Below, one piece after another: positions 1 to 64,000 of a stretch of 64,000 nucleotides of DNA. Both the position numbers and the translations under genes were made by a program. The DNA lies in contig NZ_BMZF01000011.1 of assembly GCF_014652655.1 (NCBI RefSeq), positions 1 through 64,000 of the forward strand, written 5' to 3'. The notes under the pieces were generated by a model. The model was not told where the DNA came from. It made no database searches and worked only from the letters and a program-made list of their open reading frames with translations. This stretch comes from Paramylibacter ulvae (GTDB lineage: Bacteria > Pseudomonadota > Alphaproteobacteria > Rhodobacterales > Rhodobacteraceae). Position 1 is the first letter of the stretch. Each line of letters opens with the position of its first letter.

Positions 1-162
1 CTAACCTTACGAGTAACCTAATGGAATTCATCCCTAAGTACCTTAACAGTGTCTAAGTGAGTTTCTATGTTCAATTGACCATGAGCCTAGACAATTAGCT
101 CATCATCTTTCATCTGATTAAATTAAAGAACTGAGGTTCGCTTCAAGTCCTAACTGATAAGT

Positions 163-182
163 ATAAGTTAAAGAGAACTTAT
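163..182. repeat. 20-bp inverted repeat in AT-rich island DNA
   Basis: ATAAGTT and AACTTAT form perfect 7-base arms around a 6-base spacer. The repeat lies in the 385-base stretch at the left edge, where I see no convincing gene. The arms could be an operator for a gene off the left edge or an arm-type site for the nearby recombinase. Neither role can be decided from the sequence. Confidence 0.4.
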
Positions 183-224
183 AAGTTATGGGGAATAGGA
201 TGAGGATAGGTAATACTTTAAAGC

Positions 225-260
225 TAACTCTTAGAGTAACTCTTAAAGTAACTTTGAGAG
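225..260. repeat. Three tandem 12-bp repeats (iteron-like)
   Basis: Three adjacent 12-base units, TAACTCTTAGAG, TAACTCTTAAAG and TAACTTTGAGAG, follow one another without gaps. Units 1 and 2 differ at one base; the third is more diverged. They lie about 125 bases beyond the stop codon of the integrase gene, in AT-rich DNA of the integrated element. Such short direct repeats often bind an excisionase, an integrase arm domain or a replication initiator. Apart from these repeats and the 163-182 dyad I see nothing in positions 1-385. Confidence 0.45.
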
Positions 261-385
261 TTTCATTTCCTTCTCCTGTGCAACTTAATTATTTCACCTT
301 TATTAGATGATAAAGTTTGCCTGTAATTTGATGCAGCTTCGAGATGGTTTTGTTGGTCAATTGGGTCTTCTCAGTCAAGCTTTCC

Positions 386-2155
386 TTAAAAGAGGTGACG
401 TAAGTTCAGCCCTTCATATTCAATTGCGTGTATTGCTTCTTGTAGCGTTTTTAACTGAATATCACGCGAACCATACCTTGCTCTCATTCCTGTCGAGCTA
501 CGCCCAGTGATCGCGTCTTTCGTGTCAATGTGTAGCTGTGCATTGCCACACGCATCTTCGAAGTTGTGTCTAAAGCTATGAAAGTTAGTTTTTGCGGTCT
601 TGGCATCACATAGCTTCAAGAACCTGCTAAAGTGCTTTGAGAAATGATCAGAGTAACTACCATCCGCGCCAATCTTGATGGATGGGAAAAGCCGTGTTTC
701 TCCTGATTGTTTCATTTCTCTTACAAATTTCAAAAAACCGATGTCGATCAATGTCGGGTGGATCGGAATCTTTCGTTGGGCATTTGGTGACTTAATTCCT
801 TTATCACCCACGTTGCGCTCGTTCGCTAATTTACCATTGATGTCGAGGTAGGGAACTTTATCTGCTTCTTTGATGTCATCAATTTCAAGTTGGCATAGTT
901 CGCTTAAGCGTCCACCTGAAAATAACCCGAGTAGGGGTATCCAGAACTTAGGACTCCCTTTTATCAGTTGCGTTCCTGACCGTGACCAGTGCGTTTCTGA
1001 AAGGCAGCCTGTGAATACTGGCGCGTTAAATATCTTTTCGAGTTGTTCATTGGAAAACGGGTCTCGGGCTTCGCGAGGGTTGCTTCGAATGTTGTATTTG
1101 AGACCTCTCAATGGTTGAGGCGCATTATCATCGAAGTAATGGGCATCTACCCAATTCCAAAACAAGCTAACTTTGCCGATCCCTTTGTTGATGTTTTCGA
1201 AACTCATCGGCTCAAGCTGCAATTCGGACGCCCTTGCAGAAGCCTTGTGAATATCAAGATGTTTGAGTTCTTTTCGAATGCGCCAACTTGGAGGAAGACG
1301 ACTAAAGGTTTCCTTGAACAGCCGCCCATCAGCTTTGCTGTACTGATCTAGATGTTTATCACCACAAACCTCAAGGAAGTTATTTACCCAAGATAAATTA
1401 CTCCGTTTCGTTTTGTCGCTCCAGCCATGTTCGACATCTTTAACCCACTGATCCACGGCTTCACTTAGGTTAGGGTATTTTGAGGCCGTCAGGGCTTCAA
1501 CCTGAGTCACTGAGTCCACCTTGAGGGTGTCGACTATGTTCCCCTCATTTCTGGATAGACGGGCTTCGTGCGCCCTTACAATGCTCCTATACATTTCTCG
1601 GTGAAGGAGACTCCAACTGGGCGATCCCTCAGCTAGCTTTAGTTCTAGTCCATCCCATTCGAGTACTTCTTTGGTTTCTTCTTTTACGAAATCGTCTACT
1701 TTGCCTCGTGCCAGATGATACCTTGCATACTCTAGCATCTCTTCAATTGTGTCGCTTTGTTCCTCAAAGGTATCTCTGGGTAAATATTGCCGTTCGCTAA
1801 TCCAAATCCTCTCGCCATCGATATCCTGAAATTCATCGAACCCTCTCAGGCGTTCATCTTCGTCTTCTTCCAAAATGTATGTGTAATATATTTCCCCAAA
1901 GAGCTTTATTTGCTCTTCGGTCAATTCATCCAAATAAGGCTCATTGGATTGAGCTAACCGTTTTCTATGAGCGTCGAAGCGTTCATCAACTTCAACAGCT
2001 TTGACCCTGACTAAACTTAAGGCTTCGGCTCTGTCTTTTGTTCCAAGCGAGAAGGTCTCTTCTTTTTTACCATAGGTCTTTGCGATGTCCTTGGGGACAG
2101 TTGCACGGTGATAATAAGTCGCGTTTCTACGGTAGAGTCGGGTATGTCCAGTCAT
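386..2155 (-). CDS. Tyrosine recombinase (phage-type integrase), 589 aa
   Basis: A site-specific recombinase that should insert and excise the element it sits in. The N-terminus (TRLYRRNATYYHRATVPKDI) matches the short N-terminal domain of proteobacterial tRNA-targeting integrases (DUF6538 type). The C-terminal half carries the catalytic signature: an Arg in GLFSGGRLSEL, the HSFRH box and a terminal Tyr in MRARYGS. The usual second His before the Tyr appears as ITGRSS, so that position is not canonical. An upstream in-frame codon at 2203 exists, but the Met at 2155 begins the conserved region and is preferred; no strong ribosome-binding site is visible. The gene begins about 100 bases from the 3' end of tRNA-Ala and is transcribed away from it, the usual geometry for an element integrated at a tRNA 3' end. 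The element therefore continues off the left edge. Its base composition is visibly more AT-rich than the neighbours. Confidence 0.9.
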   Translation of the reverse strand: MTGHTRLYRRNATYYHRATVPKDIAKTYGKKEETFSLGTKDRAEALSLVRVKAVEVDERFDAHRKRLAQSNEPYLDELTEEQIKLFGEIYYTYILEEDEDERLRGFDEFQDIDGERIWISERQYLPRDTFEEQSDTIEEMLEYARYHLARGKVDDFVKEETKEVLEWDGLELKLAEGSPSWSLLHREMYRSIVRAHEARLSRNEGNIVDTLKVDSVTQVEALTASKYPNLSEAVDQWVKDVEHGWSDKTKRSNLSWVNNFLEVCGDKHLDQYSKADGRLFKETFSRLPPSWRIRKELKHLDIHKASARASELQLEPMSFENINKGIGKVSLFWNWVDAHYFDDNAPQPLRGLKYNIRSNPREARDPFSNEQLEKIFNAPVFTGCLSETHWSRSGTQLIKGSPKFWIPLLGLFSGGRLSELCQLEIDDIKEADKVPYLDINGKLANERNVGDKGIKSPNAQRKIPIHPTLIDIGFLKFVREMKQSGETRLFPSIKIGADGSYSDHFSKHFSRFLKLCDAKTAKTNFHSFRHNFEDACGNAQLHIDTKDAITGRSSTGMRARYGSRDIQLKTLQEAIHAIEYEGLNLRHLF

Positions 2156-2254
2156 CTTTTCAAGGTTGCTCACTGTAACACTCCAATGTAGCAGTTCTCT
2201 CAAAAAGCACTTATTTTACAGTAACTTGCTGATATTTCAGAAGAAAAAATAAGT

Positions 2255-2330
2255 TGGTGGAGCCTAGGAGGATCGAACTCCTGACCTCTTCGCTGCCAGC
2301 GAAGCGCTCTCCCAGCTGAGCTAAGGCCCC
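2255..2330 (-). tRNA. tRNA-Ala (anticodon GGC)
   Basis: Read on the minus strand, the 76 bases form a complete cloverleaf. It has acceptor strand GGGGCCT paired with AGGCTCC, a GCTC/GAGC D stem, an anticodon stem CTTCG/CGAAG with loop CTGGCAG (anticodon GGC), a T arm AGGAG-TTCGATC-CTCCT, and an encoded CCA end. The gene is intact, as expected for a tRNA whose 3' part was restored by an integrated element. The integrase gene starts 100 bases beyond the 3' end. Confidence 0.97.
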
Positions 2331-2335
2331 ACGAT

Positions 2336-2356
2336 GTTCGGTTCAAACCACCGAAC
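2336..2356. repeat. Hairpin between the TIGR02300 gene and tRNA-Ala
   Basis: Arms GTTCGGT and ACCGAAC enclose a 7-base loop. No T-run follows on either strand, so this is not a standard intrinsic terminator. It may separate the minus-strand TIGR02300 transcript from the tRNA or be a processing signal. Confidence 0.35.
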
Positions 2357-2403
2357 AAGGGTTATGTATGAAACTGCGCTTGGCCATGCAAGCGCAAAAT
2401 CAA

Positions 2404-2742
2404 CTATTCTTCGTCGCCTGTTGCCACGTCTTTGATTTCTTCCAATGGAACGGTGTCGTCATCGTCGTCTTCCAACACGTCATCGCCCAAATCCACGTCG
2501 ATATCTTCGTCATCGTCGTCCAACACGTCAACATCATCTGACAGATCTTCTTCTGTGGCCGCTTTCACAGATGCTTTGTCTGCTTTGTCGGTCATAGATG
2601 TTTTGGATTTGTCATAGGCAAAAAATGACACGGGGTATTCTTCGCCTGTGTATGGGCTTACGATTGGGTCTTTGCCCAAATCATAGAATCGTTTTCCAGT
2701 TTCTGGGCAAACGCGCTTTACGCCCCATTCTTCTTTGGCCAT
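2404..2742 (-). CDS. TIGR02300 (FYDLN acidic) family protein, 112 aa
   Basis: A small alphaproteobacterial protein of unknown function. The N-terminal part is conserved: MAKEEWGVKRVCPETGKRFYDLGKDP holds the diagnostic FYDL motif and a Cys-containing turn. The C-terminal half is a low-complexity acidic tail of Asp and Glu runs (for example DDVDVLDDDDEDIDVD). An in-frame codon lies 16 codons upstream, but the Met at 2742 is chosen because it begins the family signature and has AAGGA about eight bases ahead. The gene is divergent from the YgjP-type hydrolase at 2891, with about 150 bases between the two starts. The function is not known; the acidic tail suggests protein or metal binding, but this is inference. 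Confidence 0.85.
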   Translation of the reverse strand: MAKEEWGVKRVCPETGKRFYDLGKDPIVSPYTGEEYPVSFFAYDKSKTSMTDKADKASVKAATEEDLSDDVDVLDDDDEDIDVDLGDDVLEDDDDDTVPLEEIKDVATGDEE

Positions 2743-2890
2743 TGGGTTATCCTTGGGTGAATTTTGCAAATTTCTGATGCCAATTGCCATAACACGGGGG
2801 GCTTGTCAAAGGGGATTCGATCACAGTTTGCGCATCGTTTGTGAGATTTCGCCAATTGCACTCGGGCTTGCATATGATAAAATGCGGGCA

Positions 2891-3577
2891 ATGAGCGAAA
2901 CCTTACTTCTTGGCGATCCGCCGATAACCATTCATTTGCGCCATAATGCACGTGCGAAACGCTATTCGCTGCGCATTGCAAATAAGGATGGCAAGGTCAG
3001 CCTGACCATGCCTCGCTGGTCTAATTTGCGCGATGCAACTAAATTTGCCCAAGAACAAGAAGGCTGGCTGCGCAAACATTTATCCAAGCGCGTACAACCG
3101 ATTGTGCCGGTATTTGGCGGCAAGATCATGTTTGATGGATTTAATGCACCAATCGAACACGGGGGCGGGCGTTCGGTGCGATTTGAAGACGGCGTTTTAT
3201 ATGTGCCAGGGCGCGACGAACAATTGATCGGCAAGCTGAAGGGATATTTCAAAACCGTGGCGCGTGAACGGCTGGTGCATGCATCCGAACACTATGCGGG
3301 TAAGCTTGGGCGCACAATAGGGAGCGTTTCAATCCGCGATACCCGTTCGCGTTGGGGATCTTGTTCATCCGAGGGCAATTTGATGTATTCGTGGCGCTTG
3401 GTGATGGCCCCGCGCGAGGTTCAGGTTTACGTTGCCGCGCACGAGGCCTGTCATCTGATCGAGATGAACCATTCGGATGCCTATTGGGCGCTGGTTGAAA
3501 AGGTTTACCCCGATTATAAGCCACAGCGCCAATGGCTGAAACGCAACGGTGCGCTGTTGCACAGTTATCAGTTGTAA
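2891..3577 (+). CDS. YgjP-type M48-like metallohydrolase (DUF45), 228 aa
   Basis: A putative zinc metalloprotease of the YgjP/DUF45 (SprT-like) family. Near the C-terminus it has the zinc motif HEACH followed by LIEMNH, where the second conserved His belongs to the usual HExxHxxxxNH arrangement. An upstream RDTRSRWGSCSS segment is typical of the family. The length of 228 residues is close to the usual 230-240. The start at 2891 gives the family-typical N-terminus (MSETLLLGDPPITIHLRHN); an ATG at 2882 is an equally readable alternative. The next gene, a GntR regulator, begins 36 bases downstream and may be cotranscribed. The substrate is unknown. Confidence 0.88.
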   Translation: MSETLLLGDPPITIHLRHNARAKRYSLRIANKDGKVSLTMPRWSNLRDATKFAQEQEGWLRKHLSKRVQPIVPVFGGKIMFDGFNAPIEHGGGRSVRFEDGVLYVPGRDEQLIGKLKGYFKTVARERLVHASEHYAGKLGRTIGSVSIRDTRSRWGSCSSEGNLMYSWRLVMAPREVQVYVAAHEACHLIEMNHSDAYWALVEKVYPDYKPQRQWLKRNGALLHSYQL

Positions 3578-3596
3578 CTTGACGCTGGCGGGAAAT

Positions 3597-3604
3597 GTGA
3601 TCAC
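3597..3604. promoter_or_regulatory. GTGATCAC palindrome, candidate GntR operator
   Basis: The palindrome sits in AAATGTGATCACAAAC, ending 9 bases before the GntR start codon, so binding could block the gene's own leader. The 13-base extended form TTTGTGATCACAT recurs ahead of sucC at 13405. The regulator-operator link is inference. Confidence 0.4.
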
Positions 3605-3613
3605 AAACGGGGC

Positions 3614-4267
3614 ATGTCAGCAATTGAACCACGGCGCGAAAACGTCACCCCATCTCATGAATTGGTTTATCGCAGCCTGCGATCATCCATCATGCACGGT
3701 GAAATGGCACCAGCGCAATCGGTAACCATTCGGGGCATCGCGAATACATATGGTGTGAGCATGACCCCCGCACGCGAGGCGGTACGCCGTCTAAGTGCCG
3801 AGGGTGCGTTGCAAATATCATCAACAGGGCGGGTATCAACGCCCGCACTCACTAACGAACGGATCGAGGAACTGGCATCCATTCGCGCGTTGATGGAACC
3901 CGAAATGGCTAGCCGTGCGTTGCCCCGTGTGCACCTGAATTTGATCGAGCGTTTGGGACGGATTAATAGCCTGATTGATCAGGCGATCGTCAAGGATGAT
4001 GCGATCACCTATGTGCGCACCAATCTGGAATTTCACCGTACATTATATTTGCGTGCTCAGGCGCCAGCGATGCTGGCGATTGTGGAAACGGTTTGGTTGC
4101 AATTGGGGCCAACGATGCAGGCGTTATATGCCCGCTTGCAACGGCGCGAGGCATCAAACCACCACCGCACCGCGCTGGCCGCGATGAAGGCAGGAGATGA
4201 GCCGTCCTTGCGCCTTGCTATCCGTGCGGACGTGACCCAAGGGTTGCGCATGCTGGCAAACGAATAA
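3614..4267 (+). CDS. GntR family transcriptional regulator with FCD domain, 217 aa
   Basis: A DNA-binding metabolite sensor of the FadR/FCD subfamily. Residues 10-75 form a winged helix: LVYRSLRSSIMHGEMAPAQ, then GIANTYGVSMTPAREAVRRL as the recognition helix region. The C-terminal all-helical FCD domain (about 85-210) keeps the metal-site pattern in LEFHRTLY and the His pair in NHHRTALAAM. These regulators usually bind small organic acids. The gene lies next to the TCA block, and the palindrome GTGATCAC is found at its own start and twice upstream of sucC, so a 2-oxoacid or dicarboxylate effector is plausible but unproven. It may share a transcript with the upstream metallohydrolase. It is followed by a row of three hairpins (4317-4417). 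Confidence 0.85.
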   Translation: MSAIEPRRENVTPSHELVYRSLRSSIMHGEMAPAQSVTIRGIANTYGVSMTPAREAVRRLSAEGALQISSTGRVSTPALTNERIEELASIRALMEPEMASRALPRVHLNLIERLGRINSLIDQAIVKDDAITYVRTNLEFHRTLYLRAQAPAMLAIVETVWLQLGPTMQALYARLQRREASNHHRTALAAMKAGDEPSLRLAIRADVTQGLRMLANE

Positions 4268-4316
4268 AATTAAAAAACTGCGACGGAATGTTTTTGGTGG
4301 TGCGTATTATTTGATG

Positions 4317-4417
4317 AATACGCTAACCCCTTGGCGTATTTGCCAGCCTCCTAACCCCTTGCGAGGCTAACGAACTCCCTCTGGCGATGGATGAACAAGC
4401 ATCGCCAGAGGGTTTTT
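4317..4417 (+). ncRNA. Candidate small RNA or structured 3' UTR with two repeated loops
   Basis: Three consecutive stem-loops fill the gap between the GntR gene and lpd. Hairpin 1 (4317-4340) pairs AATACGC with GCGTATT. Hairpin 2 (4345-4368) pairs AGCCTC with GAGGCT. Hairpin 3 is a 13-bp terminator stem with a T-run. Hairpins 1 and 2 expose the same ten-base loop TAACCCCTTG, although their stems are unrelated. Repeated C-rich single-stranded loops ahead of an intrinsic terminator are the layout of alphaproteobacterial trans-acting small RNAs such as the CcsR/cuckoo type, although that family's CCUCCUCCC motif is not exactly present. A TATTAT box at 4305 could be a -10 element. It could equally be the 3' UTR of the GntR mRNA. 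Confidence 0.5.
4377..4417 (+). terminator. Strong intrinsic terminator
   Basis: A perfect 13-bp stem, CCCTCTGGCGATG pairing with CATCGCCAGAGGG, around a 10-base loop is followed by TTTTTATAT on the plus strand. It ends the GntR transcript or the candidate small RNA. It lies 19 bases from the end of the convergent lpd gene but has no T-run in that direction. Confidence 0.9.
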
Positions 4418-4435
4418 ATATCATTAAATCAACGA

Positions 4436-5824
4436 TTAAGCGTGAATTGCGCCATCACCACAGGCCAATGCTGCTTCGCGCATGGCTTCTGAAAATGTGG
4501 GGTGTGCGTGGCATGTCATAGCAACGTCTTGGGCGGATGCGCCAAATTCCATTGCGACACAAATTTCATGGATCAAATCACCCGCAGATGGGCCGATCAA
4601 ATGACAGCCCAAAATGCGATCTGTTTTGGCATCCACCAACAGTTTCACAAAACCTTCGCCTTGGAACACGGCCTTGGCGCGGCCATTGCCCATGAATGTG
4701 AATTTGCCGACCTTGAAATCAACGCCTTCGTCTTTCAATTCTTCTTGGGTTTTGCCCACGGATGCGACCTCTGGTGTGGTGTAGATCACACCGGGGATCA
4801 CGCCGTAATTTACATGGCCATGTTTGCCTGCGATTACCTCGGCAACGGCCATGCCTTCGTCCTCTGCCTTATGCGCCAACATGGGGCCTTCGATCACGTC
4901 ACCAATGGCGAAAATGCCATCAACATTTGTGCGCCATTGATCATCGGTTTTGATTTGCCCACGTTCGGTTAGTTCACCGCCCAGACCATCAAACCCAAGG
5001 TTATCCATGAATGGTTTGCGACCCGTTGCCACCAAAACAACATCGGCATCAATGCTGGCATCTGTTTCATCTTTGCGCAGTTTGTAATTCACTGTGGCCT
5101 TGGTTTTTTTCGCATCAACCGATTGCACCGCCGCGCCCAAAACAAAGTTAAGCCCTTGTTTTTTCAAGGTTCGTTGCAAGGTTTTTGCAATCTCTGCATC
5201 CATGCCCGGGGTGATGTGATCCAAGAATTCAACAACCGTCACATCGCAGCCAAGACGGGCATAAACGCTACCCATTTCAAGGCCAATCACGCCTGCGCCA
5301 ATCACAACCATTGATTTTGGAACCTTTGGCAATTCCAAGGCACCTGTGGATGTGACCACAACCTTTTCGTCGATCTCGATGCCCGGCAATGAGGATGGTT
5401 CGGAGCCTGATGCGATGACGATATTTTTCGCCTTATGCACGTCTTTGCCAACGGTGACTTCGCCTTTGGCGGTGATTTTCCCCCAGCCTTTCAACCAGTC
5501 AATTTTGTTTTTCTTCATCAAGAATTCAACGCCAGATGTGTTCTGTGCGATCACGCCTGATTTATATTCTTGCATGGTTTTAAAATCGACGGATGGGGAT
5601 TTGCCCATCAGACCCATTTTGGTGAAATTATGGGTGGCTTCGTGATACATATGTGATGCGTGAAGCAATGCTTTGGATGGGATACAACCCACGTTCAAAC
5701 AGGTGCCGCCAAGGGTTTCGCGACCCTCGACAATGGCGGTTTTCAGACCCAGTTGCGCACAGCGAATTGCACAGACATAGCCGCCCGGGCCTGAACCGAT
5801 TACGATGACATCATATTCTGACAT
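4436..5824 (-). CDS. lpd: Dihydrolipoyl dehydrogenase (E3 of 2-oxoglutarate dehydrogenase), 462 aa
   Basis: This flavoprotein reoxidises dihydrolipoamide on the E2 subunit and passes electrons to NAD. Visible elements are the FAD-binding [12 protein letters not shown] at the N-terminus and the redox disulfide [13 protein letters not shown]. They are followed by the NAD-binding [17 protein letters not shown], the second FAD motif FAIGDV, and the C-terminal interface [13 protein letters not shown] with the His-Glu catalytic pair. The Met at 5824 begins the conserved sequence, and an upstream in-frame extension to 5914 is rejected. It is the last gene of the minus-strand TCA block, so it most likely serves sucAB. 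An unusual set of four 11-base repeats lies 46-89 bases upstream of the start. Confidence 0.96.
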
Positions 5825-5869
5825 GGATGTTAACCTTTCGTCGAATTGCCGCAAATACGGCGTATGGAA

Positions 5870-5913
5870 TCCGTAGGACATGTGGCGGACAAGCGTAGGA
5901 CACGCGTCGGACA
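5870..5913 (-). repeat. Four 11-bp repeats in the lpd leader
   Basis: On the minus strand four units follow one another with exact 11-base periodicity: TGTCCGACGCG, TGTCCTACGCT, TGTCCGCCACA and TGTCCTACGGA. TGTCC is invariant. The spacing is about one helical turn, so a protein could bind along one face of the DNA. The array lies between the MAPEG gene and lpd and may be an lpd control region. Confidence 0.6.
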
Positions 5914-5945
5914 CATTCGGATTGTGGTGTTTAGTGTAAGTTTAA

Positions 5946-6341
5946 TCATAGCAATGCCGCGATCAACATGATTGTGGTGGCAATTACCCCCGTCAGCCAA
6001 ATATAGGACCGCCAAGGTGTCAGCCCGTAAACATAGGCCGGGATATAAAAAACACGCGCGGCCAAGAATACCCACGCACATGTGGCGGTGATCGCACTAG
6101 ATTGCCCCGTGATTGCTATGATCGCTGCGGCAATGCCAAACAACATCAGATTTTCAAGCGAGTTGTTATAGGTGCGATAAACCCGCGCCGTTTTCCCCGT
6201 GATCTGATCGGAAAAATCCGTATCCCGTTTGCCCATGGTCATATAGCGGGGCAATTGCACATTCGCACAAATCACCATCGCGGTAAGCGTGGCAACATGC
6301 AGCAATGCAGCAAGGGTAAGGGCGGTGATTTCTGGGGTCAT
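5946..6341 (-). CDS. MAPEG family membrane protein, 131 aa
   Basis: A small integral membrane protein of the MAPEG (membrane-associated eicosanoid/glutathione metabolism) family, with about four hydrophobic segments. It shows the family pattern RVYRTYNNSLENLMLFG in the middle and the RVFYIPAYVYGLTPWRS stretch before the last segment. Bacterial members are mostly uncharacterised; some have glutathione-dependent activity. The start codon overlaps the stop of the upstream zinc-ribbon gene as ATGA, so the two are translationally coupled. It lies between sucB and lpd in the same direction and is probably a passenger of the TCA transcript. Confidence 0.85.
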   Translation of the reverse strand: MTPEITALTLAALLHVATLTAMVICANVQLPRYMTMGKRDTDFSDQITGKTARVYRTYNNSLENLMLFGIAAAIIAITGQSSAITATCAWVFLAARVFYIPAYVYGLTPWRSYIWLTGVIATTIMLIAALL

Positions 6342-6739
6342 TTTTTATCGATTAACCCGTTTGGATCATGCATTCGTTGTTCTTTGTGAGCGCAGGATTG
6401 CTGGTCACACTCTAAGTGCCTTTGTTGGATATCAAGTTCGCCAAATTGTGGGTGAGGTGTGATCTTGGTCACTTTTAACGTGCCGACATTACAGACCGGA
6501 CAAGCTTCACCATTTGTTATTACTTTTATTTTTTTACGCAGTTCAGAAATTTCTTCATCTCTTGTAAGTATCTCTTGTTTAGCGTCGAGCAGCGCGGATT
6601 TGGTTTCGTAAATAACTTCTTGTAAGTCGAGTAGCTGAGATTTGTATTCGGCTTGACCGATAGCTATGTCCAACTCCTTTAGTTGCTTTACTAGATTCAA
6701 CGCTTGTGATGCCGAAGCTAGCCCAGTCATAATATCCAT
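6338..6739 (-). CDS. Coiled-coil protein with C-terminal zinc ribbon, 133 aa, unknown function
   Basis: I do not recognise a named family. Residues 1-30 form a hydrophobic helix and residues 30-80 a long charged helix (SALLDAKQEILTRDEEISELRKK) that looks like a coiled coil. The C-terminal 50 residues contain CPVC and, further on, CDQQSC, spaced like a zinc ribbon. The Met at 6739 is preferred over 6781 because GAGG lies eight bases ahead. The gene is visibly more AT-rich than sucB or lpd and uses codons (AGA, TTA, ATA) that are rare in its neighbours, which suggests recent acquisition. Coiled coil plus ribbon proteins of this size occur in accessory DNA, so this may be an insertion into the suc/lpd cluster. 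It is coupled to the MAPEG gene. Confidence 0.6.
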   Translation of the reverse strand: MDIMTGLASASQALNLVKQLKELDIAIGQAEYKSQLLDLQEVIYETKSALLDAKQEILTRDEEISELRKKIKVITNGEACPVCNVGTLKVTKITPHPQFGELDIQQRHLECDQQSCAHKEQRMHDPNGLIDKK

Positions 6740-6797
6740 TCGACAGTCCTCACGAATTAACAGCTTCAAACTTCCGCCCAAAAGAGTGATGGGCGCG

Positions 6798-6817
6798 GCC
6801 CGACGTTGCCGTCGGGC
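6798..6817 (-). repeat. Hairpin between sucB and the zinc-ribbon gene
   Basis: GCCCGACG and CGTCGGGC form a perfect 8-bp stem around a 4-base loop. It begins 15 bases after the sucB stop codon. There is no adjacent T-run, so it could be an attenuator, an mRNA-stabilising hairpin or a weak terminator. Confidence 0.45.
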
Positions 6818-6831
6818 GTTGCGTTATTTGA

Positions 6832-8040
6832 TTACAGATCCATCAACAAACGGCGGGGATCTTCCAATGCTTCTTTGACGCGCACAAGGAATGTTACCGC
6901 ACCTTTGCCATCAACGATGCGGTGATCGTATGATAATGCCAGATACATCATCGGGCGGATTACGATTTCATCGTTCACAACAACCGCGCGTTTTTGGATG
7001 CTGTGCATGCCCAAGATACCCGATTGTGGTGGGTTCAAAATTGGAGATGATAACAAGCTGCCGTAAACGCCACCGTTTGAAATGGTGAATGAACCACCCT
7101 GCATTTCATCCATGCCAAGTTTGCCATCACGTGCACGCGCACCTTTTTCGGCAATCGCTTTTTCGATTTCGGCGAATGACAGGCTGTCCGCATCGCGGAT
7201 TACTGGCACAACCAAACCCGATGGTGTTCCCGCGGCGATGCCCATGTTGACGTAGTTTTTATACACAACATCGGTGCCATCGATTTCGGCGTTTACCTCT
7301 GGAATTTCCTTAAGCGCGTGGCAACATGCCTTGGTGAAAAATGACATAAAGCCCAATTTCACGCCGTGCTTTTTCAAGAACAACTCTTTGTATTCATTGC
7401 GCAAATCCATCACCGCGCTCATGTCCACCTCGTTATAAGTGGTCAACATTGCGGCTGTGTTTTGGCTTTCTTTCAGGCGGCGCGCAATAGTTTGGCGCAG
7501 ACGTGTCATTTTCACACGCTCTTCGCGGTCAGCATCATCACCGCTGCGCGGTGCGCTAGGGGCTTTGGGTGCGGATGCGACAACGGGTTGTGGGTTGTTC
7601 ATGGCGGATAAAACATCGCCCTTCATCACGCGCCCATCGCGCCCTGATCCATCGACATTTGCGATATCAACATTGTTATCTGCGGCCAATTTTTCGGCAG
7701 ATGGTGCGTTTTTCGAATCTGTCGCAGGTGCTTGCTCTGATGGTTTTTTAGGCGTCGGTTTTTCCGCAGTTGGCGCAGGGCCAGCGGCGGGTGCATCTGC
7801 GGTTGCACCTTCGGTGATAGATGCAAGCAGGGCATCAACACCAACGGTTTCGCCTTCTGCTGCAACGATTTCGGACAGCACACCAGCAACGGGCGAGGGG
7901 ACCTCTACCGTGACTTTGTCTGTTTCCAGCTCGCACAACATTTCATCAACAGCCACGGCATCGCCTGGTTGTTTGAACCATGTTGCGACGGTTGCTTCGG
8001 TAACACTTTCGCCAAGTGTGGGGACGCGTACTTCGGTCAT
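6832..8040 (-). CDS. sucB: Dihydrolipoyllysine succinyltransferase (E2 of 2-oxoglutarate dehydrogenase), 402 aa
   Basis: E2 core of the 2-oxoglutarate dehydrogenase complex; it moves the succinyl group from lipoate to CoA. Residues 1-75 are a single lipoyl domain with the modified Lys in [10 protein letters not shown] Pro/Ala-rich linker follows, then the peripheral-subunit-binding domain at about 110-145 ([20 protein letters not shown]). The catalytic acyltransferase domain ends in SYDHRIVDG with the active-site His and Asp. One lipoyl domain and 402 residues are normal for sucB. The start has AAGGAT eight bases ahead, which overlaps the end of sucA, so the two are coupled. Confidence 0.97.
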
Positions 8041-8044
8041 TGAA

Positions 8045-10996
8045 TTATCCTTTGAGCGTTAGCGCATCGTTCACGAGTGCGGCTTGTTGTTTTTTGTGCT
8101 GGCTGGCCAAACCTGTGGCCGGTGCAGCGGCAGATGGGCGGCCAACATATTTTGGTCGGTTGTTTTTCATGCCAAGGTTGACCAAGGTTTCTTCGATCCG
8201 TGGATTGATGAAATCCCAGTAACCTTGGTTTTGCGGTTCTTCCTGACACCAGATGAATTCAGCGTTTTTAAACCGTTTCAATTCCACCTCTGCGGCGGAT
8301 TCGATATAGGGGTAAAGCTGTTCGAAGCGCAGCAAATACACATCATCAATGCCACGTGCATCGCGTTCCTCTAACAGGTCATAATAAACCTTGCCTGAAC
8401 ACATCACCACGCGTTTGATGTCTTTGTCGGCCTTCAACTTGGTTTCGGATGTGCCCAATTGCGCATCATCCCACAACACACGGTGAAAGCTGCTATCGCC
8501 CGTAAAGTCATCAATCGTTGACACGGCCAGTTTATGACGCAGCAATGATTTTGGTGTCATCAGAACCAGCGGTTTGCGATAGGTGCGGTGCAATTGGCGA
8601 CGCAGGATGTGGAAATAGTTTGCCGGTGTGGTCACATTGGCAATCACCCAGTTATCCTCTGCGCACATTTGCAAGAACCGTTCAGGGCGTGCAGACGAAT
8701 GTTCTGGACCTTGGCCTTCCATGCCGTGGGGCAGCAACATCACAAGACCCGACATGCGTAACCATTTGCTTTCACCTGATGAAATGAACTGATCGAACAT
8801 GATCTGTGCACCATTGGCGAAATCGCCAAATTGCGCTTCCCAGAGTGTCAGCGCATTTGGTTCCGCCAGTGAATAGCCGTATTCGTAACCCAGCACCGCA
8901 TATTCGGATAACATGCTGTCGATGACCTCGTAATGGCCTTCTTGATCATCGCGGATGTTGTTCAGCGGGTAAAACTTTTCGCCCGTGTTTTGATCCAAAA
9001 TGCCCGAATGGCGGTGGCTGAATGTGCCGCGCGTACAATCCTGACCAGACAGGCGTACGGGGAAACCCTCGACCGCGAGCGTGCCAAATGCCAATGCTTC
9101 GCCAGTGGCCCAATCGATGCCTTTGCCTGATTTGATCATTTCTGCCTTGGCATCCAAAATCCGTTGGATCGTGCGATGTGGCGCCCATTTTTCGGGCAGG
9201 CGCGTTAAAGCCTCGCCGACTTCTTTGAACCGTTTTTTGGAAATATGGGTTTTGCCGCGTTGGTATTCTGGGTCTTTGCTTTTCATATGCGACCAGCGCC
9301 CATCAAGCCAATCGGCCTTGTTGGGTTTGTAGACTTTGCCAGCCTCGAATTCTTCGTTCAGGCGCATCTGAAACGCGGTTTTCATATCCTCGATTTCACC
9401 CTCTGGAATCAAACCTTCGCGGACCAGTCGTTCGGTATAGATCGTCAGCGACGTTTTATGCGCCTTGATCTTTTTATACATGGTTGGCTGTGTGAACATT
9501 GGTTCATCGCCTTCGTTGTGACCAAAGCGGCGATAACAGAAAATATCCAACACAACATCCTTGCGGAATTTTTGGCGGAACTCGGTGGCAACCTTGGCGG
9601 CGTGAACCACGGCCTCTGGGTCGTCACCGTTTACGTGGAAAATCGGCGCTTCGACCATCATCGCGATATCGGTGGGATAGGGCGATGAACGGCTGTCATG
9701 TGGGGATGTGGTGAAACCGATTTGGTTGTTCACAACGATATGGATTGTTCCACCAGTAATGTGACCTTTCAGGCCAGACAGACCAAAACATTCGGCGATC
9801 ACGCCTTGGCCCGCGAATGCCGCATCACCGTGCAACAGGATTGGCATCACCGCGCCACGATCGCGGCCCAATTGATCGCCCTTGGCGCGTGCTTTGCCCA
9901 AAACAACGGGGTTCACAGCCTCAAGGTGCGATGGGTTGGCCGTGAGCGAGAGGTGAACAGAGTTCCCATCAAATTCACGATCCGCAGATGCGCCAAGGTG
10001 GTATTTCACATCGCCCGAACCTTCGACATCGTCGGGTTTGTATGAACCACCCAAAAATTCGTTGAAAATCGCGCGATACGGTTTTGACATCACGTTGCAT
10101 AATACGTTCAAACGGCCACGGTGGGGCATGCCAACGATGATGTCTTTCACACCCAACGCGCCACCGCGTTTGATGATTTGCTCCATCGCGGGGATCAATG
10201 CCTCGCCACCATCAAGACCAAAGCGTTTGGTGCCTGAATATTTCACGTGACAGAATTTTTCAAAACCCTCGGATTCGACCATTTTGTTCAAAATGGCGCG
10301 TCGTCCTTGGGCCGTGAAAAAGCTTTCGTGTTCATACCCTTCGATACGTTCCTTGAGCCAACCTGCTTCCTCTGGGTCAGACAGGTGCATGTATTGCAAT
10401 GCGAATGTGCCACAATATGTTTTACGCAGTTTCGCCAAGATTTGGCGCATGGATGCGGTTTCCATCCCCAGCACTTTATCAAGGAAAATTGGGCGATCCA
10501 TGTCGGTTTCTTGGAAACCATAAAATTTTGGATCAAGCTCTGGGTGGGGTTCCTTGGATCGCATATCTAATGGATCAAGATCAGCAATCAAATGGCCGCG
10601 AATACGATAGGCACGGATGATCATCAACGCGCGCATGGAATCCAAAACCGCCTTTTGCACATCGGCATCAGACAGGGCAACACCGCTGCCCGCCGCGGCG
10701 GACTTGATTTTCTCGCCCGTTTTTTGCGGGTCTTCGCCCCATTGGCCATCCAGTGCAGAAATTAGATCATCGTTTGGCGCAGGTGGCCAATCGGGGCGTT
10801 TCCATGTGGCACCCGTGGCCTCTGCGGTGACGGCATCAACATCATCGCCAAGTTCGGCAAAGAACTCTTGCCAACTGGCATCAACCGACGATGGGTTGGC
10901 CACATATTGCGCGTAAAGCTGTTCAATATATTCCGCGTTATGCCCTTGTAGAAAGGACAGCGCGTGAAACTGATCGTTGGATGGTTGTTCGTTCAT
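8045..10996 (-). CDS. sucA: 2-oxoglutarate dehydrogenase E1 component, 983 aa
   Basis: This thiamine diphosphate enzyme decarboxylates 2-oxoglutarate and succinylates the E2 lipoyl group. The N-terminal segment has the short E1o motif ([19 protein letters not shown]). The first TPP-binding region includes [11 protein letters not shown] and the [10 protein letters not shown] segment; NNQIGFTT follows. The C-terminal transketolase domain includes [12 protein letters not shown] and the [12 protein letters not shown] motif. The length fits the family (about 930-990). The start has GAGGT eight bases upstream. The gene is followed directly by sucB and preceded by a 200-base spacer after sucD. Confidence 0.97.
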
Positions 10997-11193
10997 GATG
11001 TTACCTCATGCGTTGGAAAGAGCGCGGACAAACGGGCGATATTTGGATTTGTCGGCATGGTTGGTGTCAAATGGCGAAACGCATCGCCAATTGAATTGTT
11101 AGATTTGAATAGGGGCGAGAAGGGCGCATTCATTTCCATGCCAGATGCCAAAGACACCGACAATTTTGGATATGTATGTCGCCCTTCCGCCAT
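10993..11193 (-). CDS. Possible small ORF between sucD and sucA, 66 aa
   Basis: This reading frame fills the whole sucD-sucA spacer. It starts 4 bases after the sucD stop and ends by overlapping the sucA start codon as ATGA, the pattern of coupled genes. The predicted peptide (MAEGRHTYPKLSVSLASGME...) has no signal peptide, membrane segment or motif I know, and no ribosome-binding site precedes the ATG. Small hypothetical genes in this spacer are common in related genomes, but chance openness over 200 bases is quite possible. The same spacer holds a small hairpin (GGCGA/TCGCC), so it could be an untranslated leader for sucA. Confidence 0.25.
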   Translation of the reverse strand: MAEGRHTYPKLSVSLASGMEMNAPFSPLFKSNNSIGDAFRHLTPTMPTNPNIARLSALFPTHEVTS

Positions 11194-11196
11194 CAA

Positions 11197-12096
11197 TTAT
11201 CCAATCGCCTTCACGACAGCTTCGCCAAGTTTTGCAGGGCTTTCAGCCACAACAATACCTGCGGATTTCATCGCTTCGATTTTTGAACCAGCGTCACCTT
11301 TGCCGCCCGCAACAATCGCACCAGCATGGCCCATACGACGACCCGGAGGCGCGGTTACACCGGCGATAAAGCCAGCAACTGGTTTTTTGCGGCCTTTTTT
11401 CGCTTCATCAATCAAGAATTGCGCGGCTTCTTCTTCCGCACTTCCGCCGATTTCACCGATCATGATGATGGATTGTGTTTCATCATCCGCAAGGAATAAT
11501 TCCAACACGTCGATAAATTCAGTCCCCTTGATCGGATCACCACCGATACCCACGGCTGTGGATTGGCCAAGACCTGCATTTGTTGTTTGGAACACGGCCT
11601 CGTATGTCAATGTACCCGAACGTGACAACACGCCAACGGAACCCTTTTTGAAAATGGAACCGGGCATAATGCCGATTTTGCATTCATCAGGTGTCAGCAA
11701 ACCAGGACAGTTACCACCGATCAAACGTGATGATGAATTGTCCAATTTATGTTTCACGCGCACCATATCCATCACTGGGATACCCTCAGTGATACATGTG
11801 ATCAGATCAATACCCGCATCGATTGCTTCTTCGATTGCAGCGGCTGCACCTGCTGGTGGGACGTAGATCACGGATGCGGTTGCACCAGTGGATTCTTTGG
11901 CCTCTGCAACGGATGCAAAGATTGGCAATTCCTGCCCGCTGGCGGCGGCCCAATTTGTGCCACCCTTTTTCGGGTGTGTACCTGCAACCATTTGGGTGCC
12001 GTGATACGCAAGCGCTTGTTCGGTGTGGAATGTACCTGTTTTACCTGTCAGGCCCTGCACGATGATTTTAGTGTCTTTGTTGATAAGAATTGACAT
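11197..12096 (-). CDS. sucD: Succinyl-CoA ligase, ADP/GDP-forming, alpha subunit, 299 aa
   Basis: The alpha subunit carries the CoA site and the phosphohistidine intermediate of succinyl-CoA to succinate conversion. The N-terminal CoA-binding Rossmann fold begins [22 protein letters not shown]. The phosphorylated His lies in [14 protein letters not shown] near residue 250, and the [10 protein letters not shown] segment is also present. Its length is the family norm. The start has AAAGG about ten bases ahead, and the sucC stop is six bases upstream, so sucC and sucD are cotranslated in stoichiometric amounts. Confidence 0.97.
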
Positions 12097-12101
12097 GGGG
12101 C

Positions 12102-13295
12102 TTAACCTTTCACCGCTTTAACGATTTTTTCTGCGGCATCATCCAGATCATCCGCAGCGATCACATCGAGCGGGCTGTTGTTGATGATGTCTTTACCTTC
12201 TTGAACTTTGGTCCCTTCAAGGCGGACAACCAATGGCACTTGCAGGCCCACTTCTTTCACCGCTTGCACAACGCCCTCGGCGATCACATCACAACGCATG
12301 ATGCCACCAAAGATGTTGACCAAGATGCCTTTGACATTTGGATCAGAGGTGATGATTTTAAACGCTGCTGTTACCTTTTCGGTTGTCGCACCGCCACCAA
12401 CATCAAGGAAATTGGCAGGTTCTGCACCCTTCAATTTGATGATGTCCATTGTGGCCATCGCCAAACCCGCGCCATTCACCATACACCCGATTTCACCGTC
12501 CAATGCGATGTAGCTCAGATCATATTTTGATGCTTCCAGCTCTTTTGCGTCTTCTTCTGTTTCATCGCGAAGTGCGAGGATATCTGGCTGGCGGAACAAT
12601 GCGTTACCATCGAAACCCATTTTCGCATCCAGACATTTCAAACCACCGCTTTCCATGACAATCAATGGGTTGATTTCCAGCATGTCCATGTCTTTTTCAA
12701 CGAACATACGATACAGGTTTGATGTCAACTCGACGCATTCATCAACCTCTGAACCTGTCAATTTCAACGCATCCGCAACGGCCTTGCCATTTTCAGGGGT
12801 GAAACCCGTTGCAGGGTCGATTGACAGTGTGATGATTTTTTCTGGTGTTTCCTCGGCAACCGCTTCGATGTCCATGCCACCTTCGGTGGAGGCCACGAAT
12901 GAAACGCGTGATGTGACGCGATCCAACAAAACCGCCAGATACAATTCGCGATCAATGTCGGAACCATCTTCGATATAAATGCGGTTCACTTGTTTGCCAT
13001 CGGGGCCAGTTTGGTGTGTTACCAATGTGTTGCCCAGCATTGCTTTGGCTTCTGCGGCGGCTTCGGCAACGGATTTTGTCAAACGCACGCCGCCTTTTTC
13101 GCCAGCTGCGGCCTCTTTAAAGGAACCTTTACCACGGCCACCTGCGTGGATTTGTGCTTTCACGACCCATAATGGCCCGCCCATTTCGGCGGCTGCGGCC
13201 TCTGCATCTGCTGCGTTCAAAACTGCGCGGCCATCTGATACGGGGCACCCGTATTGCTTTAACAGCTGTTTGGCTTGGTATTCGTGGATGTTCAT
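12102..13295 (-). CDS. sucC: Succinyl-CoA ligase beta subunit, 397 aa
   Basis: The nucleotide-binding subunit of succinyl-CoA synthetase. The N-terminus [16 protein letters not shown] opens an ATP-grasp domain, with the [10 protein letters not shown] nucleotide loop and LEINPLIV near the metal site. The C-terminal ligase domain has the conserved [11 protein letters not shown] and [10 protein letters not shown] motifs. The start has GGGAG six bases upstream. It is the first gene of the sucCDAB run; the upstream intergenic region contains two GTGATCAC palindromes that probably mark its promoter and regulation. Confidence 0.97.
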
Positions 13296-13404
13296 AGAAG
13301 ACTCCCTTTAAAGGTCAAACTTTGGCAGGAGACAACCACAGATTCGGTGCTGTCAAAAGGGTATTTTGCTTATTTTGCTGAATAGGGCGATATAATTTGA
13401 TTTT

Positions 13405-13433
13405 GTGATCACATGATTATTTTTTGTGATCAC
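13405..13433 (-). promoter_or_regulatory. Twin GTGATCAC operators upstream of sucC
   Basis: Two GTGATCAC palindromes start at 13405 and 13426, exactly 21 bases apart, so they face the same side of the helix. Both are preceded on the plus strand by TTTT. They lie about 110-138 bases upstream of the sucC start, close to an AT-rich ATTATA stretch that could be a -10 box. The 13-base form TTTGTGATCACAT is shared with the site before the GntR gene at 3614. A TTGACA near 13359 is another possible promoter element, but no matching -10 follows it. Confidence 0.5.
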
Positions 13434-13445
13434 GTATCTTAAGTT

Positions 13446-15069
<1,624 letters not shown>

Positions 15070-15288
15070 CTAGCGCTGTCGCGCCCAAAGGGCAAGTGTC
15101 ATGCGCACAGATTTACGAATTGCACTATATTTCAAGGATTTAGCCTGTAAATCTTTGCCTCAAATCTGGTCGTGACGGTCTAATGCGAATCTACGATAGC
15201 GCAATCATTCGCATTCATTTCGCAACGCTATCCAAATTTTCCCCATTCCAAATGTTTAAAATATCCTCGCCGAAGGCATCAAATCATT

Positions 15289-15600
15289 TTATGTCGGCGC
15301 ACCACGTTGCACGGTGTTGTCGGTAAATTCAAATGCGTCCCCTGCGGCCATCAAGCACGACATGCCATTTGGCAATGTTACCAATATCGTCCATGTTCCC
15401 GTGTTATCCGACGTATACAACTCAACCACACCATTATTTTGCCCCAACCCAATGCTGCGCCGTGTTTCGCCGTATTGATCATTCAGGCTTTCGACAACTT
15501 TGCCCCGTGTCGCACAATTACGCGTTTGCGCGGTACTGTGTTGTGCCATCATTATAACAACGCCAAACCCAAGCGACAGTGCGAAGAGAAGTTTTTGCAT
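15289..15600 (-). CDS. Small secreted protein of unknown function, 103 aa
   Basis: MQKLLFALSLGFGVVIMMAQHSTA is a clear signal peptide, cleaved before QTRNCATRG. The mature part has two Cys (NCATRG and MSCLMAAG) that could form one disulfide, and an ELYTSDNTGTWTILV stretch seen in small periplasmic proteins of the Rhodobacteraceae. The Met at 15600 is chosen because it begins the signal peptide. The gene stands alone between mdh and the divergent lyase gene at 15793. The function is unknown. Confidence 0.75.
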   Translation of the reverse strand: MQKLLFALSLGFGVVIMMAQHSTAQTRNCATRGKVVESLNDQYGETRRSIGLGQNNGVVELYTSDNTGTWTILVTLPNGMSCLMAAGDAFEFTDNTVQRGAPT

Positions 15601-15792
15601 GTTGAACCCTTTCCATAGGTATCTGATATACAGGCTGCTCTCCGATGGGGGTGAACCCTTTGTCCTGTGATGCACCTAAACTGCATTAAATTTGCAAAAA
15701 TCTGGTTAAGGCAGCGCGCGGATGTACGTGGTGATGTAACCCTTCGTGAAACTTCACTTGCCCAGCGATCTGCCATATGCTTGGAATAACAC

Positions 15793-16650
15793 ATGGATAT
15801 TTCACCACTTCACCGCTCGCTGCTTTTCGTGCCTGGCGCCAATGATCGCGCCGTGACAAAAGCGCCAAACCTGCCTGCCGATCGCATTATTTTCGATCTA
15901 GAGGATGCAGTTGCACCGGATGCAAAACCCGCCGCACTTGCCCGTGTTTGTGCGGCCATCACCGATACCACCCTTGCGCCGCGTGCATTGGTGAGGGTCA
16001 ATGGATTGGACAGCGCCCATATCGCCGCCGACTTGCGCGCATTGGATCACGCCAGACCCGCCGCATTGGTATTCCCAAAGGTTGAAACCATCGATCAGGT
16101 CATGCAGATTGATGCGCTGTTGCAAGTGTTCAACGGGTTTCAAAACACCCAAGTCTGGGTGATGATTGAAACACCGCTTGGTGTATTGAACGTCGCTCAG
16201 ATCATGGCGCATCCACGCGTTACGGGCTTGATCTTTGGCCCCAATGATCTGCGCAAATCATTATCTGCGCAAACCAGCGAAAACCGCGATGCTTTGCAAA
16301 CCAGCTTATCAATGTGTGTCTTGGCTGCGCGTGCTTATGACAAATACTGCATCGATGGCGTTTTTAATAACTTCAACGACAACGATGGACTGATGCGTGA
16401 ATGCGCTCAGGGGCGCATGCTTGGTTTTGATGGCAAAAGCCTGATCCACCCCAATCAAATCGCCAACACCAACCAAACCTTCGCGCCCAGTGACGCCGAA
16501 ATCACCCATGCGCAAAATATCATTGCCGCATTCCAATCCGCCATTGATGGCTTGGCCACGCTCAATGGTGAAATGATCGAAGAATTACATGTGCAACAGG
16601 CAACCGCACTGTTAAAACAAGCGAAAATAATAAAACAACAGGAGAGTTAA
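15793..16650 (+). CDS. CoA ester lyase of the HpcH/HpaI (CitE-like) family, 285 aa
   Basis: A TIM-barrel lyase acting on CoA esters such as malyl-CoA or citramalyl-CoA. Seen are RSLLFVPGANDRA at the N-terminus and IIFDLEDAV with the metal/catalytic acidic residues. The barrel Arg is in RALVRVNG, followed by VFPKVE, MIETPLGVLN and FGPNDL. The GFDGKSLIHPNQ motif closes the CoA site. The length is typical for single-domain members such as malyl-CoA lyase/thioesterase. The position beside mdh fits a role in C4 or glyoxylate metabolism. It runs directly into nnrU (stop at 16650, next ATG at 16651). The exact substrate cannot be decided from the sequence. Confidence 0.88.
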   Translation: MDISPLHRSLLFVPGANDRAVTKAPNLPADRIIFDLEDAVAPDAKPAALARVCAAITDTTLAPRALVRVNGLDSAHIAADLRALDHARPAALVFPKVETIDQVMQIDALLQVFNGFQNTQVWVMIETPLGVLNVAQIMAHPRVTGLIFGPNDLRKSLSAQTSENRDALQTSLSMCVLAARAYDKYCIDGVFNNFNDNDGLMRECAQGRMLGFDGKSLIHPNQIANTNQTFAPSDAEITHAQNIIAAFQSAIDGLATLNGEMIEELHVQQATALLKQAKIIKQQES

Positions 16651-17223
16651 ATGTTCTGGTTAATCCTTGGAATTATTATCTGGTGCGATGTGCATTTTTT
16701 TAAACGTATCTTGCCTGCGGGGCGCATGGCGATGGATGAAAAACTGGGCGCTGGCCCCGCCAAAGGCGTGATCGCATTGCTCTTGGTTATATCAGTTGTC
16801 TTCATGATTATCGGCTATCGCAGTATGGATCACTTGCCTGTTTACACTCCAATCTCGGGGATTGGACATCTTAATAACCTGTTGATGCTGATTGCTGTTG
16901 CGCTGATGGGGCTGGGCGCATCCAAAGGGCGCGCACGTTCATGGCTGCGTCATCCGATGCTAACTGGCGTGATCGTTTGGGGCATGGCGCATTTGCTGGT
17001 AAATGGTGATTTGGCCTCGATTTTTCTGTTTGGCGGCATGATTTTATGGGCCATTGGCGAAATGGTGTTGATTAACCGCAGCGAAGGTGCTTGGCTGCGA
17101 CCAGAACCAGGCCCTGCATCTGGCGATATCAGATTGGCAATCATCACCATAGTGCTGTTTGCGATTATCGCGGGCATCCACACGGCGCTGGGCTATAACC
17201 CATTTTTAGGAACCTACGGCTGA
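16651..17223 (+). CDS. NnrU family membrane protein, 190 aa
   Basis: A multi-pass membrane protein with about five to six hydrophobic segments and the family pattern WLRHPMLTGVIVWGMAHLLVNGD in the middle. NnrU is named from denitrifiers, but most homologues occur without denitrification genes and have no assigned role. It has GGAGAG just ahead of its start. It begins one base after the lyase stop and ends overlapping the DUF1737 start as TGATG, so the three genes form one translation unit. Confidence 0.9.
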   Translation: MFWLILGIIIWCDVHFFKRILPAGRMAMDEKLGAGPAKGVIALLLVISVVFMIIGYRSMDHLPVYTPISGIGHLNNLLMLIAVALMGLGASKGRARSWLRHPMLTGVIVWGMAHLLVNGDLASIFLFGGMILWAIGEMVLINRSEGAWLRPEPGPASGDIRLAIITIVLFAIIAGIHTALGYNPFLGTYG

Positions 17224-17426
17224 TGAAAGCATATCGTTTTATTACCAATGATGACACATCCGAATTTTGCCACCGTGTCAGCGAAGCCTTGTCAAAGGGC
17301 TGGGAATTGCACGGTGATCCGCAATATTCATATGACGAAAAACGCGGTGTGATGCGCTGTGGTCAGGCTGTGACCAAAAACAGCGATGAAACCTATTCCA
17401 AAGATTTAAAATTGGGCCAACTTTAA
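17223..17426 (+). CDS. DUF1737 domain protein, 67 aa
   Basis: A small cytosolic protein. MKAYRFITNDDTSEFCHRV followed by ALSKGWELHGDPQYSY is the DUF1737 pattern (a short alpha/beta fold with the conserved GW-L-G-P). No function is known. Its start overlaps the nnrU stop. The aminotransferase begins 28 bases downstream and probably belongs to the same transcript. Confidence 0.85.
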   Translation: MKAYRFITNDDTSEFCHRVSEALSKGWELHGDPQYSYDEKRGVMRCGQAVTKNSDETYSKDLKLGQL

Positions 17427-17454
17427 TCTCCTACACAATCAGACGAGGCATACC

Positions 17455-18840
17455 ATGACCATCCGACCAAACTCGATAGAGGCACGCGATACCGCATTTC
17501 ATCTGCACGGTTACACCAACCCCGCAACGCATCTGGAAATCGGCCCGCTTGTCATTGAGCGCGGTGATGGTGTGCATGTGTTTGATAACCAAGGCAATAA
17601 ATATATCGAGGCGATGGCGGGGCTTTGGTCTGCCGCCCTTGGTTTTTCTGAATCCCGTTTGGTGGATGCCGCAACCAAACAAATGCAGCAATTGCCATAT
17701 TATCATTCATTTGCACATCGCGGGCATACGCCTGCGGCGGAATTGGCGGATACATTGGTGAATATGGCACCGGGCAATATGTCCAAAGCATTCTTTACCA
17801 ATTCAGGATCAGAGGCGATCGATACCGCGATCAAATTGATCTGGTATCGTTCAAACGCGCTGGGCAAGCCCGAGAAAAAGAAAATCCTTGTGCGCAATCG
17901 CGCCTATCACGGGGTTACCGTTGCCGCCGCCGCATTGACGGGGCTGCCAGCCAACCACGCATCATTCGACCAAATCGTTCCGACATTGCGCCTCACTTGC
18001 CCACATTACTGGCGCGAAGGGTTGGATGGCGAAACGGAGGAGCAATTCACCAATCGTTTGGTCGAAGAATTGGAAAACATGATCTTGGCCGAGGGCCCCG
18101 AAACAATCGCGGCATTCTTTGGTGAACCTGTGCTTGGGGCAGGGGGTGTTGTTACCCCACCCAAGGGGTATTGGGCCGCCGTGCAAAAAATCTTGAAAAA
18201 ATACGACATCCTTTTGGTCGCGGACGAGGTGATCTGTGGCTTTGGCCGCACAGGGCAAATGTTTGGCTGTAACACTTATGATATCACCCCCGATATGATG
18301 ACGCTCTCAAAACAGCTATCATCATCTTATATGCCGTCATCGGCATTGTTGATGAACGAACATGTGTTCGAACCTTTGATGAACGAGGCGAATAAAATCG
18401 GCACCCTTGGTCATGGCTACACGGGATCTGGTCATCCAGTGGCCTGTGCCGTTGCCAATGAAACCATTCGTATCATTCGTGAAGATAACCTTGTCGAACA
18501 CGCTGCCAATATGGGTGAATACCTGCGCGCTGGCCTGAACAATCTGTCCGATCATCCACTTGTTGGCGAAGTGCGCGGCGTTGGTTTGATTGCGGCCGTG
18601 GAATTGGTCACAAACAAGGAATCCAAGACCGCGTTGGAAAAGGTTGGGCAATTAGGGTTGCAAACTAATGCGCTCGCTATCGAAAACGGTTTCTTTAGCC
18701 GCCCAATGATGGATGCCATGGCATTTTGCCCACCGTTGATCATTCAAAAGACTGAAATCGATGATTTGCTGGGGCGCTTTGAAAAAACACTCGATCAATC
18801 GCTCGCTCAGTTGCAAAAAGACGGACATGAAATCGGCTAG
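17455..18840 (+). CDS. Class III PLP-dependent aminotransferase, 461 aa
   Basis: An omega-amino acid/pyruvate-type transaminase. The N-terminal domain includes GIHVFDNQGNKYIEAMAGLW-like sequence (here GVHVFDNQGN) and FFTNSGSEAIDTAIKL, the phosphate-binding loop. ADEVICGFGRTG holds the PLP-ring Asp, and TLSKQLSSSYMPSSA contains the Schiff-base Lys. GHGYTGSGHPVACAVA binds PLP phosphate from the partner subunit. The length is normal. Relatives act on putrescine, beta-alanine, taurine or gamma-aminobutyrate; the sequence does not decide the amine donor. It ends the lyase-nnrU-DUF1737 gene run and is followed by a hairpin at 18907. Confidence 0.9.
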   Translation: MTIRPNSIEARDTAFHLHGYTNPATHLEIGPLVIERGDGVHVFDNQGNKYIEAMAGLWSAALGFSESRLVDAATKQMQQLPYYHSFAHRGHTPAAELADTLVNMAPGNMSKAFFTNSGSEAIDTAIKLIWYRSNALGKPEKKKILVRNRAYHGVTVAAAALTGLPANHASFDQIVPTLRLTCPHYWREGLDGETEEQFTNRLVEELENMILAEGPETIAAFFGEPVLGAGGVVTPPKGYWAAVQKILKKYDILLVADEVICGFGRTGQMFGCNTYDITPDMMTLSKQLSSSYMPSSALLMNEHVFEPLMNEANKIGTLGHGYTGSGHPVACAVANETIRIIREDNLVEHAANMGEYLRAGLNNLSDHPLVGEVRGVGLIAAVELVTNKESKTALEKVGQLGLQTNALAIENGFFSRPMMDAMAFCPPLIIQKTEIDDLLGRFEKTLDQSLAQLQKDGHEIG

Positions 18841-18906
18841 CCCGTTTTCCATTTTGTCCAAATATCCAAATCCCAGCATCCATGCTGGACGCACAGTGCA
18901 AATGGA

Positions 18907-18928
18907 ATGCCCCGCAAGGGGCATCTTT
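18907..18928 (+). terminator. Hairpin after the aminotransferase gene
   Basis: ATGCCCC and GGGGCAT pair around a GCAA tetraloop, followed by CTTT. The stem is stable, but the T-run is short, so termination may be partial. It separates the aminotransferase unit from the sdh operon, whose promoter should lie in 18929-19065. Confidence 0.55.
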
Positions 18929-19065
18929 GGCCTAAACTTGGTATAAAACAGCGACCGTTATCGCTAACTGCGGCGATTTATTTGCAAAAATCGACTTATG
19001 GCTCTGTGCCTCGCAAAAAATATGGTCTAATAAACAGTTAAACGACGACCACCATGGGGAGACAC

Positions 19066-19461
19066 ATGGCAGACCAAAATCGTGGCAACCGCCCATTATC
19101 ACCGCATTTGACGATCTATCGTCCTCAAATGTCCTCAATGACCTCTATCTTTGTTCGCTTGACAGGTATCGCACTGACCCTTGGGTTTGTGATGATCATC
19201 TGGTGGCTGATCGCGGCGGCCTCGGGGCCGGCGTATTTTGATCGCATCAATGGGCTGATGACAGGCTGGTTTTCAATCCTGATCTGGATCGCATCGATTT
19301 GGGCGCTTTGGTATCACTTCTTGGGTGGTGTGCGCCATTTGATCTGGGATATGGGCTATGGCTTTGATCTTAAAACCGCGGATATGATGGGTTATATCAT
19401 GATTGGCGGCAGCTTCGTTATGACCATTCTGACATTTATCATGATCGGAGTGTGCTCATGA
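19066..19461 (+). CDS. sdhC: Succinate dehydrogenase cytochrome b556 subunit, 131 aa
   Basis: Membrane anchor subunit of complex II that helps bind heme b and ubiquinone. RPLSPHLTIYRPQMSSMTSIFVRLTG holds the family signature (RPLSPHL-Y with the quinone-site Ser and Arg). There are three membrane helices, and the heme-ligand His is in LWYHFLGGVRHL. The Met at 19066 gives the usual N-terminus; a possible codon at 19054 adds only MGRH. The stop overlaps the sdhD start. Confidence 0.95.
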   Translation: MADQNRGNRPLSPHLTIYRPQMSSMTSIFVRLTGIALTLGFVMIIWWLIAAASGPAYFDRINGLMTGWFSILIWIASIWALWYHFLGGVRHLIWDMGYGFDLKTADMMGYIMIGGSFVMTILTFIMIGVCS

Positions 19462-19838
19462 GCTTTAAAACAGATTTCCAACGTGTTGCGGGACTTGGCA
19501 GCGCAAAATCAGGTGCGCATCACTGGTTTGGCGAGCGCCTAAAAGCGGTCGCACTGATCCCACTGACATTGGCATTCATTTGCATCGTGGCCCCATTGGT
19601 TGGCTCAGACTACGCAAATGTGGTTGCGGCATTCCAAAACCCGATCAAGGCAATTGCCGTGATCTTGTTCTTTCTTGTGACTTTCAAACATCTGGAAGAG
19701 GGGCTGCAAGTTGTGATCGAAGATTACGTCCACGGCAAAGCAGCATTGTTAACATTGCTGATTGGTACAAAATTATTCTGCTGGGCATTTGGCCTCGCGG
19801 GCGTCTTTGCAGTCGCCAAAATCGCCTTTGGCGGCTGA
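19458..19838 (+). CDS. sdhD: Succinate dehydrogenase membrane anchor subunit, 126 aa
   Basis: The second membrane anchor of complex [24 protein letters not shown] is the typical Rhodobacteraceae SdhD N-terminus. Three hydrophobic helices follow, and [18 protein letters not shown] contains the conserved His and Asp-Tyr pair near the heme and quinone sites. The ATG at 19458 overlaps the sdhC stop (ATGA). sdhA begins 16 bases after the sdhD stop. Confidence 0.95.
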
Positions 19839-19854
19839 GACAAGGAAGAGAATT

Positions 19855-21675
19855 ATGTCATCTTACGAATATACAGATCACGAATATGATGTTGTTGTTG
19901 TCGGTGCTGGTGGTGCGGGTTTGCGCGCCACATTGGGCATGGCCGAACAAGGGTTGAAAACTGCCTGTGTGTCCAAGGTTTTCCCAACACGTTCCCATAC
20001 AGTTGCCGCACAGGGCGGCATCGCGGCCAGCCTTGGCAACATGGATGTTGGCACCGAAATGAATGACCACTGGCAGTGGCATTTGTATGACACTGTAAAA
20101 GGTTCCGATTGGCTCGGTGATACGGACGCCATGGAATATTTGGTGCGCGAAGCACCCAAAGCGGTGTATGAATTGGAACATTACGGCGTGCCATTTTCCC
20201 GTACTGAAGAGGGTAAAATTTACCAACGCCCCTTTGGCGGTCACACCACCGAATTTGGCGAAGGCCCGCCCGTGCAACGCACATGTGCCGCCGCTGACCG
20301 CACAGGCCACGCCATCTTGCACACGCTTTACGGCCAGTCGTTGAAAAACAACGCTGAATTTTACATCGAATATTTCGTCACCGACCTGATTATGACCGAA
20401 GACGGGCGTTGTCAGGGCGTGATTGCGTGGAAATTGGATGATGGTACCATTCACCGCTTTAATGCGAAAATGGTTGTGCTGGCGACGGGCGGCTATGGCC
20501 GTGCGTATTTCAGCGCGACATCTGCCCATACCTGTACGGGTGATGGCGGCGGTATGGTTGCACGCCAAGGGCTCGCGCTTCAAGATATGGAATTCGTGCA
20601 ATTCCACCCAACAGGGATCTATGGCTCTGGCTGTTTGATCACAGAGGGTGCGCGCGGCGAGGGTGGTTATTTGACCAACTCCGAAGGGGAACGTTTCATG
20701 GAACGCTACGCCCCAACCTACAAGGATTTGGCATCACGCGATGTTGTTTCGCGCTGTATGACCATGGAAATCCGCGAAGGGCGCGGAATCGGCGCCGAGG
20801 GCGATCATATCCATTTGCACCTTAACCACTTGCCCCCTGAAACACTGGCAGAACGTTTGCCGGGCATTTCAGAATCCGCACGGATTTTCGCAGGCGTTGA
20901 TGTGAACAAGGAACCCATCCCCGTATTGCCAACCGTGCATTACAACATGGGTGGCATTCCAACCAATTATTGGGGCGAGGTTTTGGACCCAACCGCCAAA
21001 GATCACGATCGCATCTTACCAGGCCTTATGGCTGTGGGCGAGGCGGGCTGTGCATCTGTGCATGGTGCGAACCGTTTGGGTTCAAACAGCCTAATCGATT
21101 TGGTTGTGTTTGGCCGGGCGGCGGCAATCAAGGCGGCAGAAGTCGTTGATCCAAAGGCACCAAATGAACCGCTAAACGAAAAATCCGTTGAAAAATCCAT
21201 GGCTCGTTTTGATGCGATGCGTCACGCGGATGGGGCAACTTCAACCGCAGATTTGCGTCTGGAAATGCAAAAAACAATGCAGGCCGATGCCGCTGTGTTC
21301 CGCACAGACAAAACATTGGCCGAAGGCGTTGAAAAAATGACCGCTGTTGCCAAGAAAATGACCGATATCAAGGTCACAGATCGCAGCTTGATCTGGAATT
21401 CGGATTTGATGGAAAGCTTGGAATTATCCAACCTGATGCCAAATGCGATGGCAACAATTGTGGGGGCCGAGGCACGCAAAGAAAGCCGCGGCGCACATGC
21501 CCACGAAGATTACCCAGATCGCGATGATAAAGTCTGGCGCAAACACAGTTTGGCCCGTGTTACCGATCACAAGGTGAAACTATCCTATCGTGATGTGCAT
21601 CTTGATCCGCTGACAAAACAAGAAGACGGTGGTATTGATATTAAAAAGATCGCACCAAAAGCGCGGGTATATTAA
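19855..21675 (+). CDS. sdhA: Succinate dehydrogenase flavoprotein subunit, 606 aa
   Basis: Catalytic subunit that oxidises succinate to fumarate. [18 protein letters not shown] is the FAD dinucleotide fold, and the covalent FAD His is in [34 protein letters not shown] holds substrate and proton-relay residues, and the [17 protein letters not shown] motif binds FAD. The C-terminal helical domain is complete. The start at 19855 has AAGGAAGAG ahead; a longer frame from 19762 only reads through sdhD. In this genome three lipoprotein genes separate sdhA from sdhB. Confidence 0.97.
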
Positions 21676-21725
21676 AGAAATCCGTGCCCGTTTATTGGGC
21701 GCGGTACTGTATTTGAGGGGAAATT

Positions 21726-22091
21726 ATGAATACGTTTTTTAAATTATCATCGGTGTGTGTGGCAATTTTCGCCACGGCCTGTACACAATCAAGCGTTGAT
21801 AACACTATGATTACATCTGACGCGCCGACCACGAAAATGGCGAAATATTCACCGTCAAACACTGATGTGCCAAACATCACTCGATTTTCGCACCCCAAGG
21901 GCGAAACAGATGTCTGGAAAACGGCCTATTCCGAATGTGCGCGCGACGCTGGGATAACGGGCAACATTGATTTGATTTTGCGTGAATATGGCGCCTATAA
22001 CACCGTTGATCTGTCACAAAATCAAGATATTTCCGACGCAGAATTTACAGCAACATTTTGGTGCATGTCTAAATTCGCACAAACAGCATAG
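21726..22091 (+). CDS. Small lipoprotein, paralogue A of the sdhA-sdhB insert, 121 aa
   Basis: MNTFFKLSSVCVAIFATACTQSS is a lipoprotein signal with lipobox ATAC (Cys 19). The mature domain ends in a conserved block, YSECARDAGITGNIDLILREY, followed by ISDAEFTATFWCMSKF. This block matches the third protein of the set (YGKCVQNAGISGNVTIRQKPY ... ISTAQYKRAADCMSAYY), with both Cys aligned, so the two are paralogues. The gene begins about 50 bases after sdhA. No function is known. The shared Cys pair probably forms a disulfide in the periplasm. Confidence 0.75.
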   Translation: MNTFFKLSSVCVAIFATACTQSSVDNTMITSDAPTTKMAKYSPSNTDVPNITRFSHPKGETDVWKTAYSECARDAGITGNIDLILREYGAYNTVDLSQNQDISDAEFTATFWCMSKFAQTA

Positions 22092-22099
22092 GTGGTTAA

Positions 22100-22399
22100 A
22101 TGCGCAGCATTGTTTCATTGATAATCATATCCATTGGCATCGTGGGCTGTGCGCCCGCAAAACCAACCATGAGTGTCGAAGACGCAATGCTGGCCTGTCG
22201 CGCCAAAGTATCAAAACCAGTGTCCACACGCGTGGGCGTTGGTGTTGGCATCGGATCGGGTGGCAAAGTACGCCCGCATGGCGGTGTTTCGGTGGGGGTT
22301 GATCTGTCGTCCATGATGAACCCAGAAAAAACCTATAACGATTGCGTCAAACGAAATTCGGGTGAATGGCCCACAGATATGAAAGGTTCTTCATCATGA
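22100..22399 (+). CDS. Small lipoprotein, member B of the insert, 99 aa
   Basis: MRSIVSLIIISIGIVGCAPAKP has a lipobox IVGC (Cys 17). The mature part has a Cys in MLACRAKV and another in YNDCVKRNSGEW, and a central Gly/Val-rich stretch (VGVGVGIGSGGKVRPHGGVSVG) that looks like a small beta hairpin or glycine-zipper-like element. It begins 8 bases after the preceding lipoprotein and overlaps the following one by ATGA, so all three are coupled. The glycine-rich core recalls outer-membrane glycine-zipper lipoproteins, but the assignment is not firm. Confidence 0.7.
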   Translation: MRSIVSLIIISIGIVGCAPAKPTMSVEDAMLACRAKVSKPVSTRVGVGVGIGSGGKVRPHGGVSVGVDLSSMMNPEKTYNDCVKRNSGEWPTDMKGSSS

Positions 22400-22875
22400 A
22401 TATTGTAAAACCAGCGGTTGGATTGGCATTTGTCGCGGCACTTGCGGGCTGTGAACAGCCACATATCGACGAGGGAAACATCTTGATGGGGGGGCGCGCG
22501 TATAATGTGGATTACACAACTTTTCACGCACCCCAACGCACGGCAAAACCTGTGCTCAAAATGATAAAATCCGAAACAACGGCGCCATTGGCGGCGTCGG
22601 CGGGGCAAACCTTGTCCAGCGGAACATTCGTGGTGGATACACAAAATGCCACCAACTATCGCGCCGCATATGGTAAATGTGTGCAAAACGCGGGGATCAG
22701 TGGCAATGTCACGATCCGCCAAAAACCTTATAACCAGCGCATCACTTTGGGTTTGGTCAAGACCAGTAATATCAGCACCGCGCAATACAAACGCGCCGCG
22801 GATTGCATGTCAGCGTATTACGCTGAAAATCAGCCCAAAGTTGTTAAAAAAGTAAGCTCATCGACACCGTTGTAA
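22396..22875 (+). CDS. Small lipoprotein, paralogue C of the insert, 159 aa
   Basis: MNIVKPAVGLAFVAALAGCEQPH has a clear lipobox LAGC (Cys 19). The region 85-145 repeats the domain of the first lipoprotein: YGKCVQNAGISGNV, then ISTAQYKRAADCMSAYYAE, with the same two Cys. The Met at 22396 begins the signal sequence and overlaps the previous stop; an in-frame codon at 22366 is rejected because it would bury the signal peptide. sdhB starts 31 bases downstream, so the lipoproteins are inside the sdh transcript. Confidence 0.75.
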   Translation: MNIVKPAVGLAFVAALAGCEQPHIDEGNILMGGRAYNVDYTTFHAPQRTAKPVLKMIKSETTAPLAASAGQTLSSGTFVVDTQNATNYRAAYGKCVQNAGISGNVTIRQKPYNQRITLGLVKTSNISTAQYKRAADCMSAYYAENQPKVVKKVSSSTPL

Positions 22876-22906
22876 GCGGTTAGACAGGAATAAGATTGGA
22901 TAAATC

Positions 22907-23686
22907 ATGGTTGAACTGACCCTGCCAAAAAATTCGCGGATGACCGCGGGTAAAACATGGCCCAAACCAACGGGTGCCACCAATGTGCGCGCATTTCGCA
23001 TTTACCGATTTGATCCAGATACGGGTGAAAACCCGCGTGTTGATACATATCACGTGGATATGGACAAATGTGGCCCAATGATTTTGGACGCGTTGATCAA
23101 GATCAAAAATGAAATTGACCCAACGCTTACGTTCCGTCGGTCTTGCCGCGAAGGCATCTGTGGATCATGTGCGATGAATATCGACGGGATCAACACATTG
23201 GCCTGTATTTACGGGCTGGACGAGGTAAAGGGCGATGTCAAAATCTATCCATTGCCCCATATGCCAGTGGTCAAGGATTTGATCCCAGACCTTACGCATT
23301 TTTACGCCCAACACGCCAGCATCATGCCGTGGTTGGAAACCAAAACCAACAAACCTGCAACCGAATGGCGCCAATCCATTGATGATCGTAAAAAACTGGA
23401 CGGTCTGTATGAATGTGTGATGTGTGCATGTTGTTCCACATCTTGCCCGTCATATTGGTGGAATGGTGATCGCTACCTTGGGCCAGCGGCATTGCTGCAC
23501 GCCTATCGCTGGATCATTGATTCACGTGACGAAGCAACGGGCGAGCGTTTGGACGAATTGCAAGATCCGTTCAAATTGTACCGCTGTCACACCATTATGA
23601 ACTGTGCCAAAACCTGCCCCAAGGGTTTGAACCCAGCCAAAGCAATCGCAGAGATCAAGAAAAAGATGGTCGAGCGCACGATGTAA
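22907..23686 (+). CDS. sdhB: Succinate dehydrogenase iron-sulfur subunit, 259 aa
   Basis: Carries electrons from the flavin to ubiquinone. The N-terminal ferredoxin domain has the 2Fe-2S ligands in [16 protein letters not shown] and TLAC. The C-terminal domain has [16 protein letters not shown] for the 4Fe-4S cluster and [17 protein letters not shown] for the 3Fe-4S and 4Fe-4S ligands. All expected Cys are present. The gene is last in sdhCDA-(lipoproteins)-sdhB and is followed by a strong terminator. Confidence 0.97.
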
Positions 23687-23710
23687 ATCGCGCCAATATT
23701 TCAAAAATTC

Positions 23711-23739
23711 AAAAGGAGGCGTTTCGCCTCCTTTTTTTG
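23711..23739 (+). terminator. Intrinsic terminator of the sdh operon
   Basis: AAAAGGAGGCG and CGCCTCCTTTT pair around a TTT loop and run into TTTTTTT. It begins 24 bases after the sdhB stop. The A-rich 5' side makes it work mainly on the plus strand. Confidence 0.93.
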
Positions 23740-23831
23740 TGAAAATCCGCAAAAACTGCGCAAATCAACTGTCATAACCTGCGCATCACCCCGCTAGGTC
23801 AGTTTTATCAAAACACCAAAAGGGGAATGAT

Positions 23832-25235
23832 ATGTTTAAATCCAAAGGTTTCCGATTTTTTGTCGTCGGGTTTATGGCGCTTCTGATGGCGATCCCGCTA
23901 ATTTTTGTCAGCGAAATCGTGAATGATCGCGCCAATTACAACCGCCAAACCATTCAATCGCTCAGCACCGAATGGGGCGGGGCGCAAACGTTAAACGGGC
24001 CGATGTTGCAAATTCCGGTTACGGCACGCGTTAAGGTGAAACGCAAGAAATCGATCAAAGACCCGATCACGGGGATCGTCAAAACCACCGAAAAAGGCGA
24101 GGTGATTTACGAAGAATACGACGTGGAGGTCATTCAGCATTCCAACCCTCTTTATGTTCTGCCCGAAATTTTCAATCAGGCAATCAGCACCACAACCGAA
24201 ATTCGCCAGCGCGGCATTTTTAATGTGCCTGTTTACCGCGCCAATTCGGAACAAAAAATCACATATGATGTGTCCGATCTGTCGCGCCATGTGAAATCCA
24301 ACGAAACCATTCAATGGGATAAAACCAGCTTTATCCTTGGCGTCAGCCAGAACAAGGCACTGCGTGGTGCGGCAAAACTCTCGCTTGATGGTGTTGATGC
24401 AAAACTAGAACCACGCAATGCCACGGCGGGTCTTTATGCCGAAATCGGTGATCCGCGCAAAGTGCAACAATATGAAATGACACTTGGCTTTTTGGGGGCA
24501 CAGCATTTGTATACCACGGCGGCGGGGCGCGAAAATACCGTGTCGATGATGTCTGACTGGCCACACCCCAGCTTTGCTGGTGCGTTTTTACCAGACCAAC
24601 GCGATATTTCGGATGCTGGATTCAACGCCACATGGGAAATCCCCCATTTTGCCCGATCTGTTGCGCAAATTTCACGTGAAAACCCAGAAAAAAAACTGCA
24701 ACAATCCGCGACACTTGGTTTGAAATTTTACCAACCCAATGATTTTTACCAAAAGGCATATCGTGCGGGCCAATACGGCTTGATGTTTATCGCACTCACG
24801 TTTCTGACCATCCTTTTGCTGGAAAAATCAGATGGTCGCCCCGTACACCCCATTCAATATGTGATGATCGGGTTGGTACAGGCGGTGTTTGTATTGTTGA
24901 TGGTGTCGTTTGCCGAACAAATCGGATTTAACGCAGCCTATATCCTGGCCAGTGTGGCGACGATTGCGCTTCTGACACTTTATGCCTTTGTGGGGCTGAA
25001 ACTGGGCAACTCATCCTTGATAGTCGGGGCTGCGCTTGCGGCACTATATGCGGTGCTCTTCTTGATCCTCACCTCTGTTGATTATGCGCTTTTGGCGGGT
25101 TCCAGCCTATGTTTCCTTGCAATCGCGGGAACAATGTTGGCAACGCGCAACGAAGATTGGTATGGTCGCATTGCAGATATGACACCAAGCAAGATAAAAA
25201 TGCCGTTTCAAAAACCGCAACAACAACAAACTTAA
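23832..25235 (+). CDS. creD: CreD family inner-membrane protein, 467 aa
   Basis: A cell-envelope integrity protein of the CreD family. One membrane helix (FFVVGFMALLMAIPLIFVSEIV) is followed by the family pattern NRQTIQSLSTEWGGAQTLNGPMLQIPV. A large periplasmic domain of about 270 residues follows, then five to six C-terminal membrane helices starting near YGLMFIALTFLTILLLEK and including HPIQYVMIGLVQAVFVLLMVS. The length matches E. coli CreD (about 450). No CreBC two-component genes are present nearby. The role in other bacteria is linked to envelope stress, but it is not biochemically defined. Confidence 0.92.
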   Translation: MFKSKGFRFFVVGFMALLMAIPLIFVSEIVNDRANYNRQTIQSLSTEWGGAQTLNGPMLQIPVTARVKVKRKKSIKDPITGIVKTTEKGEVIYEEYDVEVIQHSNPLYVLPEIFNQAISTTTEIRQRGIFNVPVYRANSEQKITYDVSDLSRHVKSNETIQWDKTSFILGVSQNKALRGAAKLSLDGVDAKLEPRNATAGLYAEIGDPRKVQQYEMTLGFLGAQHLYTTAAGRENTVSMMSDWPHPSFAGAFLPDQRDISDAGFNATWEIPHFARSVAQISRENPEKKLQQSATLGLKFYQPNDFYQKAYRAGQYGLMFIALTFLTILLLEKSDGRPVHPIQYVMIGLVQAVFVLLMVSFAEQIGFNAAYILASVATIALLTLYAFVGLKLGNSSLIVGAALAALYAVLFLILTSVDYALLAGSSLCFLAIAGTMLATRNEDWYGRIADMTPSKIKMPFQKPQQQQT

Positions 25236-25298
25236 ACGGTGTCATTGTGCCTCCAAACATGGGGGCGCAATTAAATGACAGGCAAATTTGGATAACAC

Positions 25299-26027
25299 AT
25301 GAAAATCCTGACAACACTTGCATTGATGTTTTGCGCCACGACCGCTGTGGCGCAAAATTGCGTTGCGCCCAGCGATAATTTTATTGCGTGGGACTGCGCG
25401 CCATCTGGTCATGTTTCAATCCATGTGGTTCCTGATGATGGCAATATCTGGGATCGCCGCCCAACGCCAAAATTGGCAGTAACCGGCACATATTCCAGCG
25501 CCGATCGTTTTGGTATCGAAGGTCTGGCAATTCGCAATGGCAATATCATATCGCGCCGCTATAAATCATGGGATGGGATATTATTAATCAACCGTGGCAA
25601 ACCACACATTTTCAATAGCACATCCGTGCGATTATCAGGGCGCAAATTTAACCTCAAAAACAGCACGAGCCGTGATGCGTTTATCGCCTTGGCGAAACGT
25701 AAATCAATTGATCTGATTCAATCGCATCTGTTGATTAACAATGGGCGTATTGATGTGCGCGATCAACCCAATCAACCCAAATTCAAACGCCGCCTGTTGG
25801 TGCAAACCGACGCGGGATTTGGGGTTTACGAAACGGATCGTCCCAAAACCCTGTTTGAAACCGCGCGCGATATGGCGGCGCTATTTGATCCCCAAATGGC
25901 GCTGAATTTGGATATGGGGGCGTATGATTATTGCATGAAGGGCGCAGCGAACTGTGGCAAACTGTTTGTTGATGCTGAAAAGCTTACGAATTTTGTAATT
26001 TTCGAGACAGATACTGAAACCAAGTAA
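25299..26027 (+). CDS. Secreted phosphodiester glycosidase-like (DUF2233/NAGPA) protein, 242 aa
   Basis: MKILTTLALMFCATTAVA is a signal peptide. The mature part has the order seen in the phosphodiester glycosidase fold: GIEGLAIRNGNIISRRYKSW, then GILLINRGKPHIFN, DLIQSHLLINNGRID, and near the end MALNLDMGAYDYCMKG. In the family the last block is LNLDGGGSS; here DMGAYD replaces it, so the catalytic loop is changed. Two late Cys (DYCMKGAANCGK) could form a disulfide. Family members remove GlcNAc-phosphodiester caps or act on cell-wall sugars. The assignment is moderate; activity is uncertain. Confidence 0.55.
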   Translation: MKILTTLALMFCATTAVAQNCVAPSDNFIAWDCAPSGHVSIHVVPDDGNIWDRRPTPKLAVTGTYSSADRFGIEGLAIRNGNIISRRYKSWDGILLINRGKPHIFNSTSVRLSGRKFNLKNSTSRDAFIALAKRKSIDLIQSHLLINNGRIDVRDQPNQPKFKRRLLVQTDAGFGVYETDRPKTLFETARDMAALFDPQMALNLDMGAYDYCMKGAANCGKLFVDAEKLTNFVIFETDTETK

Positions 26028-26071
26028 TTTCAACGCTTGTTCAATCAATTTTCCAAGGCTAGCGTTCATCT

Positions 26072-26830
26072 ATGCCTCGTTTTTTCCCCATAGATATCCA
26101 TTCAAGTAAAACGCCAAATATCGGTGAATTTTTCGTTTTTGGTGAACGCAATTCGGGCACAAATTTTGCTGATGCATTGCTGCGGAACAATTTTCCACAA
26201 TTAAGTGCGAGCGCGAATGATCGCATGGCCAAACATGGGTTTCGCTACGGTTGGAAACACGGATTTCCCCAAATGATTGCCGCACCCGATACCACACTTG
26301 CGGTGGTGATGTTTCGCGATCCTGAGCGCTGGGTGCAAAGCATGCATCGTCAACCTTGGCATGGCGCAAAACATCTGCGCGAGTTAACATTTTCCGATTT
26401 TCTGGCCGCGCCTTGGCAATCGATTGTTGATGAAAAAAACTTTGGCATTACATCGGGCGCTGATCCGCGCGCATACGCTGAATTGCAATGGGATCGCCAC
26501 CCATTAACGGGGGCGAGGTTTGACAATATCCTACAACTACGCAATGCGAAATCTGCGGGATTTTTATCGCTGAAAAACCGATTTTCAAACGTGATCTTTG
26601 CTCGCTACGAAGACGTGGCAAATGCACCCGCTGAATTCATCAATATGATTGGACAAACCTATGCCCTAACGGCGCGTGCAAAATTTGTATCCGTCGATCA
26701 ACAACGCGGGCGTAAATCTGATGGCAAATTCGTGCGCCATGTTTACGACGATCTTACCCAAACAGATCGCGATTTCATCTGGTCAGGACTGGATACAAAG
26801 CAAGAGGAAATATTGGGGTATATTCCTTAA
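26072..26830 (+). CDS. Sulfotransferase-like protein, 252 aa
   Basis: A P-loop protein that probably transfers sulfate from PAPS. EFFVFGERNSGTNFADALL fits the 5'-phosphosulfate loop, VMFRDPERWVQSMHRQPW fits the 3'-phosphate motif (RDP followed by a Ser), and VIFARYEDVANAPAEFINMI fits the family's late helix. The substrate could be a polysaccharide, lipid or small metabolite. It has no signal peptide. The gene is convergent with another sulfotransferase gene, and their stop codons overlap by four bases. Confidence 0.65.
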   Translation: MPRFFPIDIHSSKTPNIGEFFVFGERNSGTNFADALLRNNFPQLSASANDRMAKHGFRYGWKHGFPQMIAAPDTTLAVVMFRDPERWVQSMHRQPWHGAKHLRELTFSDFLAAPWQSIVDEKNFGITSGADPRAYAELQWDRHPLTGARFDNILQLRNAKSAGFLSLKNRFSNVIFARYEDVANAPAEFINMIGQTYALTARAKFVSVDQQRGRKSDGKFVRHVYDDLTQTDRDFIWSGLDTKQEEILGYIP

Positions 26831-27708
26831 CCTTTCGAATGGTTTTGCCAACGCTGGGGCAGGGCGCCGACTAAATCGGCAATCGCGCGATATTGGCTGG
26901 CGTATCGTTCCATCAAGGCTGCGCGAATGTGATCGGGTAATGGGCTGTCAACTCCGGCAAAGATACGTTTTTGTGTGTCAACGTTACGCGCGGTGACACC
27001 GATGAAATCGTGAATTTCATCCATGGTGGTTTGTTCAAACAGGTTTTCATAAAATGCGATCTTTAGTGAATCAGTCAATCCTGCTTGGGCCACGGAATCA
27101 ATTGTTTGCGCGTAATTTCCGCGGCGATCAAGATATTGCATTTCGCCCGCCATCAAGCGCGATAACATATTGTCCATCTTGGCCATATCAATCTGTTTGG
27201 TCGCATTGTGACGATAGTACAACATGCGCATATTTGACCACGCCCGATCCACAGGATCACGGAGCAGATATAAAAAATGAGTGCGCGGGAAAATACCCGC
27301 CATCGTGGCAAAATCATTCGTGCCAAGTGCTGCATATGCGGGGGTGAAATCACCAACAACCTTGGCCGACCCAGCGCCGCGCAGAATAAATTTTTTATAG
27401 GCACGGTGATCAGCCCGCGCCGCAAACAAAGCACGAGCATAGGCACGATGGTGTAAATATTTCAACGGGCTCATCACCATTTTTGCACGATGCTTTGGCG
27501 TATATTTTGCGCGTTGCAATCGTTTTGCCTTTGGCCAATCACGGCTGTCGAAATAGTGGATTTCTTTGGTGTGCTGAAAATGCGTTTCGGGGTGCTTGTT
27601 TAATGTTTGGTGCAACCACGTTGTCCCTGCCTTGGCCGCGCCAATGCAATAAACCATCGACGGTTCCGGGTATTTTTTCGTCAAATCGGAAGAACCATCT
27701 GTTAGCAA
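26827..27708 (-). CDS. PAPS-dependent sulfotransferase, 293 aa
   Basis: A sulfotransferase of the type that modifies polysaccharides or small metabolites. VYCIGAAKAGTTWLHQTLNKHP is the 5'-phosphosulfate-binding loop and FLYLLRDPVDRAWSNMRMLYY the 3'-phosphate-binding segment. KEIHYFDSRDW is the typical KE-YF catalytic stretch. The given start is a TTG overlapping the stop of the upstream aldo/keto reductase; an ATG at 27654 (MVYCIG) would place the start directly before the P-loop strand and is an alternative. It is probably cotranscribed with the reductase. Confidence 0.85.
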   Translation of the reverse strand: MLTDGSSDLTKKYPEPSMVYCIGAAKAGTTWLHQTLNKHPETHFQHTKEIHYFDSRDWPKAKRLQRAKYTPKHRAKMVMSPLKYLHHRAYARALFAARADHRAYKKFILRGAGSAKVVGDFTPAYAALGTNDFATMAGIFPRTHFLYLLRDPVDRAWSNMRMLYYRHNATKQIDMAKMDNMLSRLMAGEMQYLDRRGNYAQTIDSVAQAGLTDSLKIAFYENLFEQTTMDEIHDFIGVTARNVDTQKRIFAGVDSPLPDHIRAALMERYASQYRAIADLVGALPQRWQNHSKG

Positions 27709-28685
27709 AATCGTTCTGGCCCCACGGATTGCGTATCGTTATATCGATCACCATAGGCCCAGCCTGCGGGCAGGATGGTTTCAATCTCGGCCATATCATC
27801 ATCGCTGAATGTGATATCGGCGGCATTTGCCCAATTGGCCATGTTTTCAGGATATCGCGTGCCAGGGATCGGGATCAAATGATCACCGCGATGTAAAATC
27901 CACGCAAGTGCAGCGGCAGATGTGGTTAATCCACGATCGCTGGCCCATGCGCTAAATTTCGCGATCATTGCGCAGTTATCCGAATAATTGGGTTCAACAA
28001 ATCGCGGGTTGGTGCGGCGAAAATCATTGTCGCGCATCATGGCCGGATCGGGTTGTGCATCTGTCAGCATACCGCGTGCCACAGGTGAAAACGGCACAAA
28101 GGCCACGCCAAGCTCTGCACAAGTGCGGATCAATCCCAAATCGGGCAGACGGGTCCATAACGAATATTCGTTTTGCACGGCGCGACAGGGATGCACCGCA
28201 TGTGCACGGCGCAGCGTGGTTGGCGACACTTCCGACAGGCCATAGCCCCCGATTTTTCCCGCATCAATGAACCCCTTAAGCGTTTCAACCACCTCTTCGA
28301 TCGGGCGATCCTGTTCGCGCCGATGGATGTAATACAAATCAATGTAATCAACGCCCAAACGTTTCATCGACCCATCAAGCGCATTTTCCAAATAGGTGCG
28401 TGAATTATCAAAACGACGTTCGGGTTTTACAATAATTCCGCCCTTGGTCGCAATTTTAAACGGATTTTCTTTGCCCTTAAGGTAACTGCCAATCGCGTTT
28501 TCGGAAACGCCCATGCCATATAGTTCCGCTGTGTCCAAAAAATTGATCCCGTGATCGATGGCCGCATCCAAACAGCGATGGCTGGTCGCCGTGTCCGTTT
28601 CTCCAAAGAACCCCGCAAATGACATACAGCCAAGCCCGATTGCACTGACCTTTGGTCCGTCTTTTCCTAATGTACGATATTTCAT
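27702..28685 (-). CDS. Aldo/keto reductase, 327 aa
   Basis: An NADPH-dependent TIM-barrel reductase. It begins MKYRTLGKDGPKVSAIGLGCM. The tetrad is visible: Asp in LDTAELYGMG with Tyr, Lys in FKIATKGGI, and His in DLYYIHRR. GYGLSEVSP and the C-terminal IPIPGTRYPENM (NADPH 2'-phosphate region) are also present. It resembles the AKR13/YakC-like group that reduces a broad set of aldehydes. AAGGG precedes the start. The next gene downstream is a sulfotransferase overlapping by seven bases. Confidence 0.92.
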   Translation of the reverse strand: MKYRTLGKDGPKVSAIGLGCMSFAGFFGETDTATSHRCLDAAIDHGINFLDTAELYGMGVSENAIGSYLKGKENPFKIATKGGIIVKPERRFDNSRTYLENALDGSMKRLGVDYIDLYYIHRREQDRPIEEVVETLKGFIDAGKIGGYGLSEVSPTTLRRAHAVHPCRAVQNEYSLWTRLPDLGLIRTCAELGVAFVPFSPVARGMLTDAQPDPAMMRDNDFRRTNPRFVEPNYSDNCAMIAKFSAWASDRGLTTSAAALAWILHRGDHLIPIPGTRYPENMANWANAADITFSDDDMAEIETILPAGWAYGDRYNDTQSVGPERFC

Positions 28686-28788
28686 GATACGACCCTTTCG
28701 TTTGACTAAAACCTAGCGTTTTGAACTGGCCTGTCCATATGCAATTTCGCTTGACGATAGCGCGCCGAACAGCCCATGGTATGCGACA

Positions 28789-30168
28789 ATGTTTGAAACG
28801 ATTGAAATACCCGTCTGGGCCGTATGGCTTGCTGGAATATTGGCATTAATTGCGGTGTTGGATCGTATTTTGATGCCCACGGTACAATGGTATTTTCATC
28901 GCCGATTGAACCGCACGGTCGAATTGTTGAACGAACGCCTGCAATTGAAAATCCCGAAATTCAAATTGACTGATCGCCATGTCATGGTGGATCGCTTGGT
29001 GAATGATCCGCTGGTGGTTGATGCCATATTAGAGGAATCGCGCACCGAACAAACCCCACTGGCCGTGATGGAACGCCGTGCGCGTAAATATGCGCGTGAA
29101 ATCGTGCCATCCTTTTCCGCCATCGGTTATTTTGGCTTTGCCTTTCGTGCCACGCGCTGGTTATCAACGCTGCTTTATAATGTTCACGTCAGCTATCAAG
29201 ACGAAACAGCGCTCAAGGATATTGATGCAGAGGCACGCGTTGTATTCGTAATGAACCATCGTTCCAACATGGATTACATCCTTGTGACCTATCTGTCCGC
29301 GTCACGCTCGGCACTGTCTTATGCAGTGGGTGAATGGGCGCGCGTGTGGCCGTTGAAACAAATCATCCGATCAACAGGTGCGTATTTTATCCGCCGTAAA
29401 TCGCGCGGCGATCTCTATCGCCGTGTGCTTGCGCGTTATGTGCAAATGGCAACAGAGGGCGGTGTGGCACAAGCGATTTTCCCAGAGGGTGGGTTAACCC
29501 GTACAGGCGGGCTGCAACCTGCAAAACTGGGGTTGCTCAATTACATCGTGTCCGATTTCGATCCCGCAAACCACCGCGATATTTTATTCGTACCAGTTGG
29601 CGTGAATTATGATCGCGTGATCGAGGATCGCGTGATGCTGGACGCAGGGCAGGGCAAACGCGTTTCGCTCTTTGGCAAACTGGCCGCGATTTTTCATGCG
29701 ATAAAATGGTATTTCTGGCTTCGTTTTGTGACGAAATTCAAACGCTTTGGCCATGCGGGTGTCTCGTTTGGTAAACCGGTATCACTGGTGGAATTTCTGG
29801 GCAAATCCAAGGGGCGCGTGACCGATCGAACCATTGGGCGCTTGGGCAAAGAATTATTGGCAAAGGTCGGGGATATCGTGCCCGTTGTGCCCATGGCACT
29901 GGTCGCGCGCGTATTTTTACGCAATGCGTCAACGGGGCTCACACTTGCAGAAATCATCACAGAATCACAAATTGAATTGGGTCTGTTGCGTGATCAGGGC
30001 GCGTTGATTGGTCTGACAGACGCCGAAATGGAACAGGGCATCACATTTGGTATTCAAATGCTCAAACGTCGTCATATCCTCGCGCAAAGTGGTGATAAAT
30101 TCGCCCTGATCCCCGATCAGGCGGAAATCATGCAATATTACGCCAACTCGCTGGCGGATGTGGGTTAA
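28789..30168 (+). CDS. PlsB-like glycerol-3-phosphate/lysophosphatidate acyltransferase, 459 aa
   Basis: A membrane acyltransferase for phospholipid synthesis. One N-terminal helix (WAVWLAGILALIAVLDRIL) is followed by a soluble domain with FVMNHRSNMDYILV, the HX4D catalytic motif. GAYFIRRKSRGDLYRRVL is the second block and AIFPEGGLTRTG the glycerol-phosphate-binding block. The last 150 residues are a regulatory-like C-terminal region. The arrangement is closer to PlsB-type GPAT than to the short PlsC. No good ribosome-binding site precedes the ATG. It is divergent from the aldo/keto reductase. Confidence 0.88.
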   Translation: MFETIEIPVWAVWLAGILALIAVLDRILMPTVQWYFHRRLNRTVELLNERLQLKIPKFKLTDRHVMVDRLVNDPLVVDAILEESRTEQTPLAVMERRARKYAREIVPSFSAIGYFGFAFRATRWLSTLLYNVHVSYQDETALKDIDAEARVVFVMNHRSNMDYILVTYLSASRSALSYAVGEWARVWPLKQIIRSTGAYFIRRKSRGDLYRRVLARYVQMATEGGVAQAIFPEGGLTRTGGLQPAKLGLLNYIVSDFDPANHRDILFVPVGVNYDRVIEDRVMLDAGQGKRVSLFGKLAAIFHAIKWYFWLRFVTKFKRFGHAGVSFGKPVSLVEFLGKSKGRVTDRTIGRLGKELLAKVGDIVPVVPMALVARVFLRNASTGLTLAEIITESQIELGLLRDQGALIGLTDAEMEQGITFGIQMLKRRHILAQSGDKFALIPDQAEIMQYYANSLADVG

Positions 30169-30257
30169 ACATCGCGACAAATTGCCAAAAGGGATCGCGT
30201 GACTCTGGTTTCAACGCTCGGTATAAGGCGCCAAAATCAACCCACACGAGACGTAAA

Positions 30258-31172
30258 ATGATCAAAGTATTTGGCCACAAGGCACCCGACACAGACGCAA
30301 CTGGTTCTGCCATTATCTGGGCATGGTACCAAACCGAAAAAGGCAACGCCGCCACGCCATATGTATTGGGCGAACCCAACACAGAGGCTGCATTTGTTTT
30401 GAACAAATGGGGATATGAACGCCCTGCGATTTTGGAAAATGTTGGTGCGGGTGATGATGTGATCATCGTTGATACAAACAACCCTGCCGAATTGCCCGAA
30501 GGTGTGAACGATGCCAGCATCATTGAAATCATCGACCACCATTTGTTAGTGGGTGGTTTGAAAACCAACCAGCCGATCAATATCACCGTCAAACCCGTTG
30601 CATCCACGGCCACAATCATGGCTGGCATGATGGGTGATGATTTGGCATCCGCACCAACAGGTATCAAAGGTTTGATCCTGTCTTGTATCCTGTCTGACAC
30701 GCTGGAATTTCGCAGCCCAACAACAACAGATGTTGACGTGGCATTGGCAAAATCGCTGGCGTCCGATTTGGACTTGGATATCACAACATATGCGGGTGAA
30801 ATGTTCGCAGCGAAATCAGATGTATCGCATTTTTCAGACGCTGAATTGCTCCGCCTTGACAGCAAACAATACGATGTCGCCGATAAATCGTTTCGTGTTT
30901 CTGTGTTGGAAACAACCAGCCCGGCAACCGTTTTGTCCCGCAAGGACAGCCTGATTGAAACAATGGTTCCTGTGGCATCAGAGGATGGCGTTGATCAGGT
31001 TTTGTTGTTTGTCGTTGATATCCTCAAGCAAGAGGCAACACTGTTGGTTCCAAATGATTTGGTGAAAAACTTGGCCACAGCATCATTTGGCGTTGATGTA
31101 TCCGGTGACACTGTTGTGCTGTCTGGGGTTGTTTCACGCAAAAAGCAAATCATTCCTAACTTGAAAATGTAA
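30258..31172 (+). CDS. ppaC: Manganese-dependent inorganic pyrophosphatase, 304 aa
   Basis: A family II pyrophosphatase that hydrolyses diphosphate to phosphate. The N-terminal DHH domain has GHKAPDTDATGSA (His, Asp, Asp metal ligands), VIIVDTNN and IIEIIDHHLLVG (the DHH motif). The C-terminal domain ends in SGVVSRKKQIIPNLK, the SRKKQ substrate-binding motif. Length and motifs are canonical. Two terminators follow within 115 bases. Confidence 0.96.
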   Translation: MIKVFGHKAPDTDATGSAIIWAWYQTEKGNAATPYVLGEPNTEAAFVLNKWGYERPAILENVGAGDDVIIVDTNNPAELPEGVNDASIIEIIDHHLLVGGLKTNQPINITVKPVASTATIMAGMMGDDLASAPTGIKGLILSCILSDTLEFRSPTTTDVDVALAKSLASDLDLDITTYAGEMFAAKSDVSHFSDAELLRLDSKQYDVADKSFRVSVLETTSPATVLSRKDSLIETMVPVASEDGVDQVLLFVVDILKQEATLLVPNDLVKNLATASFGVDVSGDTVVLSGVVSRKKQIIPNLKM

Positions 31173-31191
31173 TAAAGCTCTGGGTTGAATA

Positions 31192-31225
31192 CCTTGGCGG
31201 GTCATTTGCGATCCGCCAAGGTTTT
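31192..31225 (+). terminator. Terminator-like hairpin after ppaC
   Basis: CCTTGGCGG and CCGCCAAGG pair around a 12-base loop, followed by TTTT. The same CTTGGCGG arm sequence is used in the hairpin after the ABC transporter gene at 48290. Confidence 0.7.
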
Positions 31226-31256
31226 GAATCTTTTAAAATCAACGTGTTAAATGTGC

Positions 31257-31286
31257 ATACCCCGCTTTTTTGGGGTATTTTTTTTT
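31257..31286 (+). terminator. Strong intrinsic terminator
   Basis: ATACCCC and GGGGTAT pair around an 8-base loop, followed by eight T. It isolates the quorum-sensing module from ppaC. Confidence 0.88.
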
Positions 31287-31326
31287 CGCCTTTCGATGCG
31301 TAATACTGAATAGATAAGAAGACCGC

Positions 31327-31343
31327 GTTAACGTTCCGTTAAC
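31327..31343. promoter_or_regulatory. GTTAAC dyad upstream of the luxR unit
   Basis: GTTAACG and CGTTAAC form a perfect inverted repeat with a 3-base centre, 24 bases before the small ORF that precedes luxR. The half-site GTTAAC is shared with the 20-bp dyad ahead of luxI at 32290, which suggests that the same regulator binds both. Confidence 0.5.
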
Positions 31344-31366
31344 CTTTGTAACAGAGGCTGCAAAAA

Positions 31367-31570
31367 ATGAACCACGACTGGATGCTGGATGTACTAGAGG
31401 ATCTCAAATCGTTTGCGAATACACACGAATTGGAACGCCTTGCCGAACATCTTGACAGCACGCTAAACGTCGCGGAATCAGATTTGGCCACCTTTGGTGG
31501 TGCTACAAGGGTACAAAAACGGAATGGATCAAGACTTGTTGGCGTTCATCCATCGCGTCGAACGTGCTGA
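31367..31570 (+). CDS. Small acidic protein upstream of luxR, 67 aa
   Basis: GAGG lies about eight bases ahead of the ATG. The N-terminal 45 residues, MNHDWMLDVLEDLKSFANTH then ELERLAEHLDSTLNVAESDL, form two amphipathic helices and look like a genuine conserved small protein of the type found next to luxR genes in roseobacters. The last 25 residues (TRVQKRNGSRLVGVHPSRRTC) run into the luxR coding region in another frame and have a different, basic composition, so the natural stop may have been lost by a frameshift. A regulatory or antiactivator role is a guess from position. Confidence 0.5.
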   Translation: MNHDWMLDVLEDLKSFANTHELERLAEHLDSTLNVAESDLATFGGATRVQKRNGSRLVGVHPSRRTC

Positions 31571-32237
31571 AACAATTGAAACGCTCTTTGACTGTGTCAA
31601 AGACATTCGGCGTATTTTTGGCGTAAACCACGCAATCTATCATTCCATTCAGTGGCATGGCGAAACATTCGCCTTGGCCACTTATTCGGCTGAATGGCAC
31701 GAATATTATGGCGGCGAACAACTGTATTTGATTGATCCCGTTGTCATCAACGCATTCAAACGGTTTCACCCATACAATTGGAAATCACTGGATTGGGATA
31801 CACGCAAAGGGCGTAAATTGCTCCAAGATGCGATTACGATGGGTGTGGGAAACCAAGGGCTATCGTTTCCCATCCGTGGCCCGAATGGCGAATTGGCGCT
31901 CTTTTCTGTTAGCCATAACGCCGATGATGAAACCTGGCAAAAATTCATCGAAGATCATCGCGCCGATCTGATGTTGATCGGTTATTTTTTTCACAAAGCC
32001 GCGCGGCGTCTGGTCATATCGCGTGATCTGGGCGATCCTGTTGCCTTGTCCCCACGAGAGATGGAAACGCTCACACTTCTTGCACTTGGGTTAAACCGCG
32101 CAACGATTGCGCAAAACCTGCAAATTTCGGAACACACGTTGCGCGGATATATTGAATCTTCGCGTATAAAACTCAGCGCAAATAACACCACCCACGCGGT
32201 TTCAAGCGCCATGGCACGTGGCTTAATTTCGCTGTAA
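31524..32237 (+). CDS. LuxR family autoinducer-binding transcriptional regulator, 237 aa
   Basis: A quorum-sensing activator or repressor. The N-terminal autoinducer domain (about 15-160) carries the expected aromatic and acidic pocket residues: Trp and Tyr in EWHEYYGG, the Asp-Pro pair in LYLIDPVV and a Trp in PYNWKSLDW. The C-terminal LuxR helix-turn-helix runs from LSPREMETLTLLALGLN through IAQNLQISEHTLRGYIESSRIKL. The ATG at 31524 is used; an upstream TTG frame at 31494 only lengthens the start and overlaps the small ORF more. luxI follows after 106 bases containing a lux-box-like dyad. Confidence 0.92.
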   Translation: MDQDLLAFIHRVERAETIETLFDCVKDIRRIFGVNHAIYHSIQWHGETFALATYSAEWHEYYGGEQLYLIDPVVINAFKRFHPYNWKSLDWDTRKGRKLLQDAITMGVGNQGLSFPIRGPNGELALFSVSHNADDETWQKFIEDHRADLMLIGYFFHKAARRLVISRDLGDPVALSPREMETLTLLALGLNRATIAQNLQISEHTLRGYIESSRIKLSANNTTHAVSSAMARGLISL

Positions 32238-32289
32238 CACGTTAAATTTAAATAAAAATTTCATCAAAAATCCAAACCACCGTACGCTA

Positions 32290-32309
32290 TGGTTAACAGC
32301 CCTTAACCA
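32290..32309 (+). promoter_or_regulatory. lux-box-like 20-bp inverted repeat upstream of luxI
   Basis: TGGTTAA and TTAACCA form a perfect dyad with a 6-base centre, giving exactly the 20-bp length of a lux box. It ends 34 bases before the luxI start codon. The sequence differs from the Vibrio consensus, but lux boxes vary between lineages. It shares the GTTAA half with the dyad ahead of the luxR unit. Confidence 0.65.
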
Positions 32310-32343
32310 CGATCGCGTTAGCACCTCCCTATGGAGGATTATC

Positions 32344-32976
32344 ATGCTAACCTATCTTTACGCTGACCAACTTGCTCAACAAACTAAGCTGCACAATTCA
32401 ATGTTTACCGATCGCGCGTGGCAATTCCGCCAACGGTTGAAATGGGATGTGGATGTGGATGCCACCGGGTTTGAACGTGACGAATACGATGATATGAACC
32501 CGCTTTATGCGATCTGGCGAAAACCAGATGGCACGCATGGCGGGTCAATGCGCGCGATGCCCACGTCGGGGCGTTGCATGGTGAATGAACATTTTTCAAA
32601 CGTTGCAGGGCGCAAAATCAGTGACCCCAAAATATGGGAAAGCACGCGGTTTTGTTTGTCCCCTGATCTGGGTGAACAGGCGGGGCGCATATCGGCCGCA
32701 TTGATGCTGGCGGGGTGTGAAATTGGCATTGGCATGGGGCTTGATCGGGCGGTTGGGGTGTTTGATCCGCGCATGGTGCGCATTTATCGCCGCCTTGGGT
32801 GGCCGCCTGAAATCTTGGGCACAACGGGTGCAGGGCGCGATAAAATCTATGTCGGGCTGTGGGATTTTTCCCAAACCGTGCGCCACAGATTGGCACAAAA
32901 TGCGGGCGTATCACCACAAATATCTACGCTGTGGTTCGAACGTGCGTTTGGCGGGGTAAAAACCATCGCCGCATAA
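32344..32976 (+). CDS. Acyl-homoserine-lactone synthase (LuxI family), 210 aa
   Basis: Makes the acyl-homoserine lactone signal from SAM and acyl-ACP. The invariant residues are at nearly canonical positions: Arg24, Phe28 and Trp34 in DRAWQFRQRLKW, Asp46 and Asp49 in RDEYDD, Arg70 in GSMRAMP, and Glu99 and Arg102 in WESTRF. GGAGG precedes the start. The following region (PDLGEQAGRISAALMLAGCEIG) is also typical of roseobacter LuxI proteins. The acyl chain length cannot be read from the sequence. Confidence 0.94.
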   Translation: MLTYLYADQLAQQTKLHNSMFTDRAWQFRQRLKWDVDVDATGFERDEYDDMNPLYAIWRKPDGTHGGSMRAMPTSGRCMVNEHFSNVAGRKISDPKIWESTRFCLSPDLGEQAGRISAALMLAGCEIGIGMGLDRAVGVFDPRMVRIYRRLGWPPEILGTTGAGRDKIYVGLWDFSQTVRHRLAQNAGVSPQISTLWFERAFGGVKTIAA

Positions 32977-33039
32977 CGCTTGGTGCTGGTGCATTTTTCA
33001 TCGGCGGGTTAGGTTGGCGAAAAACGACAGGACCCGCCA

Positions 33040-34557
33040 ATGCAATACTCCGACGACCAAGCCGCCGCATATGACGCGGTGACAACGGCACTTTTGGCCG
33101 CGGGCGTTGATATCGAAAACGAAGTCCTATTGCCCGAGGCCTCCGCAGGGTTCCAAATGATGGCGATTTTGGGCAAGGCGGGGTCGGGCAAAACCCTATT
33201 GCTCGCCAAGTTGGCAGAGGCACTGAATGGCGCTGGCGTTGATATCATTTCGGGCGACTACGAGGGAAAATCGCGCAAAGATCGGCGCACCTTGGCCATC
33301 CTTGCCCCCACGAATAAGGCCGCATCGGTGTTGCGCAATCGCGGCGTTGCCGCCACCACAATCCACCGCATTTTATACACGCCTGTTTATGACCCTGAAT
33401 ATGAAAAAATCGCCGAATGGCTGGAAGGGCGGGGTGAACGCCCCAAGGTGGAAGGGCTGACAGATGCCGCCCTTGATCGTGCCGCTGCGTTTTATGCGTT
33501 GAATAAATCCATCCCAGGGGCGATGGCCACGGCGGGTTTGCGCGGGTCTGATTTTATCACGGGCTGGAAACGGCGCGAAGACCCGCTTGATATCGGTTTC
33601 ATCGACGAAAGCTCGATGTTGGACGACAAGCAAATGGATGACCTAAAGGAAATATTTACCACACTCGTTCTGTTTGGGGATCCAGCACAGCTCGCCCCCG
33701 TGGGGCAGAGCGGATCCATGGCGTTCGAAAGCATTCGCGACAGCCGCAAAATGTTTCTTAACCGCATTCACCGACAGGCCGATGATAACCCGATCCTTGA
33801 TCTCGCCCACGCTCTTGGTGATGAGAGCCTGACATTCGATCAGTTTGAACGCATGATCGAAACCGCCGCGGCAAAAGATGATCGCGTCGTGCTCGCCCCC
33901 AGTGTTCAGGCCAGCTTGATGGCGCGATCCCCTGTGTTGGTCTGGCGCAATGCCACACGTATTCGCCTTATCCATGCGTTTCGCAACGCATATGGTGCCC
34001 CGCCTGATATGTTGTTGGAGGGCGAACCATTGATTTGCGATGGGATCGAGTTGCCCGCCAAACACCGCAAAAAACGTATTGATTTAGAAGCACGCGGCCT
34101 GATCAAAGGTGCGCAATGTGTGTATCTTGGTGCAGGGAAAAAGGTTGGGTTTTCCCGCCTGCATGTTCTGGGCGCAGAAGACCCTCAAGTTTCCGCCGCC
34201 ACCATTATCAAAATCGAAATGCCTGACGAGGATGAACCGTTTATCCCATCGGCTGCGCGTATGGGCGCGGCATTCGTTCATGGTGCGGCCTGTACCATTC
34301 ACAAGGCTCAGGGTTCACAATGGGATGATGTTCAGGTGTTCGCCCCCGATATTTACGCCGCCAGCCGCGCAGGGCGCATGGAGGCAGGGATACCATTGTG
34401 GAAACGCTTGGCCTATGTCGCAATCACACGCGCATCCGAACGATTGTTCTGGGTGAAACGATACCGTCTGGCGCGCCCCGATGCTCCGTTGACGGTGGCT
34501 GATCTGCGCCAAACAACACCCGCTGAATTGGTGTTACAAGCACCCGATGCTGGTTAG
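33040..34557 (+). CDS. RecD-like/ATP-dependent helicase, 505 aa
   Basis: A superfamily 1 helicase. Walker A is in AILGKAGSGKTLLLAKLAEAL, motif Ia in LAPTNKAASVLRNRG, Walker B in IGFIDESSML, motif III in VLFGDPAQLAPVGQ, and motif IV/V in ACTIHKAQGSQWDDV. Motif VI is in LAYVAITRASERLFWV. The set matches the RecD/Dda-like group without the extra domains of RecD itself. It probably acts in DNA repair or replication restart. It begins 63 bases after luxI and could be on its transcript, but no functional link is apparent. Confidence 0.9.
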   Translation: MQYSDDQAAAYDAVTTALLAAGVDIENEVLLPEASAGFQMMAILGKAGSGKTLLLAKLAEALNGAGVDIISGDYEGKSRKDRRTLAILAPTNKAASVLRNRGVAATTIHRILYTPVYDPEYEKIAEWLEGRGERPKVEGLTDAALDRAAAFYALNKSIPGAMATAGLRGSDFITGWKRREDPLDIGFIDESSMLDDKQMDDLKEIFTTLVLFGDPAQLAPVGQSGSMAFESIRDSRKMFLNRIHRQADDNPILDLAHALGDESLTFDQFERMIETAAAKDDRVVLAPSVQASLMARSPVLVWRNATRIRLIHAFRNAYGAPPDMLLEGEPLICDGIELPAKHRKKRIDLEARGLIKGAQCVYLGAGKKVGFSRLHVLGAEDPQVSAATIIKIEMPDEDEPFIPSAARMGAAFVHGAACTIHKAQGSQWDDVQVFAPDIYAASRAGRMEAGIPLWKRLAYVAITRASERLFWVKRYRLARPDAPLTVADLRQTTPAELVLQAPDAG

Positions 34558-34788
34558 CGTACGCATCACTTACGCAATCCTAATCATAATCAGGGTATAA
34601 CATCCCCGACGTCAAAACGTGGTACGATCCTGCACATGCGGGATTTTCCGATTATCACTGGTGAGTGGGATTAAAACCCCAATGGGAACAGGTTCGACAG
34701 ACCTGATATACACAACCACAATGGTGGGCCCGCCTTTATCATTATTTACACAAACCCCGCCGCCAAATTGGGCCGTGGGGCGTTTGTG

Positions 34789-36672
34789 CTAAAATACGAT
34801 ATTCATCATCACCATGGACACGATTAAAAACAGCACGGTCATCATCCCGCCTGTGCGCAAGAAATCCGTCACTTTGTAACCACCTGGACCCATGATCAGC
34901 GCGTTCACCTGATGGGTTGGGATTAGGAATGAATTGGATGTGGAAATCGCCACGGTCAGCGCGAAAATTGCAGGATCACCACCCGCCGCCAATGCAATGC
35001 TTATGGCCAGTGGCACCAACAACACTGTTGCGCCCACATTGGACATCACGAGCGTGAATATGGTGGCAAGGATCGCAACACCCACTTGCAGTGCCCAAAT
35101 CGGCCAACCATCCAACAGGAACAACACCTGTTGCGCAATCCATTCCGCCGTGCCGGTGGTTTGCACGGCCTGTCCCAGCGGGATCAAACTTGCCAGCAAA
35201 AACACGGTGTTCCAACCAACGGCATTATACGCCTCGTCGATGTTCAAAACCTTGGTGGTGATCATGCCAACCGCACCGACCAATAAACACAAGGATAAGC
35301 GCACATCGCTAAATAAAATAAGCCCCAGCGCAATCAGGAAAAATACCAATGCCCAGCCAACCTTGTGCGGGCGCAGCTCTTCTTGTGGGTAATCGGATGT
35401 AACGATCACAAAATTCTTGTCATCCTTTAGGCGTGTCAGGCTTTCCCATTCGGTATGCACAACCAAGGTGTCGCCCACCTGAAATGGGATCGTGCCGATA
35501 CGCGTGGATTCATGTTCTTGGGTTTCAACATGGCTAAATGTTTCCTCGCCGCGGTGAATGGCAAGCAAGCTAATCCCAAGGGTTGCGCGAAAACGGCGTT
35601 CACGCGCGGTGGTGCCAATAATGTTGGAATCGGGTGGAATAACCAATTCCGCCACACCTGATTTTGTCGCGGCAACGTCTTCGGCAAACACTTCCAATTT
35701 GTCCAACAGGTTCAAACCGTAAGTGTCGCACATCTCTTGGATCACCTTGCGCCGCCCCAAAATCGCCAAACGACAGGGCGTTTCAATTGGGTTGGTCAAC
35801 ACGGGTGGAAAAACCTTGTTGCCGTTGTGATAATACCCAATCACATACAGATGATGCGCATCGCAAATATCGCCCAATGCTTCGCCTACCAACAGGTTGC
35901 CCTTGGGAATTTCGACCTCACATATATCGGCCTTTAACCCATAAACGCGCTTCATATATTCCTTCATTGATTGGCCAGATGCACCATTTGTTCGCGATGG
36001 TTTGTTGGGCAACACCCAGCGACCAAATAATACGAAATACAAAATCCCCGTCAAAACCAATGATGCGCCAACAGGGGTGACGGCGAATAATTCAAACGGT
36101 TCCATCTGCGCATTACTGGGCAAATCCTTGTTCGCCGTCACGATCAAATCGTTCAACAAGATTAACGGCGAGGATCCCACCATCGTCATTGTGCCGCCCA
36201 AAATCGCACAAAACCCCATAGGCATTAACAATCTGCTCATCGGCACTTCTGTACGTGCGGAAATGCGGCTCACGACGGGCACGAACAATGCCGCCGCCCC
36301 AACATTTTGCAAGAAACTGGAAATAAACCCAACCGTGCCAGAAATCACGGGTATAATGCGCTTTTCGGTACTGCCACCATATTTCAAAATCATTGAGGCC
36401 ACCTTGGACATCAATCCAGTTTTATCCAGCCCCGCACCGATAATCATCACCGCAATAATTGAAATCACCGCATTGGATGCAAACCCATCAAACAGATGCG
36501 TGACATCCGCCAGATTTTGAAGCCCAGGCAAGTAACTTAACCCCCCCAACAAAACCATGACCATGATCGCGGCCAGATCGACACGCACAATTTCGGAAAT
36601 AAACAGAAAAACGGTAAAGCCAATGATGCATAAAACGGCAATCATTTCAGTGGTCAGGGTGATGGTATCCAT
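34789..36672 (-). CDS. SLC13/DASS-type anion transporter with TrkA-C domains, 627 aa
   Basis: An inner-membrane carrier for dicarboxylates, sulfate or other anions. There are about eleven hydrophobic helices in two halves. The conserved DASS/CitT motifs appear in the first half as GAAALFVPVVSRISARTEVPMSR and in the second as SNVGATVLLVPLAISIA. Between them, at about 220-400, lie two TrkA-C (RCK_C) domains (for example EVEIPKGNLLVGEALGD, ELVIPPDSNIIGTTARERRF). This layout is the YfbS/SLC13-type permease. Substrate unknown. A TTGTATACAA palindrome lies 75 bases upstream of the start. The 230-base gap to the helicase holds no gene; I see only weak hairpins there. Confidence 0.9.
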   Translation of the reverse strand: MDTITLTTEMIAVLCIIGFTVFLFISEIVRVDLAAIMVMVLLGGLSYLPGLQNLADVTHLFDGFASNAVISIIAVMIIGAGLDKTGLMSKVASMILKYGGSTEKRIIPVISGTVGFISSFLQNVGAAALFVPVVSRISARTEVPMSRLLMPMGFCAILGGTMTMVGSSPLILLNDLIVTANKDLPSNAQMEPFELFAVTPVGASLVLTGILYFVLFGRWVLPNKPSRTNGASGQSMKEYMKRVYGLKADICEVEIPKGNLLVGEALGDICDAHHLYVIGYYHNGNKVFPPVLTNPIETPCRLAILGRRKVIQEMCDTYGLNLLDKLEVFAEDVAATKSGVAELVIPPDSNIIGTTARERRFRATLGISLLAIHRGEETFSHVETQEHESTRIGTIPFQVGDTLVVHTEWESLTRLKDDKNFVIVTSDYPQEELRPHKVGWALVFFLIALGLILFSDVRLSLCLLVGAVGMITTKVLNIDEAYNAVGWNTVFLLASLIPLGQAVQTTGTAEWIAQQVLFLLDGWPIWALQVGVAILATIFTLVMSNVGATVLLVPLAISIALAAGGDPAIFALTVAISTSNSFLIPTHQVNALIMGPGGYKVTDFLRTGGMMTVLFLIVSMVMMNIVF

Positions 36673-36746
36673 GTTCTCTCACAGGTAAATCGCATTGATT
36701 CACCTATAGGCTAGCTGGCATAGTGGAGCAAGGACTCTGCTTGTAT

Positions 36747-36760
36747 TTTTGTATACAAAA
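36747..36760. promoter_or_regulatory. TTTTGTATACAAAA palindrome upstream of the SLC13 gene
   Basis: A perfect 14-bp palindrome lies 75-88 bases ahead of the SLC13 start and just beyond the rimI stop. TTGTATACAA-like sites are frequent targets of FadR/VanR-type GntR repressors. No regulator gene is adjacent, so the binding protein is unknown. Confidence 0.45.
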
Positions 36761-36775
36761 GTGGCGATCTGCTAT

Positions 36776-37189
36776 TCACAAAATCACTTTTCGCATCACC
36801 AGCGCATCTATTTTGCGCAGATCTGGGGTTTGATAATACCCTTTGCGTGTTCCCGCCATGTCAAAGTTGAACCGATGATAAAGCGCAATCGCGCCTTGGT
36901 TTTCAGAGCTGACCTCTAAAAACACCTCGGACACGTTATGTGAGTTGAGATGGGCATCAAATGCCCGCATCAATGTGGTGGCAATGCCGTTGCGCCGTGC
37001 GCGGGGTAACACCGCGATGGTTAATAATTCCGCCTCATCGGCAACGATGCGCCCCATGATAAACCCATCACGCGCGGTGCAAATAAACACGCCTTTGCTG
37101 GCGAGCAGGGCATCAAATTCGGTTGCCGACCATGGGCGCGGGGTTTGAAAACACGCGGCGTGTATCGATGCGAGTTCTGTCGCGTCCAT
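36776..37189 (-). CDS. rimI: Ribosomal protein S18 alanine N-acetyltransferase (GNAT), 137 aa
   Basis: A GNAT acetyltransferase. MDATELASIHAACFQTPRPWSATEF starts the fold. LLTIAVLPRARRNGIATTLMRAF is the acetyl-CoA loop (R-x-x-G-x-A/G), and EVFLEVSSENQGAIALYHRFNF is the C-terminal signature with the family Asn and Tyr. The start codon overlaps the tsaB stop (TAATG). The tsaB-rimI order is a widespread bacterial arrangement and supports the name. Confidence 0.9.
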   Translation of the reverse strand: MDATELASIHAACFQTPRPWSATEFDALLASKGVFICTARDGFIMGRIVADEAELLTIAVLPRARRNGIATTLMRAFDAHLNSHNVSEVFLEVSSENQGAIALYHRFNFDMAGTRKGYYQTPDLRKIDALVMRKVIL

Positions 37190-37830
37190 TACAATATCGT
37201 GGGCAGGGGATCGGATGAAACAGCCGCATCTGCATCGCGCAGATATAATGGCGCGGGGCGCGGGTTATCATCATCAAATCGGTCATGCGCCAAATATGCC
37301 GTTGCCAACGCAATGCTGTGTTTTGGCAATTGGGCTATTTTGAAACGTTCAATAAGATCAACATCTTGTGGCGCAAGGATGATCTGTTCCTGATCACCCG
37401 ACATTTCATCAACCGCGATCATTTTGGGATCATTGGTTGCTTTGCCAGCGTGAAATTCTTGTGTGTAAATACGTGCACGCCGTGCATCCAAAACGATCTG
37501 GTTCACACCCGTTGCACCATATGCCATTGCCGCCAGTCGTGATATGCCAATGGCGGGAATATTGCGTGCCAACGCCAATCCACGCGCGGCGGATACGGAT
37601 ATGCGCACACCTGTGAAATTACCGGGGCCCACACCCACGCCAATCGCGCCTAGATCGTCATATGTGTGACCTGTATCGGTTAACACCTGTTCGATCAGTG
37701 GGAACAGACGTTCGGCCTGACCCTTGGTCATGGGTTCGGCCACATCGGCCAAAACCCGATCGCCCAAAACCAAAGCGACCGCGCAATGCGCGGCCGATGT
37801 ATCAAATGCCAATATCAGCTTAGGCGGCAA
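37189..37830 (-). CDS. tsaB: tRNA threonylcarbamoyladenosine biosynthesis protein TsaB, 213 aa
   Basis: A partner of TsaD in t6A37 modification of ANN-decoding tRNAs. KLILAFDTSAAHCAVAL is the ASKHA phosphate-1 motif, and GVGVGPGNFTGVRISVSAARGLAL is the hallmark TsaB/TsaD block. The length is slightly short for the family but complete. The start is a TTG at 37830, inside the last codons of nfuA, with AGAGGT eight bases ahead. It is coupled to nfuA upstream and rimI downstream. Confidence 0.92.
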   Translation of the reverse strand: MPPKLILAFDTSAAHCAVALVLGDRVLADVAEPMTKGQAERLFPLIEQVLTDTGHTYDDLGAIGVGVGPGNFTGVRISVSAARGLALARNIPAIGISRLAAMAYGATGVNQIVLDARRARIYTQEFHAGKATNDPKMIAVDEMSGDQEQIILAPQDVDLIERFKIAQLPKHSIALATAYLAHDRFDDDNPRPAPLYLRDADAAVSSDPLPTIL

Positions 37831-38386
37831 CGGGGCGTACCTCTGTCACTTCTGGGATGTAATGGCGCAACAGGTTTTCAATCCCCATTTTCAACGTGAT
37901 CGTTGATGATGGGCAGCCCGCACAGGCACCTTGCATATGCAGGTATACAACGCCGCGATCAAAACCGTGGAATGTGATGTCACCACCGTCTTGTGCCACT
38001 GCAGGGCGCACACGGGTATCAAGCAATTCTTTGATTTGATCCACAATTTCGGAATCTTCGCCGCTGTGTTCGGCGTGGCCACCTGCGGCATCCGCGTCTG
38101 CACCATCCATCACGGGTGCGCCCGATTGGAAATGTTCCATGATCGCACCAAGGATCGCAGGTTTGATATGATCCCATTCCATCGCATCGGTTTTTGTTAC
38201 CGTCACAAAATCAGGGCCAAAGAACACGCCAGATACGCCATCCACCGCGAATATACGCTGTGCAAGTGGCGAGCTGTGCGCCGCATCAGCGGATGGAAAA
38301 TCCGCTGTGCCAGCAGCCATAACCGTTTGACCGGGCAAAAATTTCAGCGTCGCTGGGTTTGGTGTTGATTCCGTTTGAATGAACAT
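37820..38386 (-). CDS. nfuA: NifU-like Fe-S cluster scaffold/carrier, 188 aa
   Basis: Delivers 4Fe-4S clusters to target enzymes. The N-terminal Nfu domain is MFIQTESTPNPATLKFLPG. A linker rich in Ala, Gly and His follows, then the C-terminal NifU domain with RPAVAQDGGDITFHGF and the cluster-binding QGACAGCPSS (CxxC). The Met at 38386 is preferred over one two codons upstream. The gene is upstream of tsaB and rimI. An Irr-type iron control element lies 61-77 bases upstream of its start, so iron-dependent control is likely. Confidence 0.93.
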   Translation of the reverse strand: MFIQTESTPNPATLKFLPGQTVMAAGTADFPSADAAHSSPLAQRIFAVDGVSGVFFGPDFVTVTKTDAMEWDHIKPAILGAIMEHFQSGAPVMDGADADAAGGHAEHSGEDSEIVDQIKELLDTRVRPAVAQDGGDITFHGFDRGVVYLHMQGACAGCPSSTITLKMGIENLLRHYIPEVTEVRPVAA

Positions 38387-38446
38387 GATCACATATCCTT
38401 GTGTGGTTTGATCAGAATATGCGCCTATGGGGTGGGGAAGTCAAGA

Positions 38447-38463
38447 TTTAGAATGATTCTAAT
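38447..38463 (-). promoter_or_regulatory. Irr-type iron control element (ICE) upstream of nfuA
   Basis: The 17 bases TTTAGAATGATTCTAAT match the published alphaproteobacterial ICE consensus, TTTAGAAYNRTTCTAAA, at every defined position except the last base. The dyad TTAGAAT-G-ATTCTAA is perfect. Irr is the heme-responsive Fur-family regulator of Rhizobiales and Rhodobacterales. The site lies 61-77 bases ahead of nfuA and would place an Fe-S cluster carrier under iron control. Confidence 0.7.
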
Positions 38464-38494
38464 TCTTTATCTCACGGCGGTGTGAAATCATTGG

Positions 38495-39184
38495 CTAGCT
38501 GGGTGATAACCAAGAAAATGCGCGGCGCAAATATGGCGGTGCATCGGTTTCAACGGGCGTGCCATGTGCCATCAAAACCTTTTGCGCGGGCCAGTCATAA
38601 ATTTTGCGCAGTTTTGCACGCGCCGCCTTGCGATTTACAAAGCTCATCCGAAATTTACGCGGCACGGTTGGTTCATCACAAACCATCAGATCAAGGTGTG
38701 CAACAATCGCACGCCACCCTTTGTGCCAGCCCTTTGGAAATTGTTGCAACAGGTCGGTAAATATCACCGTCCCACTGGCGCGATGAAAAAACACCACCTC
38801 TGTTGTGATTGCGCATCGCATCATCACCTGATCAATCTGCCCGTCCCATGCTGGGGCAGGTATATCAGACAATTCGCTATCAAATGTGATGTCTTTGCGT
38901 TTTTGCGCCAACTTGGGCGCGCCGTGGATTTGTGCATTGGGATATGCTGCGATCCATTCAGGCAAAAACAAATGATGTAATGAATTTGGCGCAACGATAT
39001 GGGCAACCATGCCAATGGCATCAACTGCATTTTTCAAATTATTATCCATCGCCACGGGTGAGCAGATAAACAGGGTTCCATCCGACAGGCGTATCACCGC
39101 CATGCGGGTGGGGTATTGAAATCCTGCAACGCTGACCACTTTGCCGTCGGCAATCCAGATATCGCTGCCAAATTCAACCAGCAT
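38495..39184 (-). CDS. DUF4336 domain protein (metallo-beta-lactamase-like fold), 229 aa
   Basis: It begins MLVEFGSDIWIADGKVVSV. The DUF4336 features are VAHIVAPNSLHHLFLPEWIAAYP (with the pair of His), GAPKLAQKRKDITFD and VFFHRASGTVIFTDLLQQFP. The fold is considered a metallo-beta-lactamase relative without the full HxHxDH motif. Function unknown. The start overlaps the stop region of the upstream serine hydrolase by about ten bases, so the two are cotranslated. Confidence 0.85.
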   Translation of the reverse strand: MLVEFGSDIWIADGKVVSVAGFQYPTRMAVIRLSDGTLFICSPVAMDNNLKNAVDAIGMVAHIVAPNSLHHLFLPEWIAAYPNAQIHGAPKLAQKRKDITFDSELSDIPAPAWDGQIDQVMMRCAITTEVVFFHRASGTVIFTDLLQQFPKGWHKGWRAIVAHLDLMVCDEPTVPRKFRMSFVNRKAARAKLRKIYDWPAQKVLMAHGTPVETDAPPYLRRAFSWLSPS

Positions 39185-40391
39185 TGTTCAAATGCCGCGT
39201 AATTGTGCGAAACATTGCAATGTTTTCCAGCGCGGGTGCACCATTGCCGTCTTTGAAATTCACATCCGTCGAATTGATCGCAATCACCACGTTTTCATCT
39301 GGGTTGATATAAATGAATTGGCCATAAATCCCGATGGCAAAACATTCACCCGCCACCGCATGGGGCGGCAGCCACCATTGATATCCATATCCAAGTTCAC
39401 CCTCTGGTGTGCCGATTTTTTCGGGCAGGGGGGGTGGCGCGGATTGGGTGGTGGATTGTGTGATCCATTCTTTGGACACAACCCGTACACCATCAACCGT
39501 ACCACCATTTGCAATCAATAAACCGATACGCGCATAATCACGTGTGGTCATGTTCAATCCGCCCAATACAAACGGTTCGCCCATGCTGTCGGTCATGATA
39601 AAGGGCGGCGTTTCAATGCGCAGTGGATCAAAAATATGGGTGATGAACAGGGGCAATATATCCGTATTCATCAAGGCGCGAATGGCCATGCCAATGACAT
39701 GCGTATCAATGGATACATAATGATTATATGTGTTTGGCGCGATGTCAGTTGTCAGCCCAGCGGCAAATTCATCCATTGATCCGCCAAGTGCGAGCACACG
39801 ACCCATGCGGTTAATGTCGGAATTATAATCCAAATAATCCTCGTTAAACGCGACACCGCTGGCCATGTTCAACACATTGCGCAGCGTGACATCGTGATAT
39901 CCCGTACCGACCAAGCGTGGCACGATATCTGATATTTTACGATCCAGTGCGGATGGATCAACCAAGCCTTTGTCGATCAACGCGCCCAGCAATAATGACG
40001 TAACACTTTTGCACATCGACCATGAAATGCGCCGATCATCGGGGGCTGTGCCTTGAAAATAATCCTCGTGCACGATTGTGCTGTCTTTGATCACCACCAT
40101 CGCGGTTAATGCGCGCCGTTTCATCCATTCATCAAATGCGGTTGATTGCCCCAGATGGGTCATGCCAATGGGCATATCATGTGGCTGGCTGGGCAGGGGG
40201 CTTGGGTTGTTGGTGTTGGTCTGAATATCTGTAAAATACAGCAATTCATTCATATTGCTGAAATTATGCACGATTTTATCAGGTGCAAACAATTTGTTCA
40301 CCCGCCCCAACCGTTTGATCCCCGCAAAATCAAGCCGCACAAGATGGCGCAGAACGAGGGTCGCAGTATCGCTCAGTTGGGCAAGGGACAT
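39174..40391 (-). CDS. Serine hydrolase, class C beta-lactamase family, 405 aa
   Basis: A penicillin-binding-protein-like esterase or amidase. The catalytic SxxK is SMCK within ISWSMCKSVTSLLLGAL. YNHYVSIDTHVIG holds the Tyr of the second motif, and the region GYGYQWWLPP is typical of the family. No signal peptide is visible, so it is probably cytosolic and an esterase-like enzyme rather than a drug-resistance beta-lactamase. The pth stop is 4 bases upstream, and the DUF4336 gene follows with overlap. Confidence 0.88.
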   Translation of the reverse strand: MSLAQLSDTATLVLRHLVRLDFAGIKRLGRVNKLFAPDKIVHNFSNMNELLYFTDIQTNTNNPSPLPSQPHDMPIGMTHLGQSTAFDEWMKRRALTAMVVIKDSTIVHEDYFQGTAPDDRRISWSMCKSVTSLLLGALIDKGLVDPSALDRKISDIVPRLVGTGYHDVTLRNVLNMASGVAFNEDYLDYNSDINRMGRVLALGGSMDEFAAGLTTDIAPNTYNHYVSIDTHVIGMAIRALMNTDILPLFITHIFDPLRIETPPFIMTDSMGEPFVLGGLNMTTRDYARIGLLIANGGTVDGVRVVSKEWITQSTTQSAPPPLPEKIGTPEGELGYGYQWWLPPHAVAGECFAIGIYGQFIYINPDENVVIAINSTDVNFKDGNGAPALENIAMFRTITRHLNNAG

Positions 40392-40395
40392 ATTG

Positions 40396-41094
40396 TTACC
40401 TGTTAAATTTATCCATTAATTTTTGCATCGCACTGCGATTGTCTGTGGGCGCAGGCACGTCATCCTTGGCCTGTTTTTGCGTTGGCTGTTTTGCGGGCTT
40501 GGCCGTTTCCTTGGGCGCGCTGTGATTTGGGTTTACGCGCAGCGCCACCGCATTCATGAATTTGCCGTTGTCGCCATCGGCCAAATGCGGTGCACCATCG
40601 CCACACCCGCGCAACACATCATCAAGCCATTCGGCGTCCGATTTCGCAAAATCATGTAAAACATAGGCCGCAACGCGGTCTTTGTGTCCGGGATGCCCGA
40701 TGCCCATGCGCACACGTTGATAATCCGCGCCGATATGTTGGTGAATGGAACGCAGCCCATTATGCCCCGCATGACCACCACCCATTTTGACGCGACATTT
40801 CGCAGGCGCCAGATCCAATTCATCGTGAAACACGGTCACATCGCTAGGGTCAATTTTGTAAAACTGCATCGCTGCATTCACCGATTGCCCAGACAGGTTC
40901 ATGAATGTTTCGGGTTTTAACAACGCCACCTTTTGCCCGCCCAAGCGGCCATCGGCGACTTGGCCTTGGAATTTGGCCCGCCACGGGGAAAACCCGTGAT
41001 CGCGCGCAATTTCATCCATCGCCATAAACCCAATGTTATGACGGTTCTGCGCGTATTTCGCGCCGGGGTTACCAAGACCAACAAATAATTTCAT
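40396..41094 (-). CDS. pth: Peptidyl-tRNA hydrolase, 232 aa
   Basis: Releases peptides from peptidyl-tRNA. MKLFVGLGNPGAKYAQNRHNIGF has the catalytic His and the Asn. KPETFMNLSGQSV and VFHDELDLAPAKCRVKMGGGHAGHNGLRSI are the other family blocks. The last 50 residues are a Pro/Lys-rich extension (ETAKPAKQPTQKQAKDD) common in Rhodobacteraceae. The Met at 41094 is used; the longer frame to 41157 has no family support. It follows rplY, with a terminator hairpin in between. Confidence 0.95.
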   Translation of the reverse strand: MKLFVGLGNPGAKYAQNRHNIGFMAMDEIARDHGFSPWRAKFQGQVADGRLGGQKVALLKPETFMNLSGQSVNAAMQFYKIDPSDVTVFHDELDLAPAKCRVKMGGGHAGHNGLRSIHQHIGADYQRVRMGIGHPGHKDRVAAYVLHDFAKSDAEWLDDVLRGCGDGAPHLADGDNGKFMNAVALRVNPNHSAPKETAKPAKQPTQKQAKDDVPAPTDNRSAMQKLMDKFNR

Positions 41095-41111
41095 GGGTTT
41101 ACTGATATGCG

Positions 41112-41145
41112 CAAATAAAAACGCCCGCAAGTGATGCGGGCGTTT
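41112..41145 (-). terminator. Terminator between rplY and pth
   Basis: On the minus strand AAACGCCCGC and GCGGGCGTTT form a 10-bp stem around a 7-base loop, followed by TTTTTATTT. It is placed 24 bases after the rplY stop and 18 bases before pth, so it likely reduces read-through and sets the L25 to Pth ratio. Confidence 0.88.
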
Positions 41146-41168
41146 CAAATTTAGCAATACAAAAGAAT

Positions 41169-41840
41169 TTATTCTTCTTTTGCTTCTTCGCCTTCTGCTG
41201 ATGCTTCTTCTGCACCTTCTTCTGTGCTTGCATCTGTTTCGTCTTCGTCTTCATCATCAGATTTCAACGCAGATGGTGCAGAAACGTTCGCGATTACAAA
41301 ATCACGATCAGTAATCACAGGGCGTGTGCCTTCTGGCAATGTCACGTCAGAGATGCTGATTGAATCGCCGATTTCCATGTTTTCAACATCGATGACGATT
41401 TGTTCAGGGATATCACCCGCGGTTACAACCAATTCGATTTCTGGACGCACGGCGTTAAATGTACCGCCTGCTTTCAGACCAACACATGTTTCCATGTTGA
41501 TGAATTCAACGTGGATGTTCATGTTGATGCGGCTGTCGCGTTTCAGGCGCAACAGGTCAAGGTGTGTTGGCAAATCTTTGACAACATCACGTTGAACACC
41601 ACGACATACGCAACGCACATCTTCTTGGCCTTCGATTTTCAGGTTGAACAGGGTGGACATAAATCCACCGTCTTTTAGTTTTTTCAACAAAACGTTGAAC
41701 GGGATTGTAATCGCTTGTGGCTCGGCGCCACCGCCATATACAACACCAGGTACAAGACCCTCACGGCGTGCAGATCGGGCGGCCCCCTTGCCTGTCCCCG
41801 TACGCGCCATGACTTCTAGATCAGGAATTTTCCCAGCCAT
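41169..41840 (-). CDS. rplY: Large ribosomal subunit protein bL25 (Ctc type), 223 aa
   Basis: Binds 5S rRNA. Residues 1-90 are the L25 domain ([25 protein letters not shown]). The C-terminal TL5/Ctc beta domain follows, with [20 protein letters not shown], and the tail is an acidic run ([18 protein letters not shown]). AGGAGA precedes the ATG. The rplY-pth order is conserved in Alphaproteobacteria and confirms both names. Confidence 0.96.
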
Positions 41841-41932
41841 AGTAATTCTCCTAAGGTTATGCGGCCTCCTCCAAGGGTGCAGTGCCGCGTGAAGCGCTGC
41901 ATATAGGATGGATTGCGCCCAAAGGAAAGTGA

Positions 41933-42121
41933 TTATTTACCCGTAGATTGCACAATACGTGGGTTAAATTGCACCTTTGGCTGTTCTGGTGGTTCGAAAC
42001 TGTCGAAATCAGACGAAATAATGTGATGAACAAAGTTTTCGAGCGAGCCGAAAGCCTTTTCCTCTGATTTGTGATAGCGTTTTATTATCGATTCTGGAAT
42101 CGTATCTTTAATGATGCGCAT
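41933..42121 (-). CDS. Small protein of unknown function, 62 aa
   Basis: It reads [40 protein letters not shown] and a Pro-rich end. The start at 42121 has the purine run GGGGGGAGA immediately ahead; a longer frame to 42202 lacks such a site. It is predicted helical and cytosolic. No family is recognised. Its codons are more AT-rich than those of rplY. It lies alone between rplY and a sulfotransferase gene. Confidence 0.4.
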
Positions 42122-42203
42122 TCTCCCCCCTACAGAAGTTATGCATTGCGTGTTGTGTGTCCCTAGTACTGACACCTTAGGGGTGATATTTGGTAAATGC
42201 AAT

Positions 42204-42962
42204 CTATGGTTGCAATTTTTTCAACATTTCATCAAACGCAGGTAAATTGGGTGGCAATTGTTCAATTTGGGCGCGATGTTTGTTTGGATCTATGCTCAGC
42301 AATCGCGCCAGATGCGGCGCATCGGGTGCGCAATCCATGCCAAGCTGTTTCGCCAAATCAATCGCGTTTTGTGCCAGCGTTTGTGGTTGATAAAAGTCTT
42401 CGTAAAAGATGTGCAGCGGGGACAGCTTGATTTGATCAATATGCGCGAGTGTTTGGTTTTTCAAATCCAAGAAATGCCCCATGCGGCTCGCGGCCTTTTC
42501 CAGATTGATCGGCTTGGCGGTGGCTTCGCCAGATTTCAGCTTTTGTAAGCGAGTGTTGAAAATCTTGGGGCGGTTGCGAAACCAAAGCTTGGTTGATTTG
42601 GCGATCATCAAACTTCGGAACCGTGCGATTTCATCGTGGCGCAGCAACAAAATCACGGGGCGGTTCATGTCATGCGCCAAATCCAGCAAGATATTGGTGA
42701 TGTCAGGATGTGCAGTGCACAGGCAATGTTTGATATTTTCGCGTTTTTTCAAAACACTGTACAGGTCACCGGTTAATCGCGCGATATCTGGATTTTCGCG
42801 GTGGCGTTGCGTGGCAAAACCATATTGGCGTGCGCGCAGGAATGGTTCGTCTTGGGCGGTGTCAAACGGCGAACAAGCATCCAAAAACTGTGAGAGGCTG
42901 GTGCCGCCACAGCGTTGCATGGTGATAATTAACCACGGTTCTGGTTTAGTCGGCGAATTCAT
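42204..42962 (-). CDS. Sulfotransferase-like protein (Stf0-like), 252 aa
   Basis: PWLIITMQRCGGTSLSQFLDAC has the P-loop-like 5'-phosphosulfate site of Stf0/LPS-type sulfotransferases (usually RTGSTLL or QRSGS). VILLLRHDEIARFRSLMIAKST fits the 3'-phosphate site. The late part has LHIFYEDFYQPQTLAQNAIDLAKQLG, the common FYEDF block. Substrate unknown. It begins inside the end of the upstream hydroxy-acid dehydrogenase gene with a 17-base overlap. It is the third sulfotransferase-like gene in this window. Confidence 0.7.
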   Translation of the reverse strand: MNSPTKPEPWLIITMQRCGGTSLSQFLDACSPFDTAQDEPFLRARQYGFATQRHRENPDIARLTGDLYSVLKKRENIKHCLCTAHPDITNILLDLAHDMNRPVILLLRHDEIARFRSLMIAKSTKLWFRNRPKIFNTRLQKLKSGEATAKPINLEKAASRMGHFLDLKNQTLAHIDQIKLSPLHIFYEDFYQPQTLAQNAIDLAKQLGMDCAPDAPHLARLLSIDPNKHRAQIEQLPPNLPAFDEMLKKLQP

Positions 42963-44112
42963 CGCGAAACCCTTTTGGGATCAACAGGTTATCACGTGAC
43001 ATATTGGTGATAAGACGTTCACCGCACAACGCCATTGTGGTATCCAATTCCTTGTGAATGACATTAAGCGCAGCGGTAACGCCATTTTCGCCCATCGCGC
43101 CAAGCCCGTAAATAAAGCTGCGCCCGATATAGGTTGATTTTGCACCAAGTGCCACGGCCTTGAGCACATCTTGGCCCGATCGAATGCCGCCATCCATGTG
43201 GATTTCGATATCCTTACCCACCGCATCAACGATGTCTGGCAACATGCGGATGGATGATAATGCCCCGTCCAATTGGCGCCCGCCGTGGTTTGACACGATC
43301 AACGCATCTGCGCCGCTATCGACCGAGCGGCGTGCATCGTCCACATCCAAAATACCCTTTAGGATCAACGGGCCACCCCAGCGTTCCTTGATCCAAGCGA
43401 TATCATCCCAATTGAGCGCAGGATCAAATTGTTCTGCCGTCCAAGAGGACAGGGATGATAAATCCCCAACGCCCTTGGCGTGCCCGACAATATTGCCAAA
43501 ACTGCGCCGTTTTGTTCCCAGCATCCCCCATGCCCACCGTTGGCGCAGACCGATATCAATCATATTGCGAATGGTCAGCTTGGGCGGGGCAGACAGGCCA
43601 TTTTTAATGTCCTTGTGCCGTTGTCCCAAAATTTGCAGATCGAATGTCAGGACAAGCGCGGAACAGCCCGCCGCCTTGGCCCGATCAATCAGGCGTTCGA
43701 TAAAATCGCGATCTTTCATCACATAAAGCTGAAACCAGAATGGTTTTGTGGTGTGGGCGGCGACATCTTCGATTGAACAGATCGACATGGTGGACAGGGT
43801 GAATGGCACCCCGAATTTTTCCGCAGCCCGCGCGGCTTTAATTTCCCCATCTGGGTGTTGCATCCCCGTTAATCCAACGGGGGCAAGGGCGACGGGCATC
43901 GCCACATCTTGGCCAACCATCGTGGTGGCCGTTGATCGGTTGGTCATATCTACCGCCACCTTTTGGCGCAGACGGATTTTTTCAAAATCCGAAACATTTT
44001 CGCGAAATGTTTGTTCCGTCCACGATCCGCTTTCGGCGTAATCATAAAACATCGTTGGCACACGGCGTTTGTAAATGGTTTTGAGATCGTCAATCGTAGT
44101 GATCGGTGGCAT
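42946..44112 (-). CDS. lldD: FMN-dependent alpha-hydroxy-acid (L-lactate) dehydrogenase, 388 aa
   Basis: Oxidises L-lactate or another 2-hydroxy acid with FMN in a TIM barrel. MFYDYAESGSWTEQTF begins the conserved part. The FMN-binding residues are in ALAPVGLTGMQHPDGEI and FTLSTMSICSIEDVA, WFQLYVMKDR is the FMN phosphate region, and LIVSNHGGRQLDGALSS holds the catalytic His. The GGIRSGQDVLKAVALGA block closes the barrel. The length is normal. The start has no clear ribosome-binding site. The upstream 190 bases contain an inverted repeat resembling an LldR-type site. Confidence 0.87.
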   Translation of the reverse strand: MPPITTIDDLKTIYKRRVPTMFYDYAESGSWTEQTFRENVSDFEKIRLRQKVAVDMTNRSTATTMVGQDVAMPVALAPVGLTGMQHPDGEIKAARAAEKFGVPFTLSTMSICSIEDVAAHTTKPFWFQLYVMKDRDFIERLIDRAKAAGCSALVLTFDLQILGQRHKDIKNGLSAPPKLTIRNMIDIGLRQRWAWGMLGTKRRSFGNIVGHAKGVGDLSSLSSWTAEQFDPALNWDDIAWIKERWGGPLILKGILDVDDARRSVDSGADALIVSNHGGRQLDGALSSIRMLPDIVDAVGKDIEIHMDGGIRSGQDVLKAVALGAKSTYIGRSFIYGLGAMGENGVTAALNVIHKELDTTMALCGERLITNMSRDNLLIPKGFRDEFAD

Positions 44113-44162
44113 ATGCGCGGCCCTTATCGTTGTGATGCCGCCATTGTTTCAAGGTTTTTGCA

Positions 44163-44190
44163 AATTGGCAATATTTTCTTACCAATTGGT
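44163..44190. promoter_or_regulatory. Inverted repeats upstream of lldD, LldR-like candidate
   Basis: AATTGG (44163) and CCAATT (44182) form an inverted repeat, and the right arm is itself part of the palindrome ACCAATTGGT (44181-44190). The site lies 51-78 bases ahead of lldD. E. coli LldR, a GntR protein, binds TTGGT-ACCAA dyads, although arm order and spacing differ here. No lldR gene is adjacent. Confidence 0.35.
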
Positions 44191-44304
44191 GGAGTCGTTC
44201 GGTTGGATGTTGAAAAACGCTGAAGATGCGTGTTTAAGGTGGTTTAAAGCGAATGTCAGCTTTGAGCCCAGACTCACTGATGCTACGCGTTGGATGAATG
44301 TCTG

Positions 44305-44787
44305 CTAAGTTGAGACATGTGGGCTTGGCTCTTCGCCACACAAGAACGACTTCAGACTGTTTTTGAAGAAGTGGTTCCAGCCATCAAGGCAAATCCCCCA
44401 ACAATTCAGCGTCGGCGTTAGTCCATCATGTATCATCTTGATCTCGGTCTTGTATCCAACCGTTTTGAATTCCCAAATGATCTTTGTTCCCAGCCACTCT
44501 TGATCGATCTCCTTCGGTTGGCCTTCGACTTTGTGGTGCGCATCAGTGCATATCATCTCGATGCGGTTGGGACTTTCGAAAGATGTGGCCTCAAACGTCC
44601 AAAACCCATAGTCGGGCGGGAACCGCGCAGTCACTATGTCACCAACCCCGTTGAGGCCCCCTTCGGTGGACTGGGTCCACCACTTGTCCATCTGTGTCGC
44701 GACAGCTTGGAAACAGGCCTCCTGAGATGCAGACACTTGGATGGTTTCTTCATAGTTTTTTGACAGTTCGATCAAGATAAGCTCCAT
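44305..44787 (-). CDS. SRPBCC/AHSA1-like domain protein, 160 aa
   Basis: A START-like small-molecule-binding fold. The conserved beginning NYEETIQVSASQEACFQAV and the middle KWWTQSTEGGLNGVGDIVTARF fit the AHSA1/SRPBCC family. The last part, GWNHFFKNSLKSFLCGEEP, has the usual C-terminal helix. Ligand unknown. The gene is divergent from an HxlR regulator and separated from it by a 22-bp palindrome. The ATG at 44787 has no ribosome-binding site ahead; a TTG at 44775 with GGAG six bases ahead is a good alternative start. Codon use is more GC-neutral and less lineage-like than in flanking genes. Confidence 0.75.
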   Translation of the reverse strand: MELILIELSKNYEETIQVSASQEACFQAVATQMDKWWTQSTEGGLNGVGDIVTARFPPDYGFWTFEATSFESPNRIEMICTDAHHKVEGQPKEIDQEWLGTKIIWEFKTVGYKTEIKMIHDGLTPTLNCWGICLDGWNHFFKNSLKSFLCGEEPSPHVST

Positions 44788-44842
44788 TGAGGTGGTTTGA
44801 TCTAAACATACTTAACTCATTCGGTTTGAAAAGTAGGCAGTA

Positions 44843-44864
44843 TTTTGATACTTAAGTATCAAAA
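44843..44864. promoter_or_regulatory. 22-bp perfect palindrome between SRPBCC gene and hxlR
   Basis: TTTTGATACTT is followed directly by its reverse complement AAGTATCAAAA. A further GATAC half-site starts at 44866. HxlR-family proteins bind such dyads, so this is the likely operator for both divergent genes. It lies 56 bases before the SRPBCC start and 21 bases before the hxlR start. Confidence 0.75.
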
Positions 44865-44884
44865 CGATACTATTGGAGCTTCAA

Positions 44885-45220
44885 TTGCAAGACGATACCA
44901 GTTCGAACCTTTGCCCCGCACCACTTGTCTTCGCGATGATCGGTGGAAAATGGAAGCTGTCGATACTGCAGATACTCATCTTTGATGGGACAAAGAGATT
45001 TGGGGAGCTTCGGAAAGCGATCCCTGAAATCACACAGACGATGCTGACAAAGCAACTACGGGATCTGGAATGCGATGGTCTCGTCAAAAGAGTGGTCTAT
45101 GCTGAGGTGCCTCCAAAAGTTGAATACAGCGCCACCGAAGACGGCGTCGGGCTGATGCCCGCATTCAAGGAAATGCACTCATGGTGGGAAACACGAAAGC
45201 GTTCGTCAAATGCACCATAA
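44885..45220 (+). CDS. HxlR family transcriptional regulator, 111 aa
   Basis: A winged-helix regulator. CPAPLVFAMIGGKWKLSILQIL carries the family Cys near the N-terminus (the redox-sensing position in YodB/HypR-like members). GTKRFGELRKAIPEITQTMLTKQLRDL is the HTH, and VEYSATEDGVGL is the wing. The start is taken as TTG at 44885 because GGAG lies six bases ahead; another TTG at 44873 overlaps that site. It probably represses itself and the divergent SRPBCC gene through the palindrome at 44843. The 156 bases after it, up to trpA, hold no feature I can identify. Confidence 0.88.
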   Translation: MQDDTSSNLCPAPLVFAMIGGKWKLSILQILIFDGTKRFGELRKAIPEITQTMLTKQLRDLECDGLVKRVVYAEVPPKVEYSATEDGVGLMPAFKEMHSWWETRKRSSNAP

Positions 45221-45376
45221 ATGCCGCGATGCCGCTGCGTAATATGGCTGGAAATTGAAGAAACCCTAAGGAAAACAGACCTTGCCGAAGCAATCTTAAA
45301 TGGTAGATTCGTCCCCATACCTGCCGTTCGGCTCACACTGCCGCACAAAATATCAATCAGACAGAGTTGATTCAAT

Positions 45377-46168
45377 TTACGCGCTATGCGCGCCGTCTGC
45401 CAATTCTTTGACGAAATCCAACACGGTTTCAACGCTATCGCCGTCGGCCAGTTTTTGTACGATTGCGGAACCCACAACCGCGCCATCGGCGACGGCGGCC
45501 ATTGCGGCGGCGTCTTGCGGGGTTTTGATCCCAAAACCAACGCAGACGGGTAAATCGGTGCTTTGTTTAATGCGTGCAACTTCGCGCCCAACGGTTTCTG
45601 GGCTGGCCGAACCAGATCCTGTGATCCCCGTGATCGCGACGTAATAGATAAAGCCAGATGTGTTTGGCAAAACCGTTGGCAGGCGGCGTTCATCGGTGGT
45701 GGGGGTTGTCAGGCGAATAAAATCAATGCCTGCCTTGCCCGCAGGAATGCACAGCTCGCTGTCTTCTTCGGGGGGCAGGTCCACGACGATAAACCCATCA
45801 ACACCCGCCGCTTTGGCATCCACCAGAAATGCATCAACGCCGTGGCTGTAAATCGGGTTGTAATATCCCATCAACACAATCGGTGTGGTGTCATCGGTTT
45901 TGCGAAATTCAGTGACCAGTTGCAGCGTCTTTTTCAACGTCATGCCACCGTCAAGTGCGCGTTGACCCGCCAATTGAATGGTGGGGCCATCGGCCATTGG
46001 ATCGGTAAACGGTGCGCCAAGTTCGATGATATCAACACCCGCACCTGGCAATCCGTTCATCACCGCAAGGGTGGTATCATAATCGGGATCACCCGCCATG
46101 ATATAAGACACAAAGGCAGATTTCCCCTGCGATTTCAGATCAGCAAATTTTGCAGCAATACGAGTCAT
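45377..46168 (-). CDS. trpA: Tryptophan synthase alpha subunit, 263 aa
   Basis: Cleaves indole-3-glycerol phosphate to indole. [20 protein letters not shown] has the catalytic Glu and the Asp in the DGP loop. [16 protein letters not shown] and [14 protein letters not shown] (second catalytic Asp region) follow. [11 protein letters not shown] and [17 protein letters not shown] form the phosphate site. The Met at 46168 has AGGGG six bases ahead; a much longer in-frame extension to 46543 has no family similarity. No other trp gene is adjacent, as in many Rhodobacteraceae where trpA stands apart or next to trpB elsewhere. Confidence 0.96.
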
Positions 46169-46276
46169 AACCACCCCTTGAAAACCGTTTGGTGTGGTTT
46201 GCTGGAAATATTTCAGAAAATCAATGGCAAAGCGACGAAGGGGTTCAGTCCACCTAGATTTCCAAAGACACCAGAG

Positions 46277-46305
46277 TTGACTTTGAAAGCATCTGGAAAT
46301 AATTA
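46277..46305 (+). promoter_or_regulatory. Sigma70-type promoter ahead of the mini-ORF and ABC transporter
   Basis: TTGACT and TAATTA stand exactly 17 bases apart, close to the consensus -35 and -10 boxes. Transcription would start near 46312 and run through the 10-codon ORF at 46336 into the ABC transporter gene at 46451. Confidence 0.65.
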
Positions 46306-46335
46306 AGACCCACGAAACACATCGGAGGATTGTTG

Positions 46336-46368
46336 ATGAACTATATTTGGACCCCGCCACTGCGCTGA
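46336..46368 (+). CDS. Ten-codon mini-ORF, possible leader peptide ([10 protein letters not shown])
   Basis: An ATG preceded by GGAGG at eight bases opens a ten-codon frame that ends in TGA. A good promoter lies 30 bases upstream and the ABC transporter starts 82 bases downstream on the same strand. A Pro-Pro pair near the end is a known ribosome-slowing context. A leader-peptide role controlling the exporter is therefore possible. No attenuator hairpin with a T-run was seen between 46369 and 46450, and its presence as a translated peptide is inference. Confidence 0.35.
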
Positions 46369-46450
46369 ACGCTGGTCCAATTGGGCTGTCGTTTTGGATG
46401 CGCCCAGAGTTAATCACAATTCCTGTTTTTGCCCGTAGAAAGGCACCCCG

Positions 46451-48283
46451 ATGTTTCGTAAATTTGAAAACCTTATCCGTCCCTTTGAAAACGTGCCCGA
46501 TGGTACGCCGCCCGCAAAATTGTGGCCCTATATGGTGCAACAATTAGCGCCGTTTAAAAAATGGCTGCCTTGGATGGCGCTGACTGGTGTTTTGGTTGCG
46601 CTGATGGAAAGCGGGCTAATTTTTTATTCGGGGCGTATCATTGATTTGATGGGCGCAAGCAGCCCCGATGCGTTTTGGGGACAGCATGGGTTTGAATTGA
46701 TCCTTGTGATTATCTTCATCCTGTTTTTGCGCCCTGTGATAATCACGTTGAACCATTTCTTTTTGGAACAAACGCTTGCGTCAAATTTACAGGATCAAAC
46801 CCGTTGGCGTGCGCATAAACATATGTTGGGGCAATCATCATCGTTTTTCCAAAACGATTTTGCTGGGCGTCTGTCCAATCGTGTGATGCAATTGGGGCCA
46901 GCGGTGGAGGATTCCACCTATATGGCGTTTGAAGGCATCTGGTACGCCACCACATATGTGTTGGGTGCGATTTTGATCCTGTCACAAATTGATATTCGCC
47001 TTGGCGCACCTTTGGCTATTTGGCTGGTGTTATACATGTTATATGTACGCCGCATTGCGGTGCGTGTGTCGGTTGCATCGGAAAAATGGTCGGCGGCGCG
47101 ATCATTGGTGACGGGGCGGGTTGTTGATGCCTATTCCAATATCGAAACGGTGAAATTATTCGCACATGGCGCCAGCGAAGAGGCATATGCATTATCCGCA
47201 CTGCGTCGATTGCGGCTACGGTTTCAACGGTTTTTGCGTCTTATGACGGAAATGTCGTTTGGGCTGAACTTGCTCAATGGGGCGTTGATGGTGGGGGTTG
47301 TTGGCCCAGCGATTTGGTTGTGGATCAATGGACATGTCACCATTGGCGAGGTGGCGGCGGCATCTGCGCTGACCATCCGATTAAACGGGATGAGCGGCTG
47401 GATCATGTGGGTAACCATTCGCCTGTTTGAACATGCAGGTGTGATCCGCGAAGGATTGGAATCCATCGCCAAACCACAGGCCGTGGTGGATGCGCCGCGC
47501 GCACCCGAAATGGTTGTCGATCATGGCGCAATCCATATCAGCGGATTGAGCCATCATTACGGCAAGGATCAGGGTGGGTTGAACGGTATTGATCTGCATA
47601 TCCCTGCGGGGCAACGCGTTGGTTTGATTGGGCGTTCGGGTGCTGGGAAATCCAGCCTTGTGAACCTTTTGTTGCGGTTTCGTGATGCGGAGCAGGGCGA
47701 AATCACCATTGATGGGCAAAACGTATCGGATGTGACCCAAGACAGCCTGCGCCGCCAAATCGGCATGGTGACCCAAGACAGTTCGCTGTTGCACCGATCC
47801 GTGCGTGCCAATCTGTTATATGGTCGCCCCGACGCGAGCGAGGATGAAATGATTGCAGCGGCGCAAAAGGCCGAAGCTCATGAATTCATTCTTGATCTGG
47901 AAGACCCAAAAGGGCGCACAGGGTATAATGCCCATGTGGGCGAGCGCGGTGTGAAATTATCGGGCGGGCAACGCCAACGTGTGGCGATTGCGCGTGTGAT
48001 ATTAAAGGATGCGCCGATCCTGATCCTAGACGAGGCGACATCGGCGCTGGACAGCCAGGTCGAGGCCGCCATTCAAGATACGTTGTTTGATATCATGGAA
48101 AATAAAACCGTGATCGCCATTGCGCACCGTTTGTCCACCATCGCACAGATGGATCGCATTGTGGTGCTGGACGAGGGCGCGGTGGTTGAGGATGGCAGCC
48201 ATGATGAATTGCTGGCAAGTGGCGGTATTTACGCAGAACTTTGGGCGCGTCAATCAGGCGGGTTTCTGGGCGTTGATGAATAA
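46451..48283 (+). CDS. ABC transporter, fused permease and ATP-binding protein, 610 aa
   Basis: An MsbA-like half-transporter that works as a dimer, probably an exporter. Residues 35-330 hold six membrane helices, beginning with [21 protein letters not shown]. The ATPase domain has Walker [19 protein letters not shown], the Q-loop in [15 protein letters not shown], the signature [15 protein letters not shown], Walker [14 protein letters not shown] and the H-loop AHRLSTIA. There is no peptidase domain, so it is not a typical bacteriocin exporter, and no HlyD partner is near. Substrate unknown. A hairpin follows the stop. Confidence 0.94.
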
Positions 48284-48289
48284 CGAAAA

Positions 48290-48321
48290 CTTGGCGGGGC
48301 TTGTGTTTTCACCCCGCCAAG
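48290..48321 (+). terminator. Hairpin after the ABC transporter gene
   Basis: CTTGGCGGGG and CCCCGCCAAG pair perfectly around a 12-base loop. There is no T-run after it, so termination may be weak. The arm sequence is the same type as in the hairpin after ppaC (31192). Confidence 0.5.
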
Positions 48322-48368
48322 GCTAGATGCTGCAAAACGGATTATTGCATAGCATCGGAGCATCCAAA

Positions 48369-49466
48369 ATGGGTTTTAAAACTGGTATTGTTGGCCTGCC
48401 AAACGTAGGTAAATCGACATTGTTCAACGCGCTGACCCGCACCGCGGCGGCACAGGCAGCGAATTTCCCATTTTGCACCATCGAACCCAATGTGGGCGAG
48501 GTATCCGTGCCCGATGAACGTCTGGATAAATTGGCGGCAATTGCCAGTTCCAAAACCATCCTGCCTGCGCGTATGACATTTGTGGATATCGCAGGTTTGG
48601 TAAAGGGCGCGTCCAAGGGCGAGGGGCTGGGCAACCAATTCTTGGCCAACATTCGTGAATGTGATGCGATTGCCCATGTTTTGCGTTGTTTCGAAGACGA
48701 TGACATCACCCATGTTGATGGGCGCGTTAACCCGATTGAAGATGCGGAAACCATTGAAACCGAATTGATGCTGGCCGATTTGGAAAGCATTGAAAAACGT
48801 CTGCAAAATCTGGTGCGTAAAATCAAAGGCGGTGACAAAGAAGCGGTCGCCACCAAGGATTTGTTGGACAAGGCCAAGGCTGCAATTGAATCTGGTCAGC
48901 CCGCGCGCACGGTCGAGGTGGCCGATGATGAACGCAAATTGTGGAACAGCCTGACATTGCTGTCATCCAAACCCGTTTTGTTTGTCTGCAACGTCGAAGA
49001 AGAAAACGCCGCCAAAGGCAACGCCCATTCCGATGCGGTTGCCAAATTGGCCGCCGAACAAGGTGCGGCATCTGTTGTGGTGTCCGCCGCGATTGAGGAA
49101 GAGATCAGCCAGCTGGATGACGAAGGCGCGGAAATGTTCTTGGAAGAATTGGGTCTGGAAGAGGCGGGTTTGAACCGCGTCATTCGCGCAGGCTATGATT
49201 TGTTAAAATTGCAAACATATTTCACCGTTGGCCCAAAAGAGACTCGCGCATGGACAATCAAGGTTGGCACCAGCGCACCACAGGCCGCAGGCGTAATTCA
49301 TGGTGATTTTGAACGTGGATTTATTCGTGCGGAAACAATCGCTTATGACGATTACATCGCCAATAACGGCGAACAGGGTTCCAAAGAAGCGGGCAAAATG
49401 CGCGCCGAAGGAAAATCCTATATCGTGTCTGACGGCGATGTGTTGCATTTTCTGTTTAATACCTAA
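48369..49466 (+). CDS. ychF: Redox-regulated ATPase YchF (Obg family), 365 aa
   Basis: A universally conserved P-loop ATPase that binds the ribosome and responds to oxidative stress. [18 protein letters not shown] is G1, [17 protein letters not shown] is G3, and FVCNVEEEN is the altered G4 (NxxE instead of NKxD) that gives ATP rather than GTP preference. The C-terminal TGS domain ends with the [10 protein letters not shown] motif. The Met at 48369 has GGAG eight bases ahead. Length and motifs are normal. Confidence 0.97.
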
Positions 49467-49571
49467 GCCCCGTTAACAACCGTTAAGCATCTATCACCCA
49501 TCCTGCCCGTGGGGTAAGAGGTGGAACAATCATGTTGTCACCCTTGCAATCGGGCATAGGAGTGATGGGAT

Positions 49572-51068
49572 ATGACGCTCAGCGTGGTGGGTACGCTATT
49601 TCGTCAAGGCAATGGTAATTTGGTCGGCGTCAATGATTTCGCCGTTTTCTTTTCGGGCAGTCGCGTGTTTTTGGTAACAGGCAGCGAAGCACGAGGGAAT
49701 TTTGCGGTTTACTACATTTATCCGGACGCAGAACCGCGCCGCCGTGGTGGCCTGTCGGAGGGTGACGAAACGGGATCAAACACGCTTTCTGGGTTTGAAT
49801 TGATCACGCATAATGGTGAAACATTTTTGCTCACGTCGGGGCGATATGACGATAACGCTGCATTGGTTCCCATTGATAGCTCGGGAAAGCTCGACAATGA
49901 ATTTAACATTTCTGGCGATGCGACAGATTACGGGCATTTCACGCTGACTCATACGGTGCAACTGGATGGAAAAACATTCACATTTGTCATTCGCAACGGG
50001 CAATCAGGGATTGAAAGTTATCGGATCATGAATGATCTTAGCTTTCGCCAAAAACGCGGATATGACGATACAAGTGATACGCATTTGGGCGATGTCACCG
50101 CGATGGATAGTGTCACAATCGGGGATCGCACCTTTTTAATTACTGTGTCGGGAATTGATGCGGGCATTCAAACCTATGTTGTTGGGCGGCACGGAAATTT
50201 GCGCACGCGTGATACGGTTTCACCTGATCATGGGGCGGGTTTGGCGTTGTCAACGGATGTTGATATTGTTGCGGTTGGGGAAATGCATTTTGCGGTTCTT
50301 ACATCCGCAGGCACGAATAGCGTGACCGTCTATCATATCAATAATCATGGGCATCTGACTCAAACCGATCATGTTTTGGATGGGCGTGATACGCGGTTTC
50401 AGGATGCCAGCATCGTTGAAACCATTGCGCATCATGGGCGTGCATATGTTTTTGTGGCCGGGTCGGATGATGGGATCACGGTGTTTGAATTGACATCCGA
50501 TGGGCAATTGCAATTGCGTGAAGTCTTGGCCGATGATTTTGAAACGGCGCTGAATAACATTAGCACAATGGAACTGGTAATATTGGATGATACAATCCAA
50601 TTATTTGTAGGCAGCAGTAGTGAACACGCCATGACCCAATTCACCTATACCCCGCAAAACACAGGCTATGTGATCAATGGTGCGGGGGATGCGGATAACC
50701 TGATCGGCAGTGCCGATAATGACATTATGTTTGGCGCTGGCAATGGCGATCACATCAATGGGCGTGCTGGGGATGACATGATTGATGGCGGTGCAGGGCG
50801 GGATATTCTGACAGGTGGAACAGGGAATGACACCTTTGTTTTTGCACCCGATGGGCGGCGCGATATCATCACCGATTTTCAACTGGGCAAAGATGTGATT
50901 GATCTGTCGCAATTTGATCTGGTCGGGCATGTGGATAGTTTGGATATAAGAAGCAGATCATTTGGTGCGGTAATCGTGATTGGTGGCGAAACAATTCGCA
51001 TTGAAAACCACCGCGAAGAAAGATTTTACGCAGATGATTTCACCAACGAAGATTTCATTTTTATTTAA
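49572..51068 (+). CDS. RTX-type calcium-binding protein with a beta-propeller-like N-terminal domain, 498 aa
   Basis: The first 370 residues contain about seven repeated units with the pattern of hydrophobic strand, then GxxxFLxxxxG (for example ITHNGETFLLTSGRYDD, VTIGDRTFLITVSGIDA, IAHHGRAYVFVAGSDDG). This suggests a beta-propeller of the lactonase/FG-GAP kind. Residues 375-430 are RTX nonapeptides (GGAGRDILTGGTGNDTF). The C-terminus, after an uncleaved block, ends DFTNEDFIFI, typical of type I secretion signals. No dedicated HlyB/HlyD genes are adjacent. The role may be adhesion or extracellular enzyme activity, not decided. It is convergent with the peroxidase gene, and the stops overlap by four bases. 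Confidence 0.82.
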   Translation: MTLSVVGTLFRQGNGNLVGVNDFAVFFSGSRVFLVTGSEARGNFAVYYIYPDAEPRRRGGLSEGDETGSNTLSGFELITHNGETFLLTSGRYDDNAALVPIDSSGKLDNEFNISGDATDYGHFTLTHTVQLDGKTFTFVIRNGQSGIESYRIMNDLSFRQKRGYDDTSDTHLGDVTAMDSVTIGDRTFLITVSGIDAGIQTYVVGRHGNLRTRDTVSPDHGAGLALSTDVDIVAVGEMHFAVLTSAGTNSVTVYHINNHGHLTQTDHVLDGRDTRFQDASIVETIAHHGRAYVFVAGSDDGITVFELTSDGQLQLREVLADDFETALNNISTMELVILDDTIQLFVGSSSEHAMTQFTYTPQNTGYVINGAGDADNLIGSADNDIMFGAGNGDHINGRAGDDMIDGGAGRDILTGGTGNDTFVFAPDGRRDIITDFQLGKDVIDLSQFDLVGHVDSLDIRSRSFGAVIVIGGETIRIENHREERFYADDFTNEDFIFI

Positions 51069-52414
51069 TCCAGTGGCAAACCGCTGGGCACGGAATTGGG
51101 AATGCCCAACCGTTGGCGTGTATCACTTGTCAGCGCGTGCATAAACGCGATGAGCTGGTCAATTTCCATATCGTCCAAATCCACGGGTTTGATATCTATT
51201 GCGCGCGCTTGGCGTGCCATTTCGCGCGTATCTTGTTGGACGATAAAATCGATTTCCGCCAACCACGGCGCATCGGGCAGGGCGGCCAGATCGGGGTGCC
51301 AATTGGCGCGTGATTTTTCGGGGTTTAAATGATGTTCAATAATCCCGCGCAAATCGGGATAGGCGCCGTTGTGACCATAGGGTGCGGTCAAGGCCACATT
51401 GCGCAACATCGGCGTGCGAAAACGATAAGCATCGGCCAGATCATCGCTATGCCCCATTTTGCCAACATCGCGCGCGATAAAATCGAATGTGCGTGTGCGC
51501 CCAGGCCCAAATGCAGGCAGACCAAGCGCGTAAAATTTTTGATCGCTAAACAACGGCTCAACGTGACAGGATGCGCAATTTCCCCGCCCCATAAACAATT
51601 CCATTCCCGCGATCTGATCCGGTATCATCGCGGTTTCATCACCCATCAGATAGGCGTCAAACGGGCTGTCCATGCTGCGCCATTCAAAGGAAATAAAACT
51701 GGCTAGCGCATTGCCAATATCGGCGATTGTGACCTGTTCAGGGGTTTGGATATGGCGGTAGGCATCGACAAAGCGTTGCCCGTATTCGGGGATCACGCGC
51801 ACGCGTTTGGCCAAGATCGGCCACGCCGCATCGATGCGATCATGCACAGCACCTGCGATTTCATTTTCGCTGGGATTGCCCGCCATTTCAAATTGCGCAA
51901 CCAGTGGAAAAATCGCCTGTGCGGCCAAAATCGATGTGAACCCTTCGGGCAGCCATTCTTGAGCGGGTGAATCAAGCCCGTTGCCATAGACATCTGAAAA
52001 CGACAAACGCCCATCGTGAAACATAACGTTTATATCCTTGGCGCCCAAATTCCACAACGCGGGCGCATTGCGTGGGATCCGTTTTTTGATACGGCTGTCG
52101 CCCGTGCCCGCGTGGCGATTGGTGCCCAAACCAACGCCGCCTTCGCCAATGCCAAGCGATAAACCATCCCCCGTGCCAAAATCGGGGTGGTGACAGGTGG
52201 AACAGGCAATGTTTTTATTCCCTGACAGGATTTTATCGTAAAATAACAATTGTCCCAATGCCGCCTGTTTTGCATCATAGGGCAGAAAATCATTGGGGTC
52301 GTCATATGGGGTTTCCCCCGCAAATGCCGATGCACCCAGACCAGTACAAAGGATCACAAGATGCGCAAATTTTTTGGCATTTTTCTGTTGGCGACAACAC
52401 CCGTTTTTCCCCAC
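51065..52414 (-). CDS. Di-heme cytochrome c peroxidase (CcpA/MauG family), about 449 aa
   Basis: A periplasmic enzyme that reduces hydrogen peroxide, or a MauG-like heme oxidase. There are two heme motifs, CSTCHH near residue 90 and CASCHV near residue 290. The surrounding conserved blocks are AALGQLLFYDKILSGN, APALWNLG, MFHDGRLSF and TPMLRNVALTAPYGHNG. The start is uncertain. A GTG at 52414 gives a 30-residue signal peptide with basic start (ending ASAFA), and a GTG at 52357 would leave only a short hydrophobic run. The first choice overlaps the start of the divergent SEL1 gene. Confidence 0.88.
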   Translation of the reverse strand: MGKNGCCRQQKNAKKFAHLVILCTGLGASAFAGETPYDDPNDFLPYDAKQAALGQLLFYDKILSGNKNIACSTCHHPDFGTGDGLSLGIGEGGVGLGTNRHAGTGDSRIKKRIPRNAPALWNLGAKDINVMFHDGRLSFSDVYGNGLDSPAQEWLPEGFTSILAAQAIFPLVAQFEMAGNPSENEIAGAVHDRIDAAWPILAKRVRVIPEYGQRFVDAYRHIQTPEQVTIADIGNALASFISFEWRSMDSPFDAYLMGDETAMIPDQIAGMELFMGRGNCASCHVEPLFSDQKFYALGLPAFGPGRTRTFDFIARDVGKMGHSDDLADAYRFRTPMLRNVALTAPYGHNGAYPDLRGIIEHHLNPEKSRANWHPDLAALPDAPWLAEIDFIVQQDTREMARQARAIDIKPVDLDDMEIDQLIAFMHALTSDTRQRLGIPNSVPSGLPLD

Positions 52415-52846
52415 GGTGCATTGGCGGATGTGGAAACGGGGCGTGATTTGATGGAGGCGGGGCAATTCGAACAAGCGTTCGCGGAATTTTGGCCCGCTGC
52501 GCGTTCGGGCAATGCCGACGCCGAAGAATTGATTGGCGTAATGTATGCCATGGGTCAAGGCGTTGAACGCGACGATCAACGTGCGTTTGAATGGTATCTG
52601 CGCGCCGCGATGAAGGGGCACGCGGGGGCGCAATCGGGGATTGGTTGGTATTATGAGGTGGGGCGCGGTTTGCCGGCGGTGGATTTGGTGCGCGCCTATA
52701 TGTGGTACACGCTCAGCGCAATTGGCGGCGATCCCGATGCGGCGATTTCGCTGGAAGAGGTCGTGAAAAAAATGACCAAAGCTGAAATTGAAAAGGCGCA
52801 TATTCTGGTCGATGATTACAAGGTGTGGATGTATCCGTTTCGATAA
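52361..52846 (+). CDS. SEL1-like repeat protein, secreted, 161 aa
   Basis: MRKFFGIFLLATTPVFPHGALA is a signal peptide. The mature part carries SEL1 repeats: GNADAEELIGVMYAMGQGVERDD and GHAGAQSGIGWYYEVGRGL, each 36 residues, with a partial one after. Such proteins are periplasmic adaptors in envelope and stress pathways. The ATG is preceded by GGAT at eight bases. It is divergent from the cytochrome peroxidase gene with overlapping starts, so the two may share control. Confidence 0.85.
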   Translation: MRKFFGIFLLATTPVFPHGALADVETGRDLMEAGQFEQAFAEFWPAARSGNADAEELIGVMYAMGQGVERDDQRAFEWYLRAAMKGHAGAQSGIGWYYEVGRGLPAVDLVRAYMWYTLSAIGGDPDAAISLEEVVKKMTKAEIEKAHILVDDYKVWMYPFR

Positions 52847-52887
52847 TCCAAAGGTGGGGGTGCATGGCTTCCCACGCACCCGGGGGG

Positions 52888-53946
52888 TTATTTTACGTCT
52901 GCTGCGCGCGCAGCGCCGATTTCGGCATTGGCGGCATCAACGGCAGTGGTCAGTGCGTTAAACACTTCTTCGCCACGTGTGACGTTTGATTTGAACCAGT
53001 CATAAACAGGCGTTGCGGCCTCTGCGAATGCGGCCTTTTGATCTGGTGTTGGAACGTATAAATCACCGCCACCTGCAACGAATTCTTCGTATGCTGCGAT
53101 GGATTTGCGTTTTGGTGATGCGAATGTTGCCTGTTGCAGGGCATAGAACCCATCAACCACAACGGCGCGCATTTCTTCTGGCATGTCCATGAATGTTTGG
53201 TTTGACATCCACCACAACGCGCCCATGTATGCATGGCCATCAAGGGTGACATATTGCAGACCCGCATCTGGGAATTTCATCCCCATGATATCGGTGATGC
53301 CGTTTTTGGAACCTTCCACAACACCCGTTTGGAATGATGTGAACAATTCAGGCCATGGGATCGGTGTTGGTGATGCGCCCAGTGATTTTACCAATTCTTG
53401 CGGTAGGTCGGCAACCACGGTGCGGATTTTCAAGCCTTCCATGTCTTTTGGTTCTGCAACACGGCGTTTTGTGTTGGCAAAGTTGCGCCAGCCACCTGTG
53501 TTCCCAATGGTCATCAAGCGGATCGCATCGCCTGAATCCTCTAGTGCCATTGCGCGCATTTGACGGGTGAAATCACCAGACAAAACATGTTCTGCAACAC
53601 GGTCATCGGCCATCAAATATGGCAGATCAAGAACCTGAACATATGGGAAAATGCCAGATGCACCACCTGATGTAGAGATATAGATATCAACCGTACCATC
53701 GGCGACACCTTGCAAACATTCCGCACCGTTTGAACACAGTTGCGTGCCGATGAACAATTCCACCTCGATCGCGCCGTTTGATGCGGCCTCGACGTAGTTT
53801 TTGAACACGACCAGACCATCGTAGTCTTCGTCGTTTTCATTTGAATTGGCGGTTGCGCGGATTTTGTAATCAGCGGCGGTGGCGCTGATGGCCGTGCCAG
53901 CCAAAATGGCGGCGAGTGCCAGTGTTTTAAATGTTTGTTTGAGCAT
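52888..53946 (-). CDS. TRAP transporter substrate-binding protein (DctP family), 352 aa
   Basis: The periplasmic receptor of a TRAP importer. MLKQTFKTLALAAILAGTAISATA is the signal peptide. The mature protein has the DctP pattern: KIRATANSNENDEDYDG, VEAASNGAIEVELFIGTQLC, and the Arg-containing ligand block LKIRTVVADLPQELVKSLGASPTPIPWPE, where the Arg binds the substrate carboxylate or sulfonate. GGAGG precedes the start. It is the last gene of the six-gene minus-strand unit starting at 58465. The ligand is unknown, but it is likely the substrate of the monooxygenase in the same unit. Confidence 0.93.
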   Translation of the reverse strand: MLKQTFKTLALAAILAGTAISATAADYKIRATANSNENDEDYDGLVVFKNYVEAASNGAIEVELFIGTQLCSNGAECLQGVADGTVDIYISTSGGASGIFPYVQVLDLPYLMADDRVAEHVLSGDFTRQMRAMALEDSGDAIRLMTIGNTGGWRNFANTKRRVAEPKDMEGLKIRTVVADLPQELVKSLGASPTPIPWPELFTSFQTGVVEGSKNGITDIMGMKFPDAGLQYVTLDGHAYMGALWWMSNQTFMDMPEEMRAVVVDGFYALQQATFASPKRKSIAAYEEFVAGGGDLYVPTPDQKAAFAEAATPVYDWFKSNVTRGEEVFNALTTAVDAANAEIGAARAADVK

Positions 53947-53976
53947 TATGTTTCCTCCGAATACTCTGTTGGGTGG

Positions 53977-55266
53977 TTAGTTCGCAAACCCTGTTAAACG
54001 CGGGATTGTCATTGAAATGGCGGGAATATATGTGATCAAGAATATCACGATGATTTCAACCAATAGGAATGGCAAGATTGCCTTGGCGATGGATTCAACC
54101 CGTTCGCCCGACACGGCAGATGCCACAAACAGCACAAGCCCCATCGGCGGTGTCGCCAGACCCACGGTCAGGTTCACCGACATGATAATGGCAAAGTGGA
54201 TCGGATCAACGCCAAGGCTGGTGAATATCGGCCCCAAGATCGGGCCAAGGATAATAATCGCAGGTCCCGCATCCAAAAACATCCCAACGATAAACAACAA
54301 CAAGTTGATCAAGAACAACAGGATCAGCGGGTTTTCCGATAGGGTCAAAATGAATGCGGCAAGCTGTTCTGGTGCGTGCGACAGGCTGACGACGGTTTTA
54401 AAGGCCATGGCAGCACCCACCAGCAACAACACCACAGCGGATGTCAGGCCAGAGCGTGCAAGCACATCGGGCAAATCACCGATTTTAAGGGTACGCAACA
54501 CGAACAGCCCGATGATGAGCGCATATGCAACGGCAACGGCTGCGGCCTCTGTCGGGGTGAAAACACCCGCCAAAATGCCGCCCAAAATGATCACAGGTGT
54601 GAGCAGGGGAAAGAATGCCTTGAGGCTGGCCTGACCACGTTCACCCCATGTGTGTTTACGCGTGGCGACAGGAAAATCGTATTTGTCGGCCATGAATTTG
54701 ACCATGATCATCAAACCGATGCCAACCATTGCACCTGGCACAATCCCCGCAAGGAACAACGCGGCGACGCTTTCGCCCATGACATATGCATAAATAATCA
54801 TGATCCCCGATGGCGGAATGATCGGGCCGATCACGGAACTCGCCGCCGTGATCGCGGCGGCAAAGCGGCGAGTATAGCCTTGTTTTTCCATCGCTGGGAT
54901 TAACATTGACCCCAATGCGGATGTATCCGCCACGGCAGATCCAGACAGCCCCGCAAATAACATTGATGACATCACGTTCACATGGGCAAGCCCACCGCGC
55001 AGGTGCCCCAAGAATGCTTGGGAAAATTCAACAAGACGCATGGTGATACCACCACGGTTCATCAGTTCACCCGCCAGCATGAAAAACGGAATAGCCATCA
55101 ATGGAAAGCTGTCCATACCATTATAAACATTACGATACAGGAGAGTGATATCTTTTTCTTGGCCGTTGAGATAGAGCAGTATGCCCGGTGCGGCGAGCAG
55201 GCCGAAAAACACGGGCAGACCGATCATCAGGAACAAGAGGAAAAGCGGTAAAAACCATATCAACAT
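53977..55266 (-). CDS. TRAP transporter large permease (DctM), 429 aa
   Basis: The main membrane subunit of the TRAP importer, with about twelve hydrophobic segments. It includes the DctM motifs AGLSGSAVADTSALGSMLIPAM and IIPPSGIMIIYAYVMGESVAALF near the sodium sites. The start overlaps the small permease stop (TAATG). It works with the DctP and DctQ subunits encoded on either side. Confidence 0.95.
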   Translation of the reverse strand: MLIWFLPLFLLFLMIGLPVFFGLLAAPGILLYLNGQEKDITLLYRNVYNGMDSFPLMAIPFFMLAGELMNRGGITMRLVEFSQAFLGHLRGGLAHVNVMSSMLFAGLSGSAVADTSALGSMLIPAMEKQGYTRRFAAAITAASSVIGPIIPPSGIMIIYAYVMGESVAALFLAGIVPGAMVGIGLMIMVKFMADKYDFPVATRKHTWGERGQASLKAFFPLLTPVIILGGILAGVFTPTEAAAVAVAYALIIGLFVLRTLKIGDLPDVLARSGLTSAVVLLLVGAAMAFKTVVSLSHAPEQLAAFILTLSENPLILLFLINLLLFIVGMFLDAGPAIIILGPILGPIFTSLGVDPIHFAIIMSVNLTVGLATPPMGLVLFVASAVSGERVESIAKAILPFLLVEIIVIFLITYIPAISMTIPRLTGFAN

Positions 55267-55856
55267 TATTCTGTCCCCACTGTTTCAGCATTGCGAATTT
55301 CAGGCATGGCGGCAGCACCACCAAACAGCGTGATCACGCTGCGCATGATTAATTCGATATTGACCGCAAGCAATAAAATGACGCCCACCAACATGGATGC
55401 CATCATCCAAGAGCGGGGCACGCGAAACCATTCATCAAACGCAAATGAAGTGGGCACATAAAGCGATGCTGTGGCGAAACGCCCGCCAAACCCTGTGACC
55501 TCTGACCAGCCGATTTTGGTGGCAACGACAAGCACCAACATGGATACACAGAGCAAAAACAAAGATAGGCTTGCGCCGATCACACGGGGCAAAAAACGTG
55601 TGATCATATCAATGGCAACAAACCCGCCACGGCGAAACGCGGTGGGGGCCATCAGACCTGTCATCCACAACATGCAAAAACGCGCAGCCTCATCAGGCCA
55701 CGGCAGCGCATTATTGAGGATATAGCGATAAAAAACTTGGATAAGGATGGCCGTTACCATCATGGCAACCGCAAACACGCCAATGGCACGCCCAAATCGC
55801 AATACGAACGCGTTCACCATGCTAACAGGCGTTAGCAGTGCCAATAATGTGACCAT
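55266..55856 (-). CDS. TRAP transporter small permease (DctQ), 196 aa
   Basis: Four membrane helices; IGVFAVAMMVTAILIQVFYRYILNNALPWPDEAARFCMLWMTG is the DctQ signature region. GGGAGG precedes the start. The next gene upstream on the same strand is the flavin reductase, 44 bases away, so the importer and the oxidative enzymes are probably on one transcript. Confidence 0.93.
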   Translation of the reverse strand: MVTLLALLTPVSMVNAFVLRFGRAIGVFAVAMMVTAILIQVFYRYILNNALPWPDEAARFCMLWMTGLMAPTAFRRGGFVAIDMITRFLPRVIGASLSLFLLCVSMLVLVVATKIGWSEVTGFGGRFATASLYVPTSFAFDEWFRVPRSWMMASMLVGVILLLAVNIELIMRSVITLFGGAAAMPEIRNAETVGTE

Positions 55857-55900
55857 ATATTCCTCCCTTTATGCGCGCAGCCTCCACCCTTGCGCGTGTG

Positions 55901-56419
55901 TTAGACGTGTTGAGGCAATCCCCCCATGCGTCCAGCGTAAAATGCGAGCGCATCACCATCGCGCATTTCTGCATTGGTGACTTGTCCCAATATAATCGCG
56001 TGATCGCCACCATCGATATTATTGACCTGTGTGCATTCAAAACGCGCAAGGCAATTTTCGATCAACGGCACGTTTTGTGCGTTCACGATATAATCCAGCC
56101 CGTCGAAGGCATGTGCAGATTTGACGAATCCGTTGCAAATGTCGGCCTGTTCCACATCAAGTATATGGATTGCATAGTGTTTCGCAGCAGAAAAATAACG
56201 AAAACGACGCGACGATTTTGCAGGGGCCCATAAAACCAGCGCTGGATCGAGCGATACGGATGAAAAGCTGTTGACGGTAATGCCAACGGGGCCATCATCG
56301 CTGTTGCATGTGATCACTGTCACACCCGTGGCAAAGCGCCCAAATGCGTTGCGCAACAGGCGCGTGTTTTCGGGATCTGGTGTGAAACGTGTTGTCATGT
56401 TGCCGCCGCCATCTGCCAT
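55901..56419 (-). CDS. Flavin reductase family protein, 172 aa
   Basis: An NAD(P)H-dependent FMN reductase of the HpaC/DIM6 type that supplies reduced FMN to a monooxygenase partner. LRNAFGRFATGVTVITC is the family start, GITVNSFSSVSLDPALVLWAPAKSS the flavin-binding block, and GGDHAIILGQVTNAE the late part with the conserved His. It overlaps the aldo/keto reductase stop by one base (TAATG), with GAGGTGG ahead. In the same unit lies an SsuD-like monooxygenase, the expected FMNH2 consumer. This is the equivalent position of SmoA in oxidative sulfoquinovose clusters. Confidence 0.9.
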   Translation of the reverse strand: MADGGGNMTTRFTPDPENTRLLRNAFGRFATGVTVITCNSDDGPVGITVNSFSSVSLDPALVLWAPAKSSRRFRYFSAAKHYAIHILDVEQADICNGFVKSAHAFDGLDYIVNAQNVPLIENCLARFECTQVNNIDGGDHAIILGQVTNAEMRDGDALAFYAGRMGGLPQHV

Positions 56420-57309
56420 TATGCCACCTCGTGTCCTATTGCTGCTGTGTAAAGTTTGAACCATGTGATGCGATCCATATTCACCTTGGTCGCATCGGAT
56501 ATGGATTTGATACGTTTGAGATTATTCGTACCCATCACTGGCAGGATTTTGGCAGGATGCGCCAATAACCAAGCAACAGCCACCGCCGCGCGATCAACAC
56601 CGTTGTCATAGGCAACCATGTCCATCGCCTTGGCCAATTCACCGTTACCAGTCATCAAATCACCACCGCCAAGGGGCGACCAAGCCATCATCGCGGTATC
56701 ATGTTGCTGATGAAACGCCACATCGCCATTGGTGAAACCATCATGCGCACCCAGCGACAATTCAATCTGGTTGGTGACCAGTTTGTTTTTCATGCCCGAT
56801 TGCAACAGATTCCAATCCCAAGGGCGGAAATTGGATACACCAACCGCGCCAACCTTGCCCGATGCCACCAGCGCATCCAATGCGCGACCGGTTTCCAAGT
56901 GATCCATCATCGGATCAGGGCGGTGGATCAACAACAGATCGATGTGATCAATTTGCATATTGGCAAGGGATGCATCCACGGATGCGTTAATATGTGCCGC
57001 CGATGTGTCGTAATATTTTACGGGCACATCTGCGTATTTGCCACAGGGGGCAACGATATCGCATTTGGTGACGATCTGCATTTGATCACGCAATGATGGG
57101 TTTTCACCCAATGCCGCGCCTAAAACCGCCTCGGCTCCATAATCGCCGTAAATATCGGCCTGATCAAATGTCGTGATACCCTGTTCCAAACAGGCGTCGA
57201 TTTTGGCGCGCACATGTTTGGTGGATGTATCGCTGTCATCCGCAACACGCCACATGCCATAAACGATGCGGCTGAATTCAAGTGTATCGGTAAGTTGGAT
57301 GCGTTGCAT
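56419..57309 (-). CDS. Aldo/keto reductase (YdhF/SmoB-like), 296 aa
   Basis: An NAD(P)H-dependent reductase, YdhF-like group. MQRIQLTDTLEFSRIVYGMWR begins the protein. TFDQADIYGDYGAE has the catalytic Asp and Tyr, QIVTKCDI the Lys, and DLLLIHRPDPMMDH the His. VSNFRPWDWNLL and TNQIELSLGAHDGF are typical of this group, and the coenzyme end is LPVMGTNNLKRI. In the published oxidative sulfoquinovose pathway the equivalent SmoB reduces 6-oxo-glucose to glucose. The gene begins two bases after the monooxygenase stop and overlaps the flavin reductase start, so the three enzymes form one translation unit. Confidence 0.88.
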   Translation of the reverse strand: MQRIQLTDTLEFSRIVYGMWRVADDSDTSTKHVRAKIDACLEQGITTFDQADIYGDYGAEAVLGAALGENPSLRDQMQIVTKCDIVAPCGKYADVPVKYYDTSAAHINASVDASLANMQIDHIDLLLIHRPDPMMDHLETGRALDALVASGKVGAVGVSNFRPWDWNLLQSGMKNKLVTNQIELSLGAHDGFTNGDVAFHQQHDTAMMAWSPLGGGDLMTGNGELAKAMDMVAYDNGVDRAAVAVAWLLAHPAKILPVMGTNNLKRIKSISDATKVNMDRITWFKLYTAAIGHEVA

Positions 57310-57310
57310 A

Positions 57311-58465
57311 TTAACGGCGCTCTCCTGTGCCAAGCGGTGTTGAGGGGGTGGAATTGGGAACGCGGCCATATACCTCTGGTAGGGACACGTTTTTCAAATG
57401 CGGCATGACGCGTGAACCAAAATGTTCTGCTTCGTCGATATGGGGATACCCAGAAAAGATAAACGCACGGATGCCCATTTTTTGATATTCTTCGATTTTT
57501 GATAAAACCTGATCGGTTGAACCGACAAGTGCCGCACCACAGCCCGAACGCGCACGGCCAACGCCCGTCCATAGGTTGGGTTCGATATAACCAAATTTAT
57601 CCGCCAGCTCGCGGTTTTTCGCCTGATGCGAAACCCCAAGGGATGTTGAATCCAGCGCACGTTCGCGGATCATGCGGCCATATTCATCATCCAATTTTGA
57701 TGTGATGTAATCGGCGTATTCGCGTGCCTCTTGTTCGGTGTCGCGCACGATCATATGCACACGTAATCCGTAATCCAGCGTGCGGTTGTATTTCTCGGCA
57801 ACGGCATTCACGGCCTTCATCCGTCCTGCGAGTTCATCCATTTTTTCAGGCCACATCAGATATACATCACAATGTTGACCACATAATTCCAAGGCAGATG
57901 GGGAATAACCGCCAAAATACAACAGCGGTCCACCGGTTTGATATGGGCGCACGGGATCTGTTGTTAATCCTTTGAAATCATATACTTCGCCGCTGTAGTT
58001 AATTTCGTCTTGTGTCCATGCTTGTTTCAAGATTTCCACAACTTCGCGCGAACGTTGATAGCGATAATCGCTGTCCTCTTTTTGGCCTGGGAAATCAGAG
58101 CTGATGATATTTACGGTCAGGCGACCCTGTAACATATGATCCAGCGTTGCGATGGTGCGCGCCAACATGATGGGTTGCATTTCGCCACAACGCACCGCCG
58201 CCAACAGGTTGATTTTTTCGGTGATCGGGGCACAGCCTGCCACGAATGACAGCGTATCCTGTCCAACCTGATAGGATGATGGGCAAAGGATGTTGCGAAA
58301 TCCCTGAGCCTCGGCCGTTTTGACGATGTTGGAACAATGATCCCAGCTTGATCGCAGATCGCCATCAGGCACACCCAAGAACTGATAATCATCAGAACAC
58401 AGTGCCGAAAACCAAGAAACCTCTGCGCCATCCAAATCCGCGGATGTGACCGGAACGATTGTCAT
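57311..58465 (-). CDS. FMNH2-dependent sulfonate monooxygenase of the SsuD/LLM family, 384 aa
   Basis: A two-component monooxygenase that cleaves a C-S bond and releases sulfite. The SsuD active-site residues are kept in context: Arg and His in GLRVHMIVRDT, Arg in GVGRARSGCGAALVG, and Tyr and His in FSGYPHIDEAE. LYFGGYSPSALELCGQHCDVYLMW is the flavin-barrel block. The length equals E. coli SsuD (about 380). The Cys of SsuD near residue 54 is replaced by CPSSYQVGQD with a shifted Cys. GGGAGG precedes the start. It is the first gene of the unit and divergent from the GntR regulator. SmoC is the closest functional analogue by context. Confidence 0.9.
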   Translation of the reverse strand: MTIVPVTSADLDGAEVSWFSALCSDDYQFLGVPDGDLRSSWDHCSNIVKTAEAQGFRNILCPSSYQVGQDTLSFVAGCAPITEKINLLAAVRCGEMQPIMLARTIATLDHMLQGRLTVNIISSDFPGQKEDSDYRYQRSREVVEILKQAWTQDEINYSGEVYDFKGLTTDPVRPYQTGGPLLYFGGYSPSALELCGQHCDVYLMWPEKMDELAGRMKAVNAVAEKYNRTLDYGLRVHMIVRDTEQEAREYADYITSKLDDEYGRMIRERALDSTSLGVSHQAKNRELADKFGYIEPNLWTGVGRARSGCGAALVGSTDQVLSKIEEYQKMGIRAFIFSGYPHIDEAEHFGSRVMPHLKNVSLPEVYGRVPNSTPSTPLGTGERR

Positions 58466-58516
58466 CGTTATCCTCCCAAGATCGAAACAATTTTCACTTG
58501 CTTAGCATTGAAAAAC

Positions 58517-58539
58517 GTGTAGATCAATGGTGTATCAAT
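58517..58539. promoter_or_regulatory. Direct repeats in the divergent control region, candidate GntR operator
   Basis: GTGTAGATCAAT (58517) and GTGTATCAAT (58530) lie 13 bases apart in the 101-base gap between the monooxygenase gene and the GntR gene. The start sites of both transcripts must lie here. HutC-type GntR proteins usually bind GT-rich dyads, so the assignment is tentative. Confidence 0.4.
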
Positions 58540-58566
58540 TTTAGATTTGGAGGAGTCTAAACCCTG

Positions 58567-59277
58567 ATGTCATCGCCCGACCAAAATCCCAATGACTTGC
58601 CCAAATATGTGCAGATCAGTGAATTGTTAATCCGTGATATCGCCGCTGGGCGGTTGATGGATGGGGAGCGATTGCCCCCCGAACGCGACATGGCGGATGA
58701 ACTAAACACATCTGTTGGAACATTGCGAAAATCGCTTAAAATCCTTGAACAAAAAGGCATGTTGCAGCGCATTCACGGGTCTGGAAATTACATTCGCCAC
58801 GGGGTCAAAGACGACAGTTATTATGCGATGTTTCGCATTGAATTGCTGGATGGTGGCGGATTGCCACGTGCGGATGTGTTGGATGTGTCGATCATGGATA
58901 AACCCGATGATTTGCCCAAATTCGGCACATCACCACGTGGATCACGCATTCGTCGATTGCGCTATTTGAATGATACAATTATCGCGGTCGAGGAAATTTG
59001 GTTGGATGCGGGTGCGGGGTTGGTGGATAAAAATGCGCTTTCAGATTCGCTCTATCATTATTATCAGAAAAAACTGGGGTTTTGGATTCACCGCGCCGAA
59101 GATCGCGTGACCATTGGCAATGTTCCCGATTGGGCACCAGGAAAATTTACATTGCGCCACGGCGTAACAACCGCGTTTATCGAACGGTTTAGCTGGTCGG
59201 ATGCACCCGCACCAATCGAATATTCGCGCACTTGGTTTGACACAACACGCGCACATTATGTGCAACGATTAAAATAG
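58567..59277 (+). CDS. GntR family regulator with UTRA domain (HutC type), 236 aa
   Basis: Residues 10-80 are the winged helix: PKYVQISELLIRDIAAGRL, then LPPERDMADELNTSVGTLRKSLKIL. The UTRA effector domain (about 95-235) contains RIRRLRYLNDTIIAVEEIWLD and FIERFSWSDAPAPIEYSRTWFD, the usual sugar or amine-sensing fold. It is divergent from the TRAP/monooxygenase unit and adjacent to the Gfo/Idh gene, so it probably controls both, likely as a substrate-relieved repressor. GGAGGAG lies 11 bases before the ATG, which is longer than usual. Confidence 0.9.
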   Translation: MSSPDQNPNDLPKYVQISELLIRDIAAGRLMDGERLPPERDMADELNTSVGTLRKSLKILEQKGMLQRIHGSGNYIRHGVKDDSYYAMFRIELLDGGGLPRADVLDVSIMDKPDDLPKFGTSPRGSRIRRLRYLNDTIIAVEEIWLDAGAGLVDKNALSDSLYHYYQKKLGFWIHRAEDRVTIGNVPDWAPGKFTLRHGVTTAFIERFSWSDAPAPIEYSRTWFDTTRAHYVQRLK

Positions 59278-59285
59278 GAATGAAT

Positions 59286-60407
59286 ATGGGCAAGTTAGTA
59301 AATTATGGCGTCATCGGATGCGGCATGATGGGGCAGGAACATCTGCGCAATATCGCATTGCTGCCTGATACAAAGGTTGGCGCGATTTATGAACCCGATG
59401 CGGATATGGCCACATTGGCAAAGGGTTTCGCACCCGATGCGGTGATGGTGGACAGCTTGGATGCATTGCTGGACATCGCGAATTTGGATTGTTTATTGAT
59501 CGTAAGCCCCAATTTTTGCCATGTGGATCAGCTGGAACAAATTGCCGCCAAACGCACATTGCCGATCTTGGTGGAAAAGCCGCTGTTCACCGATCCTGCG
59601 GATGTTGCACGGCTAGAGAAATTTCGCAAAAACTACGCCGCGCCCGTTTGGGTGGCGATGGAATATCGGTTCATGCCGCCAATAACGGCGCTGCGCGATG
59701 GGGTGGATGGCGCCACGGGTGGGATCAAGATGTTGACCATCCGCGAACACCGTTTTCCGTTTTTGCCAAAGGTGAATGATTGGAACCGTTTTAATCGGTA
59801 TTCGGGTGGCACATTCGTTGAAAAATGCTGTCACTTTTTCGATCTGATGCGCCTGTTGGTGAAATCCGAACCCGTCCGCGTGATGGCCAGTGCGGGGCAG
59901 GATGTGAACCATTTGGATGAAACCTATGACGGCGAGGTCCCCGATATTTTGGACAATGGTTATGTGATCGTTGATTTTGAAAACGGTGCACGTGCGATGT
60001 TGGAATTGTGCATGTTTGCCGAAGGTGCGCGTTACCAAGAAGAAATTTCCGCCGTGGGCAGTGCTGGTAAGATTGAAGCCTTGGTCCCTGGCCCCGGTCG
60101 TTTTTGGCCCGCACATCTGGGTGATGCGCCGATCCCACAAGTGATCGTCAGCCCGCGCGACCCCAAAGGGCCAGAATTGCGCGAAATTCCCGTTGATCCA
60201 GAATTGCTGGATGCAGGTGATCACAATGGTTCGACGTTTTACCAGCATCGTGGGTTTGTCGCATTGGTGCGCGGCGAACGCGATGCACCCGATGTATCAT
60301 TAGAGGATGGTTGGAAAGCGGTGGCCATGGGCATGGCCGCACAAGAATCCGTACGCACAGGACAGGCGATTGATCTGCGCAAGGGCGGATATCTTCCAGA
60401 AATGTGA
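59286..60407 (+). CDS. Gfo/Idh/MocA family oxidoreductase, possible NAD-dependent sulfoquinovosidase, 373 aa
   Basis: GVIGCGMMGQEHLRNIALLP is the NAD(P)-binding Rossmann motif, and ILVEKPLFTDPADV contains the EKP motif. The C-terminal alpha/beta domain has RYSGGTFVEKCCHFFDLMRLL, with the conserved Lys and His-x-x-x-Asp pattern of sugar-acting members. AGGA lies six bases ahead of the ATG at 59286; an ATG at 59280 adds two codons. It begins 8 bases after the GntR stop. Glycoside hydrolase family 188 sulfoquinovosidases belong to this superfamily. Given the neighbours, that role or a sugar dehydrogenase role is plausible, but the superfamily is too broad to decide. Confidence 0.85.
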   Translation: MGKLVNYGVIGCGMMGQEHLRNIALLPDTKVGAIYEPDADMATLAKGFAPDAVMVDSLDALLDIANLDCLLIVSPNFCHVDQLEQIAAKRTLPILVEKPLFTDPADVARLEKFRKNYAAPVWVAMEYRFMPPITALRDGVDGATGGIKMLTIREHRFPFLPKVNDWNRFNRYSGGTFVEKCCHFFDLMRLLVKSEPVRVMASAGQDVNHLDETYDGEVPDILDNGYVIVDFENGARAMLELCMFAEGARYQEEISAVGSAGKIEALVPGPGRFWPAHLGDAPIPQVIVSPRDPKGPELREIPVDPELLDAGDHNGSTFYQHRGFVALVRGERDAPDVSLEDGWKAVAMGMAAQESVRTGQAIDLRKGGYLPEM

Positions 60408-60471
60408 ATTGTCGCGACAGAAGTTTGTTGTGGTCACGTATCAGCTATGCTGATCACAACAAGGAGCTGTC

Positions 60472-61113
60472 ATGCGTATCATTCTTCCAACTCTTTTTGC
60501 CGCGACAATGATCCCCGCAATATCCATTGCAGAAACCTATTCAGTGGATGTTTGGGCCGATAACTGGTTCGAAATGCGCATTGACGGTGTGCAGGTCGCA
60601 GAGGATAGCGTGCCCATCACAACCGAGCGTTCGTTTAACGCCGAAAGTTTCACATTCGTAGCCGCCGCGCCATTTGTGATTGGTGTGGTGGCCAAGGATT
60701 TCAAAGAAAACGATACGGGGCTGGAATATATCGGCAGCCGTCGCCAACAGATGGGCGATGGTGGTTTGATCGTTCAGGTAAAAAACAGTGCCGGCGAAAC
60801 CGTGGTTGTCAGCGATGAAAGCTGGCAATGTGCGGTGACCCATACCGCGCCATTGGAAAAATCTTGCGAAAAATCCGAGAACCCTGTTGCTGGCGAGGGC
60901 GTGTGTTTGTTTGAAGCAGCCGATGAACCCCAAGGTTGGGACCACGCCGATTTTGATGCATCCGATTGGCCCGCCGCCAGCGTGTATAGCGCCGCCGCCG
61001 TTGATCCCAAAATGGGGTATAATGACATCAATTGGGATGATCACGCCGCATTTATTTGGGGACCTGATCTGGAACAAAGCAATACGGTGTTATGCCGTGT
61101 CAGCGTTGAATAA
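60472..61113 (+). CDS. Secreted protein with a galactose-binding-like fold, 213 aa, unknown function
   Basis: MRIILPTLFAATMIPAISIAETYS is a signal peptide. The mature part has a beta-rich sequence: TYSVDVWADNWFEMRIDGV, a middle strand region ending GDGGLIVQVKNSAGE, then WDHADFDASDWPAASVYSAAA and the end FIWGPDLEQSNTVLCRVSVE. The block W-x-H-x-D-F-D-x-S-x-W-P is typical of the galactose-binding-like domains in glycosidases. AAGGAG lies ahead of the start. An imperfect dyad (GTTGTGGTCA and GATCACAAC) lies just upstream at 60430-60461. No family name is assigned. Confidence 0.6.
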   Translation: MRIILPTLFAATMIPAISIAETYSVDVWADNWFEMRIDGVQVAEDSVPITTERSFNAESFTFVAAAPFVIGVVAKDFKENDTGLEYIGSRRQQMGDGGLIVQVKNSAGETVVVSDESWQCAVTHTAPLEKSCEKSENPVAGEGVCLFEAADEPQGWDHADFDASDWPAASVYSAAAVDPKMGYNDINWDDHAAFIWGPDLEQSNTVLCRVSVE

Positions 61114-61147
61114 TCTCTCTTTCTTTCACTTAATGTAGGACAATAAT

Positions 61148-61678
61148 ATGTTGAAACCCACCGCAACCGTTATCGTGCTTGGCCTGTATTCTGGTATGGC
61201 ACAGGCGGATAATGTCGAAGTTTATGTGGTTGATATGCTCGATAATATCCAATACGGATATTGTTTGGATATCGCCAAAGGGCAGGGCGCAAATGCCAAC
61301 CCTGATGATGGGCTTCAGGCGCATACGTGTTACAGCCCATCAGGCGAAATTTTTGTTGATCAGGCGTTTGATTCAGAGCGTTTCGATGAAGGCGTGATGT
61401 ATATGCCTGAATTTGATGTCTGCATGGCCGCGACAGGCACAAAGGTGGGCGACACCGTCACGCTGGCCAGTTGTGATGAAGCATCAGATGCGCAAAGCTG
61501 GGTTTTTAACGGCGAGGGCACGATTGCCCCCACAGCAAACCCCGAAATTTGCATCACTCTTGGCGATGAAACCCGCACTGGGCGCAGCAAAGAAAACCAG
61601 ATGAAAGCGTTGACGTTGGAAACCTGTTCCGATGAATTGGCCACCGTTCAAACATGGGATACCCGCACAGCAGAATAG
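61148..61678 (+). CDS. Secreted R-type (ricin B-like) lectin domain protein, 176 aa
   Basis: MLKPTATVIVLGLYSGMAQA is the signal peptide. The rest is one beta-trefoil: CLDIAKGQGANANPDDGLQAHTCY, FDVCMAATGTKVGDTVTLASCDEASDAQSWVFNGEGTI and CITLGDETRTG, with the last block LETCSDELATVQTWDT. The QxW motifs (AQSW, VQTW) and the C-x-D/C pairs are typical. The ligand is probably a carbohydrate. It follows the previous gene by 34 bases and has AGGA ahead, so both are likely in one transcript. Confidence 0.78.
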   Translation: MLKPTATVIVLGLYSGMAQADNVEVYVVDMLDNIQYGYCLDIAKGQGANANPDDGLQAHTCYSPSGEIFVDQAFDSERFDEGVMYMPEFDVCMAATGTKVGDTVTLASCDEASDAQSWVFNGEGTIAPTANPEICITLGDETRTGRSKENQMKALTLETCSDELATVQTWDTRTAE

Positions 61679-61697
61679 TGGTGATATGCACACAAAA

Positions 61698-61729
61698 AAG
61701 CGCGGCACCCCGATTGGAATGCCGCGCTT
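61698..61729 (-). terminator. Terminator between the lectin gene and the acyl-CoA dehydrogenase gene
   Basis: On the minus strand AAGCGCGGCA and TGCCGCGCTT pair in a 10-bp stem around a 12-base loop and run into six T. It is the terminator for the acyl-CoA dehydrogenase transcript. On the plus strand only an A/T-rich tail follows, so it may also act weakly on the lectin transcript. Confidence 0.88.
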
Positions 61730-61752
61730 AAATTTATTAGGTTTTAACCCGA

Positions 61753-63525
61753 TTAGAAATGATCGGCGTCCAGTGCCATCATTGTTTCAGCACCTGCCAT
61801 TGCACGTGCTTTGTGCATTTTGACGGCTGGCAGAACACGATCCATGTAGTATTTACCAGTGGTGATCTTGTTCTTGTAGAAATCTTGATCACCTTCGCCA
61901 GATGCGATGCCTGCCAATGCGGCCTTGGCCATTTGTGCCCACATCAAACCAAGGCTGACGTGACCAAATAGGTGCAATGCATCCGTAGAACCAGCAAGGG
62001 CAGAGTTTGGATCCTTCATGCCGTTTTGCATGAAATACATCATCACTTCTTGCAGATCTTTTGACGCTTCTTTCAACGGGTTCAAGAAATCAGCCAGCTC
62101 TTCGTTGTCTTTGTTTTCAGAGATGAACGTTTTGATCATGTCGAAATAGGCCATGACGTGCTTGCCGCCATCCTGTGCCATTTTACGACCAACCAGATCA
62201 AGCGCCTGAACACCGTTCGCACCCTCATAGATCATCGCGATACGTGCATCACGAGCGAATTGGGACATGCCCCATTCTTCGATATAGCCATGGCCACCAT
62301 ATACTTGTTGGGCCTGAACCGTCATGTCGAAACCAACGTCGGTTAGGAAACCCTTCAACACTGGTGTAAGCAGGGAAATCAAACCAAACGCGTCTTTGTC
62401 ATCATTGTGATGCGCTTTGTCCAACATCATAGCGCCCCACATCATGAATGCGCGCGCACCCTCGTTGAATGATTTCATATTCATCAACATGCGACGAATA
62501 TCTGGGTGTACGATCAATGGATCGGCAGGGCCGTTCGGGTTTTTCACGCCAGTAACATCACGCCCTTGCAAACGATCCTTGGCATAGATCACCGCGTTTT
62601 GATACGCAGCCTCTGATTGTGACAAACCTTGCAATGCCACGCCAAGACGCGCTTCGTTCATCATGGTGAACATGGCACGCATGCCTTTGTTTTCTTCGCC
62701 AAGCAAGTAACCCGTTGCGCTGTCATAGTTCATCACACAGGTCGCATTGCCGTGGATGCCCATTTTTTCTTCGATGTTGCCAACGGATACACCATTGCGT
62801 TCGCCAATGTTGCCTTCGTCATCAACCATGAATTTTGGTACGATGAACAAGGACACACCTTTGATGCCCTCTGGGCCACCTGGGATTTTCGCCAGAACAA
62901 GGTGGATCACGTTGTCCGACATGTCGTGATCGCCAGCAGAGATAAAGATTTTCTGACCAGAGATTTTATATGAACCATCACCTTGTGGTTCCGCCTTGGT
63001 GCGCATCAGACCCAAATCCGTACCACAGTGTGGCTCGGTCAGGTTCATTGTACCTGTCCATTCCAGATCGGCCATTTTTGGCAACCATTTGGATTTTTGA
63101 TCGTCTGTACCGTGGGCGTGGATCGCAGAATATGCACCATGTGTCAGACCGCCATACATCACAAACGCCATGTTCGCGCCAGAAAAGCTTTCGCCAACGG
63201 CGGTGGCCAATGTGTATGGCATGCCTTGGCCGCCATATTCAGGATCAAGATCCAAACCGTTCCAACCGCCCGCGCGATATTCGTCAAACGCTGCTTTGAA
63301 ACCTTTTGGTGTGCGTACAACGCCATTTTCAAAGGTACAGCCCTCTTGGTCGCCACTGGCATTCAATGGTTGCAACAGGTTGGTCGCAATTTTGCTGGCT
63401 TCTTCCAGAACGGCGGATGTAAAATCAGCGCTCAGTTCTTCGAAACCGGGAATTTCTGCATCTTGCACTTTTAGCAATTCGTGCAAAATGAATGCTGCGT
63501 CTTTTGTTGGTGCTGTGTAACTTGG
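61753..63525 (-). CDS. Acyl-CoA dehydrogenase, DmdC-like with C-terminal extension, 590 aa
   Basis: An FAD enzyme that dehydrogenates acyl-CoA. It begins [20 protein letters not shown], the start shared by the DmdC-type (3-methylmercaptopropionyl-CoA dehydrogenase) and related FadE-like group. [21 protein letters not shown] is the FAD/substrate block, and [23 protein letters not shown] is the family signature. The catalytic acid is in [18 protein letters not shown]. The extra C-terminal domain (about 470-590) is normal for this group. AGGAGG lies six bases ahead of the ATG at 63525. Whether it acts on methylmercaptopropionyl-CoA or on ordinary fatty acyl-CoA cannot be decided. Confidence 0.9.
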
Positions 63526-63736
63526 CATCAAAGCCTCCTGCAAAGTTAGGTGAGTGTGGTTGTTCGTGTTGGCGTTAAACTATCGTTCAAATATTGCGCT
63601 GCACAGTACCAATTTCGCGTTCGACGTGACGTAAACGTCAGCTCTGCGCGTCGTGACGTATGGGAAATTGAGAGGAGGTAGAAGTTTCAAAACCCGATGT
63701 GGGCGTTTGGGGCGTTCATCAACAAACATGGATATT

Positions 63737-63781
63737 TGGCGCACCCGACAGGATTCGAACCTGTGGCCTCTGCCTTCGGAG
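63737..63781 (-). pseudogene. 3' part of tRNA-Arg(CCG): attachment site of an integrated element
   Basis: On the minus strand 45 bases read as the 3' portion of a tRNA, starting at the anticodon loop CTCCGAA (anticodon CCG). GGCAG, the 3' anticodon stem, follows, then the T arm ACAGG-TTCGAAT-CCTGT, the acceptor strand CGGGTGC and the CCA end. The 5' anticodon stem, D arm and acceptor 5' strand are missing: upstream sequence is AT-rich and unrelated. This is the copy of the tRNA 3' end left at one border of an element. The rest of the 426 bases between the dehydrogenase start and the integrase contains no gene I can support. Confidence 0.88.
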
Positions 63782-63951
63782 TGCGTTATTTGCTCAATTT
63801 ATCTCGCTTACTTTTTCTTACTTTTCAAATCTAATCTGTTGTTTTTAAATATTAATATTGACATATTGGCTTACTGTTCATTTACTCTGAATTACCCCGA
63901 CTTACCCTCATTTGGTGAACTGGTGGTGAACTGAGAGGACTGAAAAGTAAC

Positions 63952-64000
63952 ATGGCGCGTATTTCAAAACGGTTCGTTGATGGTCTTAAAATCAGTGATA
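63952..64000 (+). CDS. Start of a tyrosine recombinase (integrase) gene, cut by the window edge
   Basis: Only 16 codons are visible: MARISKRFVDGLKISD. This is the type of N-terminus found in integrases of proteobacterial islands and prophages (short basic SAM-like start, then a linker). It starts 170 bases beyond the tRNA-Arg fragment, which is the expected geometry. GAGGA lies ahead of the ATG at a slightly long spacing. The call rests largely on position. Confidence 0.6.
   Translation, partial: MARISKRFVDGLKISD

Follow-up and report, generated by a model that had tools for sequence, protein, structure and literature searches.

A predicted small RNA family of the Amylibacter group with C-rich loops and a promoter resembling that of an EF-hand/ECF sigma factor operon

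Introduction

Several small RNAs (sRNAs) of the Alphaproteobacteria expose C-rich loops. The cuckoo family, which includes CcsR1-4 (RSs0680a-d) of Rhodobacter sphaeroides and alpha-r14/NfeR1 and SmelA075/A099 of Sinorhizobium, consists of small stress-type RNAs in which several hairpins display the same C-rich loop, with complementarity of the Shine-Dalgarno-like kind, on unrelated stems. A DUF1127 gene (the CIN1 locus) often, though not always, accompanies them. Pairing of a C-rich loop with mRNA has been described for NfeR1/alpha-r14 (PMC10746234) and for GsrN of Caulobacter (PMC5869019), and the C-rich loops of SmelA075/A099 pair with G-rich translation-initiation regions or leaders (PMC3927594). 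GsrN has one C-rich 5' loop and a sigma-EcfG promoter and typically, though not universally, lies near general-stress genes (the phyR/nepR/ecfG locus). The AbcR1/AbcR2 sRNAs of the Rhizobiales use C/U-rich loops that pair with translation-initiation regions.

A different kind of system, the SigV-CaBP circuit of Caulobacter vibrioides, pairs an EF-hand gene with an ECF sigma factor gene. The promoter of the EF-hand gene cabp, mapped by 5'-RACE, has a -35 element GGAAA, 13 nt and a -10 element CGTTCA, and the cabp cloning primer ends in gcgcgacgga (PMC13171946). SigV strongly activates the cabp promoter, and the authors state that direct SigV binding has not yet been shown (PMC13171946). Here we compare with these systems an intergenic locus of Paramylibacter ulvae that lies in the window, the whole 64,000-nt stretch of DNA analyzed.

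Results

Three hairpins between a GntR-family gene and lpd

The features of the locus, in window positions, are as follows.

3614 to 4267, + strand: upstream neighbor, a GntR-family regulator with an FCD domain (Pfam PF00392 and PF07729)
4278 to 4308, + strand: predicted ECF-type promoter, with an extended -35 element CTGCGACGGAAT (4278-4289) that includes the core GGAAT (4285-4289), a 13-nt spacer (4290-4302) and the -10 element CGTATT (4303-4308)
4314 to 4417, + strand: predicted small RNA of about 104 nt (covariance models R1 and R2; start placed by reference to the -10 element, with the T-run as its end)
4317 to 4340, + strand: hairpin 1, stem AATACGC (4317-4323) / GCGTATT (4334-4340), loop TAACCCCTTG (4324-4333)
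4345 to 4368, + strand: hairpin 2, stem AGCCTC (4345-4350) / GAGGCT (4363-4368), loop C-TAACCCCTTG-C with the 10-mer at 4352-4361
4377 to 4417, + strand: intrinsic-type terminator, 5' arm CCCTCTGGCGATG (4377-4389), 3' arm (4399-4412), then TTTTT (4413-4417)
4436 to 5821, - strand: downstream convergent neighbor, lpd, encoding dihydrolipoamide dehydrogenase (Pfam PF07992 and PF02852)

The original prediction described two different stems that carry the same 10-base loop, followed by a strong terminator, and precisely this arrangement is found at 4317-4417. The terminator stem has 13 bp, and a T-run follows it on the + strand only. The RNA had also been placed between a "TCA-linked" GntR gene and lpd; Pfam bears out both neighbors, and for the GntR gene the link is one of gene adjacency only. 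The gene order near the RNA is sucA-sucB-lpd, with lpd convergent with the RNA.

The folding energy of the region from 4300 to 4430 is -50.9 kcal/mol, compared with -27.9 +/- 3.2 kcal/mol for shuffled sequences (z -7.1). In the predicted fold of the window RNA, CCCC has an unpaired probability of 1.0 in both loops; UAA and UUG are predicted to be able to pair inside both loops, so the certain unpaired core is CCCC. The 10-mer TAACCCCTTG occurs eight times on both strands of the 3.17-Mb genome, and the only pair lying close together is that of the hairpin loops. At least three of the other six copies overlap long open reading frames, and none was recognized as a hairpin loop. No relevant match was obtained with Rfam 15, for which the whole window was searched at the gathering threshold and a permissive search and ten homologous loci were added. 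A generic promoter and terminator scan found nothing at the locus, its sigma-70 pattern being unsuited here and its loop limit of 8 being smaller than the terminator loop. At the left end of the window, an open reading frame resembling a tyrosine-recombinase-type integrase (386-2203, - strand) adjoins a tRNA gene (2258-2330, - strand), which suggests an integrated element there.

The RNA structure covaries within one genus-level group

Homologous intergenic regions were sought in same-genus genomes with GntR orthologues as anchors. GntR-protein matches are present in all 33 genus genomes, with clear orthologues (at least 64% identity) in about 30, and the gaps that follow the GntR gene in many of them hold three-hairpin sequences in which the C-rich loops are kept and the stem sequences differ. 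Two covariance models, R1 from four homologues and R2 from 21 matches, recover the locus in 11 genus genomes; counting G022 (L098/L044) and G023 (L058, by inspection), 13 of the 33 species of the GTDB Amylibacter group have a homologue in the corresponding position, following the GntR gene and/or at the lpd 3' end. The window RNA scores 64.2 bits with R2 (E 4.9e-13), a model in which it is itself included. In Amylibacter kogurei 4G11, whose GntR protein is 98% identical, the RNA is about 90% identical to that of the window. Several genomes carry a second copy, and the order is then GntR, RNA 1, an opposite-strand gene, RNA 2, lpd. In the small pelagic genomes the RNA is lost, and GntR and lpd nearly touch. 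One first copy (L053, 2168-2264, in G013) has lost the 5' arm of hairpin 1 by deletion and retains hairpin 2 and the terminator.

Changes on both sides of a base pair were seen in 25 of the 27 pairs in an alignment of 15 distinct sequences (A5): 9 of 9 in helix 1, 6 of 7 in helix 2 and 10 of 11 in helix 3, the terminator, where every cell is paired. Overall, pairing is kept in 95.3% of cells. The fitting of A5 to the structure biases it toward pairing, but slid registers give only 29 to 47%. None of 500 shuffles reached the observed value on any measure. A covariance search in related genomes had been suggested at the outset, and it returned the conserved C-rich loops on covarying stems that the prediction called for. 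Conservation spans 13 of the 33 genus species and ends at the genus. Beyond it, neither the GntR loci of named Rhodobacteraceae (80 loci, a few of them from Amylibacter) nor R1 and R2 searches of 395 family genomes under strict filters yielded a convincing homologue. The weak R1 and R2 matches there were, on inspection, mostly ordinary terminators lacking paired C-rich-loop hairpins. Judged from these sequence comparisons, the locus is a real sRNA gene of a family confined to one genus-level group.

A conserved C-rich core distinct from the cuckoo motif

The two loops of the A. kogurei RNA are TAACCCCTTG and TTACCCCTTG, and other homologues share the C-rich core only. First copies have a run of C in both loops, CCC or more in loop 2, with loop 1 taking the forms TTCCCC, GACCCCT, TAACCCCTTG, TCTCCCCTTG and TGCCCCTG. 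Almost every copy has kept the CCC(C) core in hairpin 2, and almost every intact first copy has kept it in hairpin 1; in second copies the C core of loop 1 is often gone, and UCCC is usually found in loop 2 only. Since loop identity is not conserved across homologues, the exact 10-mer match is a species-level detail. The proposal that selection acts on the loop itself thus stands for the CCC(C) core and falls for the full 10-mer identity, which is specific to this species; as the alignments read, selection has acted on a C-rich core carried by a covarying stem rather than on the full 10-mer.

The likeness to the cuckoo/CcsR/alpha-r14 family could mean that the window RNA is a sibling that drifted from CCUCCUCCC to CCCC-core loops. 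Both share one plan, in which a C-rich loop recurs on stems of unrelated sequence and a terminator closes the RNA. In addition, loops like CCUCUCUUCCCUC occur in some homologues, and a cuckoo-like RNA in one genome (G007, L213) is a weak match of R2. We nevertheless consider such descent unlikely. The CCUCCUCCC motif is absent from the window RNA, whose loops have a CCCC core (TAACCCCTTG), and its neighbors are GntR and lpd, with no DUF1127 gene. Its predicted promoter would be of the ECF type, whereas the R. sphaeroides cuckoo RNAs have RpoHI/RpoHII-type promoters. Furthermore, this genome carries a genuine cuckoo/CcsR-type RNA at another locus (L092, G000:C4:19465-19557; locus position about 1361-1600, minus strand), where a DUF1127 gene (PF06568) is followed by three CCUCCUCCC hairpins (CCTCCTCCC sites), the third in the terminator loop. 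The genome has five CCTCCTCCC sites, none of them at the window RNA. The L092 RNA makes the window RNA at least a separate gene, and because the window RNA lacks both the CCUCCUCCC motif and the DUF1127 neighbor, we did not file it as a cuckoo RNA. By analogy, it may plausibly work in the same manner as one. The cuckoo-like RNA in L213 lies at about 1440-1640 and has the diverged loops CTCCTCCC, TTCCTCCC and CTCTTCCC; G007 is a streamlined pelagic genome without the GntR-linked RNA.

GsrN shares with the window RNA an exposed C-rich loop and a promoter, predicted in the window RNA, of an ECF-type sigma factor. Unlike GsrN, however, the window RNA has its C-rich loops on two hairpins, its predicted promoter is of the form GGAA-N14-CGT and linked to an EF-hand/ECF operon, and its homologous loci have GntR and/or lpd as neighbors. 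The AbcR1/AbcR2 sRNAs differ in structure, distribution and promoters, and no Rfam match of any kind was obtained here.

Candidate pairing sites in mRNA

Since the known alphaproteobacterial sRNAs of this type use their C-rich loops to bind G-rich translation-initiation regions or leaders, the window RNA may by analogy act in the same way. Its loop pairs fully with CAAGGGGUUA, at about -15 to -16 kcal/mol calculated for isolated segments. The sequence AAGGGGTT is located within 2 to 12 nt of an ATG 17 times in this genome and 19 times in A. kogurei, against 9 and 12 occurrences, respectively, of a reversed-pattern control, and most of these AAGGGGTT-ATG matches are not gene starts. The only translation-initiation region with an 8-nt match that starts a recognizable long gene in both genomes is that of ccoG (AAGGGGTTCCCAATG; L241, minus strand, start at 1503), in which 8 nt are fully complementary to both loops in this species and in A. 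kogurei only. We do not put ccoG forward as a target, the site not being complementary in the other RNA-bearing species. A limited pattern search found no mRNA target conserved across species, and for this reason mRNA pairing is something that we infer.

Loops that bind a protein or sponge another G-rich RNA, instead of pairing with mRNA ribosome-binding sites, would also fit the brevity and repetition of the conserved unit (CCCC), which recall decoy RNAs, and the negative result of the limited search for conserved mRNA targets. This seems to us quite improbable, given that the alphaproteobacterial examples described with loops of this type have mRNAs as partners (PMC10746234, PMC5869019) and that the + strand loops contain no GGA (CsrA-type) motif. 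On the latter ground we rejected a CsrA sponge.

The predicted promoter matches that of an EF-hand/ECF sigma factor operon

A box of the form TGCGACGGAA-N14-CGT is conserved 31 to 38 nt upstream of the RNA in all 11 first copies, where it takes the form (T)TGCGACGGAA with 18 nt from GCGAC to CGT; it is absent before the second copies L082 and L083. The exact pattern GCGACGGA-N15-CGT has three sites in the genome of the window, before this RNA, a YghX-type dienelactone hydrolase gene (L177) and an EF-hand gene (L178). In the L178 operon (contig C5) the EF-hand gene is followed by that of an ECF sigma factor (NF009176; Pfam Sigma70_r2 and r4_2), behind which come genes for a 119-amino-acid membrane protein without a confident Pfam match and a Metal_resist protein. 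By position only, the small membrane protein would be anti-sigma-like. The box lies upstream of the ECF operon in 22 of 22 genus genomes with a full-length locus, compared with a background of 0.065 per 1.5 kb.

A weight matrix was trained on the ECF-operon promoters only, from the 22 genus genomes, and then scanned over the RNA loci. In every one of the 11 first-copy loci its top site lay 31 to 38 nt before the RNA, and loci with a second copy only had no such site. The predicted promoter of the RNA thus matches that of the sigma factor's own operon, a likeness that does not by itself prove sigma dependence. Across the 64-kb window the best site is at 4278, with 28.4 bits; the next has 17.5 bits. 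That second site (GCGACAGAAG...CACGTATC, 60412-60442, + strand) directly precedes the gene at 60472-61113, which encodes a predicted secreted protein of 213 amino acids and is a possible further regulon member.

The likeness to the SigV-CaBP circuit consists in the promoter layout GCGACGGAAn-N13-CGT (here GGAAT, 13 nt and CGTATT) and in the pairing of an EF-hand with an ECF gene. In Amylibacter, by contrast, a single upstream box appears to serve both the EF-hand and the sigma gene, and the small membrane protein and Metal_resist genes come after them; the consulted passages of PMC13171946 mention no small RNA for Caulobacter.

Other promoter classes were compared with the box. RpoHI/RpoHII and CenR (TGA-N8-TGA) promoters gave a poorer fit than the ECF-operon box. 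RpoHI/RpoHII-type promoters of the R. sphaeroides cuckoo RNAs have TTG at -35 and a TAT/A-12 region; the box begins with TTG in several homologues and with CTG in the window, and its best match is the ECF-operon box. The consensus of sigma-EcfG promoters is GGAAC-N16/17-CGTT. Against this, GGAAT-N13-CGTATT in the window has a spacer three or four bases too short, and we rejected sigma-EcfG. A literature search with the box sequence returned chance matches only.

In Cypionkella and relatives (L158, L166, L168, L170), the same GCGACGGAA box is present after the GntR gene and is followed by a gene, intradiol-dioxygenase-like in L158, instead of the RNA. The box would thus be older than the RNA at this place. 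The second copies near lpd (L087, L086, L088, L089, L082, L083) have their own conserved upstream elements, ACG...GTGAARA...TTTA with GTAT near the start; these are unlike those of the first copies, which suggests different control of the paralogues.

sRNAs derived from 3' untranslated regions are common. The window RNA begins about 50 nt past the GntR stop codon on the same strand and could be no more than the end of the GntR mRNA, its 3' untranslated region with the terminator, or else an RNA processed from that end, without a promoter of its own. This we think very unlikely. In 11 loci the stretch that separates the GntR stop from the RNA holds a conserved, promoter-type box at fixed spacing, and second copies follow an intergenic region with conserved upstream elements of its own and no GntR gene. 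The match to the sigma operon promoter and the likeness to the cabp layout likewise argue against a mere GntR 3' end. Between the two outcomes that the original prediction had allowed, an independent promoter or only a GntR 3' end, the conserved predicted box favors the former, and an ECF-dependent start at about 4314 would be the best-supported reading.

The presence of the sigma factor and that of the RNA go together in the genus: the ECF sigma factor is present in every one of the 13 RNA-bearing genomes, and the 10 genomes that lack the factor also lack the RNA (Fisher p 0.002, uncorrected for phylogeny). This co-occurrence is confounded by phylogeny and genome streamlining because the small pelagic genomes lack both.

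Discussion

Functionless hairpins around a terminator are hardly credible here: 10-mer repeats and hairpins do arise by chance, and only this species has the exact loop identity, but compensatory changes in 25 of 27 pairs, which already contradict this explanation, go together with synteny in 13 species and a conserved promoter box. Computation establishes the gene, the conservation of its structure, its terminator and the match in promoter class, and the hallmarks of a trans-acting sRNA, namely its own promoter, an intrinsic terminator and a conserved secondary structure, are present as predictions. We think it probable that the + strand at 4278-4417 holds a stand-alone, ECF-sigma-dependent gene for a trans-acting sRNA whose C-rich loops pair with G-rich mRNA sites.

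For this sRNA gene, we infer actual transcription, sigma dependence, an inducing signal and mRNA pairing along the following lines. An ECF-type sigma factor, most likely that of the EF-hand operon, would start transcription at about 4314 from the -35 and -10 elements at 4285-4308, and transcription would end at the intrinsic-type terminator, at 4417. The resulting RNA of about 104 nt would consist of two hairpins displaying unpaired CCCC cores and of the terminator hairpin. The C-rich loops would serve as seeds acting in trans on G-rich stretches of Shine-Dalgarno-like sequence (AAGGGG type) close to ribosome-binding sites, and the translation or decay of the paired mRNAs would be altered when the sigma factor is active, under stress of the envelope, metal, calcium or acid type. 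The RNA is probably a stress-response regulator. More tentatively, and with somewhat less than even confidence, we suggest that an EF-hand/ECF-sigma envelope-stress response has its non-coding arm in the new Amylibacter-group family, whose loops would have evolved a CCCC seed distinct from the cuckoo CCUCCUCCC seed in the same cell.

As far as the consulted sources show, this sRNA family is previously undescribed, and it is a multi-hairpin, C-rich-loop family with an unusually specific promoter prediction. A literature search found nothing naming both Amylibacter and an sRNA. With this finding a marine bacterial group gains an sRNA family that is unannotated and strongly covarying, and for which the promoter match predicts the sigma factor and the loops predict the seed. 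If the proposal is true, two parallel, seed-separated anti-Shine-Dalgarno circuits would operate in one cell, and the separate cuckoo RNA in the same genome lets one ask how the cell keeps two C-rich-loop RNAs apart.

Follow-up and report, generated by a model that had tools for sequence, protein, structure and literature searches.

The window analysed here, i.e., the whole stretch of 64,000 nucleotides from Paramylibacter ulvae, stops shortly after the start of an integrase gene; the contig itself totals 98,081 bases, and positions given beyond the window continue its numbering. From left to right, a displaced fragment of a tRNA-Arg(CCG) gene is followed by the integrase, a protein of 213 aa, an HTH_17-like protein, a hairpin, a Rep protein, an AriB-like protein, an AriA-like protein and an intact tRNA-Arg(CCG) gene (Table 1), with the integrase adjoining the displaced fragment and the cargo adjoining the intact tRNA gene. 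The block reaches from about 63.74 to 69.91 kb on the contig, with 6.1 kb between the two tRNA copies; its GC content is about 0.38–0.50, versus about 0.47–0.57 in the nearby flanks, and a tRNA was the only match of an Rfam scan. Among the genes of this block, we recognised nothing for capsid or packaging, no coupling protein or pore gene and no P4 hallmark gene, and none of its six proteins matched a primase family.

Table 1. Features of the P. ulvae tRNA-Arg(CCG) locus (positions above 64,000 are contig positions beyond the window) and, in the last row, copies of a small protein in related elements.
Feature	Position	Strand	Size	Basis or remark
Left attachment site: displaced tRNA-Arg(CCG) 3' fragment	63736–63781	−		anticodon loop to 3' end; seemingly host-type 3' half, discriminator G
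Left arm-type repeat (putative), GGTGAACTG twice	63908–63933	+		11-nt spacing; geometry as in relatives
Tyrosine integrase	63952–65241 (window holds 63952–64000)	+	429 aa	Pfam
Protein without assigned family	65237–65878	+	213 aa	ORF
HTH_17/AlpA-like protein	65960–66184	+	74 aa	HTH match below cut-off
Hairpin, putative origin	66274–66296			upstream of rep
Rep (Rep_trans-like)	66331–67485	+	384 aa	
AriB-like protein	67715–68464	−		
AriA-like protein	68461–69597	−		
Right arm-type partner of the GGTGAACTG pair (putative)	69789–69814			
Right attachment site: intact tRNA-Arg(CCG)	69861–69937	−		ARAGORN; discriminator A
Small RLGLITATIW... protein, upstream of rep	L029 14206–14421; L030 10845–11063; L034 9244–9465; L037 7220–7477			

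The preliminary description of this DNA had proposed that a tRNA-Arg remnant begins at the anticodon loop, that an integrase-like gene starts 170 bases past it, and that the intact tRNA-Arg(CCG) lies off the right edge, the whole marking an integrated element at the right end of the window. All of this was borne out: the remnant is 46 nt long, is identical at 45 of these bases to tRNA positions 33–78 of tRNA-Arg(CCG) and starts exactly at the first base of the loop; the ATG at 63952 opens a gene for a tyrosine recombinase (Pfam Phage_integrase, 1.1e-18); and the intact gene lies at 6.1 kb, a typical distance. As in an Islander class A island, an intact tRNA gene stands at one end, a displaced fragment at the other and an integrase within, and the fragment is bounded at the anticodon loop. 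That this loop is a known crossover subsite, as the same description had it, agrees with the figures quoted from the Islander survey, namely 2083 islands with an anticodon-centred attP and 3760 with a 3' tDNA fragment (PMC4383910), and with the relatives delimited below, in which the same position recurs in six tRNAs.

The two tRNA copies are the only ones in the P. ulvae genome that match the tRNA 3'-half pattern with up to three mismatches (the reversed pattern, used as a control, had no match), and their sole mismatch falls on the discriminator base, which is G73 in the left fragment and A73 in the intact gene. Since the discriminator differs between the copies, the 3' half of the intact tRNA would have come with the element: the left copy resembles the former 3' half of the host, and the right one the half supplied by the element. 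The intact tRNA-Arg(CCG) of the closest relative, Amylibacter kogurei, also has G73, and among the 14 pattern-matching relatives of the genus, the base is G in eight and A in six. A search of 33 genomes of the genus found no empty syntenic locus; A. kogurei is the only syntenic relative, and it holds a decayed element at the same site. There (L073, G120:C9:91501-96500), a 32-nt tRNA scar, an ORF of 144 aa and the right end of an element are left, with neither int nor rep. As this remnant appears to be a decayed earlier insertion, the same site seems to have been used repeatedly.

Besides the catalytic domain, the window integrase matches Arm-DNA-bind_3 (3.9e-13), and its residues R270, H362, R365, H388 and Y397 are invariant in 13 integrases. 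The GGTGAACTG pair lies at about +129 nt from the left core and its partner at about −68 nt from the right core; not one of 100 shuffles gave as good a result. Of the 38 elements tested, 26 have paired repeats of this kind, most often TGCTTCC twice at 11-nt spacing, with positions of about +117 to +142 and −54 to −91; 10 of the 12 misses come from left windows of only 138 nt or less. These pairs fit arm-type sites of an integrase of the Arm-DNA-bind type, and we infer that they serve as such. No relative of the window integrase was found in 291 other genomes at E 1e-60, which is a strict threshold.

The element belongs to a family, which we followed through its Rep protein. Searching with the single Rep, we found a match in 15 of 198 genomes of the host family; a profile built from 14 Reps matched 47 of the 390 genomes sampled from the order, and this first set comprises 55 loci and 57 Rep rows. 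A direct repeat at the attachment site could be delimited in 39 distinct elements. In all 39, it starts at the anticodon loop (exactly at the first base of the loop in 31, one to five nt earlier in eight), and the target tRNAs are Met(CAT), Thr(TGT), Lys(TTT), Asn(GTT), Arg(TCT) and Arg(CCG). The Rep rows without an attachment repeat mostly come from short contigs or from stretches where no tRNA occurs, and a tRNA does follow on the right in four of them (L037, L121, L124 and L140). The Rep profile also gave 197 matches in the genome_contigs set, of which 79 loci were kept; a single-sequence Rep query matched nothing in genome_contigs or viral_contigs. In a second set of 78, which partly overlaps the first, the attachment repeat was found in 42, no more than 2 nt from the start of the loop in 41 and at +9 in one, and the elements measure 5.9 to 13.1 kb, with a median of 8.1 kb. 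Hosts of the family include Ruegeria, Celeribacter, Roseovarius and Loktanella and, outside the order, Qipengyuania, Altererythrobacter and Henriciella; matches labelled Tolypothrix and Flavobacteriaceae (L201 and L223) may be contaminant contigs. Another 8.8-kb element in tRNA-Arg(CCG) was seen in Rhodobacteraceae bacterium HTCC2083 (L181).

One has to keep in mind that tRNA gene fragments can occur without any element, and the fragment and the integrase gene might in principle be unrelated leftovers, or the two tRNA copies the product of a local duplication. The exact boundary at the anticodon loop, the second copy inside an intact gene, the arm repeats at both ends, the drop in GC content and another 38 elements built in the same way reduce this explanation to a practically negligible one.

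On the integrase tree, nine changes suffice to account for the tRNA label, where shuffled labels take 22.2 on average and none of 200 shuffles goes as low, with the caveat that the window row sits on a very long branch. On the Rep tree, built for 37 of the integrase-tree rows, 16 changes are required, compared with an average of 21.0 after shuffling, and one shuffle in 200 is as low; integrases are thus tied to their targets more closely than Reps are. In the window element and the first element of A. kogurei L029, the Reps are 81–82% identical, the integrases 24–26%, and the target tRNAs differ; by blastn, the only sequence common to both starts 3 nt ahead of the hairpin and stops near the end of rep. 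The hairpin as a general recombination boundary was considered and rejected, as 69 pairs with unlike or missing integrases end elsewhere: their left ends lie mostly at about −110 to −190, −480 and −640 to −670, and only three fall at −13, −7 and −3.

Against Pfam, the window Rep reaches 24 bits with Rep_trans (PF02486), below the gathering cut-off of 29.6; given this weak match, its fold is a predicted one. In the AF2 model (mean pLDDT 87), Rep has the pT181-type fold of Rep_trans initiators. The best PDB matches by Foldseek are the rolling-circle initiators RepSTK1 (3.8e-10) and RepDE, and VIA-align gives Z scores of 13.3, 12.9 and 12.5 for 4cwe (a S. aureus initiator), 4cwc and 4cij, with 223–225 residues aligned at an rmsd of 4.1–4.5, the next match being at 7.9. 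At the sequence level, the only PDB match of the Rep profile was RepSTK1, at E 0.6. The motifs of Rep_trans proteins, as they are set out in PMC5714925, comprise N' (D), I (RxD), II (T/SxY/ExG), III (YxKxxE) and IV (xRxE), with a D-D-E triad and a catalytic tyrosine. D9, R128xD130, Y189xK191 and E233 are invariant in our 14 rows, and E194 and R231 are invariant or at least 90% conserved; motif II is kept only partly, and in most rows motif IV has I or V instead of W/L as its first residue. Rep starts directly at the catalytic domain, and the model shows an extra C-terminal helical region.

In 55 of the 57 rows, a hairpin of the form GGGGGGT-N4-GTARC-ACCCCCC (consensus agGGGGGtnnttGTARCACCCCCCTC) lies shortly before the conserved start of Rep; two of the 55 (L121 and L134) were recognised with a relaxed pattern, and the exceptions are L040 and L042, the latter with a partial Rep. 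The arms are mostly 7 bp long and GC-rich, with 8–9 nt between them. In the P. ulvae genome, the motif occurs in two places, each at a Rep; among 385 genomes of the class, it occurs in seven places in five genomes, all seven beside a Rep, and the reversed pattern has no occurrence. With a looser pattern, 67 of the 78 members of the second set have it. The folding z-scores within the window element are modest (−1.9 and −2.1). The hairpin is likely a rolling-circle origin. In several elements, a small conserved protein (RLGLITATIW...) is encoded directly upstream of rep (Table 1); the one copy scanned had no Pfam match, and a role in binding single-stranded DNA is a possible guess.

PARIS systems are triggered by a phage anti-restriction protein and cleave tRNA. 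The detection rule of Rousset et al. (PMC9122126) asks for adjacent genes that score at least 32 bits with AAA_15 and at least 27 bits with DUF4435; the two genes between rep and the intact tRNA score 66.0 and 35.5 bits, respectively, and overlap by 4 nt. The ATPase keeps the motifs GRNGSGKT, LSAGE and VIVIDE (Walker A/B and signature), and AriA is its best match in a PDB sequence search; its partner keeps the Toprim motifs VEGADD (E30) and DKD (82–84), and the same search gave it no credible match. We call the pair PARIS-like, judging from its sequence. The AriA-like gene contains a 12-nt tandem repeat (contig 68886–68929), which encodes an STQG repeat and may vary in copy number.

In relatives, the same slot mostly appears to be filled by a different defence system. 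The scan covered 33 of 40 elements (the 39 with attachment repeats plus L037; L032, L108, L120, L139, L141, L142 and L144 fell outside it) and only chosen large proteins. PADLOC models matched at 1e-6 or better in 26 of the 33; leaving out L113, where only a cold-shock domain was hit, 25 of the 33 have recognisable defence genes between rep and the tRNA. The cargo includes PARIS-like pairs (2); type I (2), IIG (3) and type III RM; dCTP deaminase; Thoeris ThsB; AbiU; DRT6 (2) and DRT8; OLD/Gabija-like; Dsr1; Zorya ZorA; PDC-S06 (2), PDC-S46 and PDC-M36A (weak); NsnB; kinases (2); and TIR/pAgo-associated proteins. Seven of the 33 (L038, L039, L119, L132, L135, L136 and L137) had no PADLOC match, L135 carrying HD-CE plus HATPase by Pfam. 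As a flank control, 10 proteins picked by hand as gene-like gave no defence match.

Altogether, we hold with good confidence that the locus is a 6.1-kb tRNA-integrated element with its own integrase, a putative rolling-circle Rep and an exchangeable defence slot. On entry, the integrase would recombine attP with the anticodon loop of the only tRNA-Arg(CCG) gene detected; to go by the tRNA copies, the 3' half-tRNA brought in by the element would then have made the gene whole again at the right end, and the host 3' half would have been pushed out to the left end. The integrase probably makes use of the paired arm repeats close to either end, and the AlpA-like protein would act as directionality factor. 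The excised circle would probably be copied by rolling circle, with the Rep_trans protein presumably nicking the G6T/AC6 hairpin, whose fold and conservation just upstream of rep are described above. The slot between rep and the tRNA would hold an exchangeable anti-phage module, here PARIS-like, from which both host and element would benefit.

Since no transfer genes were recognised, movement of the element would have to depend on a helper. The family of Rep was sought among viruses and plasmids: 65 pattern matches in IMG/VR viral contigs yielded none that was confirmed, 50,697 phage records yielded none, and five plasmid records had matches, all of them large (296 kb to 1.2 Mb). We give close to an even chance to a minimal phage satellite, the excised circle of which would be amplified to concatemers by rolling circle and packaged by a helper phage. 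Small size (median 8.1 kb) and few genes fit this reading, and so does the likeness to the PICMIs of Vibrionaceae, which are described as small elements with int, an alpA-like gene, a replication gene and a defence hotspot beside the attachment gene, which carry PARIS, RM, DRT or other RT and retron cargo, and whose concatemers are consistent with plasmid-like rolling circle (PMC10803314). PICMIs are defined in that paper by colocalised int, alpA and prim; here, int is present, the HTH_17 match stays below cut-off, and the primase that the PICMI model requires is missing. Our element also differs in having Rep_trans in place of the primase, in targeting a tRNA anticodon loop and not fis, and in residing in Alphaproteobacteria. 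The lack of a recognised packaging or capsid gene and the empty searches of viral and phage records also count against a satellite. P4-like satellites are comparable in being integrated, satellite-sized and endowed with one variable defence locus that can hold PARIS, as described in PMC9122126; their hallmark genes and their replication protein set them apart.

An integrative mobilizable element, in which Rep would double as a MOBT-like relaxase, the hairpin would be the oriT and a conjugative helper would supply the pore, seems to us less likely, even if several features point that way. MOBT relaxases are related to Rep_trans and, according to PMC9371924, cut at CT'AA within a hairpin loop flanked by 7-bp GC-rich inverted repeats; the hairpins described here are built on similar arms. 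Streptococcal MobT/Rep_trans IMEs such as IME_Sag2603_tRNAlys also combine a tyrosine integrase, a tRNA target and a Rep_trans-related initiator/relaxase (PMC5704250). However, MOBT has an N-terminal HTH fused to its catalytic domain (PMC9371924), which our Rep lacks, and CT'AA is absent from the hairpin loops examined, the complementary strand of which reads GYTACA; the position is thus like that of the MOBT nic, and the nic sequence unlike it. There is also no VirB4 family match in the P. ulvae genome and no recognised coupling protein in the element, and the streptococcal IMEs further differ from it in that it resides in Proteobacteria and that its family carries defence cargo as a rule. 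With a PICMI-like layout in which primase is swapped for Rep_trans and fis for a tRNA, a helper phage is somewhat favoured over conjugative mobilisation.

Much less probable is a satellite of a filamentous phage, packaged as single-stranded circles made by Rep. The best viral fold match of Rep is an Inoviridae protein annotated GST REP (7.8e-11), and CTX phage is reported to use a Rep_trans initiator (PMC5714925); against this stand the absence of any Zot family match in the P. ulvae genome, element sizes up to 13 kb and the lack of a match in phage records.

Among other known systems, the I55-like islands of Pseudomonas share a tyrosine integrase, defence cargo, direct repeats and the lack of recognised autonomous transfer genes; they target tmRNA and are transduced by a jumbo phage, and the sections of PMC12595487 that describe them mention no Rep_trans gene. 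Rolling-circle plasmids of the pT181 family share the initiator fold (RepDE, RepSTK1) and a hairpin next to rep; our element differs in being integrated by a tyrosine integrase, in its nic sequence and in the extra C-terminal region of Rep. In searches of an open-licence library, we found no description of this int-HTH-Rep family; subscription papers were mostly outside this search, and one may be in print. It seems to us an even bet that these elements form an undescribed class of alphaproteobacterial hitch-hikers, in which exchanged integrases choose among tRNA anticodon loops, the replicon is of Rep_trans type with a G6T/AC6 hairpin as origin, and a dedicated slot usually takes one defence module. 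The element is ordinary in principle; what stands out is the coherent and widespread family, the signature hairpin and the defence slot. If this reading is right, such elements would be recognisable by the combination of hairpin and rep, cargo without PADLOC match (e.g., L119, L132, L136 and L137) could represent new defence systems, and roseobacters and their relatives would carry a widespread compact vehicle moving one anti-phage system at a time, whose six-gene plan would make a tractable model for helper-dependent element movement in marine alphaproteobacteria.

A few further observations were made along the way. An ORF of 605 aa at window positions 386–2203, adjoining a tRNA-Ala(GGC) at 2255–2330, presumably resembles another tyrosine integrase and is perhaps the first integrated element of the preliminary description; it did not match the integrase profile of the family. 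The second Rep of the family in the P. ulvae genome lies with its hairpin at C1:970482-971740 (L030 9455–10855), on a contig that ends before its integrase. In L040 (8328–9980), one ORF of 550 aa consists of the first part of an integrase followed, in the same frame, by the second part of Rep, with no hairpin; such a fusion suggests an internal deletion, and this copy is probably stuck. Finally, A. kogurei L029 (4816–19078) holds two tandem elements at a single tRNA-Thr(TGT), and each of them has an integrase and cargo of its own.
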